Shown in pieces: positions 1 through 47,741 of a stretch of DNA of 47,741 bases. The position numbers were made by a program, and so were the translations under genes. The notes beneath the pieces are model-generated. The model worked only from the letters and a program-made list of their open reading frames with translations, was not told the DNA's origin and did not search any database. Source of the stretch: Candidatus Gastranaerophilales bacterium (lineage in GTDB: Bacteria; Cyanobacteriota; Vampirovibrionia; Gastranaerophilales; Gastranaerophilaceae); NCBI GenBank assembly GCA_944324915.1, contig CALUYD010000012.1:1-47741 (forward strand). Reading direction: 5' to 3'. The number at the start of each line of letters is the position of its first letter. Within the stretch, counting starts at the first letter, position 1.

Positions 1-1
1 T

Positions 2-343
2 AAAAATGAAAATGGTAAATGGGTAAAAGTTAGCGACAATATTTATCTAGATACTTCTTCAATTTCTAAAACAAAATATCTTATTTCCGGATGGTTTAAA
101 ATTTATGACACTCCTGAAGATGATTTATATACTGTAAATGGTGTTGATGTTTATTATACAATCGATAAATATGAAGTTGATTGCACTGAGGGCGACGACG
201 GTATATTTATTAGGCATGTTAAATATTTTGACAAAAATAATAATATTTTATTCGATGAAGAAAATACTCATGGGATAGGTTGCAGTTGTCGTGGACTTGT
301 AAACGGTGAATTAATTTGCAAGGAATTATGTAAGAGATTTTAG
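2..343 (+). CDS. Adhesin_E-like secreted protein, 3' fragment
   Basis: An open frame runs in from the left edge and stops with TAG at 341-343, giving 113 residues with no start in view. The visible part reads like the surface-adhesin protein E fold: a W-V-K-V segment, then YLDTSSIS, a W-F-K-I-Y-D strand, YYTIDKYEVDC, and IRHVKYFDKNNN with a D-x-N-x-N turn. Four Cys lie near the C-terminus (CSC...C...C). Proteins of this type are usually small exported proteins with a signal peptide, which would lie outside the window. The family assignment rests on motif order only, so the function is inferred. It is the last gene of whatever unit lies upstream; no strong terminator follows it directly. Confidence 0.6.
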   Translation, partial: KNENGKWVKVSDNIYLDTSSISKTKYLISGWFKIYDTPEDDLYTVNGVDVYYTIDKYEVDCTEGDDGIFIRHVKYFDKNNNILFDEENTHGIGCSCRGLVNGELICKELCKRF

Positions 344-633
344 GGATTTTTTCTTTTAAAAAAATTTTTATAAAATTCAATAGAGCAATAATAGCTAATT
401 TTTTCAAATGGAGTTGGATGTTTTTTAGTTAAATACTGAAAATATTTATACAATAAAAACGCTGGAATTAAGCCAAATAGCGTCAAAGATAAATGCAATG
501 ATAAAGGTAAATCAATACCATTATTGCGTTACAGATATAATTGTAAAAAAACCTATAAGATACATGTAAATATAGTAAACAAAGGCAATATATAGTATTG
601 CCTTTAAAATAAACTTCTTAATATGCTTGTTAT
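344..633. other. Intergenic stretch without a convincing gene
   Basis: About 290 AT-rich bases between the Adhesin_E-like fragment and the next minus-strand ORF. No start codon with a ribosome site and no ORF of useful length is seen on either strand. One frame near 496-575 translates to RYRYNCKKTYK, which faintly recalls the zinc-ribbon segment of transposases, but it has no start, no partner motif and no inverted repeats. The only clear structure is the inverted repeat at 581-605. Confidence 0.5.
581..605. terminator. Perfect 10-bp inverted repeat, possible terminator
   Basis: AAAGGCAATA (581-590), loop TATAG, TATTGCCTTT (596-605). A U-rich 3' arm is built into the stem on both strands, but no long T-run follows. 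It sits just downstream of the minus-strand ORF at 634-1089, so it could end that transcript; weak support. Confidence 0.4.
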
Positions 634-1089
634 CTATTTTTTGCTCCATATTTTATCAAGCTCATCTTTTGTTAATACTATATCACAAATAGAAAAGTTG
701 CCTTTTAAATTTCCTTTTAACATTTGTCTTCTGCCTGCTTCAACCAATGGTCCCTCGTTAGCATTAAAATCATAAGTATCAAACATATATAAGTGCAGAT
801 TTGCATCATTATCCATTCCTGAATTTAGAAAATCAACACTTCCAAAGGCGTTATGAAGATTTGATGTTTTTAGCGGGCTTTTCTTTTTAAATCTTGTAGT
901 AAAATTTTCTCCATTTAAAATTTTATCTTTATTTTTAATCAATGCTTCCTTAAAGCTATCATCATTTTTTATTCTTTTAATTGGTGCTGAATTATCGTGA
1001 TATATTCTGCCCTCAATTTCATTTAAATTATATCCAAAATCCTTTAATTGTTCTTGTACTTTATTTTCTATATGTTCTTTGTGGTACAA
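634..1089 (-). CDS. Hypothetical protein, possibly a truncated remnant
   Basis: Open frame of 151 residues ending TAA at 634. The only usable start near the 5' end is a TTG at 1087-1089, with no Shine-Dalgarno-like sequence; an in-frame stop lies only eight codons further upstream. The protein has no signal peptide or membrane segment, is rich in Lys/Asn/Asp, and has a C-terminal block with the words LYMFDTYDFN and VEAGRRQMLKG. Blocks of this kind occur at the ends of large phage-tail or polymorphic-toxin proteins, but I cannot name a family. Lack of a proper start makes it possible that this is the surviving 3' end of a longer gene. The terminator-like repeat at 581-605 lies downstream. Function unknown. 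Confidence 0.45.
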   Translation of the reverse strand: MYHKEHIENKVQEQLKDFGYNLNEIEGRIYHDNSAPIKRIKNDDSFKEALIKNKDKILNGENFTTRFKKKSPLKTSNLHNAFGSVDFLNSGMDNDANLHLYMFDTYDFNANEGPLVEAGRRQMLKGNLKGNFSICDIVLTKDELDKIWSKK

Positions 1090-1144
1090 TAAGAAATTTA
1101 TAAAATGATGTTATAAATGAATACAGATTTAAAACCAAAGAAAA

Positions 1145-1162
1145 AGGAGGAAAATTCCTCCT
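1145..1162 (-). terminator. Rho-independent terminator of the prepilin-like gene
   Basis: On the minus strand AGGAGGAA-TT-TTCCTCCT is followed by TTTTTC, about 40 bases past the stop of the gene at 1199-2767. The arms happen to contain Shine-Dalgarno and anti-Shine-Dalgarno words, but no start codon is suitably placed. Confidence 0.75.
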
Positions 1163-1198
1163 ATGGTTTAAAAAAATAATATGAAAAATCTTCTTTAG

Positions 1199-2767
1199 TT
1201 ATTTATAAATGTCTACTGCACAGCGTATAGAACCAGGTATTGATTTATACCATTCTGCAGAGGCGTTTGTGATTGTATAATAGTTTACTTGTGCCGGAAA
1301 TGAGCTTCCTCCTGCGTGAATAAATCCATTTGATCCATGGACTATCCAAGGAACACAATCTGGATTGGTTGTATCAGGGTGGGTGCAAACCCCTCCTCTT
1401 TTGCACCATCTATATGTGCCTCCATTTTCGGCAGTACATAAATTAAGAGCTTTTGCATATTTGTTTGAAATTATGATAAGTTCGTCATAATTAAGTAATC
1501 TAAAAGTTGCATTAACGTTATTTGTTAATGTTGAACAAAGAAAGTCTGCATAATTGCCACTTACTACCCAAATACCGCTAGAACAATTTGTGCAATCTGT
1601 ATATCCGTAACCGCTGTACATGTGAAAACTGCATTTTCCATCACTGCATTCGGCATTATAACGTATTGGGGTTAAATTACTTCCCCAGGTGGATATTCTC
1701 TCATCTCCCCATACATTGTCACTTGTAACACATACAGCATGTGTTTCATCTGTTCCTAATGAGATAAATATAAGACCGCTTCTTATTTTGTCACAGTCTG
1801 CCTGTGTTAGCACTTCTTTTGTGCATTTGCCATCTTTCAATGTGTAATTTTCTTTGCATTCGCTACAACCTGAACTTGTGCAAGCAGTACAATTTTCCCA
1901 TTTTGATGAACAACTTGAACAGCTTGATGCGCCTATATTGGCATATTGACCGCTCGGACATTGAATTTGAGATAAGCCGTCACAATAATTATCAAGCGCA
2001 CAAATTGAGCAAGTTTTTGTTGAATTAAGATAGTAGCCTGAGTTGCATTTTGTGCATTCTGATAAGTTAGAGCATTCGGCACAATTTGAAATTTTTGATG
2101 AGCATAAAGTACAGCTTCCTGAGCCTTCGTTTGCCCCTTTGCCTGCGCTACATTGAGTTTTTATTCCGTTTGTGCAGTAATAATCAATTGGGCAAATTTT
2201 TGTTGTGCTTTGACCTGATAAATCTTGGTATGTGCCATCCGGCGGAATTTTACAGATGTCTTTTGCTTCTTCATCTTGGTATCTTCCTGATTCACAAGGT
2301 TTGCAAGTGTTTTTGCCTTCTTCGTTTTGATATTTTCCAATTTCACAAGGTAGACACACAGTTGTACCGTTTGAATAATATCCTTTTGAGCAAATCTCAC
2401 AACTGCCATCTTTTAATCCGTATCCTGGGTTGCATTTGGTGCAACCGCTTTCATTGCATGTAACACAATTACTTGAGAAGCTATTGCAAGCAACACAAGT
2501 GCACATGTTGTTATTTTTGTATTCAGAATAAGCACAATTTTTTGAGCACATTATGCATTTTTGAGGATAACAAAGATTGCAATCTGAGCTAAATTTATTA
2601 CATTTTGTAGTTACTTCGGATACAGCAATAGTGACATTGGAAGATTTTAATTTTTTTGTTATAAGGGGTGCAAAGGCTGCCATTATGCAAGATATAATAA
2701 TTAAAGCAACTATTATTTCAACTAGACTAAAGCCTTGCTTGCTGTTTTTCAAGCTAGTGTTTTTCAT
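1199..2767 (-). CDS. Type IV prepilin-like protein with Cys-rich GCC2/GCC3-type repeats
   Basis: 522 residues from an ATG preceded by AAGGAA at 5-6 bases; an upstream in-frame ATG lacks a ribosome site. Residues 1-12 are a short basic leader ending QG, followed by FSLVEIIVALIIIS: a classic prepilin peptidase site (G12/F13, Glu at +5) and N-terminal helix. From about residue 50 to 320 the chain is dominated by Cys in C-x2-C and C-x-C pairs with repeats such as CxPCExGKYQ and CxxCxxGYYL, resembling GCC2/GCC3 (ephrin-receptor-like) modules. A C-terminal globular region of about 200 residues contains FRLLNYDELIIIS and ends SIRCAVDIYK, similar in layout to 'paralogous' Fibrobacter-type domains. 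Probably a surface-exposed, disulphide-rich minor pilin or pseudopilin. No pilus assembly genes are nearby. The leader call is firm; the rest is inference. Confidence 0.75.
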   Translation of the reverse strand: MKNTSLKNSKQGFSLVEIIVALIIISCIMAAFAPLITKKLKSSNVTIAVSEVTTKCNKFSSDCNLCYPQKCIMCSKNCAYSEYKNNNMCTCVACNSFSSNCVTCNESGCTKCNPGYGLKDGSCEICSKGYYSNGTTVCLPCEIGKYQNEEGKNTCKPCESGRYQDEEAKDICKIPPDGTYQDLSGQSTTKICPIDYYCTNGIKTQCSAGKGANEGSGSCTLCSSKISNCAECSNLSECTKCNSGYYLNSTKTCSICALDNYCDGLSQIQCPSGQYANIGASSCSSCSSKWENCTACTSSGCSECKENYTLKDGKCTKEVLTQADCDKIRSGLIFISLGTDETHAVCVTSDNVWGDERISTWGSNLTPIRYNAECSDGKCSFHMYSGYGYTDCTNCSSGIWVVSGNYADFLCSTLTNNVNATFRLLNYDELIIISNKYAKALNLCTAENGGTYRWCKRGGVCTHPDTTNPDCVPWIVHGSNGFIHAGGSSFPAQVNYYTITNASAEWYKSIPGSIRCAVDIYK

Positions 2768-2930
2768 GTTATTTCCTTGTCCATACTTCATAATTAATAG
2801 ACATTTTTTAAAAATATCAACATATATGTCTATATTTAAGAATATAGCATGCAATTTTTATTTTGTACATATACAAAGAATATTTAAAAATATCCTCATA
2901 AATGAAGTTTAAAATTTGGTACTTGCAATG

Positions 2931-2946
2931 TATTTTTTAAAAAATA
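2931..2946. promoter_or_regulatory. 16-bp perfect palindrome before the XRE gene
   Basis: TATTTTTTAAAAAATA lies immediately upstream of the AAGG ribosome site of the XRE gene starting at 2956. Its position suits autoregulation, but it is only A and T and such palindromes arise by chance in this genome. Confidence 0.25.
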
Positions 2947-2955
2947 AAGGTATAG

Positions 2956-3312
2956 ATGATGAAATCGTTCATAGATAAAGATTATATCGCTAAGAAGATA
3001 AGGCTTGAAAGAAAAAAAGCTAATCTTACTCAATTAGAATTAGCAGAAAAAGTCGGTATAAGCGCCAAACAATTATCAAGAATAGAAATTGGCGAGTTTA
3101 TGCCATCATTGATAACTTTTTTAAAAATAATTAATGTATTAAAAATTGATATTGAAAATTTTGGTGTAATTGTAAAAAATAAAGAAAATATTTTATTGAA
3201 GAATTTGCTTGAGATTATATATTCTTCTGATGATAATCAATTGCAAATGTATTTAGATGTTATAAATGCAATAATTAAAAATAATAAAAATAAAAATTTG
3301 CCTAGATTTTAG
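2956..3312 (+). CDS. XRE-family helix-turn-helix regulator
   Basis: 118 residues. Residues 11-66 form an HTH_3 domain: IAKKIRLERKKANLTQLELAEKV, then the recognition helix ISAKQLSRIEIGEFMPS and the following helix TFLKIINVLKI. The C-terminal 50 residues are Lys/Asn-rich and end in a predicted helix with NQLQMYLDVINAI. The second XRE protein in the window (46597-46956) has a closely matching tail (NELNCYLESLKA), so the two look like members of one local regulator family. It is divergent from the prepilin-like gene, with 188 bases between, and precedes the acetyltransferase at 3364 by 51 bases in the same direction. Likely a repressor of itself and a neighbour; target not shown. AAGG lies 6 bases before the ATG. 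Confidence 0.85.
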   Translation: MMKSFIDKDYIAKKIRLERKKANLTQLELAEKVGISAKQLSRIEIGEFMPSLITFLKIINVLKIDIENFGVIVKNKENILLKNLLEIIYSSDDNQLQMYLDVINAIIKNNKNKNLPRF

Positions 3313-3363
3313 TGATTTTGTTGTAAACTTTTATATATAAATAAAGGTGTTTTAGGAGTTTTC

Positions 3364-3915
3364 ATGCAAGAATTTCAAAAAATGATAAACAGTGAAAAAT
3401 ATTATGCCATGGATAGTGAACTTGTTAAGATTAGAGATTATGCCAGAAGTACATTTATAAAATTCAATGAAGAACATGATGAAAAGAAAAGATTTGAAAT
3501 TTTAAAAGGCATTTTAGGTAAAATTGGCGAAAATACTTATGTAACGCCAAGTTTATTTTGTGATTACGGTTGCAATTTAGAATTAGGTAAAAATGTTTAT
3601 CTTAATGCAAATTGCATAGTTTTGGATTGTGCAAAGGTTGAAATTGGCGATAATACCTTTATAGGTCCTAATTGTCAATTTTATACTCCAATTCATCCTA
3701 TGGATTATAAAACAAGAAACACTTTTCTTGAATGGACAAAACCTATAACCGTAGGTAAAAATTGTTGGCTTGGCGGAAGTGTTATAGTTCTTCCCGGAGT
3801 AAAAATAGGTGATGGTTGTGTAATTGGTGCGGGCTCTGTTGTTACAAAAGATATACCTGATAATTCTGTTGCAGTGGGCAATCCTGCAAAAGTTATCAGA
3901 AAAATTGAACAATAA
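3364..3915 (+). CDS. Maltose/galactoside O-acetyltransferase-like enzyme (LbH fold)
   Basis: 183 residues, the usual length of the Maa/LacA/NodL group. The N-terminus (MINSEKYYAMDSEL) matches the short capping domain; from about residue 60 there are hexapeptide repeats (GENTYV, GKNVYLN, GDNTFIGPN, GKNCWLGGSVIVLPGV, GDGCVIGAGSVVTKDI). The likely catalytic His is in TPIHPMD. The enzyme would move an acetyl group from acetyl-CoA to a sugar hydroxyl in the cytoplasm. TAGGAG precedes the ATG. It ends three bases before the convergent FkbM gene. A second member of the family is at 39267-39899. The true acceptor sugar cannot be read from sequence; the setting among envelope genes suggests glycan decoration. 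Confidence 0.88.
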   Translation: MQEFQKMINSEKYYAMDSELVKIRDYARSTFIKFNEEHDEKKRFEILKGILGKIGENTYVTPSLFCDYGCNLELGKNVYLNANCIVLDCAKVEIGDNTFIGPNCQFYTPIHPMDYKTRNTFLEWTKPITVGKNCWLGGSVIVLPGVKIGDGCVIGAGSVVTKDIPDNSVAVGNPAKVIRKIEQ

Positions 3916-3918
3916 TTA

Positions 3919-5043
3919 TTATTCAATTAATTCGTTTGGAATTGCGTATAATACAGATTCGAAAAGATTATAACTATAATGTTCAAAATAAAAAGTGTAG
4001 TTTTCTTTTTTTAATTGTTCATATAAATAAAGTGGAATTTCTACAAAATCAGATAAACTATGATAAATTGAGATTGCTAATTGGGGTCTGTCTGATAAGA
4101 TTGTTTTTTGTGCGCCAATAAGTGCGGGCATTTCGGAGCCTTCTATGTCCATTTTGATAAAATCAATTTTTTTGATATTTTTTTCTTTTTTAAAATCATC
4201 AATTGTTGTTGTATTGATGGTAGTTAGTGTTTCGTTTCTTTTTTGTTCTTGAATTTCTTTTGTTCCGACTATTCTTGAAGCGGATTTTGATAATGTATTT
4301 TCATAAAAACCTATGGTTGTTTTTTCATTCCACAAACCATAAGGAACTATTTGTACAAAATTTTCATCTTTTATTAATTTATCGCAATAATCGTCTTTGA
4401 ATTTTTCATACATAGGTTCAAACGCATAGAGTGTTTTTAGGTTTTTAAAATGTCTTCTGAAAGCCAGCGATTGTATTCCGTTGCAAAAACCGCCGTCTAC
4501 AATTGTTTCTATTTTGTCTTTATTGATGTGTTCTAAATATTGTGCACTATAATTTCTGATAGGCGCATGTTTAGATATGCCGTATTTTTCTTGTGCATAT
4601 TTTTCAATTTCATCATAACACCCTTTTCTGTGTGTATTCCAAATCAGATTGTATCTATCTTTATCCTCATTGTGCTTAAATATTTTTTGAACTTCTTTTT
4701 GTTTTTCAACATAAGGAATTGTTCTTATGTAATATTCTGTTGGTTTTGAAGTGAAAATATATTTTATACCTAAAAATTCGAAGATATAAGCTGTTTCATG
4801 GAGTGCATTTCTTACCGTAATAACAACCATATCAACTTCATTAAGATAATTTTTAATATCTTTCAGTTTAATAATTGGTTTATCACACCATAAACCTTCT
4901 TTTGCTTTATCAATAAAAAATTTAACATTTATATCGGGTCTATTTTCGTCAATATATTTTTTTATTTTTTGGGCAACAGTACCTGCTCCATACATTGCTA
5001 TATTTGCATTTTTGTCAATTTTATTGATAAATTTTTCAATCAT
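3919..5043 (-). CDS. FkbM-family SAM methyltransferase with N-terminal Rossmann-like domain
   Basis: 374 residues; GAGGAG precedes the ATG. Residues 10-100 form a nucleotide-binding Rossmann-like unit beginning IAMYGAGTVAQKI, of the kind attached to many glycan-modifying enzymes. Residues 178-360 are an FkbM methyltransferase: SAM-binding motif I IVDGGFCNGIQS (181-192), acidic strand AFEP (207-210), and the signature DFIKMDIEGSE (294-304). It would methylate a hydroxyl of a sugar or other small acceptor. Convergent with the acetyltransferase gene (3 bases between stops), and divergent from the membrane acyltransferase at 5203, consistent with a glycan-decoration locus. Acceptor unknown. No odd residues in the motif. 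Confidence 0.87.
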   Translation of the reverse strand: MIEKFINKIDKNANIAMYGAGTVAQKIKKYIDENRPDINVKFFIDKAKEGLWCDKPIIKLKDIKNYLNEVDMVVITVRNALHETAYIFEFLGIKYIFTSKPTEYYIRTIPYVEKQKEVQKIFKHNEDKDRYNLIWNTHRKGCYDEIEKYAQEKYGISKHAPIRNYSAQYLEHINKDKIETIVDGGFCNGIQSLAFRRHFKNLKTLYAFEPMYEKFKDDYCDKLIKDENFVQIVPYGLWNEKTTIGFYENTLSKSASRIVGTKEIQEQKRNETLTTINTTTIDDFKKEKNIKKIDFIKMDIEGSEMPALIGAQKTILSDRPQLAISIYHSLSDFVEIPLYLYEQLKKENYTFYFEHYSYNLFESVLYAIPNELIE

Positions 5044-5090
5044 ATAAACTCCTCTATTATTGTGAAAATGATAACATGCTTTTTTATGTA

Positions 5091-5110
5091 TGTAAAATTT
5101 AGAGTTTACA
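5091..5110. promoter_or_regulatory. Inverted repeat TGTAAA-N8-TTTACA in a divergent intergenic region
   Basis: Lies midway between the divergent FkbM (start 5043) and acyltransferase (start 5203) genes. Placement suggests an operator serving both; no dedicated regulator is adjacent. Short arms, so chance is possible. Confidence 0.3.
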
Positions 5111-5202
5111 TTTGTTCTTTATATTTTTATTAAATATAATATTTATGTGTTTATGCTTATTTAGATATTTAAAAGCATTAAAAAATTGGGAGAACTAGCA
5201 AC

Positions 5203-6336
5203 ATGGGACTTTCTCAACTTTTTAGTAAAGAAGTGGTTAACAAGGGCAGACAGCCTGCTTTTGACTTGTGTAAAACAATTTGTATAATATTAATGATTTT
5301 ATGCCATGTATTTTATGTAATAAAATACACATCTGTGGCATCTTTAAACCCTACATACATAGCTCATAATTTAGTAAGATTATTAGGCGCTCAATTTTTT
5401 ATGTTCAGTATGGGTATGGGGTTGGCTTATTCTCGAAATAGCAATGCAAAATGTTGCTTGAGAAGGGGTCTTATATTGTTATTTACGGGATATTTATTGA
5501 ATTTCTTAAGAGAAATTCTTCCTTGGATGATAACAGGAAGTTACCCTATGTTTGCAAGCATAATGACCTATGATAAATTTTTAATGCTTTTAAGTTGCGA
5601 CATATTGCAGTTTGCGGGTTTGGCATTTTTATATTTTGCTCTTGCAAAACATTTTAAATGGTCTAATTTAACTGTGTTTATTATTACATTGTTTATCACT
5701 GTTATAGGTGCATTTTGTACGAATGAATTTATGGTTAAATTAACTCCTGATAATTTTTATTATTCGTTTGTGGGCTTGTTAATTCCTATTAAAAACTTTA
5801 CTACATCTGATTATGTTTGTTTTTCTTTCAGTAATTGGATTATTTATCCTGTTGCAGGCTGGCTTTTTGGAAAAATATTAAAACGTTGTTGTAATTTGGA
5901 TAAATTTTACCTTTATTTGTTGGGAATTTCAGTACCTGTGTTTTTATTAGCTTGGGCTGCTTTTGATGCTGTTGGTAAAAATATGTGGCTGATTTTGATG
6001 AATCCTGTTGTATATCATCAACAAAACCCTATAATATTAGCTGTATATATGAATATTATCGCAATAGCAATCAGTTTAGCTCATTTATGTTCTAATTATT
6101 TTGTTAAGTTTAAATTTTGGAATATAATCAAACATTTGAGCTCAGAGCTTCCTACTCTATATATTGTGTCTTGGGTTATTATAGGCTGGATTGGAGCTTG
6201 GCTAAAATATAATAAAAAATTTATAACTAAAGATTTCGATAACGTATTTTTTGTTTTTGTCGGCGTTGTTTTGGTTTCTGAAATATACATTTATTTTAAA
6301 AATAAATGCTCCAAAAAAATATCAAAAGCAGAATAA
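5203..6336 (+). CDS. Polytopic membrane acyltransferase (DUF1624 / acyltransferase-3-like)
   Basis: 377 residues with about ten hydrophobic segments. The N-terminus RQPAFDLCKTICIILMILCHVF carries the R-x3-FD-x-K-x9-M-x2-H pattern found in the heparan-alpha-glucosaminide acetyltransferase-like (DUF1624) and acyltransferase-3 groups, in which the His in the first membrane helix is catalytic. Such enzymes carry acyl groups across the inner membrane onto envelope sugars or lipids. The ATG follows GGGAGAACTAGCAAC. The gene ends two bases before the stop of the convergent CorC-like gene. A second membrane acyltransferase, of the OafA/WecH kind, is at 44375-45457. Substrate unknown. Confidence 0.75.
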   Translation: MGLSQLFSKEVVNKGRQPAFDLCKTICIILMILCHVFYVIKYTSVASLNPTYIAHNLVRLLGAQFFMFSMGMGLAYSRNSNAKCCLRRGLILLFTGYLLNFLREILPWMITGSYPMFASIMTYDKFLMLLSCDILQFAGLAFLYFALAKHFKWSNLTVFIITLFITVIGAFCTNEFMVKLTPDNFYYSFVGLLIPIKNFTTSDYVCFSFSNWIIYPVAGWLFGKILKRCCNLDKFYLYLLGISVPVFLLAWAAFDAVGKNMWLILMNPVVYHQQNPIILAVYMNIIAIAISLAHLCSNYFVKFKFWNIIKHLSSELPTLYIVSWVIIGWIGAWLKYNKKFITKDFDNVFFVFVGVVLVSEIYIYFKNKCSKKISKAE

Positions 6337-6338
6337 TT

Positions 6339-7649
6339 TTACTCTTGAGTTTTTTCTTCTGTTTTTTCAACAAGGATTTTTTTAATACGTCTATCTTTAA
6401 GTTCTATTACTCTTAATTTAAGGTTTTCGATTTGAACTTCGTCATTAACTCTTGCTAAACGGCATAAAAGTTTTTGAACAAGCCCCGCTATTGTTTCAAC
6501 GTCTTCATCTTCTTTGTGAGTTAAATTAAAATATTCAAAGAAATCTTCAATTCTATATAAACCATTTACGATATATTTGTTGTCATTTACTTCTTTTATA
6601 TCGTTTTCTTCATCATCGAATTCATCTTGAACGGAACCTAAAACTTCTTCTAGAATGTCTTCTAGGGTAACTATTCCTGAAACTCCGCCAAATTCATCAA
6701 TTACGATAGCAATTTCAGTTTTATTTTTCTTAAATTCTTCAAGAAGATTATCTGTTGTCATTGTTTCAGGAACAAATAAAGGCTTTCTTAGAACGTCTTT
6801 TATTTCTACTTTTTGATTTCTTAATTGGCAAGAATATAAATCTTTTACATGTAAAATCCCTACAATATTATCAAGTTTTTCGCTATACACAGGGTATCTT
6901 GTATATTGATTTTCTAGAGCGATTTTTGCATATTCTTCATAACTTATGTCAATTGGAAGTGAAACAATGTTACATCTTGGAACCATTACTTGTTTTGCTG
7001 TTAAGTCGGTAAATTTGAGGGTGTTTTTTAGAATAAAACTTTCTGTTTTGTTTAAAATTCCGCCTTTAAAACTTTCTTCAATAATCATATCAAGTTCTTC
7101 TTCAGTATGAACGGAATGATGTTGTTGAGCAGGTGATATGTTAAATAATTTCAACATCCAATTACCAAAACCATTTAAAAGGAAGATAAACGGATTTAAA
7201 ATATTTGCAACCATAATAAGCGGTTTTGTTATTATTAGGGTTGTTTTTTCGCTGAATTGTAAAGCTATTGATTTTGGCATTAATTCGCCTATTACAACGT
7301 GAGCAAAAGTTACAAGTACAAAAGCTAAAATAGTTGCAACAGAATGTGTCGCAAATGAGCTTGAAACATAAGGCAAAAAGTCAAATAGAGGGTGAATTAA
7401 TTTAGCTAGCGTTGCTTCACCAACCCAACCAAGACCAATGCTTGCGATAGTAATTCCAAGTTGAGTTGCTGCTATGTATCTATCAAGCGATGATAGTGCT
7501 TTTAGGGCTAAATTTGCAGTTTTATTTCCTTCGTTAGCTAATTGTTGAATTCTTGTTTGGCGCACACTCACAAGTGCAAATTCTGAAGCTACGAAAAATG
7601 CGTTTGCAAAAAGCAAAAATAATATAACAAACAAGTTAAATATAATCAT
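6339..7649 (-). CDS. CorC/CNNM-type integral membrane protein (DUF21-CBS-CorC_HlyC)
   Basis: 436 residues, normal for the 'hemolysin family' of divalent-cation transporters. Residues 1-190 hold a DUF21 domain with four hydrophobic segments and the typical words FFVASEFALVSVRQTR and GLGWVGEATL. A pair of CBS domains follows (VMVPRCNIVSLPID... YSEKLDNIVGILHVKDL...), and the C-terminal 80 residues are a CorC_HlyC domain (EFGGVSGIVTLEDILEEVLG). Known relatives export Mg2+ or related cations; the old hemolysin name is not evidence of toxicity. AGAGGG precedes the ATG. Stands alone, convergent with the acyltransferase upstream on the map. Confidence 0.92.
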   Translation of the reverse strand: MIIFNLFVILFLLFANAFFVASEFALVSVRQTRIQQLANEGNKTANLALKALSSLDRYIAATQLGITIASIGLGWVGEATLAKLIHPLFDFLPYVSSSFATHSVATILAFVLVTFAHVVIGELMPKSIALQFSEKTTLIITKPLIMVANILNPFIFLLNGFGNWMLKLFNISPAQQHHSVHTEEELDMIIEESFKGGILNKTESFILKNTLKFTDLTAKQVMVPRCNIVSLPIDISYEEYAKIALENQYTRYPVYSEKLDNIVGILHVKDLYSCQLRNQKVEIKDVLRKPLFVPETMTTDNLLEEFKKNKTEIAIVIDEFGGVSGIVTLEDILEEVLGSVQDEFDDEENDIKEVNDNKYIVNGLYRIEDFFEYFNLTHKEDEDVETIAGLVQKLLCRLARVNDEVQIENLKLRVIELKDRRIKKILVEKTEEKTQE

Positions 7650-7706
7650 AAGCCCTCTTAATTCAAATTTTGTCGTTGTTCTTTATTATACAACATATTT
7701 TTTAAA

Positions 7707-9251
7707 TTAGGACTTTTTGCTTTTTTTATTCGTTTTTAAGATGTATAAAAGAGGAATTACGCAAACACATAAAAGAGCAAGAACCAAGAATGCATCAAAA
7801 AAAGAAGCCAATCTTGCTTGTTGGAGTAATTCTTTATATAATGTGCCGTTTGCTTTTTTGAGTGCTGTATATGATGAATAATGAATTAAAAATTTATTTT
7901 TTAACATTAATAGTTTATATTGAAAAATGCTATTATGAGGAGTTAGGTTTGCAACAAGATAGTTTTGATGAACTTGTGAAACTCTTGCGATGAATGTTGC
8001 TGAAATAGATGTTGCAATTGCTGTAATTATATTTTTAAATAGAGCATGAAGTGCTGCAGCGTCTGCGTTTTTAGATGACGGTAATGTTTGAAAAGATAGT
8101 GCAGTAATTGGAACAAAAGCAGTCGGAACACCAATACATAAAAGTAAGTTTGGAAGAATAATGCTCTCCATTGATGATGTTGTATTTATTTGAGTGAGCA
8201 TTAAAATAGAGCCTGCCATAATTAAAAGCCCTGTTGTAGCTAAAATTCTGCTTTCTACGTATTTTGAAATTTCGCCTACTATAATTAAGCCAAACAAGCA
8301 AACTATTGCTCTTGGAAACATTGTTAAACCGGACATAGATGGGCTATAACCCAATAAACTTTGTACAAACATCGGAACTAAAAGCAATGTTGAATATAAC
8401 ATTACATTTATAAATGAGCTTGCTATTGTTCCAAAAAGAAAATTTCTGTCTTTAAAAACCCTTATATCAATAACAGGGTATTTATATTCAAGCTCCCAAA
8501 CATAAAATAATACAAAAGAAAAAATGCAAATACCGCTTAGCCAGCATATCCAAGTTGTATCAAACCAATTGTATTGTTGACCTTTATCTAATACAACTTG
8601 CATACATCCCATTGCAACTACTATTGAGCTAAATCCGATATAGTCAAATTTTTTGTTATATTTAAGTTTTTGGGGCTTATCGTCAGCTACAAAAATTTTA
8701 ACTAAGATGACCGATAAAATACATAAAGGTATATTTATTATAAAAATCCATTGCCAAGAATAATTATCGGTTAAATAACCTCCCATAAATGGACCTGCAA
8801 GCGGTGAAAACATAGCAGCAACTCCAAAAAGCCCCATTGCAACACCTCTTTGCTCAGGCGGAAAAACTTCCAATAATACCGCTTGGCATAATGGCAAAAT
8901 ACATCCGCTTCCGATACCTTGGACTATTCTTGCCATAATTAAACTTTGAAGATTTGGAGCCAAAAGACATAAAAGACAACCAAGACAAAAAACTATTATA
9001 CTCCAATTCATTAGTAATTTTTTGCCTATTGTTCTAACTAAATAACCTGTTACAGGAAGCATTAAACCGCCTGATATGATATAACAAGTAATTACGGTAT
9101 TTGTTTCATATTGTGTAGCGCCGTAAAACCCTGCAATATGAGGTTGGCTTACGTTTGTGGCAGATGACGCTGCAAGAGCTAAAAATGCAGGCAAAAGAAC
9201 CGCCATAGCCACAATGTATGGATTATATTTTTTTTGTTCGACTTCTTCCAT
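7707..9251 (-). CDS. emrB: EmrB/QacA-type MFS drug:proton antiporter (DHA2)
   Basis: 514 residues with 14 hydrophobic segments, as expected for the DHA2 family. Motifs include the TM1 region with NVSQPHIAGFYGA, motif A-like GYLVRTIGKK, the R-x2-QGIGSG segment (motif B) and the motif C region GVAAMFSPLAGPFMGGYLTD. It starts one base after the stop of the EmrA-like gene and is the last gene of the marR-emrA-emrB unit. It would pump amphipathic compounds from the inner membrane into the EmrA/TolC conduit, driven by proton influx. The symbol marks family resemblance; substrate unknown. Confidence 0.9.
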   Translation of the reverse strand: MEEVEQKKYNPYIVAMAVLLPAFLALAASSATNVSQPHIAGFYGATQYETNTVITCYIISGGLMLPVTGYLVRTIGKKLLMNWSIIVFCLGCLLCLLAPNLQSLIMARIVQGIGSGCILPLCQAVLLEVFPPEQRGVAMGLFGVAAMFSPLAGPFMGGYLTDNYSWQWIFIINIPLCILSVILVKIFVADDKPQKLKYNKKFDYIGFSSIVVAMGCMQVVLDKGQQYNWFDTTWICWLSGICIFSFVLFYVWELEYKYPVIDIRVFKDRNFLFGTIASSFINVMLYSTLLLVPMFVQSLLGYSPSMSGLTMFPRAIVCLFGLIIVGEISKYVESRILATTGLLIMAGSILMLTQINTTSSMESIILPNLLLCIGVPTAFVPITALSFQTLPSSKNADAAALHALFKNIITAIATSISATFIARVSQVHQNYLVANLTPHNSIFQYKLLMLKNKFLIHYSSYTALKKANGTLYKELLQQARLASFFDAFLVLALLCVCVIPLLYILKTNKKSKKS

Positions 9252-9252
9252 T

Positions 9253-10374
9253 TTATTTTACTTTTACCTTTGGAACTGTTGACATACCGGGGACTATATT
9301 GTATTTTGAAATATCTTCCTTAAATACAATTTTTACAGGAATTCTTTGAACAATTTTTACATAACTTCCAACAGCATTTTCCGGTGGAAATAAGCTGGAT
9401 TTAGCTCCTGTTGATCTTTGTATGCTTTGTACTTCGCCTTTAAATCTTTTATTAGGATATGTATCTACTTTAATTGATACACTTTGACCTTCTTTCATAT
9501 AGGTCATTTGATTTTCTTTAAAGTTTGCAACAACCCAAACTTCTTTTGGAACAATTTGCATAATGGGTTGACCTATTTGCAAGTAATTTCCCATCTCTAC
9601 ACTTCTTGAAGAAACTTTACCGCTTTGAGGAGCGTAGACTTTAGTATATTGCAGATTTAATTTTGCTTGTTCTACTTCAGCTTCTAATTTTTTTACATTT
9701 GCTTCCATAGCTTTTATATTTGCTTCGTTTGATGCTAGCGCATGCATTGCTGCTTGAGATTTTTCTTGAGCTGATTTATTGTTTGCTTGCGAAACTTCAA
9801 GTTTTGTTTTGCTATCTTCAAAGGCTTGTTTTGATACAATTCCGCTTTTATACATTTTAGAGTATCTGTCATAATCGTTTTGAGCAAAAATCATTTTTGA
9901 TTTTGCGGAGCTTATATCTTCTTTTGTTTGATTAACATTAGATTTATTTTTTGCAACTTCTTTTAATATAGAATTTAGTTGCGCTTTTGCTTCTTCTAAT
10001 TTTGCTTGTGTTTCTAATAATTTAACTTCATAGTCTTTTGGATCTATTTCAATTAATAAATCGCCTTCTTGAACATCATCATTATCATCAACCAAAAGTT
10101 TTACAACAGGCCCTGAAACCCTTGGAGCTATTGAGATTAATCTTCCTTCAACAAAAGCATCGTCTGTTGATTGAAAAAATGTTGAATGAATTGCCGCGCT
10201 AATACCTAATAATACAAGAATAATAGCTGTAACAGTCGGAACTACAACTCTTTTTTTCTTATATTCGGGGCGATTTTTCTTTGCTTTTTCTTTTCTTTGT
10301 TTTAATCTTTCTTTTGCCTTTTCTTCAAATTCTTCATGGTTTATTTTTTTGTTGTTAAAATTGCTGTCTTCCAT
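9253..10374 (-). CDS. emrA: EmrA/HlyD-type membrane-fusion (periplasmic adaptor) protein
   Basis: 373 residues. A basic cytoplasmic stretch (residues 1-40, many Lys/Glu) leads into a single membrane anchor TVTAIILVLLGISAAI. A split biotinyl-lipoyl-like domain follows (FVEGRLISIAPRVSGPV ... VYAPQSGKVSSRSVEMG) around a long alpha-helical hairpin rich in Ala, Lys, Glu and Gln (about residues 110-240), then a beta-barrel domain with VWVVANFKENQMTYMKEGQ. This is the adaptor of a tripartite pump. It lies 21 bases after marR and one base before emrB. AAGGA precedes the ATG. Confidence 0.92.
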   Translation of the reverse strand: MEDSNFNNKKINHEEFEEKAKERLKQRKEKAKKNRPEYKKKRVVVPTVTAIILVLLGISAAIHSTFFQSTDDAFVEGRLISIAPRVSGPVVKLLVDDNDDVQEGDLLIEIDPKDYEVKLLETQAKLEEAKAQLNSILKEVAKNKSNVNQTKEDISSAKSKMIFAQNDYDRYSKMYKSGIVSKQAFEDSKTKLEVSQANNKSAQEKSQAAMHALASNEANIKAMEANVKKLEAEVEQAKLNLQYTKVYAPQSGKVSSRSVEMGNYLQIGQPIMQIVPKEVWVVANFKENQMTYMKEGQSVSIKVDTYPNKRFKGEVQSIQRSTGAKSSLFPPENAVGSYVKIVQRIPVKIVFKEDISKYNIVPGMSTVPKVKVK

Positions 10375-10395
10375 TTTTATTTGTCCTTTGTATGC

Positions 10396-10854
10396 TTATA
10401 TTTGAATATTTAATTCTTTTTCTAAATTTTCTTTAATTTTATTTAGTGCATTAAATGCAATAATTAATTCGTCTTCTTTTATTCCTTCGATTGTTTTTTG
10501 CCAAAAACTAACTGCAGTCGGCATCATTTTATCGTGAAGCTCTTTACCTTTTTGTGTAACAAAGATTTTTTGAACTTTTCTTTTATTTACATCTTCTTTT
10601 TTGGTTACAAGCCCCATTTTTTCAAGAATTTTTATTATTCTTGTTATATTGGGTCTATCTTTTAGAGTGATTGCTCCAATTTGCCTTTGATACATTCCAT
10701 TATGATTAATTAGTGCATGGAGCACTGTTAATTGTTCAGGAGTTATTTCAAAGCCTTTATTTGCAAATAATTGTGTTGAAATAGCGCGTGTCATTTTGCC
10801 AATACGCACTAATTTCATTCCAATTCGGCTTTTTAATAATTCTTGTTGTTCCAT
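10396..10854 (-). CDS. MarR-family transcriptional regulator
   Basis: 152 residues from the ATG at 10854; an in-frame ATG at 10875 would add seven residues but lies inside the candidate operator and has no ribosome site, whereas AAAGA precedes the ATG chosen. Winged-helix MarR domain: TPEQLTVLHALINHNGMYQRQIG (helices 1-3), recognition region LKDRPNITRIIKILEKMGLV, and the wing TKKEDVNKRKVQKIFVTQKGKEL, ending in a dimerisation helix. It heads the marR-emrA-emrB unit and is divergent from the TolC-like gene, so it probably represses both directions until a pump substrate binds. That role is inferred from context. Confidence 0.9.
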   Translation of the reverse strand: MEQQELLKSRIGMKLVRIGKMTRAISTQLFANKGFEITPEQLTVLHALINHNGMYQRQIGAITLKDRPNITRIIKILEKMGLVTKKEDVNKRKVQKIFVTQKGKELHDKMMPTAVSFWQKTIEGIKEDELIIAFNALNKIKENLEKELNIQI

Positions 10855-10864
10855 AATTTTTCTT

Positions 10865-10884
10865 TGTGTTATCATAATAACATA
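10865..10884. promoter_or_regulatory. Candidate MarR operator between marR and the tolC-like gene
   Basis: Imperfect palindrome TGTGTTAT-N4-ATAACATA (7 of 8 positions symmetric), the size and spacing of known MarR-family sites. It lies 11 bases upstream of the chosen marR start and 19 bases upstream of the tolC-like ATG, where binding would cover both divergent promoters. Confidence 0.5.
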
Positions 10885-10903
10885 AACAAGGAAAAAAAAT
10901 GCT

Positions 10904-12280
10904 ATGAAAATTTTAAAAATATTATTAATTTTATTATTTTTGTTTTCTCAATTCGCTCTAACCGAAGCAAAAGAACAAAAAATCACTCCAAATAAACCAG
11001 ATTACATCAATCTTGATTGGTGGACAAAGTTTTCAGACCAACAGCTAAATGATTATTTAATCTTTGCTTTTGAAAACAACAAAGATTTAAAAATTGCAAC
11101 AGCTGCTACAAATCAAGCTCAACAGGTCGTAAAAATGGCTTTTGCAGACCAATTGCCCCAATTATCTCTTAGTGCCAATCTCAATAGGGAATTTACAAGT
11201 TCAAACACCTATTTTGGTGATTTATTAATTCCCGATTACACTCAAAGCAGGTTTTTATTACCTGTTAGTATGACCTATGAGCTTGATATTTGGGGTGAAA
11301 ATTATCTTAAAACAAAAAGTGTAAAACAAAAACTTGAGATGATTAAACAAGATGAAAGAGCTTCTTATATCTCAATTACAACAGCGCTAGCTTCAAATTA
11401 TTTTAATTTAATTAAGGCTGATAAGTTAATTGAAAATCAGCAAAAACTTGTTAAAGCACAAGAAGAAATAGTAAAAAAATATAATGAAAAATATGATGGC
11501 GGTTTGTGTTCTGTTTCTGATGTGTTAAATCAAAAACAACTTTTAACCATATACAAGGAAGAACTCAACAATTTAAAAGAAAAGCAAGATGTTCTTGAAA
11601 ATCAATTAAAAGTTATCTTAGGAGATAGAAATTTAGTTGAAATTAAAAGAAGTTCTTATGATGATATAAAAATTCCTGAATTGCCTGTCGATATTAAAAC
11701 TGAGGCAATAAAAAATCGTCCTGATTTAATTAAAACAGAAAACTATATTAAAAAGATAGGACTTGATGTAAAAGTTGCAAGAAGGGAATTTTTACCTAAG
11801 TTTTTGATTTTTGGTCAAGTTGGTTTTAATGCTTATCAGCTATCTAAGGTTTTTGGACCTAATACATTTTTATCAAATGCCGGCGTTGCGCCTTATTTTG
11901 ATATATTTGCGGGCGGAAGAAAAATGGCAATGTTAAAATATCAAAAACAAGAATATGAAAAAGCATTGCAAATTTATGAAAAAACTATATTAACATCAAT
12001 TCAAGAAATAAATGATGCGATGATGAATTCTAAAACAGTTCAACAAAACTTAAAAACAAGTGCTGAAAGATTTGAACTAGAAAAAGAAAAATATGATTTA
12101 TCAACCCAACAATATGAAATTGGAGCTATTTCAAATTTGGATAAATTAGAAGCTCAACAAAAGGTTTTATTGTCTGAAAAATCGAATATTTCAAATAAAA
12201 TTGATACCATAATTTCAGCTATAAATATATATAAAGCAATTGGCGGGGTTGACTATAAACCTTATGAAGAATTGCTTTAG
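10904..12280 (+). CDS. tolC: TolC/NodT-type outer-membrane efflux channel
   Basis: 458 residues. Residues 1-22 are a signal peptide (MKILKILLILLFLFSQFALTEA); no lipobox Cys, unlike many NodT relatives. Two repeated OEP domains follow: the first begins WWTKFSDQQLNDYLIFAFENNKDLKIA, the second near residue 270 with IKTEAIKNRPDLIKTENYI. Long amphipathic helices rich in Gln/Glu/Lys flank the strand segments (for example FEVGAISNLDKLEAQQKVLL-type pattern near residue 400). It would form the trimeric channel through the outer membrane for the EmrAB-like pump encoded divergently, and is direct evidence for a diderm cell. AAGGA lies 11 bases before the ATG. Confidence 0.92.
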   Translation: MKILKILLILLFLFSQFALTEAKEQKITPNKPDYINLDWWTKFSDQQLNDYLIFAFENNKDLKIATAATNQAQQVVKMAFADQLPQLSLSANLNREFTSSNTYFGDLLIPDYTQSRFLLPVSMTYELDIWGENYLKTKSVKQKLEMIKQDERASYISITTALASNYFNLIKADKLIENQQKLVKAQEEIVKKYNEKYDGGLCSVSDVLNQKQLLTIYKEELNNLKEKQDVLENQLKVILGDRNLVEIKRSSYDDIKIPELPVDIKTEAIKNRPDLIKTENYIKKIGLDVKVARREFLPKFLIFGQVGFNAYQLSKVFGPNTFLSNAGVAPYFDIFAGGRKMAMLKYQKQEYEKALQIYEKTILTSIQEINDAMMNSKTVQQNLKTSAERFELEKEKYDLSTQQYEIGAISNLDKLEAQQKVLLSEKSNISNKIDTIISAINIYKAIGGVDYKPYEELL

Positions 12281-12330
12281 TATTTGTAAACAATTGTAAA
12301 TAATTTTTTTAAAAATATAAAGTTGCACCA

Positions 12331-12359
12331 TTGTAATGCCGATGAAGTAATTGTATAAA
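12331..12359 (+). promoter_or_regulatory. Sigma-70-type promoter for the 963-residue protein gene
   Basis: TTGTAA, 17-base spacer, TATAAA. The predicted start at about 12366 leaves a leader of roughly 25 bases holding the AAAGGAG ribosome site. Confidence 0.55.
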
Positions 12360-12389
12360 ATTATTTATTTTTAAAGGAGACAATGGAAT

Positions 12390-15281
12390 ATGGGCAACGG
12401 CGTTGAAAACAACGAATTGTGGAAAAAATTGCAAGCAACTGTTATGAAAAATAGTTGGATGCAAGAACTTTACGGTTCAAATAGAGCGGAGCAACAAGAA
12501 AAAATTAAAGCTGTTTTTACTGTTGTTGCTGATAATAATTTAACTTCTAAAGAAAAAAATGCGATATTAGCTCAAGCTGAAACACTTCAAGATAAAGTTG
12601 AACGTCTTGAAGCTAAAATGGCTGTTTTAGAAGAAGAAATGTCTAAAAACCAAGAAGAAATTGATAGACAAGCAGCTCAAATTAATGATTTGGTTACACA
12701 ATCAGAGAGCAAATCTAAAGAAATGCAAGAAACTCAAAAGAAAGTAGTAGAAGATGCTACTGAATATCTTTTGGCAAAAGTTGAAAACGGTTCTATTCGT
12801 CCTAATGAATTTGCCGGCTATATGTATAACATGATAAAAGATAATTCTGACCTTAGAGCCGACAAAAATAAAATGGAAAATATTCTGGCTAATCTAAAAT
12901 CAAAACAAGGTCAAGTTAATGACCTTGTAGTAAAAGCTGATAAATGGTTATCTCAAAGAAGTCTTTTAAAAGCACAATATGGTGCAACTAAATCTACTTA
13001 TGATTTATTAAAAGTTACCGCAGAAAGAATAGGTTCAGATTCTACAACATATACAAACAGTGACTACAATAAAAATATTCCTACTTATTCACCTGAAAAA
13101 GTTTCAGTAGTAAGTAAATATTCTGAAAATCCTTTAATTAATGTTGAAGCAGGTGAAAATACAAATTATGTAGAAGGTTCACAAGCTCCAACTTTAGAAA
13201 ATATAAATACAGTAAAAGAAAAATACAAAGATTTATTAGGTGCAAAAGCAACAGGAGAGCATTATTCATCAAGTAACGTTGCGGTTCAAAATCTTGGTAA
13301 AGCTCTTGATATGGGCTTGATGGATGATTTAATGGCAGCAGGTTTATCTGCAGGTCAAATGCAAGATTTTATTGCTGAAAATTTTGCAGGAGCAAAAATT
13401 TTAAGAACAGACTCAGGTCTTAGTATTCCTTATGGACATGATGCTAAAGGTAGAGAGATTTATAATAAATTAATTTCAGAAATTAAAGATTATAATAGCT
13501 CGTTTAAAGGCGCATTGAATACTTGGGACGAATTTGGCGGAAACACTATTTCATCTAATAAGCAAATTGCATCTTTAGCTCAAAATTATGAAACTATATT
13601 TAAAGATATGCAAGCAAACGGTTTTACCTTTAAAGAAGCTATGTTTGCTATGTTTGATCCAAATTATGGTATGTTTAAAGATAGTGGCGTAGTTTATGAT
13701 GTTGATAAACAAGGGGATACTCCAAATTATTTCATTGAATTTGCAGGCGATGATGAAACTGCTGAAATGTATAAAAATATGAGCGGTTTAATCTATAATA
13801 TTTGGGGTGTTAAACCTTCAAGAGGTGCAACATCAGATCAATACACAGGTGAAAACGGTGAAGTTGATATCGAAGAAGCTCCAACAGAAGTCGATAGAAC
13901 AGATCCTTTGGCCTTTAGCTTGGGTGATGACAATAATGTATATTCATTTATTATGGATAGAAATAAAGATGGTGCATTTACAGACGCAAGTGATTTTGTA
14001 GGTGGCGGCACATCAAGCTGGCTGGATGATTTAAAAACATTTGATAAAGACGGTGATGGTAAAATTAGCGGTGCTGAGCTTGACGATTTAATGTTATTAG
14101 GTACAAAATTCACTGATGGCGTTGATGTTAAGGCTGATAATAATGAATATACTCCGGATAAAGTTCAATCTGATAAGAAATATAATCGTGTAACATCAAC
14201 CAATGTTGATTATACCCTAACAAGCGCATCTGATTTAGGCATTGCTTCAATTGATTTGAATAATCTTGATCAACAAGTAAATCAATCTCGAAATGTATTT
14301 GATGTAAATGGTTCTGAATTATTTAATGACTCATTCTCATTTACAATGCAAGATGGTTCTGAACTTGTTGCAAAAAGAAAAGACGAAACATCAGCATATA
14401 TGGATACTGTTTATGGTGGCGTATATGGAAAAGGCTTCAAGTTGGGCTTAAGCGAAAACCAAGTTGATGAAATAATGACAAAAGATTATGGCGAATACGA
14501 TAGATTTGACGCTAAGTATGCTAAAACTTTTGAAAACTTATTAACATTGAAAAATCTTGATAGTATTACAGAAGAAGTTGCAAACATGTATGATAGAACA
14601 TTGAATTTAATCGATGAGATACATAGTATCGGTATGATTAAAGCAAATTATCAAGCGTTATCAATGCAAACTGTTCCTCAATGGGATACAATCAAACATG
14701 ATGTTATAGCAAAAGCAACAGCACAAGGTCTTCCTGTTGATGAATATGGTCAAAATATGCTAAAAGGTATATTTATAGAAGGTAACAGCCTAACTGCTGA
14801 TGATGTAATTAATAGATATAAAGAATTGCTAAGCAGAGAAGAAGACTTTGAAGAAGAAGAAAAAATGCAAGAAAATATTTGGAGAACAATCTCTCTTGCG
14901 ACAGCATCAGGTGTTAGCGCTAAGGCAGCTCAAATTGAAGAATTGTTCAAGAGTGGTCAAGTAAAAACTCCTGAAGAAGCGGTAAAACTTCTATCTGAAG
15001 CAGGATATGAACCAAATATTGATGTAACTGAATATGAAATAGGTTTTGATTCGGAAAGAGAACAAGAAATCTATGAAACATTTAACAAAGTATTTAACGA
15101 AGCAGGCTATGAAGATAGAGTAGTTGAAGCGCTAGCTGTACTTTGTGTAATGCAACAAGACGATAAAAACTTTATGATAGGTAAAACCGCTCAACAAATT
15201 GTTGATAAAGTTATGGATGAATTAGGTCTTGAAGCAAAAGAAACAGAAGAAACAGAAGAAACAGAAGAACAAGCTGAATAA
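12390..15281 (+). CDS. Large coiled-coil / EF-hand protein of unknown function
   Basis: 963 residues with own promoter, ribosome site (AAAGGAG) and terminator. There is no signal peptide or membrane helix. Residues about 45-115 form a strong coiled coil (KVERLEAKMAVLEEEMSKNQ). A canonical 12-residue EF-hand loop starts at D552 (D-K-D-G-D-G-K-I-S-G-A-E, with the final Glu at 563); about 30 residues before it, D523-R-N-K-D-G-A-F is a degenerate partner. Much of the rest is Asp/Asn/Glu-rich and helical. The C-terminus carries an E-T-E repeat (encoded by repeated ACAGAAGAA units). Such pairs suggest calcium binding. The strong stand-alone expression signals and acidic composition suggest an abundant cytosolic or non-classically exported protein. 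I do not recognise a family. Confidence 0.85.
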   Translation: MGNGVENNELWKKLQATVMKNSWMQELYGSNRAEQQEKIKAVFTVVADNNLTSKEKNAILAQAETLQDKVERLEAKMAVLEEEMSKNQEEIDRQAAQINDLVTQSESKSKEMQETQKKVVEDATEYLLAKVENGSIRPNEFAGYMYNMIKDNSDLRADKNKMENILANLKSKQGQVNDLVVKADKWLSQRSLLKAQYGATKSTYDLLKVTAERIGSDSTTYTNSDYNKNIPTYSPEKVSVVSKYSENPLINVEAGENTNYVEGSQAPTLENINTVKEKYKDLLGAKATGEHYSSSNVAVQNLGKALDMGLMDDLMAAGLSAGQMQDFIAENFAGAKILRTDSGLSIPYGHDAKGREIYNKLISEIKDYNSSFKGALNTWDEFGGNTISSNKQIASLAQNYETIFKDMQANGFTFKEAMFAMFDPNYGMFKDSGVVYDVDKQGDTPNYFIEFAGDDETAEMYKNMSGLIYNIWGVKPSRGATSDQYTGENGEVDIEEAPTEVDRTDPLAFSLGDDNNVYSFIMDRNKDGAFTDASDFVGGGTSSWLDDLKTFDKDGDGKISGAELDDLMLLGTKFTDGVDVKADNNEYTPDKVQSDKKYNRVTSTNVDYTLTSASDLGIASIDLNNLDQQVNQSRNVFDVNGSELFNDSFSFTMQDGSELVAKRKDETSAYMDTVYGGVYGKGFKLGLSENQVDEIMTKDYGEYDRFDAKYAKTFENLLTLKNLDSITEEVANMYDRTLNLIDEIHSIGMIKANYQALSMQTVPQWDTIKHDVIAKATAQGLPVDEYGQNMLKGIFIEGNSLTADDVINRYKELLSREEDFEEEEKMQENIWRTISLATASGVSAKAAQIEELFKSGQVKTPEEAVKLLSEAGYEPNIDVTEYEIGFDSEREQEIYETFNKVFNEAGYEDRVVEALAVLCVMQQDDKNFMIGKTAQQIVDKVMDELGLEAKETEETEETEEQAE

Positions 15282-15302
15282 TTTATACACACACAATAAA
15301 CT

Positions 15303-15330
15303 AAAAAGCCTGTTTAATTACAGGCTTTTT
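15303..15330. terminator. Bidirectional terminator between the EF-hand gene and bioB
   Basis: AAAAAGCCTGT, loop TTAATT, ACAGGCTTTTT. Serves the plus-strand gene and, reading the other way, bioB, whose TAA stop (15318-15320) lies within the loop/stem. Confidence 0.85.
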
Positions 15331-16235
15331 AGTGTTTTATTTGCTTTTTGCACCATTTTTTTATCATGTTCTGAGCTAAAACCGGTGGTTGTAAGATAAT
15401 TTCCGACAATGGCGCTATCTATACAATTATCCATTAATAATTGTATGTTTTCTTCCGATAATCTGGCTTTTTTGCCCCCCGCAAGTCTTATTGAAGAATT
15501 TGGGTTGGCAATTTTAAATACAGCTATTGTTCTTATTATATTTTCTTCATCAATTTTATCTAAATAATTTTCAAAAGGTGTTCCTTTAATCGGAGTTAAA
15601 ATATTTACAGGGATGCTATTCGGCTGAATTTGCGCCAATTCCATCGCCATTTCAATTCTTTGTTCTATTGTTTCACCCATGCCTATAATAACACCGCAAC
15701 AAAGCTCTATTCCTGCTTCTTTTATGGCGTTGCAGGTATTTATTCTATCTTGATACGTGTGCGTTGTGCATATTTCACTGTGGTAACTTTTGCAAGTATT
15801 GATATTATGGTGAAATCTTCTAAGTCCTGCTTCTTTTAGTTTTTTTGCTTGTTCTAAGTTGCATATTCCAATGCTTGCGCAAGATTTTAAGCCAAGTGAA
15901 TTGATTTTTTTAATCATTTTTAATAATTCATCAAAATCTTTTGCTTCATCCGGAGTTTTACCTGATGTTACTATTGCAAAATTTATTGCGCCGTTTTCTT
16001 TGGATTCTTTTGCAGCTTTTTCAACTTCATCAACCGAAACCAAAGGATGTGTTTGAATGTTTGTATTATAGTGGGTAGATTGTGAGCAATATTTGCAATT
16101 TTGAGAGCATTTTCCTGTTCTTGCTGAAATTAATGAGCAAAATTCAAATTCATTGAAAGTGTATTTTTTTGCTTCCGCTAAAAGTTCATTTAATTCTAAA
16201 TTGTATAATTTTAATAATTCTTCTTTTGTTTTCAT
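15318..16235 (-). CDS. bioB: Biotin synthase
   Basis: 305 residues from an ATG preceded by GAGG at 8 bases; a longer frame starting 36 bases upstream would overrun the divergent bioD start. Radical SAM enzyme that inserts sulphur into dethiobiotin in the last step of biotin synthesis. The SAM/[4Fe-4S] motif is CSQNCKYC (C-x3-C-x2-C) near residue 45; the conserved words YCSQS, CASIGI, HHNINT and GMGET follow, and the C-terminal LAGGK-type segment (SIRLAGGKKARL) carries the Arg that helps hold the second cluster. It is divergent from bioD with only 28 bases between the start codons. The oxygen-sensitive chemistry fits an anaerobe. No bioA, bioF, bioC or bioH in the window. Confidence 0.96.
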   Translation of the reverse strand: MKTKEELLKLYNLELNELLAEAKKYTFNEFEFCSLISARTGKCSQNCKYCSQSTHYNTNIQTHPLVSVDEVEKAAKESKENGAINFAIVTSGKTPDEAKDFDELLKMIKKINSLGLKSCASIGICNLEQAKKLKEAGLRRFHHNINTCKSYHSEICTTHTYQDRINTCNAIKEAGIELCCGVIIGMGETIEQRIEMAMELAQIQPNSIPVNILTPIKGTPFENYLDKIDEENIIRTIAVFKIANPNSSIRLAGGKKARLSEENIQLLMDNCIDSAIVGNYLTTTGFSSEHDKKMVQKANKTLKSL

Positions 16236-16251
16236 AATTAATTCCTCGTTG

Positions 16252-16257
16252 TATAAT
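16252..16257 (+). promoter_or_regulatory. -10 element placing the bioD transcript start at its ATG
   Basis: TATAAT at 16252-16257, with a weak -35 (TTTTCA, 16229-16234) 17 bases upstream, inside the bioB start region. The expected initiation point, 6-7 bases downstream, coincides with the bioD ATG at 16264; no ribosome site exists. This suggests a leaderless bioD mRNA. Confidence 0.45.
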
Positions 16258-16263
16258 TTTATC

Positions 16264-16941
16264 ATGAACAAATCTATTTTTATAACAGGTACAGATACTG
16301 ATATAGGTAAAACATTTGTTTGTGTCGGTTTGTGTCTTTATTTAGAAAATTTGGGTTTAAAGGTTGGATATTTTAAACCTTTTCAATCAGGAGCTTATAT
16401 TGAAAATTCTAAAAAATTAGCGCCTGATATAGAAGAAATTAAAAAATATTCAAATAATATTGAAACAAAATATTCTTATCTTCTAGATGGTGAAATTTCA
16501 CCATATTTAGCAAGCAAGTTAAATTGTGTTGAAATTGATATTGAAAAAGTAAAAAATGATTTAGATGAAATTAAGAAAAATAACGATTACACGATAATCG
16601 AAGGTGCAGGGGGATTATATTGCCCTGCTTATAAAGACAATTTATTCATTGATGTAATTGATAAATTAAATCAAGAGCTTATTGTAGTTACAAAGCCTGA
16701 TTTAGGACGTATTAATCATACGTTAATGACACTAGAGTGCGCGAAAAACAGGGGAATTAAAGTAAAAGGTGTTATTATAAATTCTATGCCATTAATAAAA
16801 AATGAAGCTCAAAAACATTTTATAGAGGAATTAAGTGCTTTTTCTGATGTAGAGATATTAGGGATTGTACCTAGAATGGATAAATTTTCAAAAGGTGATA
16901 TTGTAGATGCTTTTGAGTTTTATAAAAATTTTATTGATTAA
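16264..16941 (+). CDS. bioD: Dethiobiotin synthetase
   Basis: 225 residues, normal length. ATP-dependent carboxylation and ring closure of 7,8-diaminopelargonate to dethiobiotin, the substrate of BioB. The P-loop GTDTDIGKT is at residues 8-16, followed by VGYFKPFQSGA with the conserved Lys; later IIEGAGGLYCP carries the catalytic Glu-Gly-Ala-Gly-Gly signature and VVTKPDLGRINHT the base-binding strand. I chose the ATG whose product begins MNKSIFITGTDT; the frame is open further 5' but would overlap bioB entirely. No Shine-Dalgarno sequence precedes it, and the -10 element sits 6 bases upstream. Ends before a bidirectional terminator. Confidence 0.94.
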   Translation: MNKSIFITGTDTDIGKTFVCVGLCLYLENLGLKVGYFKPFQSGAYIENSKKLAPDIEEIKKYSNNIETKYSYLLDGEISPYLASKLNCVEIDIEKVKNDLDEIKKNNDYTIIEGAGGLYCPAYKDNLFIDVIDKLNQELIVVTKPDLGRINHTLMTLECAKNRGIKVKGVIINSMPLIKNEAQKHFIEELSAFSDVEILGIVPRMDKFSKGDIVDAFEFYKNFID

Positions 16942-16966
16942 TGTTAAATTTATTGTATTAAAAAAC

Positions 16967-16992
16967 CAAGGCTCAACGCCTTGACTTTTTTA
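16967..16992. terminator. Bidirectional terminator between bioD and nrdD
   Basis: CAAGGC (16967-16972), loop TCAAC, GCCTTG (16978-16983), followed on the plus strand by CTTTTTT and on the minus strand by GGTTTTT. It closes bioD, and also the nrdD transcript after the GC-rich segment. Confidence 0.85.
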
Positions 16993-17010
16993 CGGTTTCA
17001 CACATCTTTT

Positions 17011-17115
17011 TAGGTAAGGTCTACGCTCTGTCCGCCAGAGCTCAACGCTCCGCCGTTACGAGCTTCGCACACCTATGCCCTCGCCTTCGCTTGCTAAGCT
17101 CGCTCGGTTCGGGTT
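17011..17115 (-). repeat. GC-rich, hairpin-forming element after nrdD
   Basis: By count, 56 of 90 bases at 17021-17110 are G or C, against about 30% in the surroundings. It lies between the nrdD stop (17118) and its terminator, so it would be in the nrdD 3' untranslated RNA. It contains a perfect hairpin GCTCTG-TCCGC-CAGAGC (17025-17041) and a longer 7-bp pairing CGAGCTT (17059-17065) with AAGCTCG (17096-17102). GAGC occurs five times and GGCGGA twice on the minus strand. No ORF or tRNA is present. It resembles dispersed REP-type intergenic elements; no second copy is in this window. Confidence 0.5.
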
Positions 17116-17117
17116 AT

Positions 17118-19367
17118 CTACATAGAGATTCTGTCTTTAATTTCTTCCATTTTATGATCAGCTAATCTTGAGTCACCTTTAACTCTGGAATATGCCAAAT
17201 AACCGTTCATTCTATCAATTTTAGTAAGATTTTTTGAACCGCATTTTGGACAAACATCCATATTTAATTCTTGGTGTCCGCAATCATCGCAATATGATAA
17301 TGAAAGATTTACGCCCTCATAAAATCCTTTTTTCATAGCACGTTTGATAAGTGTTTCAACGGCTTTTGTGTTGTATGAAATAGGATATTTAACATATTGG
17401 ATTTTGCCGCCGTTCATTAAATCCCAGAATCTGCCTTCTATATCTTGTTTTTCAATTGGGCTGATTTGTTCTGAAACATGACAGTGGAAAGAGTTTGATA
17501 CATAAGGTTTATCAGAAACTCCGCCGATTATGCCGTATTTTTTTCTGAATTGTTTAACTTGAAGTCCGCAAAGATTTTCAGCAGGTGTTCCGTATAGAGC
17601 GTATAACCAGCCGTCTTCTTGTTTGAATTCTTCAACTTTTTTGTTTATATATCTCATTACTTCAAGAGCAAACTCGCCATCTTCAACTAATGATTTACCG
17701 TTATGAAGTTCTTGAAGTTCATTTAATGCTGTAATACCAAATGAAGCGGTTGCTGATTTTAGTAATGGTTTAATTTTGTCGTTATGATTTAAATGACCGC
17801 CATAGAAACCGCCTTCGCAATATGCAAGAGGGTTAACAGAAGCTCTCATTTCTCCTAGGTATTCATAAGTTCTTATATGAATTTTTCTGATTAAATTCAT
17901 ATAGTAATCTAAAACTTCGTAGAAATCCTTGCTTTCTTGTTTAGCTTTAGCATAAATCATAGGTAAGTGTAGGCTTATTGCCCCAATGTTGAAACGACCT
18001 ACAAAGATTGGCTTATCATTTTCATCAGCAGGCTTCATGCCACCTTTTTCAAACCAAGGTGATAAGAAAGCACGACAACCCATTGGAGATATTACTCGTT
18101 TGTATTTTTTATACATTGAAGCAACGTAACCGTCACCTGATAAACTTAACCAATCCGGATACATTGTTTTTTTGGAACATTCAACCCCTGCTTTGAATAA
18201 GTCTTCAAGAATTTTACCTTCACCATGAAGTTCTTCATCGTATAAGAATACAATTTTTGGGAATAATACAGGTTTTTTGCATTCTTTTTTACCTTGACCG
18301 CCGGCACGTGTTTTTAAACATGCCATTGAAGCCATTTTTTCAAATTCGCTTGTTCCTAAACCTGTTGTAACAGTAATGAACGGATAATCACCACGAGATG
18401 ATGCAACAGTGTTGAATTTGTATTCCCAGCCTTGGAAACCTTGTTCAAAATCTGCTTGAACATCTTTCATTGCTTCTTCACGAGCTTTTTCAAATGATAG
18501 ACCCATGCAAATATATCTGTCATATTGTCTATCGTATGTTTTTTGAGCATAAGGTGCTAAAATTTTATCTACTTCAGGAACGGTAAAACCGCCATATTGT
18601 TGGCTTGCAGCAGCCATAACAATATCACCTATAACATCAAAAGCAACATCAAGGCTTTTTGGTTCGTTATACCAAATGTTGCCCATTTCAAAGCCACCTT
18701 TTAATACTGTTGCAACGTCAAATAAGCAACAATTCATTGTGTCTCTTCTTGCGGACATATCATGGATATAAATATAACCTTCTTTTATAGCTTGTTTATC
18801 TTCAACAGTTAAGAAGAATTTTTTATAAAGTTCTTTGTTTAATTCGTTAAAAATTAATGAACGTTTTGTTGAAACTAAGGTAGAATCAGCATTAGCATTT
18901 TCTTTATCTCCAATGTACATGATTCTTTGAGATTCTTGATAAACTTTATCAAGCATGTGTACAAAGTCTGTTTTATAGTTTCTGTAATTTCTGTAACTTT
19001 CTGCTACTTCAGGGCTTAGCGCTTGAAGAGCCGATTCAACAATGTTGTGCATTTGAGCTATTTCAACACTGTCTTTGTTCATATCTAATACTGATTTATT
19101 TACAAAATTGCAAATATCTCTAATTTCTTTATCTGTAAATTCAACAAGCATTCTTGTTGCTGATTTCTTAATAGCTTCAACAACTTTTTCAATGTTGTAT
19201 TTTTCTTTTGTGCCGTCTTTTTTAATTATTACTATGTTATTTAAATTTCTTCTTGAAAAATTAATTATATTAACCAAATTTTCATTGCCGGCTTTAATCG
19301 CATTAGATACAACACTATGCGATTGTGATTTTGCTTGTGTATTTATATCGTTTGAAATCTTCTGCAT
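17118..19367 (-). CDS. nrdD: Anaerobic (class III) ribonucleoside-triphosphate reductase
   Basis: 749 residues; AGGAGG precedes the ATG. Reduces ribonucleoside triphosphates to deoxy forms using a glycyl radical. An N-terminal ATP-cone lies at about residues 40-130 (IIKKDGTKEKYNIEKVVEAI), then the ten-stranded barrel with MSARRDTMNCCLFD and QYGGFTVPEVD. Near the C-terminus a zinc ribbon has C693-x2-C696 and C706-x2-C709, followed by RMNGYL with the probable radical Gly722; the more usual spelling is RVxGYLG. The activating enzyme NrdG is not adjacent and must be elsewhere. Strict anaerobiosis or an anaerobic lifestyle is implied. No NrdR box was found in the leader. Confidence 0.96.
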   Translation of the reverse strand: MQKISNDINTQAKSQSHSVVSNAIKAGNENLVNIINFSRRNLNNIVIIKKDGTKEKYNIEKVVEAIKKSATRMLVEFTDKEIRDICNFVNKSVLDMNKDSVEIAQMHNIVESALQALSPEVAESYRNYRNYKTDFVHMLDKVYQESQRIMYIGDKENANADSTLVSTKRSLIFNELNKELYKKFFLTVEDKQAIKEGYIYIHDMSARRDTMNCCLFDVATVLKGGFEMGNIWYNEPKSLDVAFDVIGDIVMAAASQQYGGFTVPEVDKILAPYAQKTYDRQYDRYICMGLSFEKAREEAMKDVQADFEQGFQGWEYKFNTVASSRGDYPFITVTTGLGTSEFEKMASMACLKTRAGGQGKKECKKPVLFPKIVFLYDEELHGEGKILEDLFKAGVECSKKTMYPDWLSLSGDGYVASMYKKYKRVISPMGCRAFLSPWFEKGGMKPADENDKPIFVGRFNIGAISLHLPMIYAKAKQESKDFYEVLDYYMNLIRKIHIRTYEYLGEMRASVNPLAYCEGGFYGGHLNHNDKIKPLLKSATASFGITALNELQELHNGKSLVEDGEFALEVMRYINKKVEEFKQEDGWLYALYGTPAENLCGLQVKQFRKKYGIIGGVSDKPYVSNSFHCHVSEQISPIEKQDIEGRFWDLMNGGKIQYVKYPISYNTKAVETLIKRAMKKGFYEGVNLSLSYCDDCGHQELNMDVCPKCGSKNLTKIDRMNGYLAYSRVKGDSRLADHKMEEIKDRISM

Positions 19368-19560
19368 TAAATCCTCCTAAGCTGCATAAAAATGCTTTCC
19401 CGTATTTGCTAAATTCCTTTGAAAAATTGTCTTTTGCCGATGGTCAATATGCTTCGGTTTTTTTCTTAACTAATTTTTCTGTTTAAATTATTTTACTATA
19501 AATTTATAGGCATGGGTACAAGTTATTTGGAGTATCTTTCAAATTATTTTTTAAAAGATA
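19368..19560 (-). other. nrdD leader region
   Basis: About 190 AT-rich bases upstream of nrdD with no gene. On the minus strand a possible weak promoter (TTGTAC, then TATAGT about 15 bases on) lies near 19500-19525. On the plus strand CCGA...TCGG followed by seven T at about 19437-19465 looks like a poor terminator, and GCATAAAAATGC forms a small hairpin near 19382. I could not match the leader to a known riboswitch class. Confidence 0.3.
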
Positions 19561-19588
19561 AAAATCACTCTGATATAGAGTGATTTTT
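19561..19588 (-). terminator. Terminator after the nadE-ompH unit
   Basis: AAAATCACTC (19561-19570), loop, GAGTGATTTT (19578-19587); T-rich on the minus strand. About 50 bases beyond the ompH-like stop. Confidence 0.8.
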
Positions 19589-19638
19589 ACACTTAATTTT
19601 GTTTATTTAAAAAATTATCAAATCTTAACTTTACAAAA

Positions 19639-20103
19639 TTATTTTACCAACGGTAAAATTTCAGCTGTTATATCTTTGCCGCCATAAAGCACTGCATCCT
19701 TTCTGAATACTAATTCATAGCCCATGGCTTTGGCTTTAGTTGCAATAGCTGTGCTTAGTTGAGTATCAACTTGTGTTACTTTTTTAGAATATGCGTCTTT
19801 AATATTTTTCTTTTTTTGAGTTAGTTGAGCTTCGTATTTTTTAATTAATTTTTCTTTTCCTTCTTTTGTTTTTTGTTTTTGGATATCAGCGCTTGCTGTA
19901 TCATACCATTTTAGCATGTCTTTTGTTTGTTTCATTTGTGTTTCTTGGGCTGATTTTAATGTTTTAGAAGCTGATAATAATTTTGGTACATTTACATAAG
20001 CAACTTTTGCAGGTGTAACGTCTGAAAAAGCAATATTGTTTACACCAAAACCTAGGCCAAAAGCAAAAGAACATAATGCTAATGTTAATAGACTTTTTTT
20101 CAT
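19639..20103 (-). CDS. OmpH/Skp-family periplasmic chaperone
   Basis: 154 residues. Signal peptide of about 25 residues (MKKSLLTLALCSFAFGLGFG) followed by AKVAYVNVPKLLSAS, the N-terminal strand of the OmpH fold. Residues 50-125 are a charged, Lys/Gln-rich helical hairpin ('tentacles'), and the C-terminus GYELVFRKDAVLYGGKDITAEIL completes the beta body. Skp proteins hold unfolded outer-membrane proteins in the periplasm, which fits the autotransporter and TolC channel in this window. It lies 12 bases after nadE, so the two are probably cotranscribed. GGAG precedes the ATG. Confidence 0.88.
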   Translation of the reverse strand: MKKSLLTLALCSFAFGLGFGVNNIAFSDVTPAKVAYVNVPKLLSASKTLKSAQETQMKQTKDMLKWYDTASADIQKQKTKEGKEKLIKKYEAQLTQKKKNIKDAYSKKVTQVDTQLSTAIATKAKAMGYELVFRKDAVLYGGKDITAEILPLVK

Positions 20104-20115
20104 GGTTTTCTCCTT

Positions 20116-21759
20116 CTAATTATTGTTTTTATAGCATATATTTGAAACTATCGGTTGATTAAACTCTGCTTTATTTATAGAGTTTGCATCTACTATCGGA
20201 CCGGGGACTGAAATATACCATTTATATTTAGCACCTTTCAATCTTGTAGTGAATTTTTCAAGCCATGCTTTTTTTGTTTCCTTACTTATTATATTATTTT
20301 TTTCGTATAAAAATTCATCATTCAACATATTATCAATTGATTGATGTAGATTTTCCATTCTCCAGATTACCTCATCTAAAAATTCATAAGGCATAAGAGC
20401 ATCCTCTGCCTTAAGTGTTTTGCCTGTTTTAGGGTCTATTGCAAGTTCAGCCCCCGGTGATTTTAGTATAACCGATTCAGGAATTGCATTTTTTGTTTCG
20501 CGGTTTTTATTCATCCATCTTGCAAGTGCGAAAAGTTTTGTTTTTGTAACATCTATAATTGGTGCAAAACCGCCTGACATATCACCGTTTATTGTAGCAT
20601 AGCCCATATATGATTCTGATTTATCGGATGTTGCAATGGGTAGTGTTTGAGCGTATTCGTTTGCTATGCCCCATAAAATCATTGCTCTTGAGCGAGCTTG
20701 GATGTTATCTTGTGTGTATGATTTAGTGTATCTACTACACCAATAATTTGAAATTTTATCAAATGCCTCGCTAAAGCCTTTTGTAAAAGTTTCTTGATAA
20801 TCTTTAATAGGTGCTTCGATAAAGCCTATATTAAGATTTTTTGCTAATTGATATGCGTCTGATTTTGATAGGTCAGATGTTAATTTTGATGGCATTGATA
20901 CCCCTAAAACATTTTCAGCTTGAAGCGCATCAGCTAATAATACAGCACAAACTGTGCTGTCAAGACCGCCGGATAATCCTAAAACTGCTTGTTTAAAACC
21001 GTTTTTAGAAAAATAATCACGAATAGATAAAATTGTAGAATTGTATGTTCTCTCTAAATCGTTTTCATAATCCAGACTAAAAGAATCAAGGTTTGTTGGA
21101 AGGAAATATTCTTTTGGGATATTTTCTATTCTTGCGCCTGAATTAATATCTATATCTAAAACATCTTCCTCAAAAGCCTTGGCAAATGCCATAATTTCAC
21201 CTTTTTCATTTAGCATTCTTGACATTCCGTCATACACAAATTCGCCATTTGCGCCTATTTGATTGATGAAGATTAATTTTTTTGAGTGTTTAGTTGCAAA
21301 TTCTTTTAGAATATTTTGTCTTTTAAATTCTTCATTTGTTCTTGAAATTGATAAATCTGAATAAATTACAAAATCTTCTTTTATTTGTGTTTCATTTTTT
21401 AGATTATCAATTACTTTAAAAGTTTTTCCGTTAATTTCAAATGAGTTTCCTGTTTTTATTTCATTTTCTGAAATAAGTGCAAATTCGCAAATGTATTCAT
21501 TTTCTTTTAATTTTGGATAGCTCAATAAGACATTTGTTTTAGCTATTTTTTTAATTTCTTCCAGCGCATTTTTTATTTGATTTTCTATAAAAGGACAGGT
21601 TTTTAGAGAATCAAATTTGTGATAACCGTACAAAAATAATTTAGGAAAAATTACTAAATCAGCCTTTTTTTCAATATTTTCTAAAATGCCCTTAATTTTG
21701 TTTTTGTTGTTTTCTATATCGATTGATATAGGATTAACTTGTGCTAGTACTATATTCAT
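20116..21759 (-). CDS. nadE: NAD+ synthetase with degenerate glutaminase domain
   Basis: 547 residues. Residues 245-547 form an intact NAD synthetase: P-loop LGLSGGLDST (S263-S268 region), KSDAYQLAKNLNIGF, NIQARSRAMILWGIAN, SDKSESYMGYATINGDMSGGFAPI. It amidates nicotinic acid adenine dinucleotide with ATP. Residues 1-215 correspond to the nitrilase-type glutaminase that normally supplies ammonia, but the catalytic Glu of the FPEL-x3-GY motif is Lys40 (FPKLFLYGY), the YRK-x2-LP segment with the catalytic Lys is deleted, and the ICED block with the catalytic Cys is absent (no Cys between residues 92 and 160). The enzyme should therefore depend on free ammonia or another amidotransferase. Divergent from ruvC; ompH-like gene follows. 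Confidence 0.93.
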   Translation of the reverse strand: MNIVLAQVNPISIDIENNKNKIKGILENIEKKADLVIFPKLFLYGYHKFDSLKTCPFIENQIKNALEEIKKIAKTNVLLSYPKLKENEYICEFALISENEIKTGNSFEINGKTFKVIDNLKNETQIKEDFVIYSDLSISRTNEEFKRQNILKEFATKHSKKLIFINQIGANGEFVYDGMSRMLNEKGEIMAFAKAFEEDVLDIDINSGARIENIPKEYFLPTNLDSFSLDYENDLERTYNSTILSIRDYFSKNGFKQAVLGLSGGLDSTVCAVLLADALQAENVLGVSMPSKLTSDLSKSDAYQLAKNLNIGFIEAPIKDYQETFTKGFSEAFDKISNYWCSRYTKSYTQDNIQARSRAMILWGIANEYAQTLPIATSDKSESYMGYATINGDMSGGFAPIIDVTKTKLFALARWMNKNRETKNAIPESVILKSPGAELAIDPKTGKTLKAEDALMPYEFLDEVIWRMENLHQSIDNMLNDEFLYEKNNIISKETKKAWLEKFTTRLKGAKYKWYISVPGPIVDANSINKAEFNQPIVSNICYKNNN

Positions 21760-21830
21760 TTGTAAACCCTCCTTGTATATGCAGATTTTATCACAATTTT
21801 AATAATTGAGCGTAAAATATAGTTAATTTT

Positions 21831-21859
21831 TTGACAAAAAGATATATTACCAATATCTT
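21831..21859 (+). promoter_or_regulatory. Promoter predicted to give a leaderless ruvC transcript
   Basis: Consensus TTGACA (21831-21836), 17-base spacer, TATCTT (21854-21859). Initiation 6-7 bases downstream falls on the ruvC ATG at 21866, and no ribosome site is present. Confidence 0.5.
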
Positions 21860-21865
21860 ATTAAT

Positions 21866-22366
21866 ATGATAATTATGGGAATTGACCCGGGAATTGGGAT
21901 TAGCGGATATAGTTTTGTTGAATACAATCAAACCAAAAAAGGTGATTTTTTTGAGCTTATTACATCAGGCTCTATTCAGACTGATAAAAATGCAGCGCAT
22001 CCTAAAAGACTTTTGGAATTAAAAAACGATATTGATTTTTTGATAAAAAAATACAAACCCGATTGTGCTTCAATTGAGCAACTATTTTTCTTTAAAAATC
22101 AAAAGACAATAATTCCCGTAGCTCAAGCAAGAGGAGTTATTTTATTAGCGCTTGAAGAAAACTCAATTCCGATATATGAATACACCCCATTAGTTGTTAA
22201 ACAGACAATTACAGGGCATGGCAGAGCCGATAAATCAGAAGTAAAAATGATGGTAAAAAATTATATAGAATTAGATAAAAATATAAAATTAGATGATACA
22301 ATAGATTCAGTGGCATTAGCATTATGTCATGCACAAAATTCTCGATTTAAGGAGGAGATAAAATGA
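21866..22366 (+). CDS. ruvC: Crossover junction endodeoxyribonuclease RuvC
   Basis: 166 residues, the family length. Resolves Holliday junctions with RuvAB. All four catalytic acids of the RNase H-like fold are in place: D7 (IDPGIG), E71 (SIEQLFF), D144 and D147 (LDDTIDSVALALCHA). Other signatures are PVAQARGVI and the basic KQTITGHGRADK segment. It has no Shine-Dalgarno sequence but a TTGACA promoter whose start point coincides with the ATG. Its stop overlaps the start of the next gene (ATGA), implying coupling with the membrane protein at 22363. ruvA and ruvB are not in the window. Confidence 0.95.
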   Translation: MIIMGIDPGIGISGYSFVEYNQTKKGDFFELITSGSIQTDKNAAHPKRLLELKNDIDFLIKKYKPDCASIEQLFFFKNQKTIIPVAQARGVILLALEENSIPIYEYTPLVVKQTITGHGRADKSEVKMMVKNYIELDKNIKLDDTIDSVALALCHAQNSRFKEEIK

Positions 22367-22842
22367 ATCAATTAATAGCAAAAAGAACTGCAATATTTTC
22401 ATTGATATTAGGTGCAATCGCGGGCTTAGTTTCACTTTTGCCTTTTTTAATAGGAATAAGTTTGTTTTTATTAGCGTTTTTTTCATCAGTAGTTGTTATG
22501 CTTTATATGAAAAAAGATGAAAAGCATATTTCATATTTAACAAATGAACAAGGCGCTATAATGGGCGGTTTGATAGGATTTTTCTCTACAATTGGATTCT
22601 TTTTAACATTTTCTCCTATGGTTTGTATATTGCATTTGATTTTTAGAAATTATTATTCATATATGATTCCTGATATGTTAAAAGATGCGCTATGGTTGTT
22701 TGTGGTTGTTGTTGTTATGGTTGCTGCGATATTTGCACTTACAAATTCTGCAACAGGCATGGGGCTTTGCTGGATATTAAGTCATATAGAAAAAGAGCCT
22801 GAAAATATTGACGCCAGATTAGATATTAAAATTGAGGAATAA
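22363..22842 (+). CDS. Small four-helix membrane protein of unknown function
   Basis: 159 residues, start codon overlapping the ruvC stop and preceded by AAGGAG. Hydrophobic segments at about residues 10-30, 32-48, 66-90 and 110-135; a short basic cytoplasmic loop (YMKKDEKH) and an acidic C-terminal tail (DARLDIKIEE). The Gly-rich GAIMGGLIGFFSTIGFF helix and a final segment TNSATGMGLCW stand out. The layout recalls DUF4199-type proteins but there is no convincing motif. It lies 5 bases before mtnA, so ruvC, this gene and mtnA form one unit. Confidence 0.75.
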   Translation: MNQLIAKRTAIFSLILGAIAGLVSLLPFLIGISLFLLAFFSSVVVMLYMKKDEKHISYLTNEQGAIMGGLIGFFSTIGFFLTFSPMVCILHLIFRNYYSYMIPDMLKDALWLFVVVVVMVAAIFALTNSATGMGLCWILSHIEKEPENIDARLDIKIEE

Positions 22843-22847
22843 TAAAA

Positions 22848-23882
22848 ATGGAAAAAACAATAGAATGGATTAAAACAGGAAAAAATAGCGGTTTTTCAAG
22901 AATGATTGATCAAATCGTTATTCCTTATGAATATAAAAAAGTTGATATAAAAACATCAGATGAAATGTATAATGCTATTAAAACAATGATAGTAAGGGGC
23001 GCACCGGCGATAGGTATCGCAGGAGCACATGGTGTTTGCCTTGCTGCTATTGAAAATAAAGATAGTAATAATTTTATTGAAGAAGTTAAAAAAATCGCTC
23101 AATATATTAATTCTTCCAGACCCACTGCGGTTAATTTGATATGGGCAATAAATAAACAACTTGAAATTTTAGATAAAAATAGCGATAAAACAAATGAAGA
23201 AATTATTGAGTTGTTAGTTGAAAATGCTATAAAATTAGAAGATGAAGATATTGAAATTAATAAAAAAATCGGTGATTTTGGTGCAACAATAATTCCAAAA
23301 GGCGCTACTATTCAAACCCATTGTAACGCCGGAGCCTTAGCAACAGTTGGTTATGGTACTGCATTAGGCGTAGTTAGAAGTGCATTTAAAAATGATAAAA
23401 CAATTAAAGTTTTTGCAGATGAAACTCGCCCTCGTCAGCAAGGTGCCAGATTAACAACTTATGAACTAATAAGAGATGGCATAGATACAACACTTATTAC
23501 AGACGGCATGGGTGCATACTTTATGAAAAAAGGTATGATTGATGTTGTAGTAGTAGGTGCTGATAGAATTGCCTTAAATGGCGATAGTGCAAATAAAATA
23601 GGTACTTATATGTTGGCTATTGTTGCTAAATATCATAATGTTCCATTTTATATTGCAGCTCCAAAATCTACAATTGACCCTTCTATTAAAACAGGCGACG
23701 AGATTGTAATTGAATTAAGAAATAAAGAAGAAGTTACAATAATAAACGATAAACCTATTGCAACTGATAAAGTTAATGTAATCAATCCGGGCTTTGATGT
23801 AACGCCAAATGAATTAATTACAGGAATAATTACAGAATACGGTATATTTAAGCCAAGTGAAATATATAAATTGTTTGAATAA
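22848..23882 (+). CDS. mtnA: S-methyl-5-thioribose-1-phosphate isomerase
   Basis: 344 residues. Isomerises methylthioribose-1-phosphate to methylthioribulose-1-phosphate in the methionine salvage path. Signatures: IVRGAPAIGIAGA (48-60), HCNAGALATVGYGTALGV with catalytic C159, ETRPRQQGARLTTYEL (192-206), and VVGADRIALNGDSANKIGTY with catalytic D239. No other salvage genes (mtnK, mtnB, mtnC, mtnD) are nearby; in many organisms an orphan MtnA takes part in shunts disposing of methylthioadenosine or 5'-deoxyadenosine, the by-product of radical SAM enzymes such as BioB. That link is inference. The eIF2B-alpha relatives lack the C159/D239 pair, which is present here. Confidence 0.94.
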   Translation: MEKTIEWIKTGKNSGFSRMIDQIVIPYEYKKVDIKTSDEMYNAIKTMIVRGAPAIGIAGAHGVCLAAIENKDSNNFIEEVKKIAQYINSSRPTAVNLIWAINKQLEILDKNSDKTNEEIIELLVENAIKLEDEDIEINKKIGDFGATIIPKGATIQTHCNAGALATVGYGTALGVVRSAFKNDKTIKVFADETRPRQQGARLTTYELIRDGIDTTLITDGMGAYFMKKGMIDVVVVGADRIALNGDSANKIGTYMLAIVAKYHNVPFYIAAPKSTIDPSIKTGDEIVIELRNKEEVTIINDKPIATDKVNVINPGFDVTPNELITGIITEYGIFKPSEIYKLFE

Positions 23883-23892
23883 TTTATATATT

Positions 23893-23921
23893 TTTACAAA
23901 TCAGAATTACTGTGGTATAAA
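23893..23921 (+). promoter_or_regulatory. infC promoter
   Basis: TTTACA, 17-base spacer, TATAAA; predicted start about 23928 leaves a leader of some 25 bases containing AAGGAG. Confidence 0.55.
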
Positions 23922-23953
23922 TAAGTATGTAGCAGATATAAGGAGATAAAGTC

Positions 23954-24484
23954 ATTAGTAAAGATTACAAAGCTCAAAATGAGTTATTAAACGAGAAAAT
24001 TAGAGCCAGAGAAGTTAGATTAATTGATAACGAGGGCGTAAATCACGGTACAATCCCAACAGCCAAAGCGCTTCAAATGGCAAAAGAAAGAGATTTAGAT
24101 TTGGTTGTTGTATCTGCAAATCAAGCCCCTCCGGTAGCAAAAATTCTTGATTGGGGCAAATATAAATACGAAACAGAAAAAAGAGCAAAAGAAGCAAAGA
24201 AAAAACAACACACAGTTGATATTAAAGAAGTTAAAATGCGCTACAAGATTGATGTTCACGATTATGAAGTTCGTCTTAAAGCGGCTAAAAAGTTTTTAGC
24301 TTCAGGAAATAAAGTAAAAGTAGTAGTTATGCTAAGAGGACGTGAAATGCAACATTCTCATTTAGCAATGGATTTAATTAATAAATTCCAAGGTGAATTT
24401 GAAGAAAACTCTGTTGTAATTGAGAAAAAACCTATGATAGAAGGTAGAAATGTTGTAATGATTTTAGCTCCTTCAGGTAAATAA
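23954..24484 (+). CDS. infC: Translation initiation factor IF-3, ATT start codon
   Basis: 176 residues when read from the ATT at 23954. The frame has a stop at 23939-23941, no ATG, GTG or TTG until 24077, and a strong AAGGAG eight bases before the ATT. The residues gained (SKDYKAQNELLNEKIRARE, then VRLIDNEGVNHGTIPTAKAL) are the conserved IF-3 N-terminal domain, so the later ATG would cut it off. The C-terminal domain includes EVKMRYKIDVHDYEVRLKAAKKFL and PMIEGRNVVMILAP. Non-standard starts in infC are a known feedback device, since IF-3 itself rejects them. Unusually, rpmI and rplT do not follow; a terminator does. Confidence 0.97.
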   Translation: MSKDYKAQNELLNEKIRAREVRLIDNEGVNHGTIPTAKALQMAKERDLDLVVVSANQAPPVAKILDWGKYKYETEKRAKEAKKKQHTVDIKEVKMRYKIDVHDYEVRLKAAKKFLASGNKVKVVVMLRGREMQHSHLAMDLINKFQGEFEENSVVIEKKPMIEGRNVVMILAPSGK

Positions 24485-24501
24485 AATTAAATCTATATAA
24501 A

Positions 24502-24532
24502 AAAAGACCTCTTGAAATTCAAGAGGTCTTTT
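24502..24532. terminator. Bidirectional terminator between infC and the SLH gene
   Basis: AAAAGACCTCTTG, loop AAATT, CAAGAGGTCTTTT: a 13-bp perfect stem with T-runs on both strands. Confidence 0.9.
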
Positions 24533-24550
24533 AGTTTTGTATAAATCCAA

Positions 24551-25996
24551 TTAGAAGATAACTGTTAATTCTTCGTTTGGATTTAGTGCTGCTGAATTTG
24601 AAACTGATGGAACGATAGTGTATAATAATTCATCACCGATTTCATATATAACACCGAATGTTCCTGAAATTACAGTTTTAACAATTCCGTAAACACCTTT
24701 GCCTATTGTTACAAATGATGTTCCGAAACTTGCAGCGCCGCGTCCTAAGTGACCTGTAAATGTTTCAACAAAAGTATCTGATAGTCTGTCGCCATATTCT
24801 TCTAAGCCGTTAGCTGAGATGTTTACAACTTGACCAACACTTCTGCCTGCAACACCAACAGTTCTTGCTGCTGCTGTGAATGGAAGTCCTAAAATTCTCG
24901 CGAAAATGTTAGGATTTTTCAAACAATCAGCAGTTGCACTTGTTAATTCTTTAGGGAAGTGAGCTGTGCAGTCGCCGTTTTTAATTTCTGTGAATTTAAC
25001 AGTTATTGAGCCTGGGAATTTTCCAAGACCCGGTCTTTCAACTGCTACAACTTTACCGTAAACTTTAGAGCCTGTTGGGAAAGTTTTTCCTTCCACGCAA
25101 ACTTCTTCAGTAGTTTTAGCTACAAATGCATCGCCAATGTTAGAATGTTTAGCATCAATTCTATCTAACATTTTAACTTTAATAGCAACAGGTGTGCCTG
25201 CGCCTTTAAATGCATCACCGATTAATTTGCCGTTTGCACCGTATTTTAATCTAAGTTCTGATACTAATGTTGCTACTTGGTGTCTTGATAGATATGGAGC
25301 AGTTTGAAGTGCTTTTGGATCAGGCATATTGTCGATTAAGCCTGAAGCAATAACTTCTTTTGTGCAACCATAAGCCCATGTTGGGATGTTTTCAATTTTT
25401 TGACCGTTGATTTTAGGAGCTGAACCATCGTTAGTATAATCAACATCAATAAGTTTAGCAACAGTTGCAAATACTTCTGCTTTTGTAATTGCTTGATCTG
25501 GTTTGAATGATTTATCAGGATAGCCAATCATAACATCAGCAGCTGTTGCTTTTGTGATTTCGTCATTTGCCCAATAAGATGCAGTTACATCAGTATATCC
25601 TTTTGGTGAGTTAACTTGGCTCATATTTAAGCCTTGAGATAACATAAATGCTAATTCTGCTCTTGAAATAGGCATTTTGATGTTGAAATCTCTGTCACCT
25701 TTTCTTACGCTCATAGCGTTAAGAAGGTCTTTAGAAAAAGCGTTTACATAAGTATTGTCTTTGTTTGTAAAGCCTAATCTGCCTTTTTGTTTAAGGACTT
25801 TTCCGCCGATTCGATAAATTGAATCTGCATTTTGGTAATCTGTTGCATCAGCATTCATTAATGACGGATGTGCATAAACTTCGATTTTTTCGCAGTTTTT
25901 GCATTTTTTGCAAGCACAAGGTTCTTTTGCGATTGTGCAAGCGCAAGTCAAAAATAATGCTAGTGTTACAGATAAAGCTTGTGTTGTTCTTTTCAT
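24551..25996 (-). CDS. SLH-domain surface protein
   Basis: 481 residues from the ATG at 25996, which has AAGGAG seven bases upstream; another ATG six bases earlier is too close to it. Signal peptide MKRTTQALSVTLALFLTCAC, then a Cys-rich patch (residues 18-35, seven Cys). S-layer homology repeats lie at about 108-183 (GYTDVTASYWANDEITKA, GYPDKSFKPDQAITKAEV) and 202-253 (IPTWAYGCTKEVIASGL). The C-terminal 230 residues have a predicted beta part (VKMLDRIDAKHSNIGDAFVAKT; TFPTGSKVYGKVVAVERPG) and Gly/Ala-rich helices, without a family I recognise. SLH modules anchor proteins to wall polysaccharide and occur in cyanobacterial outer-membrane proteins. Single-gene unit with a good promoter. Confidence 0.85.
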   Translation of the reverse strand: MKRTTQALSVTLALFLTCACTIAKEPCACKKCKNCEKIEVYAHPSLMNADATDYQNADSIYRIGGKVLKQKGRLGFTNKDNTYVNAFSKDLLNAMSVRKGDRDFNIKMPISRAELAFMLSQGLNMSQVNSPKGYTDVTASYWANDEITKATAADVMIGYPDKSFKPDQAITKAEVFATVAKLIDVDYTNDGSAPKINGQKIENIPTWAYGCTKEVIASGLIDNMPDPKALQTAPYLSRHQVATLVSELRLKYGANGKLIGDAFKGAGTPVAIKVKMLDRIDAKHSNIGDAFVAKTTEEVCVEGKTFPTGSKVYGKVVAVERPGLGKFPGSITVKFTEIKNGDCTAHFPKELTSATADCLKNPNIFARILGLPFTAAARTVGVAGRSVGQVVNISANGLEEYGDRLSDTFVETFTGHLGRGAASFGTSFVTIGKGVYGIVKTVISGTFGVIYEIGDELLYTIVPSVSNSAALNPNEELTVIF

Positions 25997-26051
25997 AAAC
26001 ATACTCCTTATTCTCGGTACACAAAAACTTGTAACAAAATAGTATAGATTA

Positions 26052-26080
26052 ATTATCTTATAATTATCAGTGACCGTCAA
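26052..26080 (-). promoter_or_regulatory. Strong promoter of the SLH-protein gene
   Basis: Minus strand: TTGACG (26080-26075), 17-base spacer, GATAAT (26057-26052). Predicted start near 26045 gives a leader of about 50 bases. Confidence 0.7.
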
Positions 26081-26089
26081 GCAAAAAAA

Positions 26090-27322
26090 TTACAAGTTAT
26101 TGATGTCGTTGAAAATCAATAGGGAAGCCTCTTGTATGAAGTTTCTAGCGCTATAATCATTGTGTGGTCTTTTGGTTAGAATTGTTATGATATATTTTCT
26201 GCCGTTATTAGCATATACGATACCGCTATCGCCTAGCATAGTGCCTATGTCGCCTGTTTTGTGCAAAACCATAACGTCTTTTGGTAATTTTTCTTTTATA
26301 AGATGAATATTTCTTGTATTTCCAAGATATTCTTTTAAAATATTTTTATATTTTGGATTTATATAATTCGGATTGTCTATATTGTATAGGATTTTTGACA
26401 TTTCTCTTGCGGTGATTTTGTTTGTGCCGTCTAAATCCGGTAACCATTCATTTATGGATGTTACTTTTAAACCCAGATTTCTCATAGCGCGATTAAATCC
26501 ATCCATTCCGCCAATTTCATATAAAAGCATATTTGTAGCAGAATTATCGGAATTTGCTATCATTATATTTGCCAAATAATCAAGAGAATATAAAACATCT
26601 CCTTTTGTATATTGTAAATCGCCTGAGCCAAGCGTTCTGAATTCTTCGCTAAATTTTCTTTTGTCTGTAAGATTTATAGGGTTGCTTGTGTTTGCGCTTG
26701 AATCCACAAGTCTTATAAGTTCAAAAGCGATAGGAATTTTCATGATACTTGCTGATGGAAATACTTCATCAGAATTAATTTCAAGCCCTGAGCCTGTGGA
26801 GTATTCCCAAACGAATATGCTTGGTTGTAGTCTTGGATATTTTTTTGCCAAGTTTAAAAGTTTATTTTTTGTATCCGTCATTTCAGATATTATTTGAATA
26901 TCTGAAATTTCTTTTGATTTTTGAGCTCTATCTACTAAAAGATATTCTCCTAAAAAGTGCGAATTATGGAGATATTGAGCTGTTGGTTGAATGAAATCTT
27001 TTGTTTCTAAATTTGTTTTATGATTTAAAATTCTATTTAAAAATAATGGTTCAAAATAATGTTTAAAATTATAAGGGCACACGAAATATCCATATAGTGC
27101 AAGTACGCTAAGAGCAAATATTGCACCAATCGGATTAGTTTTTTTTCTTGTTTTAACTTTTTTTCGTTTTGGTTTTATATCATGCACATAACTTGAATAC
27201 GGATGATTGTATTCATAATGGTTTTGATAATTATAGGGTTGTTTTTTTAATGGTCTGGACAATACTTGATTCCAATAAACTATTAACCATTTTAGTTTAA
27301 TAAATAGTTTAAAATAAAACAT
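26090..27322 (-). CDS. Membrane-anchored serine beta-lactamase-like hydrolase
   Basis: 410 residues. A Tyr/Lys-rich cytoplasmic N-terminus (to residue 62) precedes one membrane segment (PIGAIFALSVLALYGYFV), putting the C-terminal domain outside. That domain has the class A layout: S192-I-M-K195 (SxxK), S258-D259-N260 (SDN) and HKTGDIGTM (KTG) near 360. The segment where class A enzymes carry the deacylating Glu166 (EPELN-like) reads LPDLD here, so true beta-lactamase turnover is doubtful; a peptidoglycan-related D,D-peptidase-like or binding role is as likely. The ATG at 27322 has no ribosome site and the true start may be further in. Upstream neighbour is divergent. Confidence 0.8.
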   Translation of the reverse strand: MFYFKLFIKLKWLIVYWNQVLSRPLKKQPYNYQNHYEYNHPYSSYVHDIKPKRKKVKTRKKTNPIGAIFALSVLALYGYFVCPYNFKHYFEPLFLNRILNHKTNLETKDFIQPTAQYLHNSHFLGEYLLVDRAQKSKEISDIQIISEMTDTKNKLLNLAKKYPRLQPSIFVWEYSTGSGLEINSDEVFPSASIMKIPIAFELIRLVDSSANTSNPINLTDKRKFSEEFRTLGSGDLQYTKGDVLYSLDYLANIMIANSDNSATNMLLYEIGGMDGFNRAMRNLGLKVTSINEWLPDLDGTNKITAREMSKILYNIDNPNYINPKYKNILKEYLGNTRNIHLIKEKLPKDVMVLHKTGDIGTMLGDSGIVYANNGRKYIITILTKRPHNDYSARNFIQEASLLIFNDINNL

Positions 27323-27417
27323 AATATATATAGATGAAATGTGTCAGTAATTAGAGCTTTTCATAGTAAAAAATATGATATACTTAAGTGGAGTTATCAA
27401 ATTATAAAGGAGTGCTT

Positions 27418-28293
27418 ATGAATATCGTTATATATAGCGAAGAAGGTTCATCAGAATTAGCAGATTTGATTAAATTGGATGATGAAACAGAATTAAGGGA
27501 ATTTAGCGCATCTGAATTGGAAAATTATAAACAATATAACCCAGGAGTTTTGATTTTAGATTTAGATAAAGATAAAATTCGCGAGTTTTGTGCAGTTAGA
27601 AAAATTGAATGTTCGGTTTTGGTACCTGTTAATGATATTGATGATGATATTACAATTAGAGCACTAAGTTATGACTTTATCAAAAGACCTATTAATCAAA
27701 CAGAATTAAATGTAAGAATAAATGCGCTATTAAAAGCATATTCACTAAAAAGAGAGCTTGTAAAAACTGCAATTTGCGATGAATTAACAGGTTTATACAA
27801 TAGAAAATATCTTCATCATAGATTGGATGCTGAAATATCTCGTGCAAAACGTTATGGTACAAGTTTATCTTGTTTGTTGCTTGATATTGATTATTTTAAA
27901 ATAGTAAACGATATGTATGGATATGATTGGGGCGATATTTTGCTTAGAAAAATTGCTCAAATGTTATCTGCATTAGTCCGTAAAGAAGATGTTTTAACTC
28001 GTTACGGAGATGAGGAATTTATTATAATTCTTCCTGAAACAACAGAACAACAAGCTATGATTTTTGCGGAACGCTTTAGAAAAGATGTTGAAAAAATGGA
28101 ATTTATTCCTGCTAACGAAGAAGAACGTCATCCTATAACTATTTCTGGCGGTATTTCTTCATTCCCTTGTATGGAAGCAGTGGATGAAAACGCTAATACA
28201 TTAATCAGATACGCAGAACATGCGCTATATAATGCAAAACAATCAGGAAAAAATAAGATTGTAGAATTTTCAAAAATGAATTTGGGTTGTTAA
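27418..28293 (+). CDS. Receiver-like plus GGDEF-domain protein with altered signature
   Basis: 291 residues from an ATG with AAAGGAG seven bases upstream; a GTG 30 bases earlier is in frame but inside the leader. Residues 1-105 resemble a response-regulator receiver (VLILDLD at 44-50, IKRPI at 88-92). Residues 118-288 are a GGDEF domain: DELTGLYNRKYL, metal ligands in LLLDIDYFKIVND, and an inhibitory-site R188-K-E-D191 five residues before the signature. The signature itself is GDEEF (197-201) rather than GG[D/E]EF; the second Gly, which contacts GTP, is Asp. It may be a weak or inactive diguanylate cyclase acting as a c-di-GMP sensor. Activity not provable from sequence. Confidence 0.88.
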   Translation: MNIVIYSEEGSSELADLIKLDDETELREFSASELENYKQYNPGVLILDLDKDKIREFCAVRKIECSVLVPVNDIDDDITIRALSYDFIKRPINQTELNVRINALLKAYSLKRELVKTAICDELTGLYNRKYLHHRLDAEISRAKRYGTSLSCLLLDIDYFKIVNDMYGYDWGDILLRKIAQMLSALVRKEDVLTRYGDEEFIIILPETTEQQAMIFAERFRKDVEKMEFIPANEEERHPITISGGISSFPCMEAVDENANTLIRYAEHALYNAKQSGKNKIVEFSKMNLGC

Positions 28294-28311
28294 AACCCTT
28301 TTTAAGCTAAC

Positions 28312-28341
28312 AAAAAAGACTGTCATTTGACAGTCTTTTTT
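28312..28341. terminator. Bidirectional terminator after the GGDEF gene
   Basis: AAAAAAGACTGTCA and TGACAGTCTTTTTT around a two-base centre; serves the plus-strand GGDEF gene and the minus-strand RipA-like gene. Confidence 0.88.
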
Positions 28342-28359
28342 ATTTATAAACTTTGTAAA

Positions 28360-28833
28360 TTATATAGGTTGAAATCTTAATATAATCATATTTGTAATTG
28401 CTTGTACAAAAACGATAATATATACAAGAGCAATAGCAAGTGTTAAATATTTTTGGAAATCACCAAACACAATTAAGTTGTTTTTCTTTTTCATATCTGT
28501 ATAATCAACAAATTCTTTGTGATATGGTTCTTCTGGCAATTTTGTTTCGAGATATTCTAAAACTTTTGCATATTTTACCTTGATTAACATTTGATAAGAA
28601 TCAACGTTTAACCACCACATTATAGTTACACCAAAACCAATAACAGAAAGAACTATTGCAGGTGCATAATGAGGTGTTAGTGTGCTTAGCATATAAGTTG
28701 CTATTAATAGTACTAAATTAAATACCAAATAAAATCTGTTTGTTGAGAATTGTCTGTCAATAAATTTCTCTTTAGCGTCAGAATAAATTCTATATTGCTC
28801 TAAAATTAAATATTTTTCGTCTTTTGGATCCAT
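28360..28833 (-). CDS. RipA-like small membrane protein
   Basis: 157 residues. Pattern: an N-terminal helix LEQYRIYSDAKEKFIDRQ, two hydrophobic segments (about 36-56 and 60-76), WWLNVDSYQMLIKVKYAKVLEYLETKLPEEPYHKEF, then a final membrane segment near 127-148. The Y-x4-Y...R-x3-N and W...SY-x-L...K-x2-V...LP-x2-P-Y words match the RipA family of octameric inner-membrane proteins, whose role is poorly known (first linked to intracellular survival in Francisella). AAGGAG lies about ten bases before the ATG. Stand-alone gene. Confidence 0.65.
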   Translation of the reverse strand: MDPKDEKYLILEQYRIYSDAKEKFIDRQFSTNRFYLVFNLVLLIATYMLSTLTPHYAPAIVLSVIGFGVTIMWWLNVDSYQMLIKVKYAKVLEYLETKLPEEPYHKEFVDYTDMKKKNNLIVFGDFQKYLTLAIALVYIIVFVQAITNMIILRFQPI

Positions 28834-28920
28834 TTAAGGTGTACTCCTTTCACAAATTAGAGTTTACCATACTTTTTTTAGTGATGGTTAATATAAAAGT
28901 ATGATTTTACGGAAAAAAAA

Positions 28921-28936
28921 TGGGGTTTATACCCCA
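28921..28936 (-). terminator. Minus-strand terminator about 100 bases past tyrS
   Basis: TGGGGT-ATAA-ACCCCA followed by eight T on the minus strand. The distance from the tyrS stop (29042) is long; the roughly 100 bases between hold no ORF. Confidence 0.75.
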
Positions 28937-29041
28937 ATTCGCATACTAGCCGAAGCATTAACAACATGTACATCATAACTTTAAACTTATAAAAAAGGAA
29001 GCTATTGTTAAGAAATGTAATACATTTATAGTATATTTCAA

Positions 29042-30256
29042 CTATTTTAGTATTGCTTTGTGGAATACTTTTTTACCTTTTTTGATTTTTATTCCTTTTG
29101 TTAGTTGTTCTTTGGTGATTTTATGATTAATATCGTTGATTTTTTCTTCATCAACAGAAATTCCGCCTTGTTGAATTAATCTTTTTATTTCACCTTTGCT
29201 TTCGCATAGTTTGCATTGAAGTAAAATGTCAGATAGTAATATCTCGTCATTTTCCATTGTTATATTTGTTGTCGGCATATTACTATCGTCTAATCCGCCC
29301 GCAAAAAGAGCTTTTGCTGCTTCTTGGGCTTTTTGTGCTTCATCGATTCCATGAACCAATGAAGTTAATTCAAATGCTAAAATTTCTTTTGCTTTATTTA
29401 GTTGAGCGCCTTGCCAAGATGACATTTTTTCAATTTCATCCAATGGTAAGAAAGTTAGCATTCTGATGCATTTTAGTACATCATCATCTTCAACATTTCT
29501 CCAATATTGATAAAAATCATAAACAGATGTTTTGTTTTTATCTAACCAAACAGCACCAGATGCGGTTTTACCCATTTTTTTGCCTTGAGAATTCATTAAA
29601 AGAGTTATTGTCATTGAATGAGCGTCACGACCTGTTTTTCTTCTGATTAGGTCAGAACCTGCTAACATATTAGACCATTGATCATCGCCGCCAAATTGCA
29701 AATTGCAATTATAATGTTCATTTAGATAGTAAAAATCATAAGCCTGCATAATCATATAGTTGAATTCTAAAAAGCTTAAGCCTTTTTCCATTCTTTGTTT
29801 GTAGCATTCCGCTCTTAGCATATTATTTACTGAAAAACAAGCGCCTATATCTCTTAAAAGTTCAACATAATTTAATTTTAATAACCAATCGGCATTATTT
29901 ACCATAATTGCTTTATCTTCGCCAAATTCAATAAAGCGCTCCATTTGTTTTTTGAAGCATTCGCAATTATGTTCAATTGTTTCTTTTGTCATCATAGAGC
30001 GCATATCGCTTCTGCCTGAAGGATCTCCAACGTGCCCTGTTCCGCCTCCAATTAGGACAATAGGCTTATTTCCTGCCATTTGAAGCCTTTTCATAAGGCA
30101 AAGTGCCATAAAATGACCAACATGAAGTGAGTCTGCTGTTGGGTCAAAACCTATATAAAATCTTGCACTACCAGAATTGATAAGCTCTTTTACTTCTTTT
30201 TCGTTTGTAATTTGAGCAATTAATTGCCTTTGTTGTAGTTCTTCAAAAATTCCCAT
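29042..30256 (-). CDS. tyrS: Tyrosyl-tRNA synthetase
   Basis: 404 residues. Class I synthetase charging tRNA-Tyr. The HIGH-type motif is in FDPTADSLHVGHF (38-50), the KMSKS-type loop is KKMGKTASG (about 225-233), with GGDDQWSNMLAG binding tyrosine between them. The C-terminal S4 RNA-binding domain includes LLQCKLCESKGEIKRLIQQGGISVDEEKI. Full length, all motifs intact. It follows the AAA+ gene by 77 bases on the same strand. GAGGAA lies upstream of the ATG at a rather long spacing (about 12 bases). Confidence 0.97.
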   Translation of the reverse strand: MGIFEELQQRQLIAQITNEKEVKELINSGSARFYIGFDPTADSLHVGHFMALCLMKRLQMAGNKPIVLIGGGTGHVGDPSGRSDMRSMMTKETIEHNCECFKKQMERFIEFGEDKAIMVNNADWLLKLNYVELLRDIGACFSVNNMLRAECYKQRMEKGLSFLEFNYMIMQAYDFYYLNEHYNCNLQFGGDDQWSNMLAGSDLIRRKTGRDAHSMTITLLMNSQGKKMGKTASGAVWLDKNKTSVYDFYQYWRNVEDDDVLKCIRMLTFLPLDEIEKMSSWQGAQLNKAKEILAFELTSLVHGIDEAQKAQEAAKALFAGGLDDSNMPTTNITMENDEILLSDILLQCKLCESKGEIKRLIQQGGISVDEEKINDINHKITKEQLTKGIKIKKGKKVFHKAILK

Positions 30257-30333
30257 TTGTCTTAAATTCCTCTGATTTTTACTCTTTTAATCTTAATAAA
30301 ACCAATAATTTTTATCAAGTTTTTTGATGTAGT

Positions 30334-31725
30334 TTATTTGTTTTCTAAAAATCCTTTTACTACCTTTTTTTGAGCTTTATTTTCAGGAAGATATTCGCTT
30401 TCATCAATTTTTTGCCAATTGCCTTCTTTTAAGACAACATCAAAATCTTCTTTTTTTAATTCTCTTTGATTTTCGCAGGCTATTTCAGAGGTTTGAGAAA
30501 CCATATCAACAATATTTGAAGGGCTATAACCTGTTAACGATTTTGCAATTTGTTGAATTTCTTTTTCGTTTTGAGCAAGTGTAACACCCATTTTAAATGA
30601 TGTTAATCGTTTTATGAGTAATTTCTTGATTTCTTCTTCGCTTGGTAAACCAATGTATGCTCCAAATTTAATTCTTCTTATAAGTGCGCTGTCTAGCGAA
30701 TTATACATATTAGTTGCGCCGATAACTAAAATATTTTTATCAAAAGTGTCGCTTAAAAGCGGTAAAATTGCGTTTACAACCTTATCATCTTCTTTACATT
30801 GAGATAAAGATCCTTCTCTTTTAGATAAAAGAGAATCCATTTCATCCATAAACAAAATAACGGGTTTATCTGAATGTTTAGCTATTTTTTCTACTTCATC
30901 AAATGCTTTTCTGATATTTATAACTGTTCCATTTACATAGCTTGAGCCTACTTGAGATAAGTCAAGCATATACATATCACAACCTGTTTGAGCTGAAATT
31001 GCTTGAGCAAGCATTGTTTTACCACACCCCGGGGGTCCAAAAAATACGCTGAAATTAGGCACTTTGATACCGTAATCTTCTTCTCTTTTTTGAGCTTCTT
31101 GTGGGTTTTCAAGAGGGAAAATGAGATAATTTTTGATTTTTTTGATTGTTTTTTCTAATCCTACAACATCATCTAATGATTTAGGAGATGAAGAAGAAGG
31201 TTCGAATTTTGTTAATACTTCTTGATTCTCGCCATCTTCTTCATCATATTCAACACCGGCAACACATAATCTGTTAGGGGTTGATAAAGCTTCTTTTGTT
31301 GCAATATTTTTTTCTAAAATATTAAATAGGGATTCTCTCCATCTATAACAAAGTTTGTCTGCTTCTTGCTTTGGTATACTTTGATATAGAGCGCCTCTTT
31401 CAGTATCTTCTCTATCTAGTTCATCAATTGTTCTTATTCCAAATGATAGTTCAGGGAAAAATCTATCTACAAGAGAGCATAGAGTTGCTTTTGCAGGGAT
31501 AAAATAATTTAAAAGAATGTTTATTTGCTCTTGATTTCTGTCTATTCCGCCCTGAGAAGGGTTTTCTAGTTGATTGATAGAGCTTTCTGTTTCATTACAG
31601 CTTGAATTAAGAGTTCTAATTAATTTGATTGAAGCTGTTTGCTCGCTTTTATCCAGCTTTTCGTTTAACTTTTGGTTTAATCTTTTGTTGTAGCCAAAGT
31701 TTATGTTAATGCGTGTTAGTTTCAT
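30334..31725 (-). CDS. AAA+ ATPase with an uncharacterised N-terminal domain
   Basis: 463 residues. Residues 180-430 are a classical AAA module: DDVVGLEKTIKKIKNYL, Walker A G230-PPGCGKT, Walker B VILFMDEMDS (289-298), sensor 1 LVIGATN (around 336) and the SALIRRIKFGAYIGLP arginine-finger region, followed by the small helical lid. The first 180 residues match no family I recognise; they start with MKLTRININFGYN (compare the NxxF motif noted elsewhere) and include a charged helical part. Such proteins act as protein remodelers or proteasome/Vps4-like unfoldases; no adaptor or protease lies beside it. No ribosome site precedes the ATG. Confidence 0.85.
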   Translation of the reverse strand: MKLTRININFGYNKRLNQKLNEKLDKSEQTASIKLIRTLNSSCNETESSINQLENPSQGGIDRNQEQINILLNYFIPAKATLCSLVDRFFPELSFGIRTIDELDREDTERGALYQSIPKQEADKLCYRWRESLFNILEKNIATKEALSTPNRLCVAGVEYDEEDGENQEVLTKFEPSSSSPKSLDDVVGLEKTIKKIKNYLIFPLENPQEAQKREEDYGIKVPNFSVFFGPPGCGKTMLAQAISAQTGCDMYMLDLSQVGSSYVNGTVINIRKAFDEVEKIAKHSDKPVILFMDEMDSLLSKREGSLSQCKEDDKVVNAILPLLSDTFDKNILVIGATNMYNSLDSALIRRIKFGAYIGLPSEEEIKKLLIKRLTSFKMGVTLAQNEKEIQQIAKSLTGYSPSNIVDMVSQTSEIACENQRELKKEDFDVVLKEGNWQKIDESEYLPENKAQKKVVKGFLENK

Positions 31726-31847
31726 ATTTTTTTAAAACTTATGAAAAAATTTTTTTGCTAATAAAATCTTTATTTAATCTTTATAAATATTTAGGCTAAA
31801 TTATGATAATATTATATGGACAAGGAAGTATTTTTGAGGAGAAAAAA

Positions 31848-32969
31848 ATGAAGATTCCTATTATTAATTCAAAAAGACAATATGAAAGTATTGCATCAAA
31901 GGTTGAGCCTGCTGTATTAGAAGTTATGAGAAGCGGTTCTTATATTTTGGGCAACAACAACAAAGAATTTGAAAAAGAAATGTGCGAATATTTAGATTGC
32001 AAACATGCAGTAGCACTTAACTCAGGAACTGACGCTTTGCATTTAGCGCTAAGAGCATTAGATATAGGTGAAGGTGATGAAGTAATTTCAACAGCATTTA
32101 CTTTTGTTGCAACATCTGAATCAATTGGTATAGTTGGTGCTAAACCTGTTTTTGTTGATATTGACCCTGATACATTCAATATTGACCCTGCTAAAATTGA
32201 AGCAGCAATTACACCAAAAACAAAAGCAATTATTCCTGTTCATTTATATGGTCAACCTTGTGATATGGATCCTATCATCGATATTGCAAAACGTCATAAT
32301 TTATTTGTAATTGAAGATGCTTGCCAAGCAATTGGTGCTGAATATAAAGGTAAAAAAGTAGGTACAATAGGCGATATTGGCTGTTTTAGTTTTTATCCTA
32401 CTAAAAACCTTGGCACAATGGGTGATGGCGGTATGTTGACTACTAATTCTCAATATATTAAAGATAGAGTTATAGCTCTAAGAAATCATGGCGGTGCTAT
32501 TCGTTATCATCATGATGAAATTGGTGTAAATTCAAGATTAGATGAAATTCAAGCAGCTATTTTAAGAGTTAAACTTCCATATATTGATAAATGGAACAGT
32601 GCAAGAAGAGAACATGCTAAATATTATAATGAATTATTTGCAAATTGTTCTTTAATTGAAACTCCAAAGGAATTAGATAACGCATATTGTGTATATCATC
32701 AATACACTGTTAAAATTCCAAACAGAGATGAAGTGCATAAAATGTTAGGCGAAGCAGGAATTGGCGCTATGATTTATTATCCTATTCCATTACATCTTCA
32801 AAAAGTTCATGCAAAATATAACTTTAGCGAAGGTATGCTTCCAAATACTGAAAAGAATACAAAGTTAGTTCTTTCACTTCCTATGTTTGCTGAAATTACA
32901 AAAGAAGAACAACAAGAAGTTGCAAAGACACTTATTGAAATAGTTGAAAAAACAGCAGCTGCTGTATAA
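31848..32969 (+). CDS. DegT/DnrJ/EryC1/StrS-family sugar aminotransferase
   Basis: 373 residues from an ATG preceded by GAGGAG; an in-frame ATG 45 bases earlier has no ribosome site. PLP enzyme that aminates nucleotide-linked keto-sugars. Signatures: VALNSGTDALHLALRAL (55-71), FTFVATSESI, D157 in VIEDACQAIG (PLP ring contact), and the Schiff-base K186 in SFYPTKNLGTMGDGG. LRNHGG and SRLDEIQAAILRVKL complete the family set. It would make an amino sugar for surface glycan; WecA is the convergent neighbour. Specific sugar unknown. Confidence 0.93.
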   Translation: MKIPIINSKRQYESIASKVEPAVLEVMRSGSYILGNNNKEFEKEMCEYLDCKHAVALNSGTDALHLALRALDIGEGDEVISTAFTFVATSESIGIVGAKPVFVDIDPDTFNIDPAKIEAAITPKTKAIIPVHLYGQPCDMDPIIDIAKRHNLFVIEDACQAIGAEYKGKKVGTIGDIGCFSFYPTKNLGTMGDGGMLTTNSQYIKDRVIALRNHGGAIRYHHDEIGVNSRLDEIQAAILRVKLPYIDKWNSARREHAKYYNELFANCSLIETPKELDNAYCVYHQYTVKIPNRDEVHKMLGEAGIGAMIYYPIPLHLQKVHAKYNFSEGMLPNTEKNTKLVLSLPMFAEITKEEQQEVAKTLIEIVEKTAAAV

Positions 32970-32985
32970 GACTGAATATAATAAT

Positions 32986-33014
32986 AAAAAACCGCCCCTT
33001 TTGGGCGGTTTTTT
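32986..33014. terminator. Bidirectional terminator overlapping the wecA-like stop
   Basis: AAAAAACCGCCC, loop CTTTT, GGGCGGTTTTTT. The TAA of the minus-strand gene (33013-33015) begins within the right arm. Confidence 0.92.
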
Positions 33015-34059
33015 AGTTGTCTTTCTTTTTAATTAATTTTGAAACAGTGTTTAATACGATTAAAACTGCAATTAAACTTAGCGCAATTATTATGAATTTA
33101 CTTTTTGTTGTAACTGCAATGATTGATAATAGCGCACAAACCATTGAAAAACTAGCTAAAAGCAAAACAAGTTTGTCTTGAGAATATCCGGCATGTAATA
33201 ATTTATGGTGAATATGTTCACTATCTGCTACAAATGGGCTTGAACCTTTTAAAATTCTTCTTGTTGAAGAAAAAACAACATCCATTAAAGGTACTGCTAA
33301 AATTAAAATCGGTAAATACATTGAAATTCCGCTTGATGGTTTAACAATTCCTGTTATAGATAGTGTTGCTAATAAAAATCCTGCGTATAATGCGCCGGAA
33401 TCTCCCATAAATATTTTAGCAGGGTTATAGTTAAACGTTAAAAATGCGCACATTGCACCCATTAAAATAAATGCTATTAAAGCTGTAATTGGTACTGCGG
33501 GAGCCAAAACAAGAGAGATTATTCCGATTGATAGAGCTGAAATGCTAACTATTGAGCCTGCTAAACCGTCTATGCCGTCTATAAAATTAATTGCATTTGT
33601 AATACCTACAATCCATAATAAAGTAACAGGATAGCTCATAAAACCGAGTGAAATATTTGCGCCAAAAGGATTGTAGAGCGTTTCAATTCTAACACCTAAT
33701 AAAATAACTATTGTTGCGATTGCAATTTGTATAAACAATTTAAATTTTGCATTTAAACCGTATACATCATCAATCAAACCCATTAAAAACATTAATGAAC
33801 CGCCTGTTATAATAGCGCTTAAGCCTTGACCTTTCGGATAATAACTTAATAAAACCAAGAAAACGAATGTTAACATAACAGAAAACCATATTGCAACTCC
33901 GCCAAGACGAGAAATTGCTCCGTGGTGAATTTTTCTTTCGTTTGGAACGTCAATAAGATTTTTCTTTTTTGAATAATATATTACCAAAGGAACGATAAAT
34001 ATACCTAATAAATAGGCTATGATTGTTCCTAAAATATGTGCTTGAGACAGTTTAATCAT
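33013..34059 (-). CDS. wecA: Undecaprenyl-phosphate GlcNAc-1-phosphate transferase (WecA/TagO type)
   Basis: 348 residues with about eleven hydrophobic segments. Transfers a sugar-1-phosphate from UDP to undecaprenyl phosphate, starting a surface polysaccharide. Motifs: IDDVYGL with D97-D98, NAINFIDGIDGLAG (155-168, the Mg2+/catalytic Asp motif), IFMGDSGALY near 215, and the C-terminal SEHIHHKLL (HxHH) that marks the WecA/TagO branch rather than MraY. It starts two bases after the glyA stop on the same strand, so they are cotranscribed. The exact sugar is not readable. Confidence 0.9.
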   Translation of the reverse strand: MIKLSQAHILGTIIAYLLGIFIVPLVIYYSKKKNLIDVPNERKIHHGAISRLGGVAIWFSVMLTFVFLVLLSYYPKGQGLSAIITGGSLMFLMGLIDDVYGLNAKFKLFIQIAIATIVILLGVRIETLYNPFGANISLGFMSYPVTLLWIVGITNAINFIDGIDGLAGSIVSISALSIGIISLVLAPAVPITALIAFILMGAMCAFLTFNYNPAKIFMGDSGALYAGFLLATLSITGIVKPSSGISMYLPILILAVPLMDVVFSSTRRILKGSSPFVADSEHIHHKLLHAGYSQDKLVLLLASFSMVCALLSIIAVTTKSKFIIIALSLIAVLIVLNTVSKLIKKKDN

Positions 34060-34061
34060 TT

Positions 34062-35297
34062 TTACATACCTTCGTATAATGGAAATTCTTTACATAATTC
34101 TAAACTTTGCGCTCTTAGATTTTCTTTTGTATCACGCTCTAAGATTGCATCTGCTATTATTTTTGCTATTTTTTTCATTTCATTTGTTTTCATACCGCGA
34201 GTTGTAGTTGCTGCTGTACCTATTCTAACGCCTGATGTAACAAATGGGCTTTGAGGATCATTTGGAACAGTGTTTTTGTTTGCGGTGATTCCTACTTCTT
34301 CTAGCAGGTTTGCAACATCTTTACCTGTTTTATTTAATCTTCTTAAATCTATTGTCATGACGTGATTTTCTGATTTAGAACCAACAATATCGATACCTTG
34401 AGCAATCAATTCTTGCGCTAAGCATTTTGAATTTTCAACAACTTGTTTGGCGTATTCTTTAAATTCAGGTTTTGATGCTTCTAAAAGAGCAACTGCTTTA
34501 CCTGCGATAATATGTTCTAAAGGTCCTCCTTGAAGCCCTGGAAATACTGCTTTATCAATACCTTGAGCATGTTCTTGCTTGCACATAATAATTCCGCCTC
34601 TTGGACCTCTTAGGGTTTTGTGTGTTGTTGTTGTAACAAAATCAGCATAAGGAACAGGACTTGGATGAACGCCTGCTGCAACAAGAGCTGCAATATGAGC
34701 AATATCTACCATTAAATATGCGCCATTTTCTTTTGCTATTTTTGAAAATCTTTCAAAATCAATAATTCTTGAATAATTACTTGCACCTGCAATAATTAAT
34801 TTTGGTTTGTGTTCTTTTGCTTTTTTTTCAACGTCATTATAGTCAATAACGCCGTTTTCATCCACACCATAAGAAATTATATTATAATTAATACCTGAAA
34901 AATTAACAGGTGAACCATGGGTTAAGTGTCCGCCGTTAGATAAATCCATGCCTAAAATGGTGTCACCTATATTTAGTGCATATAAAAATACCGCCATGTT
35001 TGCTTGAGCGCCAGAATGAGGTTGAACATTGGCATGGTCGCAACCAAACAATTCGCAACATCTTTTAACTGCTAATTCTTCAATTTTATCAACATTTTCG
35101 CAACCGTTATAAAATCTTTTATAAGGTTTTCCTTCTGCATATTTATTTGTTAAAACACTTCCGCATGCTGCCATAACTGCTTGAGAAGTAAAGTTTTCAG
35201 AAGCGATTAATTCAATTGTATTTCTTTGTCTTTCAAGCTCAAGACCTATATATTTCGCTACTTCAGGATCTGTATTTTTTATTATATCTAGTTCCAT
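34062..35297 (-). CDS. glyA: Serine hydroxymethyltransferase
   Basis: 411 residues, full length. PLP enzyme interconverting serine and glycine with tetrahydrofolate, the main source of one-carbon units. Motifs: [11 protein letters not shown] (31-41), [19 protein letters not shown] (94-100), and the PLP Lys K227 in [22 protein letters not shown] precedes the ATG; a promoter is at 35328-35356. It leads a two-gene unit with the wecA-like gene. Confidence 0.97.
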
Positions 35298-35327
35298 ATT
35301 TATCTCCCCTTAATTACTATTGTTTTA

Positions 35328-35356
35328 ATTCTACCTTAAAAATAAATTTAGGTAAA
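35328..35356 (-). promoter_or_regulatory. glyA promoter
   Basis: Minus strand TTTACC (35356-35351), 17-base spacer, TAGAAT (35333-35328). Start near 35321 gives a leader of about 25 bases with AAGGGGAG. Confidence 0.6.
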
Positions 35357-35381
35357 AATTTTATATATATTAATAATAAAC

Positions 35382-35444
35382 AAAAAAAAAGGGGCTTTCG
35401 CCCCAAACTGTCTGGAATTAAGAATAGCTGGAAGTATGAAAAAG
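35382..35444 (-). ncRNA. Candidate small RNA upstream of glyA
   Basis: A strong terminator (GGGGC-GAAA-GCCCC then nine T, minus strand, 35404-35382) lies upstream of glyA where no minus-strand gene exists to need it. A TATAAT box at 35456-35451 (minus) would start RNA near 35444, giving a transcript of about 60 bases ending at the terminator. The -35 region is poor and I cannot name a family, so this is a hypothesis. Confidence 0.3.
35391..35404 (-). terminator. Orphan minus-strand terminator
   Basis: GGGGC and GCCCC around TTTC, with nine A on the plus strand to the left, so T-rich on the minus strand. No annotated gene ends here. Confidence 0.8.
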
Positions 35445-35625
35445 ATTAATATTATATAAATATACATATATTCGAAAAACAATTATGCACATGGGTAATA
35501 TTTAAAAAATATTATTTGAAAGTAGTTTAAAATAATAAGTGTACTTTTGACAGTAATTAATTAAAAAAATGAAAAAATACTTAAAAGCTAGATATAGCTT
35601 GAAAAAAAATATTTAAAAATAGGGG

Positions 35626-35654
35626 TTGACAAATAAAATTTTTAGGTGCATAAT
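35626..35654 (+). promoter_or_regulatory. Near-consensus promoter of the 83-residue protein gene
   Basis: TTGACA, exact 17-base spacer, CATAAT (11 of 12 hexamer bases match consensus). Start near 35661, leader of about 60 bases. It is the best-matching promoter I found in the window. An inverted repeat (35585-35600) sits 25 bases before the -35. Confidence 0.8.
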
Positions 35655-35723
35655 AAAAATATAAAGAACAAGTGTTAAACAAACACTAAAAACTAAAAGA
35701 AACAAAGAGGTGAGATAACCAAA

Positions 35724-35975
35724 ATGTTAACAGTAAGTTCAATAAAAAATGTACAAAGTACAATTAATAGAAATATAAGTTTTAAAGCAGGCGTTCAATC
35801 TAACTACGGCGCTGACGTTATAAATAATACAAGCTCAAAAAATGAAGCAAGTTTCTTAACAGATTTCTTAGGAACAATTAAACAATCTCCTTTATTCTTT
35901 GAAACTTTTATGAAACGTCAAGCAAGCATTGAAAAAGGATTGGAAGCAGAAAACAAAATTAACACAATCGTGTAA
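35724..35975 (+). CDS. 83-residue protein of unknown function with FKAG motif
   Basis: Own near-consensus promoter, GAGGTGA ribosome site and a strong terminator: a monocistronic unit built for high expression. The product (83 residues) has no signal peptide, membrane segment or Cys. N-terminal part is Ser/Asn/Val-rich and contains R16-N-I-S-F-K-A-G23; the C-terminal half is helical (FLTDFLGTIKQSPLFFETFMKRQ, then EKGLEAENKI). The same N-[IV]-[NS]-F-K-A-G word ends the autotransporter at 41690-44380, and a related word occurs in the HExxH protein. I do not recognise a family. It stands immediately before minC but is separated by a terminator, so a link to division is not implied. Confidence 0.8.
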   Translation: MLTVSSIKNVQSTINRNISFKAGVQSNYGADVINNTSSKNEASFLTDFLGTIKQSPLFFETFMKRQASIEKGLEAENKINTIV

Positions 35976-36028
35976 AAAGCATTATCAACACCTAACAACA
36001 CAATCTCGAAGCATAAACAACAAACAAC

Positions 36029-36057
36029 AGCCTTATCGGTTTTCGATAAGGCTTTTT
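36029..36057 (+). terminator. Terminator of the 83-residue protein gene
   Basis: AGCCTTATCG, loop GTTTT, CGATAAGGCT, then TTTT. Perfect 10-bp stem. Confidence 0.92.
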
Positions 36058-36201
36058 AATATACTTAGCGGTTAATTGTAGTTTGTACACTTATATTTAG
36101 CTAAAATAAATTATTTTTACATTCCTTTATAAATAATTGTAGATGAATAATTTTTAATGTAATCTTAACTAAAGTATTAGAATTTAAGGTAGTTTTTATT
36201 T

Positions 36202-37305
36202 ATGTATGACAATGAATACTTTGTGGTAGACATGGCGTCTTGCACATCAACCGGTGAAATTATTAACAGTCTTTCATTAGCGCTTGAAACACTTAATCAT
36301 TCAGGCAAGAAGATAGTTTTAAAATTAAACGAAAGTTATTTAAATCAATCACAAATGCTTAGCATACAATCTTTAATAACAAGCTACGGCTGTATTTTAG
36401 ATACTGTTGAGACAATTAATCCGGATACAGCAAGAATTGCTGAAAATATGAATATAATTGTTCAAAAGCCAATTGAAAAAAGAGTGGAAGAAAATTATGA
36501 CACTCCTAAAACCGGTGAATTTGAACCGTTTACATTGCAATCAAAAAAAACTGATGATATTGCACTAAAAGATGTTACAGGACTTCATTTTGAGGCTGAT
36601 TTAGATGCTATTCAAAGACAACAAAATGATATTAATATAAATTTGGATTTAAAAGAGGCCGGAGTTAATCCAAGAAGCGATTTTGAAACAATAGAAAATC
36701 AAATTTCAAATCAATATACTAAAGCGGAAGAAATTATTCCAAATGTTGAAGAATATTCTAAAATTGCTTCTCCGATTGAAATGATGGATTTTCCTGAAGT
36801 TCAACAAGAAGAAAACAAAGAATTTGAAAACGCTGAAAAAAATTCAATCGGTGTATATAAAAAGGCTTATGATGAAAATCAATTACAGGATGATGAGTGG
36901 GAAGAAGTAGATTTCTATGAAACTCCTACAAATGACCCTGTGGTATCTGATACAAAAAATACAACATATATTAACCAAACATTGCGCTCAGGGCAAATTC
37001 TAGAAGCTGATGGAAATGTCGTTATAATTGGCGATTGTCACCCCGGAAGCGAAATTCGTGCTGTCGGCGATATTACAGTTTGGGGTGTTTTATCAGGTAT
37101 TGCCCATGCAGGATGCAAAGGAAATATTAATGCAAGAGTGCGTGCGCTTAAAATGAATGCGGTACAGTTAAGAATAGGTAATTGCTATTCAAGACGTCCG
37201 GACGGCACTAATATTCCTTATATCATCAGATCATCTATATTTACACCCGAAGAAGCACGTGTTATAGATGGCGAAATTATGTTGTTTAAGATTAATCAAA
37301 ATTAA
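36202..37305 (+). CDS. minC: Septum-site-determining protein MinC
   Basis: 367 residues, longer than the usual 220-270. Residues 1-95 resemble the MinC N-domain that blocks FtsZ (VLKLNESYLNQSQMLSIQSLI). Residues 100-260 are an acidic, low-complexity linker. The C-terminal 110 residues are a clear MinC_C beta-solenoid: QTLRSGQILEADGNVVIIGD, GSEIRAVGDITVWGVLSGIAHAG, NARVRALKMNAVQLRIG. This part binds MinD. Followed by minD after 14 bases and then minE, so the complete oscillator is present. AAGG lies about 10 bases before the ATG. Confidence 0.92.
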   Translation: MYDNEYFVVDMASCTSTGEIINSLSLALETLNHSGKKIVLKLNESYLNQSQMLSIQSLITSYGCILDTVETINPDTARIAENMNIIVQKPIEKRVEENYDTPKTGEFEPFTLQSKKTDDIALKDVTGLHFEADLDAIQRQQNDININLDLKEAGVNPRSDFETIENQISNQYTKAEEIIPNVEEYSKIASPIEMMDFPEVQQEENKEFENAEKNSIGVYKKAYDENQLQDDEWEEVDFYETPTNDPVVSDTKNTTYINQTLRSGQILEADGNVVIIGDCHPGSEIRAVGDITVWGVLSGIAHAGCKGNINARVRALKMNAVQLRIGNCYSRRPDGTNIPYIIRSSIFTPEEARVIDGEIMLFKINQN

Positions 37306-37319
37306 AGGAGCAAAATAAA

Positions 37320-38123
37320 ATGGCAGGTTCTGTTATTGTTATTACATCTGGAAAGGGCGGAGTTGGCAAAACCACAACATCTGCCAATATTGGTACAGCT
37401 TTAGCTCATTTGGGATATAAAGTTGTTTTAATTGATACAGATATCGGATTAAGAAATTTAGATTTATTATTAGGTTTAGAAAATAGAATTGTATACACAA
37501 TTGTTGATGTTGTTGAAGAACGTTGCAAGTTAAAACAAGCTCTTGTAAAAGATAAGAAAAATCCTAATTTATGCTTGTTAGCCGCTGCTCAAACACGTGA
37601 TAAATCAGCAGTTGATGCAGATCAATTAAAAGATATATGTGAAAAATTAAAAGAAGATTTTGATTATGTTTTAGTTGATTGCCCTGCTGGTATTGAACAA
37701 GGTTTCCAAAACGCAGTAGCAGGTGCTAATGAAGCAATTGTTGTAACAACACCTGAAATGAGCGCTATTCGTGACGCTGATAGAATTATTGGTTTATTAG
37801 AATCAAAAGAAGGCGTTGAAAGATATAGATTATTAGTAAATCGTGTACGTCCAAAATTAATCAAATCTAATGATATGATGGGCGTAGATGATGTAGTTGA
37901 AATATTGTCTTGTGATTTAATCGGCGTAATTCCTGAAGATACAAATATTATTACTTCTACAAATAAAGGTGAACCTGTTGTAAATGATGAAAAATCTTTG
38001 GCAGGTATGGCTTATATTAATGTTGCAAAAAGAATAACAGGCGAAGATGTTCCTTTATTGGATATTGATGAACCTATAACTTTAATAGATAAGATTAAGA
38101 AATTTTTTGCGAAGAAAGCGTAG
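37320..38123 (+). CDS. minD: Septum-site-determining ATPase MinD
   Basis: 267 residues. Deviant Walker A motif SGKGGVGKTTT with K12 and K17, Walker B-type VLVDCPAGIEQGFQNA, and a C-terminal amphipathic tail (IDKIKKFFAKKA) that acts as the membrane-targeting sequence. ATP-bound MinD dimers hold MinC at the membrane and are released by MinE. Key stretches (DIGLRNLDLLLGLENR, TPEMSAIRDADRIIGLLE) match cyanobacterial and E. coli MinD. AAAGGAG precedes the ATG. Confidence 0.98.
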   Translation: MAGSVIVITSGKGGVGKTTTSANIGTALAHLGYKVVLIDTDIGLRNLDLLLGLENRIVYTIVDVVEERCKLKQALVKDKKNPNLCLLAAAQTRDKSAVDADQLKDICEKLKEDFDYVLVDCPAGIEQGFQNAVAGANEAIVVTTPEMSAIRDADRIIGLLESKEGVERYRLLVNRVRPKLIKSNDMMGVDDVVEILSCDLIGVIPEDTNIITSTNKGEPVVNDEKSLAGMAYINVAKRITGEDVPLLDIDEPITLIDKIKKFFAKKA

Positions 38124-38132
38124 GGCTAAAGA

Positions 38133-38657
38133 ATGAAAGATATTTTTTCAGATTTATATGATAGAGTTTTGAGTTTCTTTACATCTCAAAGCGCAGACGA
38201 TACAAAAATAGTTGCAAAAAGTCGTTTAAGAACGGTTTTAATGCAAGATAGAGTTGGCTTTTCAGAACGTGCTATGCAAATGCTTAAAGATGATTTATTG
38301 AATTCTATTTCTAAATATCTTGAAATAGAAGAAGAATCTTTTGATTTGAGTATTGATGCAACAGAGAGCGCTACTGTTTTAAATTTAAGCATTCCTGTAA
38401 TTAGAACAAAAACAGATGAAGAAATAGATGAAGCTCTTAGCGCTCAAGAAAAACAAAAAATTGAAAAAACTCAAGAAATTGTTGGCGAATTGCAAGAACT
38501 TGTTAAAGAAAAAGCTCAAGAGTTAGCTGAACAATTAAATGATGAACAATCTAAAGATGCTGACAGTGAAGAAACAGAAGAATCTTTAGAAGAAGAAAAA
38601 GACGATAAAGAAGAAGATAACAAAGAAGAAGAAAAAAAAGAAAAAAAGAGCAAATAA
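38133..38657 (+). CDS. minE: MinE with long acidic/coiled C-terminal extension
   Basis: 174 residues, roughly twice the usual MinE. Residues 1-90 are MinE proper: membrane-targeting start (MKDIFSDLYDRVLSFF), the MinD-contacting segment AKSRLRTVLMQDRVGF, and the beta-dimer region (SKYLEIEEESFDLSI ... VLNLSIPV). Residues 95-174 are a Glu/Lys/Gln-rich helix (QEIVGELQELVKEKAQELAEQ) that ends in an almost pure E/D/K tail. It lies 9 bases after minD. The extension is not a frameshift artefact, since the frame is open and in-family at the start. Its role is unknown. Confidence 0.93.
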   Translation: MKDIFSDLYDRVLSFFTSQSADDTKIVAKSRLRTVLMQDRVGFSERAMQMLKDDLLNSISKYLEIEEESFDLSIDATESATVLNLSIPVIRTKTDEEIDEALSAQEKQKIEKTQEIVGELQELVKEKAQELAEQLNDEQSKDADSEETEESLEEEKDDKEEDNKEEEKKEKKSK

Positions 38658-38742
38658 TCAAATCTTAAACATGGCTTGAAATTTAGTTATGTTTTAAATA
38701 AGATTAAAATTAGCTCATCACAATAACATAAGGAGAAAACCA

Positions 38743-39237
38743 ATGCAGGTTATATTAAAAAAAGATGTACAAAATATAGGTGAAGTAGGCGACTTAGTTA
38801 ACGTTAAAGACGGTTATGCCAGAAACTACTTAATTCCTAACTCATTAGCTGAAGTTGCAACACAAGGCGCTTTAGCACAAAGAGAAAGAAACATTGCAAG
38901 AATTAAAGCAAAAGCTGAAAAATTGCACCAAGAAGCTCTTAAATCAAAAGAAGAAATTGAAAAAGTTGAAGTTATCGCGCTAAGTGCTCGTGCCGGTGAA
39001 TCAGGTAAATTATTCGGTACAATTACAACTAAAAAACTTGCTGAAGAGTTATTAGCAAAATGCGGTATTGAAGTTGATAAAAAATCTATTATTTTAGATA
39101 GACCAATCAATCATATCGGTAATTTTGTTATGACAGTTAAACTTTCTTCAAAAGTAAAAGCACAATTAAATGTTGAAGTTACTGCTTCTGAAACTATTAA
39201 AGAAGTTTTTGAAGAAGAAACAACAACTGAAGAATAA
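38743..39237 (+). CDS. rplI: 50S ribosomal protein bL9
   Basis: 164 residues. N-terminal domain MQVILKKDVQNIGEVGDLVNVKDGYARNYLIP binds 23S rRNA; the long connecting helix (AQRERNIARIKAKAEKLHQEAL) leads to the C-terminal domain (GKLFGTITTKKLAEELLAKCGIEVDKK). A short acidic tail (EEETTTEE) is extra. AAGGAG precedes the ATG. It lies 85 bases after minE, probably with its own promoter, and ends in a strong terminator. Confidence 0.97.
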   Translation: MQVILKKDVQNIGEVGDLVNVKDGYARNYLIPNSLAEVATQGALAQRERNIARIKAKAEKLHQEALKSKEEIEKVEVIALSARAGESGKLFGTITTKKLAEELLAKCGIEVDKKSIILDRPINHIGNFVMTVKLSSKVKAQLNVEVTASETIKEVFEEETTTEE

Positions 39238-39260
39238 GGAAAAGTTAGAATAATCTTAGA

Positions 39261-39285
39261 CCCTGTCTAATTGACAGGGTTTTTT
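39261..39285 (+). terminator. rplI terminator containing the convergent gene's stop codon
   Basis: CCCTGTC, loop TAATT, GACAGGG, then six T. The TAG of the minus-strand acetyltransferase (39267-39269) lies in the stem/loop junction. Confidence 0.9.
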
Positions 39286-39899
39286 ATTATTTTTATGATT
39301 TTGCAAGGATTTCCAACAGCAAGAGAGTTTGGAGGAATATTTTTTCTCACAACGCTTCCTGCGCCTATGACTGAATTTTTTCCAATGGTTACACCGCCCA
39401 ATACTGTTACATTTGCCCCAAGCCAAACATTGTCTTCTATTGTAATGGGTTTTGCCCATTGAAGATTTTTTATTCTGATATCTGCCCTTAGTGGGTGTGA
39501 AGTTGTGAAAAATCCGTTATTTGGACCCACCATAACATTTTTTCCAAAAGTAACTTTAGCACAATCTAAAATTAAAAGATTATGATTGGAAGCAAAATTT
39601 TCACCTATTTCAATATTGTAGCCATAATCGCACATAAATGGTTGTTCGAGCAAAAATATTAATCCTGTTTTTCCAAGAATTTTACTTATAAGTTGACTTC
39701 TTTCTTTGAGGTTATCAGGAGATAATTGGTTGTATTTATGACATAAAGCCTTACAATTTTGCCTTTCTTTAAAAAGTTTATAATCAAGTGAGGGGTCATA
39801 CATTTCACCCTTTAGCATTTTTTCTTTTTCATTTAATAATATTTTTTTATGCCTTATAACGTGAGCAACTAATTGTTTACAAAATAATGTATCTAACAT
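39267..39899 (-). CDS. Maltose O-acetyltransferase-like enzyme (LbH fold), second copy
   Basis: 210 residues from the ATG at 39899. The family signature NEKEKMLKGEMYDPS starts only at residue 23, so the first 20 or so residues are extra or the start is downstream (ATG at 39818); neither has a good ribosome site. Hexapeptide repeats include GENFASNHNLLILDCAKV, GKNVMVGPN, EDNVWLGANVTVLGGV and GKNSVIGAGSVVRKNI; the catalytic His is in TTSHPLR. It would acetylate a sugar hydroxyl. It is a closer match to classical Maa than the copy at 3364-3915, because it keeps the longer N-terminal cap. Convergent with rplI. Confidence 0.88.
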   Translation of the reverse strand: MLDTLFCKQLVAHVIRHKKILLNEKEKMLKGEMYDPSLDYKLFKERQNCKALCHKYNQLSPDNLKERSQLISKILGKTGLIFLLEQPFMCDYGYNIEIGENFASNHNLLILDCAKVTFGKNVMVGPNNGFFTTSHPLRADIRIKNLQWAKPITIEDNVWLGANVTVLGGVTIGKNSVIGAGSVVRKNIPPNSLAVGNPCKIIKIIKNPVN

Positions 39900-39963
39900 A
39901 ACTAAAATATGTTAAACAAAAATAAATTTTAATTTAACTGCTCAACTAGAGAGGCAAACTGTA

Positions 39964-40320
39964 TTATTTGCCAAAATAACCATAATCTTTCCTTGCTATT
40001 TCTTTGAGTTTTATAAGGGCGCTTTGCTTGTTTCCATTGCAAGTAAGATTGCCTATTTTGTTATTATATTTGTAAAATTGTATATTGCAGATTGTACCGT
40101 CAATAAAATATCTTTTTACTATTAATTCTTTGCAATTTCCTGTTCTTAGCGCATTAACCAATTTATCATGATTTGGTTGGTCAAAAATTAAAGTGTTATA
40201 TGAAGAAACAACGGTTGAACCGTTATCATTTTTGTATGTGCACTCATACATTTTTGCACTTACATTTTGGGCAAATAAAAAAATCAGACTTAATAGCATT
40301 ATAGATGAGATTTTTTTCAT
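39964..40320 (-). CDS. Small secreted Cys-containing protein, unknown
   Basis: 118 residues from an ATG preceded by AGGTG; the frame is open upstream but the product then would hide the signal peptide. Residues 1-22 (MKKISSIMLLSLIFLFAQNV, then SA) are a typical signal peptide with cleavage before KMYECTY. The mature part is about 95 residues, basic, with four Cys in pairs (C in YECTYK, GNCKEL, GTICNIQ, LTCNGN), suggesting two disulphides. No family recognised. It lies 64 bases upstream of the acetyltransferase on the same strand and is divergent from the membrane protein at 40446. Confidence 0.7.
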   Translation of the reverse strand: MKKISSIMLLSLIFLFAQNVSAKMYECTYKNDNGSTVVSSYNTLIFDQPNHDKLVNALRTGNCKELIVKRYFIDGTICNIQFYKYNNKIGNLTCNGNKQSALIKLKEIARKDYGYFGK

Positions 40321-40445
40321 AATACACCTAAGTAACCACATTTTCTTAATGCCACAAATATTAAGAAAAATAACTTTTAAGTTTTTATTAAGTAATGTGT
40401 TATATTTTTGCAAATTTTTTTATTTAGAGGTGTTATGTAATTATA

Positions 40446-41138
40446 ATGAAGAATACATCGGGCATTATAGATAAGATTTTAGTTCGCATAGGAAGCTCTA
40501 ATGATTCTGAAATTGTTACAGCAAGCCTTGCTGCGTTTAAATTAATATTTATTCCTGTTGCAACAATGTCTGATAAAGAAGTTACCCCAAAGCAAAAGTC
40601 TTACGCAATAAAAAGAGATTTAGTTACTGAGCTTGTTGCTCTTATGGGCTATATTGGAATTACAGGGCTTATTAAAAATAATTTGACAGCTCCAATTTGC
40701 TCTAAATATTATAAACAAAAAGCTAATGAACTAGCTAAATCAGGAAAACTCGATATAAATAGTGATGATTTTAAAACGTTAGTAAATACCGATTCTAAAC
40801 TCATTAAAAAAAGTATAAAAGAATTATCACTAGAAGATAGCGAAAAAGAATATATTAAAAATTTACAAAATATTGCTGAAAAATTTTCTTTGCATTTACC
40901 GCAAAAATTATATTTAAATACCAAGAAAACTATTTCTCATATTTGCGTTTGTACGCTTGCTTTAACTCTTATTCCTATGATTACTAATAAAATTTTAGAA
41001 TTTTATTCAAAAAGAAAAAATAAACCTGAAGTGCAAAGTAATATACAAACTCTAAATTATGCACCAATTAAAAGAGAGAAAATGTCTGAATATATGGCAA
41101 AAACAAGGTTAGGAGGGTTAAATGTCCTTAATTATTAA
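40446..41138 (+). CDS. Unknown membrane-associated protein, paralogue A
   Basis: 230 residues, no signal peptide. Two hydrophobic segments: near residues 28-38/60-75 (LVALMGYIGITGLI) and 160-180 (VCTLALTLIPMI). Between them is a charged helical stretch. The pattern S-x-x-A...K-x-x-F-x-P...T-x3-D-K...K-x-YA-x-K-x-[DE] is shared with the next gene, and both have a final hydrophobic segment with P-x-I-[TV]-N-[KR]-I. So these are diverged copies of one gene. The family is unknown to me. The next gene's ribosome site AGGAGG lies inside this gene's 3' end, so translation is coupled. Ribosome site of this gene is weak (GAGGTG 14 bases upstream). Confidence 0.75.
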   Translation: MKNTSGIIDKILVRIGSSNDSEIVTASLAAFKLIFIPVATMSDKEVTPKQKSYAIKRDLVTELVALMGYIGITGLIKNNLTAPICSKYYKQKANELAKSGKLDINSDDFKTLVNTDSKLIKKSIKELSLEDSEKEYIKNLQNIAEKFSLHLPQKLYLNTKKTISHICVCTLALTLIPMITNKILEFYSKRKNKPEVQSNIQTLNYAPIKREKMSEYMAKTRLGGLNVLNY

Positions 41139-41625
41139 CGCTCTAACCAGCAATGCTGCTGCAGATTTTGTTCAAAATTCAACTGCACAAGTTTTATCTG
41201 AAGGATGTTTAAAAGCGGTAGGCAGACCCACATTTACTTTACTAGATAAATCAGCAAGCGAAGAAGAGCGAAAATATAGTGCTACAAAGGAATTTTTGTA
41301 TCAATCGTTATCTATGAGTGCTTATTTTTTGATAATTTCGCCTTTTAAACAAATTAGTTATAAATTTTTGAAATATTTTAAACCTATTAAAGATTTAGAT
41401 GTAGTAAAGGCACAAACTAAAGAAGAATTTGATGTATTGTTTAAAAATATGTCCGAAGGTATTGATAAAACTAGAGTAAGGGGCGCTAATGAAGTAATAT
41501 CTATTTTGGCTTCGGGCGTAATTTTAGCTATGATTACCCCTCAAATAGTAAATAGAATTATTCATCCTATTATGAAAAAACTTGGAATAGAAAAAAAAGA
41601 AAATAATTTCGATAAAACAGTTTAA
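41122..41625 (+). CDS. Unknown membrane-associated protein, paralogue B
   Basis: 167 residues; overlaps the preceding gene by 17 bases and has a perfect AGGAGG in that overlap. Words in common with paralogue A: PTFTLLDKSASEEERKYSATKEFLYQSL against the corresponding DKEVTPKQKSYAIKRDLVTELV, and ILASGVILAMITPQIVNRII against CTLALTLIPMITNKIL. One hydrophobic segment lies near 57-72, one near 132-152. Not recognised. The adjoining autotransporter gene starts 64 bases on, so the three may form one functional group. Confidence 0.75.
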   Translation: MSLIINALTSNAAADFVQNSTAQVLSEGCLKAVGRPTFTLLDKSASEEERKYSATKEFLYQSLSMSAYFLIISPFKQISYKFLKYFKPIKDLDVVKAQTKEEFDVLFKNMSEGIDKTRVRGANEVISILASGVILAMITPQIVNRIIHPIMKKLGIEKKENNFDKTV

Positions 41626-41689
41626 TATATACTTTTGTATTGCCATAATGTCTAATTTATTTGTAAGTATTAATCATTATTATTAATTA

Positions 41690-44380
41690 ATGATTTTTAG
41701 ATTCTTGGTTATTTTTTTAATTTTTTTTGTAGGTTCAGCAAGTGCAAATAATATAAATGTAAAAACTTTTGATGAGCTTATTTCTTCTGCTTCTCAAAGT
41801 ATTAGTGGTGATAGTATAACAATTTTGGATAATTTATATTCAGATAGTACCATTGGCGGCACTTTTTCACTAATGGATCTTACTTTTTTAGGACAAAATT
41901 TCAACATTGATGGAGGAGATAATTTTGGCGGATTTTTATTAAATGAAGGTGGTTCATTTGATAAAGTCAGAATGATTAATTGTGTGGGTCAAGATTATAA
42001 TACTTATGTGATTGCAGGGGCTATTTATAATTCATCAAATCAAACAAACATTACAAATTCGGCTTTTAGCAATAATTATGCTGATGCTCAAGGTAATAAT
42101 TTTGCAGTTGCAGGGGCTTTATATAATGAGAATGGCGGAAATGTTTCTCTAAATGCAACTCTTTTTGATAATAATTATACTAACGGAGCGAGTGCTCAAG
42201 GCGGCGCTGTCGGAAATGTGGGCTCAAATACGATTATCAATATTTATGATAGTGTATTTAATAATAATTATGCTGATGGCTCTGTTTTGTCTTATGGAGG
42301 TGCAATTTATAATAATAACGGAGCAATTATGAATATTAAAGATAGCCTGTTTTATAATAATCATTCTTTAGCTAAAAGCAATGGTGTTTATTTATACGGT
42401 GGGAGTATTTATAATACAGGTGATATGACAATTGATAACAGTTACTTTTCAAATAATTATATAGAAGGAAATCTTGATTCTTTCGCTTATGGCGGCGCAA
42501 TTCATAATAATTCAAACCTTACAATTACAAATACTACTTTTGATAATAACTATATTACCTCTGATATTGATACTTCAGGTGGTGCTATATTTAATTATGC
42601 AGACGGTAGTGTAACAATAGAAAACTCTCTTTTTAAAAACAACTATTTAAATGCCCAAAATAGTAGAGGTGGTGCAATTGGCAATCAAGGCACAATGTCT
42701 ATAATAAATTCAACTTTTGTTGGCAACAAAGACACAGATGGTTTGAATGATATATATAATTTTGGTATTTTAAACTTTGATGGCGATGGTACAACTAATA
42801 TTTTAGACGGTATAAGGGGTACAGGTAATATAAATAAAAATGATAACGGTACTTTGAATTTGGGCGGAAATAATTCAAGATATACAGGGGCTTTTTCGTT
42901 TTATGACGGCACAATAAATCTTTTAGCAAATTCAACATATTTTAACGTTAAAACGACTGATTTTGAAAACGGTGTTAATTTTAATATGCAAAATGGTCAG
43001 ATAGATAATGTTGATTTTGAAATAACAACTTTACACGGACAATCAAATATTTATCCTGATGTTGATTTTAATAATAATACGATGGATACAATATCAGCTT
43101 CTTATTTAACAGGTGGAGGTACAATACTTGTACCTGATTTAGCAACAATTGGCGTGCCTGAGGCTGAATTTATTACCATACCTTTTGCAAATTCGATATT
43201 AAAAAATTCGGTTGTATATAATTCAAAAATTATAAAAACGCCTATTTATGATTATCTTTCTTCTTATGATATCCAAAACGGTAATTTTGATTTTTCAAGA
43301 ACAGGTTTTAATAGCGGTATATTAGCACCCATGGTTTCAGCTCAATTAGCAGGATATTTACTTCAGATTGATACATTTAATAATGTTTTTTCTAATTTAG
43401 ATATGGTTATGATTTTAAATAAAGATAAAAAAACCGCCTTGGATTTTAAAGATAAAATCGCATACAATGGGCAAAATCAGTATATTTATTCTCCACTATC
43501 AATTCCTGAAGCAAACAATGGAATTTGGTATAAACCTTATGCTACTTTTTCTTCTGTTCCTTTAAAAAATGGTCCTGATGTTTCAAATGTAGGCTATGGC
43601 GGTATATTAGGTGCGGAAAGCGGCTTAGTCAATCTTAAAAGAGGTTGGAGAGGCTTGTATGGCGGATATGGCTCTTACAATGGCTCTCATCAATCTTATG
43701 ACGGTATCGGAATATATAATAACGGTGGTTTATTGGGCTTGAGCGGTGCTTTATATAAAAATAACTTTTTTAGTTTGTGGAGCGCAAACGTTGGTGCAAA
43801 TTCAGCTAAAGCTCACACTAGTTTTGGAAATGATGATTTTAATATGTTGTATACAGGCATTGCTCAAAAATCAGGGTTTAATTTAGGTTTGTTTAATGAT
43901 AAATTTATTATTCAACCTAATTTAATGCTATCTTATAGTTTTGTTAATACTTTTGATTTTACTAATTCTTCAGATGTTCAAATTGATGCAAAACCTTTAA
44001 ATGTTTTACATATAGAACCTCAAATTAAATTAATAGGTAATTTTGGGGATTTATTACAACCTTATCTTGCTGTGTCTGTTGCTTGGAATATTATGGATGA
44101 TGCAAGATTTTATGCTAATGATGTTATGTTGCCTGAATTATCAATAAAACCTTATGTTAGATATGGTGCAGGTATTCAAAAACGCTGGGGCGATAATTTG
44201 ACTGCATTTTTTCAAACTTATATAACAAACGGCGGAAGAAATGGCGTAGGCTTGCAATTAGGTTTGAGATGGTCGATTGGAAAAGAAACTAAAAGAAACG
44301 TAAATTTTAAGGCAGGCAACATTCCTGATAAGCCCAAAACCGTTATTGAATTATTTAATAAAGTTGCTTCTGATTTATAA
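41690..44380 (+). CDS. Beta-helix autotransporter
   Basis: 896 residues. Signal peptide MIFRFLVIFLIFFVGSASA. Residues 30-380 are a passenger of pectin-lyase-like repeats in the style of chlamydial Pmp proteins: recurring GGAIYN, N-[ST]-x-F-x-NNY and 'I-x-N-[ST]' units about 30 residues apart. Residues 400-600 continue beta-rich. The last 290 residues are an autotransporter beta-barrel (NNGIWYKPYATFSSVPLKNG; GGYGSYNGSHQSYDG; YAGVGLQLGLRWSI-type final strand). The barrel does not end the chain: about 30 residues follow, containing R-N-V-N-F-K-A-G (869-876) and a charged tail, so the usual C-terminal aromatic is missing. The passenger would be displayed outside. No ribosome site precedes the ATG. 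The gene overlaps the convergent acyltransferase by 6 bases. Confidence 0.9.
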   Translation: MIFRFLVIFLIFFVGSASANNINVKTFDELISSASQSISGDSITILDNLYSDSTIGGTFSLMDLTFLGQNFNIDGGDNFGGFLLNEGGSFDKVRMINCVGQDYNTYVIAGAIYNSSNQTNITNSAFSNNYADAQGNNFAVAGALYNENGGNVSLNATLFDNNYTNGASAQGGAVGNVGSNTIINIYDSVFNNNYADGSVLSYGGAIYNNNGAIMNIKDSLFYNNHSLAKSNGVYLYGGSIYNTGDMTIDNSYFSNNYIEGNLDSFAYGGAIHNNSNLTITNTTFDNNYITSDIDTSGGAIFNYADGSVTIENSLFKNNYLNAQNSRGGAIGNQGTMSIINSTFVGNKDTDGLNDIYNFGILNFDGDGTTNILDGIRGTGNINKNDNGTLNLGGNNSRYTGAFSFYDGTINLLANSTYFNVKTTDFENGVNFNMQNGQIDNVDFEITTLHGQSNIYPDVDFNNNTMDTISASYLTGGGTILVPDLATIGVPEAEFITIPFANSILKNSVVYNSKIIKTPIYDYLSSYDIQNGNFDFSRTGFNSGILAPMVSAQLAGYLLQIDTFNNVFSNLDMVMILNKDKKTALDFKDKIAYNGQNQYIYSPLSIPEANNGIWYKPYATFSSVPLKNGPDVSNVGYGGILGAESGLVNLKRGWRGLYGGYGSYNGSHQSYDGIGIYNNGGLLGLSGALYKNNFFSLWSANVGANSAKAHTSFGNDDFNMLYTGIAQKSGFNLGLFNDKFIIQPNLMLSYSFVNTFDFTNSSDVQIDAKPLNVLHIEPQIKLIGNFGDLLQPYLAVSVAWNIMDDARFYANDVMLPELSIKPYVRYGAGIQKRWGDNLTAFFQTYITNGGRNGVGLQLGLRWSIGKETKRNVNFKAGNIPDKPKTVIELFNKVASDL

Positions 44381-45457
44381 ATCTTTAATTAAGGGTAATT
44401 TGCTTTTTATATATTTTAAAACAACGCCTGAATATGTTGATATTATCATTGTTAAAACAAAATAAAGGTAAGTGTTTTGAATTGGATTGTAAATCCAATA
44501 AATGTCATGTATATTTCTTTCAGACATTGGAATACCATTTATTTTAAATATTATAGCAGTCATTATATACATTACAAAAAGATGGTTTGCCATAATATGA
44601 TATGTGTTTTCGCCTATTACTTTTATAAATTTTATATCTTTTAAATATTCGTATGTAACATGTATAAAAAATAATGAAAACCAAATTCCTGTAATACTTG
44701 TTAAAATTGGAACTATAATTTGACTGTCAAATCTTGCCCAAACAAGAACATAGCTTAAACCTATACCATGCTCGGGGTCAAAATCTCTGTTAAAATGCCA
44801 TAAAATTGCTTGAATACAAACCACCCAAGCTAAAATTTTAGGGGTAAAAATATTATATTTTCCTTCGATTTTTGTTGTATAAAAGTGTCCTAAATATACA
44901 AAAAACAACGAAAATAATGTTCTTACAATTACTAGAAATAAAGGTGTTAATTCAAAACTTTTTGAGAGTGGAATAGCACTTAGACCCATTATAGCGTATA
45001 TTATAAATTTTAGTTTTTCATTCTTTTCTCTTAACATACGTTGAAAATATAGAAAAGCAATCATAGTTATAAATAATTGAACTACAAACCACATAGGGCA
45101 TGAAAGGTCAAATTGGTGTCCGTTTAAAAAAGGAGTTATAAAGAAATTTTTTAAATTTAATTCCATACCCCAAAATTTACCTGTCAATTTGTCGATTATA
45201 ATAGTAATTATGCAATAAAAAGCAGAATATATGAAATATAAAACTAGTAAACTTTTAATTCTTCTTTTAATATATTGATATACATTATCTAAATATTTAT
45301 CTTTAAAAAGCATTCCTGAAATAAAGAAGAATAAAGACAATTGAAAAGAATATGGCGGAAACATATCAAAAAAGCGAAATTCCAGGTGTCCTGAGACAAC
45401 TAAAATAATTGCTAATGCTTTTAAAATGTTTATTTTATCTGAAAAAATTTTATCCAT
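44375..45457 (-). CDS. Acyltransferase-3 family membrane protein (OafA/WecH-like)
   Basis: 360 residues from the ATG at 45457; a GTG six bases upstream is part of the GAGGTG ribosome site. About ten hydrophobic segments. N-terminus DKINILKALAIILVVSGHLEF carries the family's R/K-x10-H pattern with the catalytic His of helix 1; QLSLFFFISGMLFKDKYLD follows as the second motif. Transfers acyl groups (often O-acetyl) to envelope polysaccharide on the periplasmic side. Convergent with, and overlapping by 6 bases, the autotransporter. The acceptor is unknown. Confidence 0.88.
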   Translation of the reverse strand: MDKIFSDKINILKALAIILVVSGHLEFRFFDMFPPYSFQLSLFFFISGMLFKDKYLDNVYQYIKRRIKSLLVLYFIYSAFYCIITIIIDKLTGKFWGMELNLKNFFITPFLNGHQFDLSCPMWFVVQLFITMIAFLYFQRMLREKNEKLKFIIYAIMGLSAIPLSKSFELTPLFLVIVRTLFSLFFVYLGHFYTTKIEGKYNIFTPKILAWVVCIQAILWHFNRDFDPEHGIGLSYVLVWARFDSQIIVPILTSITGIWFSLFFIHVTYEYLKDIKFIKVIGENTYHIMANHLFVMYIMTAIIFKINGIPMSERNIHDIYWIYNPIQNTYLYFVLTMIISTYSGVVLKYIKSKLPLIKDL

Positions 45458-45503
45458 ATTCACCTCAAAATAAAGTTTAACATAAAATCTTGGTTATGGA
45501 ATG

Positions 45504-46493
45504 TTAATTTTTATGAGTTTTTCTATATAATAAACCGTTTAGAGAGTTATATTCAGGTGACATTTTTTGATTATTTATAAAATCTTCTGAAAGATTTGGG
45601 AATAATTTTTTTGCTTTGTTTTCCCAAAATTCAACTTCGGATTTTAGCGCAAGTATTTCATTTGTGTTTGAATAATATGATTTCATATCGCCACTTGAAC
45701 ATGTTGGAATTAGAAAATCTTGCCTGAATTCTTCAAAACTTATTTCAGATTCTTCAAGCACTCTTAGTCTTGAATTTTCGTCAATCTTAATTTTTGGTTG
45801 ATATGAATAGATAAATGGGTAAAATTCCAGCAGTTGAGATTTTACTTCTTCAAGCTCCATATCTTCATCACTTAGAGCCGAATCTTCTTGAATCATTTTG
45901 TTGAATTTATCAACTGCTCCATTGCTACATAGCGAACATTGAATTTGTGCGCTATGTTCTAATTCATGAAATAGGCAGCTTGCTATTATTGCCATTTTTT
46001 CTTCTTTTGTTGCTATTCTTGTATTCGGATTTTCTTTAAGCGTCATTTGGGTTTCATCTTTATTTTGGCAAGCTACATAGCTAAAAAATATTTCAAAATC
46101 ATCTTCTGAACCCTTCCAGAGTTTTTTCGAATTGGAGCTCACTACAAAATCGCCATCAGTAAAAGATGTTGGGATTTGAATTTCATTTATTGTAAAATCA
46201 TATCCTGTGCGAAAATCTTCATCGCTGAATTTGATTTTGGGTTTAATTATTTCAATTCCGCCATAATTTTGAGATAAAACATCTTTTTGTTGTTCAAATA
46301 TTTTGTTGTATAGCTCTCTTATTTCGCTTCTTGAAATATGGCTTGGATTATTTGATATAGATGATACAAAAGTATCTTTTTTGATTTTATTTGCACAGAA
46401 ATTTATTGTGCTAAAGTTGTTGTTTGTTGTTGTTATGTTTTTATTTTTAGGCTTGTTGATTTGTATTGCTTGATTTATAAAATTTATTTTCAT
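45504..46493 (-). CDS. Putative zinc metallopeptidase (HExxH) of unknown family
   Basis: 329 residues, no signal peptide. A zinc-binding HExxH (CLFHELEH, H176-E177-H180) sits in a predicted helix; NEILALKSE (278-286) about 100 residues on is the natural source of a third Glu ligand, as in gluzincins. Residues 1-45 are Asn/Thr/Lys-rich and include FSTINFCAN, a relative of the FKAG word seen in other proteins here. Cys residues cluster around 183-190. I do not recognise the family. No ribosome site precedes the ATG. A protease acting inside the cell or exported by an unknown route are both possible; activity is inferred from the motif alone. Confidence 0.7.
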   Translation of the reverse strand: MKINFINQAIQINKPKNKNITTTNNNFSTINFCANKIKKDTFVSSISNNPSHISRSEIRELYNKIFEQQKDVLSQNYGGIEIIKPKIKFSDEDFRTGYDFTINEIQIPTSFTDGDFVVSSNSKKLWKGSEDDFEIFFSYVACQNKDETQMTLKENPNTRIATKEEKMAIIASCLFHELEHSAQIQCSLCSNGAVDKFNKMIQEDSALSDEDMELEEVKSQLLEFYPFIYSYQPKIKIDENSRLRVLEESEISFEEFRQDFLIPTCSSGDMKSYYSNTNEILALKSEVEFWENKAKKLFPNLSEDFINNQKMSPEYNSLNGLLYRKTHKN

Positions 46494-46553
46494 ATTTTTA
46501 TAAAACAGGTGAATTTATATAGTTGCTAAGATTGGAATGCATGACTTAATTAC

Positions 46554-46583
46554 ATACTAAAAAAGCACCCAATCGGGTGCTTT
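46554..46583. repeat. 30-base direct repeat, left copy (contains a terminator)
   Basis: Identical over 30 bases to 47553-47582. The core GCACCC-AATC-GGGTGC hairpin extends here to a 15-bp perfect stem (46556-46570 with 46575-46589) with a T-run, so it is also the terminator of the XRE gene at 46597-46956. Confidence 0.9.
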
Positions 46584-46589
46584 TTTAGT
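46556..46589. terminator. Terminator of the XRE gene
   Basis: 15-bp perfect stem around loop AATC, with six A/T at the base on both strands; able to work in both directions (XRE gene and, less directly, the HExxH gene). Confidence 0.9.
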
Positions 46590-46596
46590 TGAATAA

Positions 46597-46956
46597 TTAT
46601 TTTATGTTTAGCGCTTTTTGAGTAGCTTTTAGTGATTCTAAATAGCAGTTGAGTTCATTGTCGTCTTTTGCGGAATTTAGGATTTGTAAAGCCTTTGCCA
46701 TAATAGGGTTTTCATTAATTTTGATTTGTTCTAAATCAAAACCGGCTTGTTCTAAAGTTAATCCTAGTGCCTTTAGTAGCTTGTTTAAAGTTGTATATGT
46801 GGGAAAATATTTGCCGTTTTCAATTCGACATAAGTGTTTGTCATCAATATTTGCTTTTTCTGCTAACGCTTGTTGCGTTAAGCCTTTTGCTTTTCTTAGA
46901 GCCTTTAATCTTTCTCCGAAAGTGATGTTTTGTTTATTTTGTTTCTTGTTGCTCAT
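46597..46956 (-). CDS. XRE-family helix-turn-helix regulator
   Basis: 119 residues; GAGGG precedes the ATG. HTH_3 domain at residues 12-68: FGERLKALRKAKGLTQQALAEKA, recognition helix DDKHLCRIENGKYFPT, then LNKLLKALGLTLEQ. The tail NELNCYLESLKATQKAL parallels that of the XRE protein at 2956-3312. It is divergent from the secreted PD-(D/E)XK-like gene, and the palindrome TGTTGCAACA lies between them. It probably controls that gene and itself. Both genes are enclosed by the 30-base direct repeat. Confidence 0.9.
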   Translation of the reverse strand: MSNKKQNKQNITFGERLKALRKAKGLTQQALAEKANIDDKHLCRIENGKYFPTYTTLNKLLKALGLTLEQAGFDLEQIKINENPIMAKALQILNSAKDDNELNCYLESLKATQKALNIK

Positions 46957-46994
46957 AGCACCCTCTTTATTTTTTATTTTGTACTATTTTTATC

Positions 46995-47004
46995 TGTTGC
47001 AACA
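46995..47004. promoter_or_regulatory. Candidate operator TGTTGCAACA
   Basis: Perfect 10-bp palindrome 39 bases upstream of the XRE start, in the divergent intergenic region; a further CAACA half-site follows at once. Suited to the XRE protein; not tested. Confidence 0.4.
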
Positions 47005-47037
47005 CAACAAGAACGGCAATTTGAAATGATTAAATTA

Positions 47038-47066
47038 TTGTCGTAAATAACACTTTATGTTAAACT
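47038..47066 (+). promoter_or_regulatory. Promoter predicted to give a leaderless transcript
   Basis: TTGTCG, 17-base spacer, TAAACT (weak -10), then seven bases to the ATG at 47074. No ribosome site, as for bioD and ruvC. Confidence 0.35.
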
Positions 47067-47073
47067 AATCAAC

Positions 47074-47550
47074 ATGATGAAAGTTAGTGCAATGATTAAT
47101 TCAGCAATTGTTTATATTTTGTTATTGCCAATGGCGACACCTTTTGAATATAAAATTTGTAATTTGGGCTGGAAACACATATCTCATAAACACAATGAAG
47201 CAAGCTATCAAAATGCTTGGTGTTCTTTAAATGGTGGTATTGCGGAATTTAAAAATAAAGATTTTACAAGGGTGGATTGTCTCACAAATACTCATGCGAT
47301 AGAGTTTGATTTTGCAGATAAATGGGCGCAAAGTTTAGGTCAAGCACTGCATTATAGCGTTATGACAGGCAAGAAACCCAAGGTTATATTAATTCTTGAT
47401 GAGCCTTATAAACAAATGATTTATTTTAAAAGAGTTCAAAAAATAGGCGAAGAGTATAAAATTGATACAGAATATGTTACAAATGATATTTTAAAGTTGA
47501 ATAAAGAGCAAAAATGCAGTTATTCTAAGTGTAAATGTCATAATAAATAA
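47074..47550 (+). CDS. Secreted PD-(D/E)XK-nuclease-like protein
   Basis: 158 residues. The first 25 residues are hydrophobic (SAIVYILLLPMATPFEYK), read as a signal peptide. The body matches a widespread family of small exported proteins with the words AWCSLNGGIAEF, TRVDCLT, AIEFDFADKW and SLGQALHYSVMTGKKP. The acidic set E58, D68, E77-x-D79 with K83 has the spacing of a PD-(D/E)XK nuclease core. The C-terminal part includes C-x6-C-x3-C-x-C. I infer a nuclease fold; whether it cuts DNA, and where, is unknown. It is divergent from an XRE gene, both within the 30-base direct repeat, and a Fic gene begins just downstream. Confidence 0.7.
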   Translation: MMKVSAMINSAIVYILLLPMATPFEYKICNLGWKHISHKHNEASYQNAWCSLNGGIAEFKNKDFTRVDCLTNTHAIEFDFADKWAQSLGQALHYSVMTGKKPKVILILDEPYKQMIYFKRVQKIGEEYKIDTEYVTNDILKLNKEQKCSYSKCKCHNK

Positions 47551-47552
47551 CG

Positions 47553-47582
47553 ATACTAAAAAAGCACCCAATCGGGTGCTTT
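47553..47582. repeat. 30-base direct repeat, right copy
   Basis: Identical over 30 bases to 46554-46583, 999 bases apart. The hairpin stem here is only 9 bp because the sequence changes after GGGTGCTTT, so as a terminator it is weaker. Similarity continues loosely past the repeat (AGTTgAATAAT against AGTTaAATAAT). Confidence 0.9.
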
Positions 47583-47670
47583 AAAGTTAAATAATATGGA
47601 CAGATATTGTTGAAATTTAAAGACAAAATAATTAACAATTTTATGATAAAATAGTTGTATAGAGGTAATT

Positions 47671-47741
47671 ATGACTTTAGAAAACAAATTAGGAATAACT
47701 GATTCAACAGAGCTTTTTAGAGTAGAAGAAAAAATAAGTAA
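47671..47741 (+). CDS. Fic-family protein, 5' fragment
   Basis: Starts at an ATG preceded by GAGGTAATT and runs off the window. The first 23 residues MTLENKLGITDSTELFRVEE (then KIS) match the N-terminal segment of small Fic proteins, which start with NKLGIT-x-s-x-eLa-x-eEe-x-isk. Fic enzymes add AMP or similar groups to proteins, often as the toxin of a toxin-antitoxin pair or as a filamentation factor. The catalytic HPFxxGNGR motif is outside the window, so activity cannot be judged. Confidence 0.7.
   Translation, partial: MTLENKLGITDSTELFRVEEKIS

Follow-up and report, generated by a model that had tools for sequence, protein, structure and literature searches.

The two identical hairpin repeats that enclose an XRE/nuclease-like gene pair in a Gastranaerophilales genome are best explained as copies of the trailer and intrinsic terminator of the tRNA-Asp(GTC) gene beside L21-L27. 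We consider it probable that these copies, here called R, are displaced trailer/terminators left by serial inserts at the tRNA-Asp 3' end, and that they now separate small gene units; the site would be one where sets of a few genes are acquired and lost again and again. Integration hotspots anchored at tRNA genes are a well-known class, and the locus is a small integrase-less case of it. Searches with PF00589 and PF07508 found no integrase near tRNA-Asp in 28 genomes, and the locus is therefore classed as a degenerate tRNA-Asp integration hotspot without a resident integrase and not as an active element. Read this way, the odd hairpin repeat documents a series of insertions at a single tRNA gene of an uncultured gut lineage, and it shows that terminators, when copied together with tRNA trailers, can serve as module boundaries.

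The window, meaning the whole 47,741-nt stretch analysed, is contig C12 of its genome (G000) and ends at 47741, 159 nt past the right repeat. Its sister genome, G008 (Candidatus Gastranaerophilales bacterium BRZ_SF__bin21), has ~94% identity to the window over this block. The features of the window discussed below are:

44375-45463, minus strand: acyltransferase gene (Acyl_transf_3), the left anchor common to the window and G008.
45504-46493, minus strand: 329-aa gene with a HELEH motif (zincin-like); its counterpart in the G008 bin is on a different contig, immediately beside a single R.
46554-46583, no strand assigned: R1, the left 30-nt repeat, a hairpin terminator; diverged similarity continues to ~46597, at the XRE stop codon.
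46597-46956, minus strand: XRE-family repressor, 119 aa (HTH_19, E 3e-15).
47074-47550, plus strand: 158-aa protein with an N-terminal hydrophobic segment and a PD-(D/E)XK-like nuclease fold by structure prediction.
47553-47582, no strand assigned: R2, the right 30-nt repeat, beginning 2 nt past the nuclease stop codon.
47583-47599, minus strand: rest of the displaced tRNA-Asp trailer, reading CCATATTATTTAAC on the minus strand and leading into the hairpin.
47671-47741, plus strand: start of fic (NmFic-like adenylyltransferase), which runs on into contig C9 through a 77-nt overlap.

The initial annotation, made from the window alone, had described two identical 30-base copies 999 bases apart, each with a GCACCC/GGGTGC hairpin and together enclosing only the XRE gene and the divergent PD-(D/E)XK-like gene. 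All of this held. R1 and R2 match at 30/30 nt with a spacing of 999 nt, far above chance: 50 Markov shuffles gave no exact repeat longer than 14 nt around the nuclease gene, and R1/R2 exceeds in length every other direct repeat within 6 kb anywhere in the window. R1 sits beyond the XRE stop codon and R2 beyond that of the 158-aa gene. GCACCC-N4-GGGTGC occurs in only two places in the 1.8-Mb window genome, R1 and R2, and the hairpin has three copies in G008; a genome-wide repeat family was rejected on these counts. The weaker similarity that had been noted past the repeats is also real, as the G008 counterparts of R1 and R2 form a 42-nt repeat (cross-matches 90%, 20 nt exact), giving R a length of ~42-44 nt in the sister-species form.

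The last 77 nt of C12 (window 47665-47741) are exactly the first 77 nt of C9 (G000:C9:1-77), inside the start of fic; such an exact overlap suggests that the assembly graph branches here. Strain variation inside fic may be present at this overlap. C9 continues through fic, a terminator, tRNA-Asp(GTC), L27 and L21, and the overlap thus puts fic, tRNA-Asp and L27 beside R2 in the window genome. The single contig G008:C23 carries L21, L27, tRNA-Asp, fic, R2, nuclease, XRE and R1. The combined order from the window, C9 and G008 is tRNA-Asp, terminator, fic, R2, nuclease-like gene, XRE and R1, followed in the window by the 329-aa gene. As in islands anchored at tRNA genes, the inserted material therefore lies directly downstream of a tRNA 3' end, both in G008:C23 and across the C12/C9 overlap.

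The repeats also derive from the end of that tRNA gene. In the direction leading away from the tRNA, R2 reads CCATATTATTTAACTTTAAAGCACCC, or in a fuller stretch CCATATTATTTAACTTTAAAGCACCCGATTGGGTGCTTTTTTAGTATC, and the relative G021 has CCATATTATTTATTAAAGCACCGTAAGGTGCTTTTTAAGTATC at its tRNA-Asp acceptor end. When R copies were compared with 109 terminator hairpins from the loci retrieved, the G021 tRNA-Asp trailer was the best match both of R2 and of R3, a single R copy on another contig of the G008 bin. The tRNA-Asp trailer of G025 ranked second for R2 and third for R3; the G025 contig begins inside the tRNA, and its hairpin hence carried a non-tRNA label in the ranking. R1 consists of the distal part of the trailer and the hairpin only; it lacks the CCAT portion through which R2 and R3 connect to the tRNA. 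The 26-nt tRNA-Asp end proper was absent from the window. A candidate for a further remnant of the tRNA-Asp end, a 3-mismatch match at 45344 inside the acyltransferase gene, was at chance level. The window alone could not reveal R as a tRNA-Asp trailer/terminator, since the tRNA itself is on contig C9.

The initial annotation had proposed looking for an empty site with one repeat, and such a junction exists. Contig C145 of the G008 bin carries one R copy (R3) beside the upstream region of the 329-aa gene, and this region is 99% identical over 308 nt to window 46246-46553. The genes on the two sides of R3 start divergently, and R3 carries a tRNA-Asp end: an exact 18-nt piece, TTCCCGCCATATTATTTA, equals the tRNA-Asp 3' end plus trailer, for which 0.01 matches are expected by chance even allowing up to 3 mismatches. 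Since the single R is joined to the 329-aa gene, R3 is a one-repeat junction lacking the XRE-nuclease pair. On its far side, past the tRNA-derived end, C145 has two cytosine-5 methyltransferase genes and a gene for a NO VEIN-type protein; with this methyltransferase operon instead of fic beyond R, the site is empty for the XRE-nuclease pair but otherwise represents a different state of the locus. C145 is a short contig in a bin that is 87% complete with about 200 contigs, and since it resembles the window genome more closely than it does the rest of its bin it may derive from another strain.

The neighbours of R are exchanged among genomes. In G008:C23, R1 is bordered on its outer side by an 825-aa glycine-rich pilin-like gene, and the sequence becomes homologous to the window again only at the acyltransferase; beyond the acyltransferase the sequence was different in every relative examined. 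The gene beside R is thus the 329-aa gene, the 825-aa pilin-like gene or the XRE-nuclease pair depending on the genome. The 329-aa gene belongs to the swapped segment, and its protein had no clear family match. Variable content together with an empty site in close relatives is a further property of tRNA islands found here. The R1 copy of the window has the same outer flank as R3 but the inner flank of the G008 R1, and it therefore looks like a recombination product of two R copies.

These arrangements suggest how the locus may have formed. Elements would enter at the tRNA-Asp 3' end and push the old trailer and terminator outward, so that R copies now separate successive small inserts in the order tRNA-Asp, new terminator, fic, R2, nuclease/XRE, R1 and 329-aa gene. 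Insertion may have proceeded by site-specific integration in trans or by an integrase since lost. Later exchange could have occurred through R x R recombination over ~44 nt of homology, with the window R1 as an apparent hybrid of the R1 and R3 types. The locus shares with islands and prophages at tRNA 3' ends the tRNA anchor, repeats from the tRNA 3' end or trailer, variable cargo and serial insertion. It differs in its very small insert (~1 kb), in a repeat that is mostly trailer and terminator, and in that no integrase was found.

The initial annotation had treated R as the boundary of a module, possibly as the hairpin ends of a transposable cassette. The boundary itself is supported, as neighbours change at R and a one-repeat junction exists; R as the module's own hairpin ends is not. 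The 158-aa protein has relatives in 32/58 related genomes, and at the 13 other nuclease-gene loci that we examined closely, where an XRE-type gene was the divergent neighbour in several, neither R nor any R-like repeat flanked the gene. An enclosing repeat above chance was found among the 13 only in G002, and that one is a tRNA-Leu repeat. R therefore belongs to the site and not to the module. It is unlikely, then, that the XRE and nuclease genes form a small mobile cassette, of integron or att-circle type, that brings R along for recombination and moves by R x R. The abutment of R to both stop codons, the single-R empty junction and the duplication of the whole R unit would fit such a cassette, but in addition to the 13 loci without R there was no recombinase in or near the module, and R matches the tRNA-Asp trailer in relatives that lack the module at that place. 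Integron gene-cassette arrays similarly have small gene units with hairpin repeats between them and abutting stop codons; the window locus differs from them in that paired attC core sites are absent, each unit has two divergent genes, and R is specific to the tRNA-Asp site. An integron attC, with paired RYYYAAC and GTTRRRY, was rejected because R by eye has GTTAAAT on one side only. A DDE transposon or MITE, with terminal inverted repeats and a short target duplication, was likewise rejected, as the boundaries are long direct repeats that are internally palindromic.

R1 and R2 could also be two ordinary terminators, one per gene, that became alike by gene conversion, with the neighbour changes reflecting general rearrangement. 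Both copies lie just past stop codons, synteny beside the acyltransferase breaks too in every relative, and the hairpin resembles terminators of unrelated bacteria, with look-alikes present in unrelated genomes. These look-alikes are half of what the initial annotation had expected of a common terminator; the other half, many copies and no empty site, did not appear, with two copies here and an empty site present. We regard two ordinary terminators as improbable. The 42-nt similarity reaches outside the stem-loop, R3 carries a tRNA-Asp end and has the start of a divergent gene on either side, and only two copies occur in 1.8 Mb. The terminator scan, with its T-run test, accepted R2 on the minus strand only, where a G+C-rich stem is followed by a T run. 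This is the strand readable from tRNA-Asp, opposite to the nuclease gene, and R2 would serve transcripts from the tRNA side better than those of the nuclease gene. At R1, judged by sequence, T/A runs flank both sides. An assembly or binning artefact of metagenome-derived genomes is hardly credible, for although the window contig stops shortly after R2 and C145 sits in a bin of about 200 contigs, the module and its two R copies also share a single contig in the separate assembly G008, where they are 94% identical and show substitutions of their own.

Under the preferred origin by serial insertion at tRNA-Asp, the XRE/nuclease pair is cargo. Searches of Pfam, NCBIfam, PHROGs and PADLOC returned no model matching the 158-aa protein, comparison with PDB by sequence gave nothing meaningful, Foldseek alone gave no significant match, and a search of plasmids found none. 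Its AF2 model (pLDDT 92) has the element order alpha-beta-beta-beta-alpha-beta of the PD-(D/E)XK core fold, and the best structural neighbours were EndoMS/NucS-type repair nucleases (Z 8.4), with XisH and CdiA-CT DNases lower. The 158-aa protein shares with these nucleases the predicted core and conserved acidic residues. It differs in being short and in having an N-terminal hydrophobic segment, which suggests that it may be exported, and conserved cysteines, which point the same way. E58, D68, E77, D79, K83 and two cysteines are invariant in the family; as candidates for the catalytic D...(D/E)xK residues of the superfamily, these have the lysine outside its canonical position. From fold and context, the pair most likely encodes an element-borne, XRE-controlled exported nuclease directed against incoming DNA, in superinfection exclusion or defence.

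Three related viral contigs (L180, L181 and L182) contain Mu-like transposase, ATPase and GemA genes together with a divergent HTH/nuclease pair. At ~3500-8400 the pair, which comes after the early region, lies directly before a slot of variable restriction-type genes: an SNF2 helicase, an MmeI-type enzyme or an OLD-like ATPase, the last assigned by sequence and not by family search. L180 and L181 have an HTH gene unlike that of L182, and the nuclease is nearly the same in all three. No match to a 38-nt R pattern was found in the viral contigs. The window pair resembles this phage cargo in its divergent arrangement, which on the phages stands beside restriction-type genes after the early region, and differs in having no phage gene alongside. 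Tentatively, the divergent XRE/exported PD-(D/E)XK pair may be a module for superinfection exclusion or defence, as yet undescribed, which moves from Mu-like phages to Gastranaerophilales tRNA attachment sites and back and marks the edge of a defence-cargo slot. The observations point to a widespread, unnamed family of predicted exported nuclease-like proteins carried by phages and tRNA-anchored inserts.

Duplicated tRNA ends were also found elsewhere among the relatives. tRNA-end fragments were weakly enriched at nuclease loci (3/29 vs 0/48 control loci, p 0.05), and whole tRNA genes near nuclease loci were not (4/29 vs 5/19 and 3/18 in controls). In G002 (L039, G002:C41) a 58-nt repeat ending in the tRNA-Leu 3' end occurs three times (3205-3262, 3351-3408 and 5928-5985); the second and third copies bracket fic-nuclease-XRE, and the contig starts with an integrase C-terminal fragment. 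Duplicated tRNA ends adjoin the nuclease gene in G015 (tRNA-Glu) and G032 (tRNA-Val). At tRNA-Asp itself, different content follows the gene in most relatives, and in G011, G017 and G004 a second tRNA-Asp end with terminator encloses 250-380 nt. These segments (L143, L165 and L147, respectively) have no obvious gene, and those of G011 and G017 are clearly homologous. In L164 (G010:C10), a tRNA-Asp-end-like copy, TTCCCGCCATATTT, lies ~685 nt past tRNA-Asp, and the open segment before it may be a recombinase remnant.
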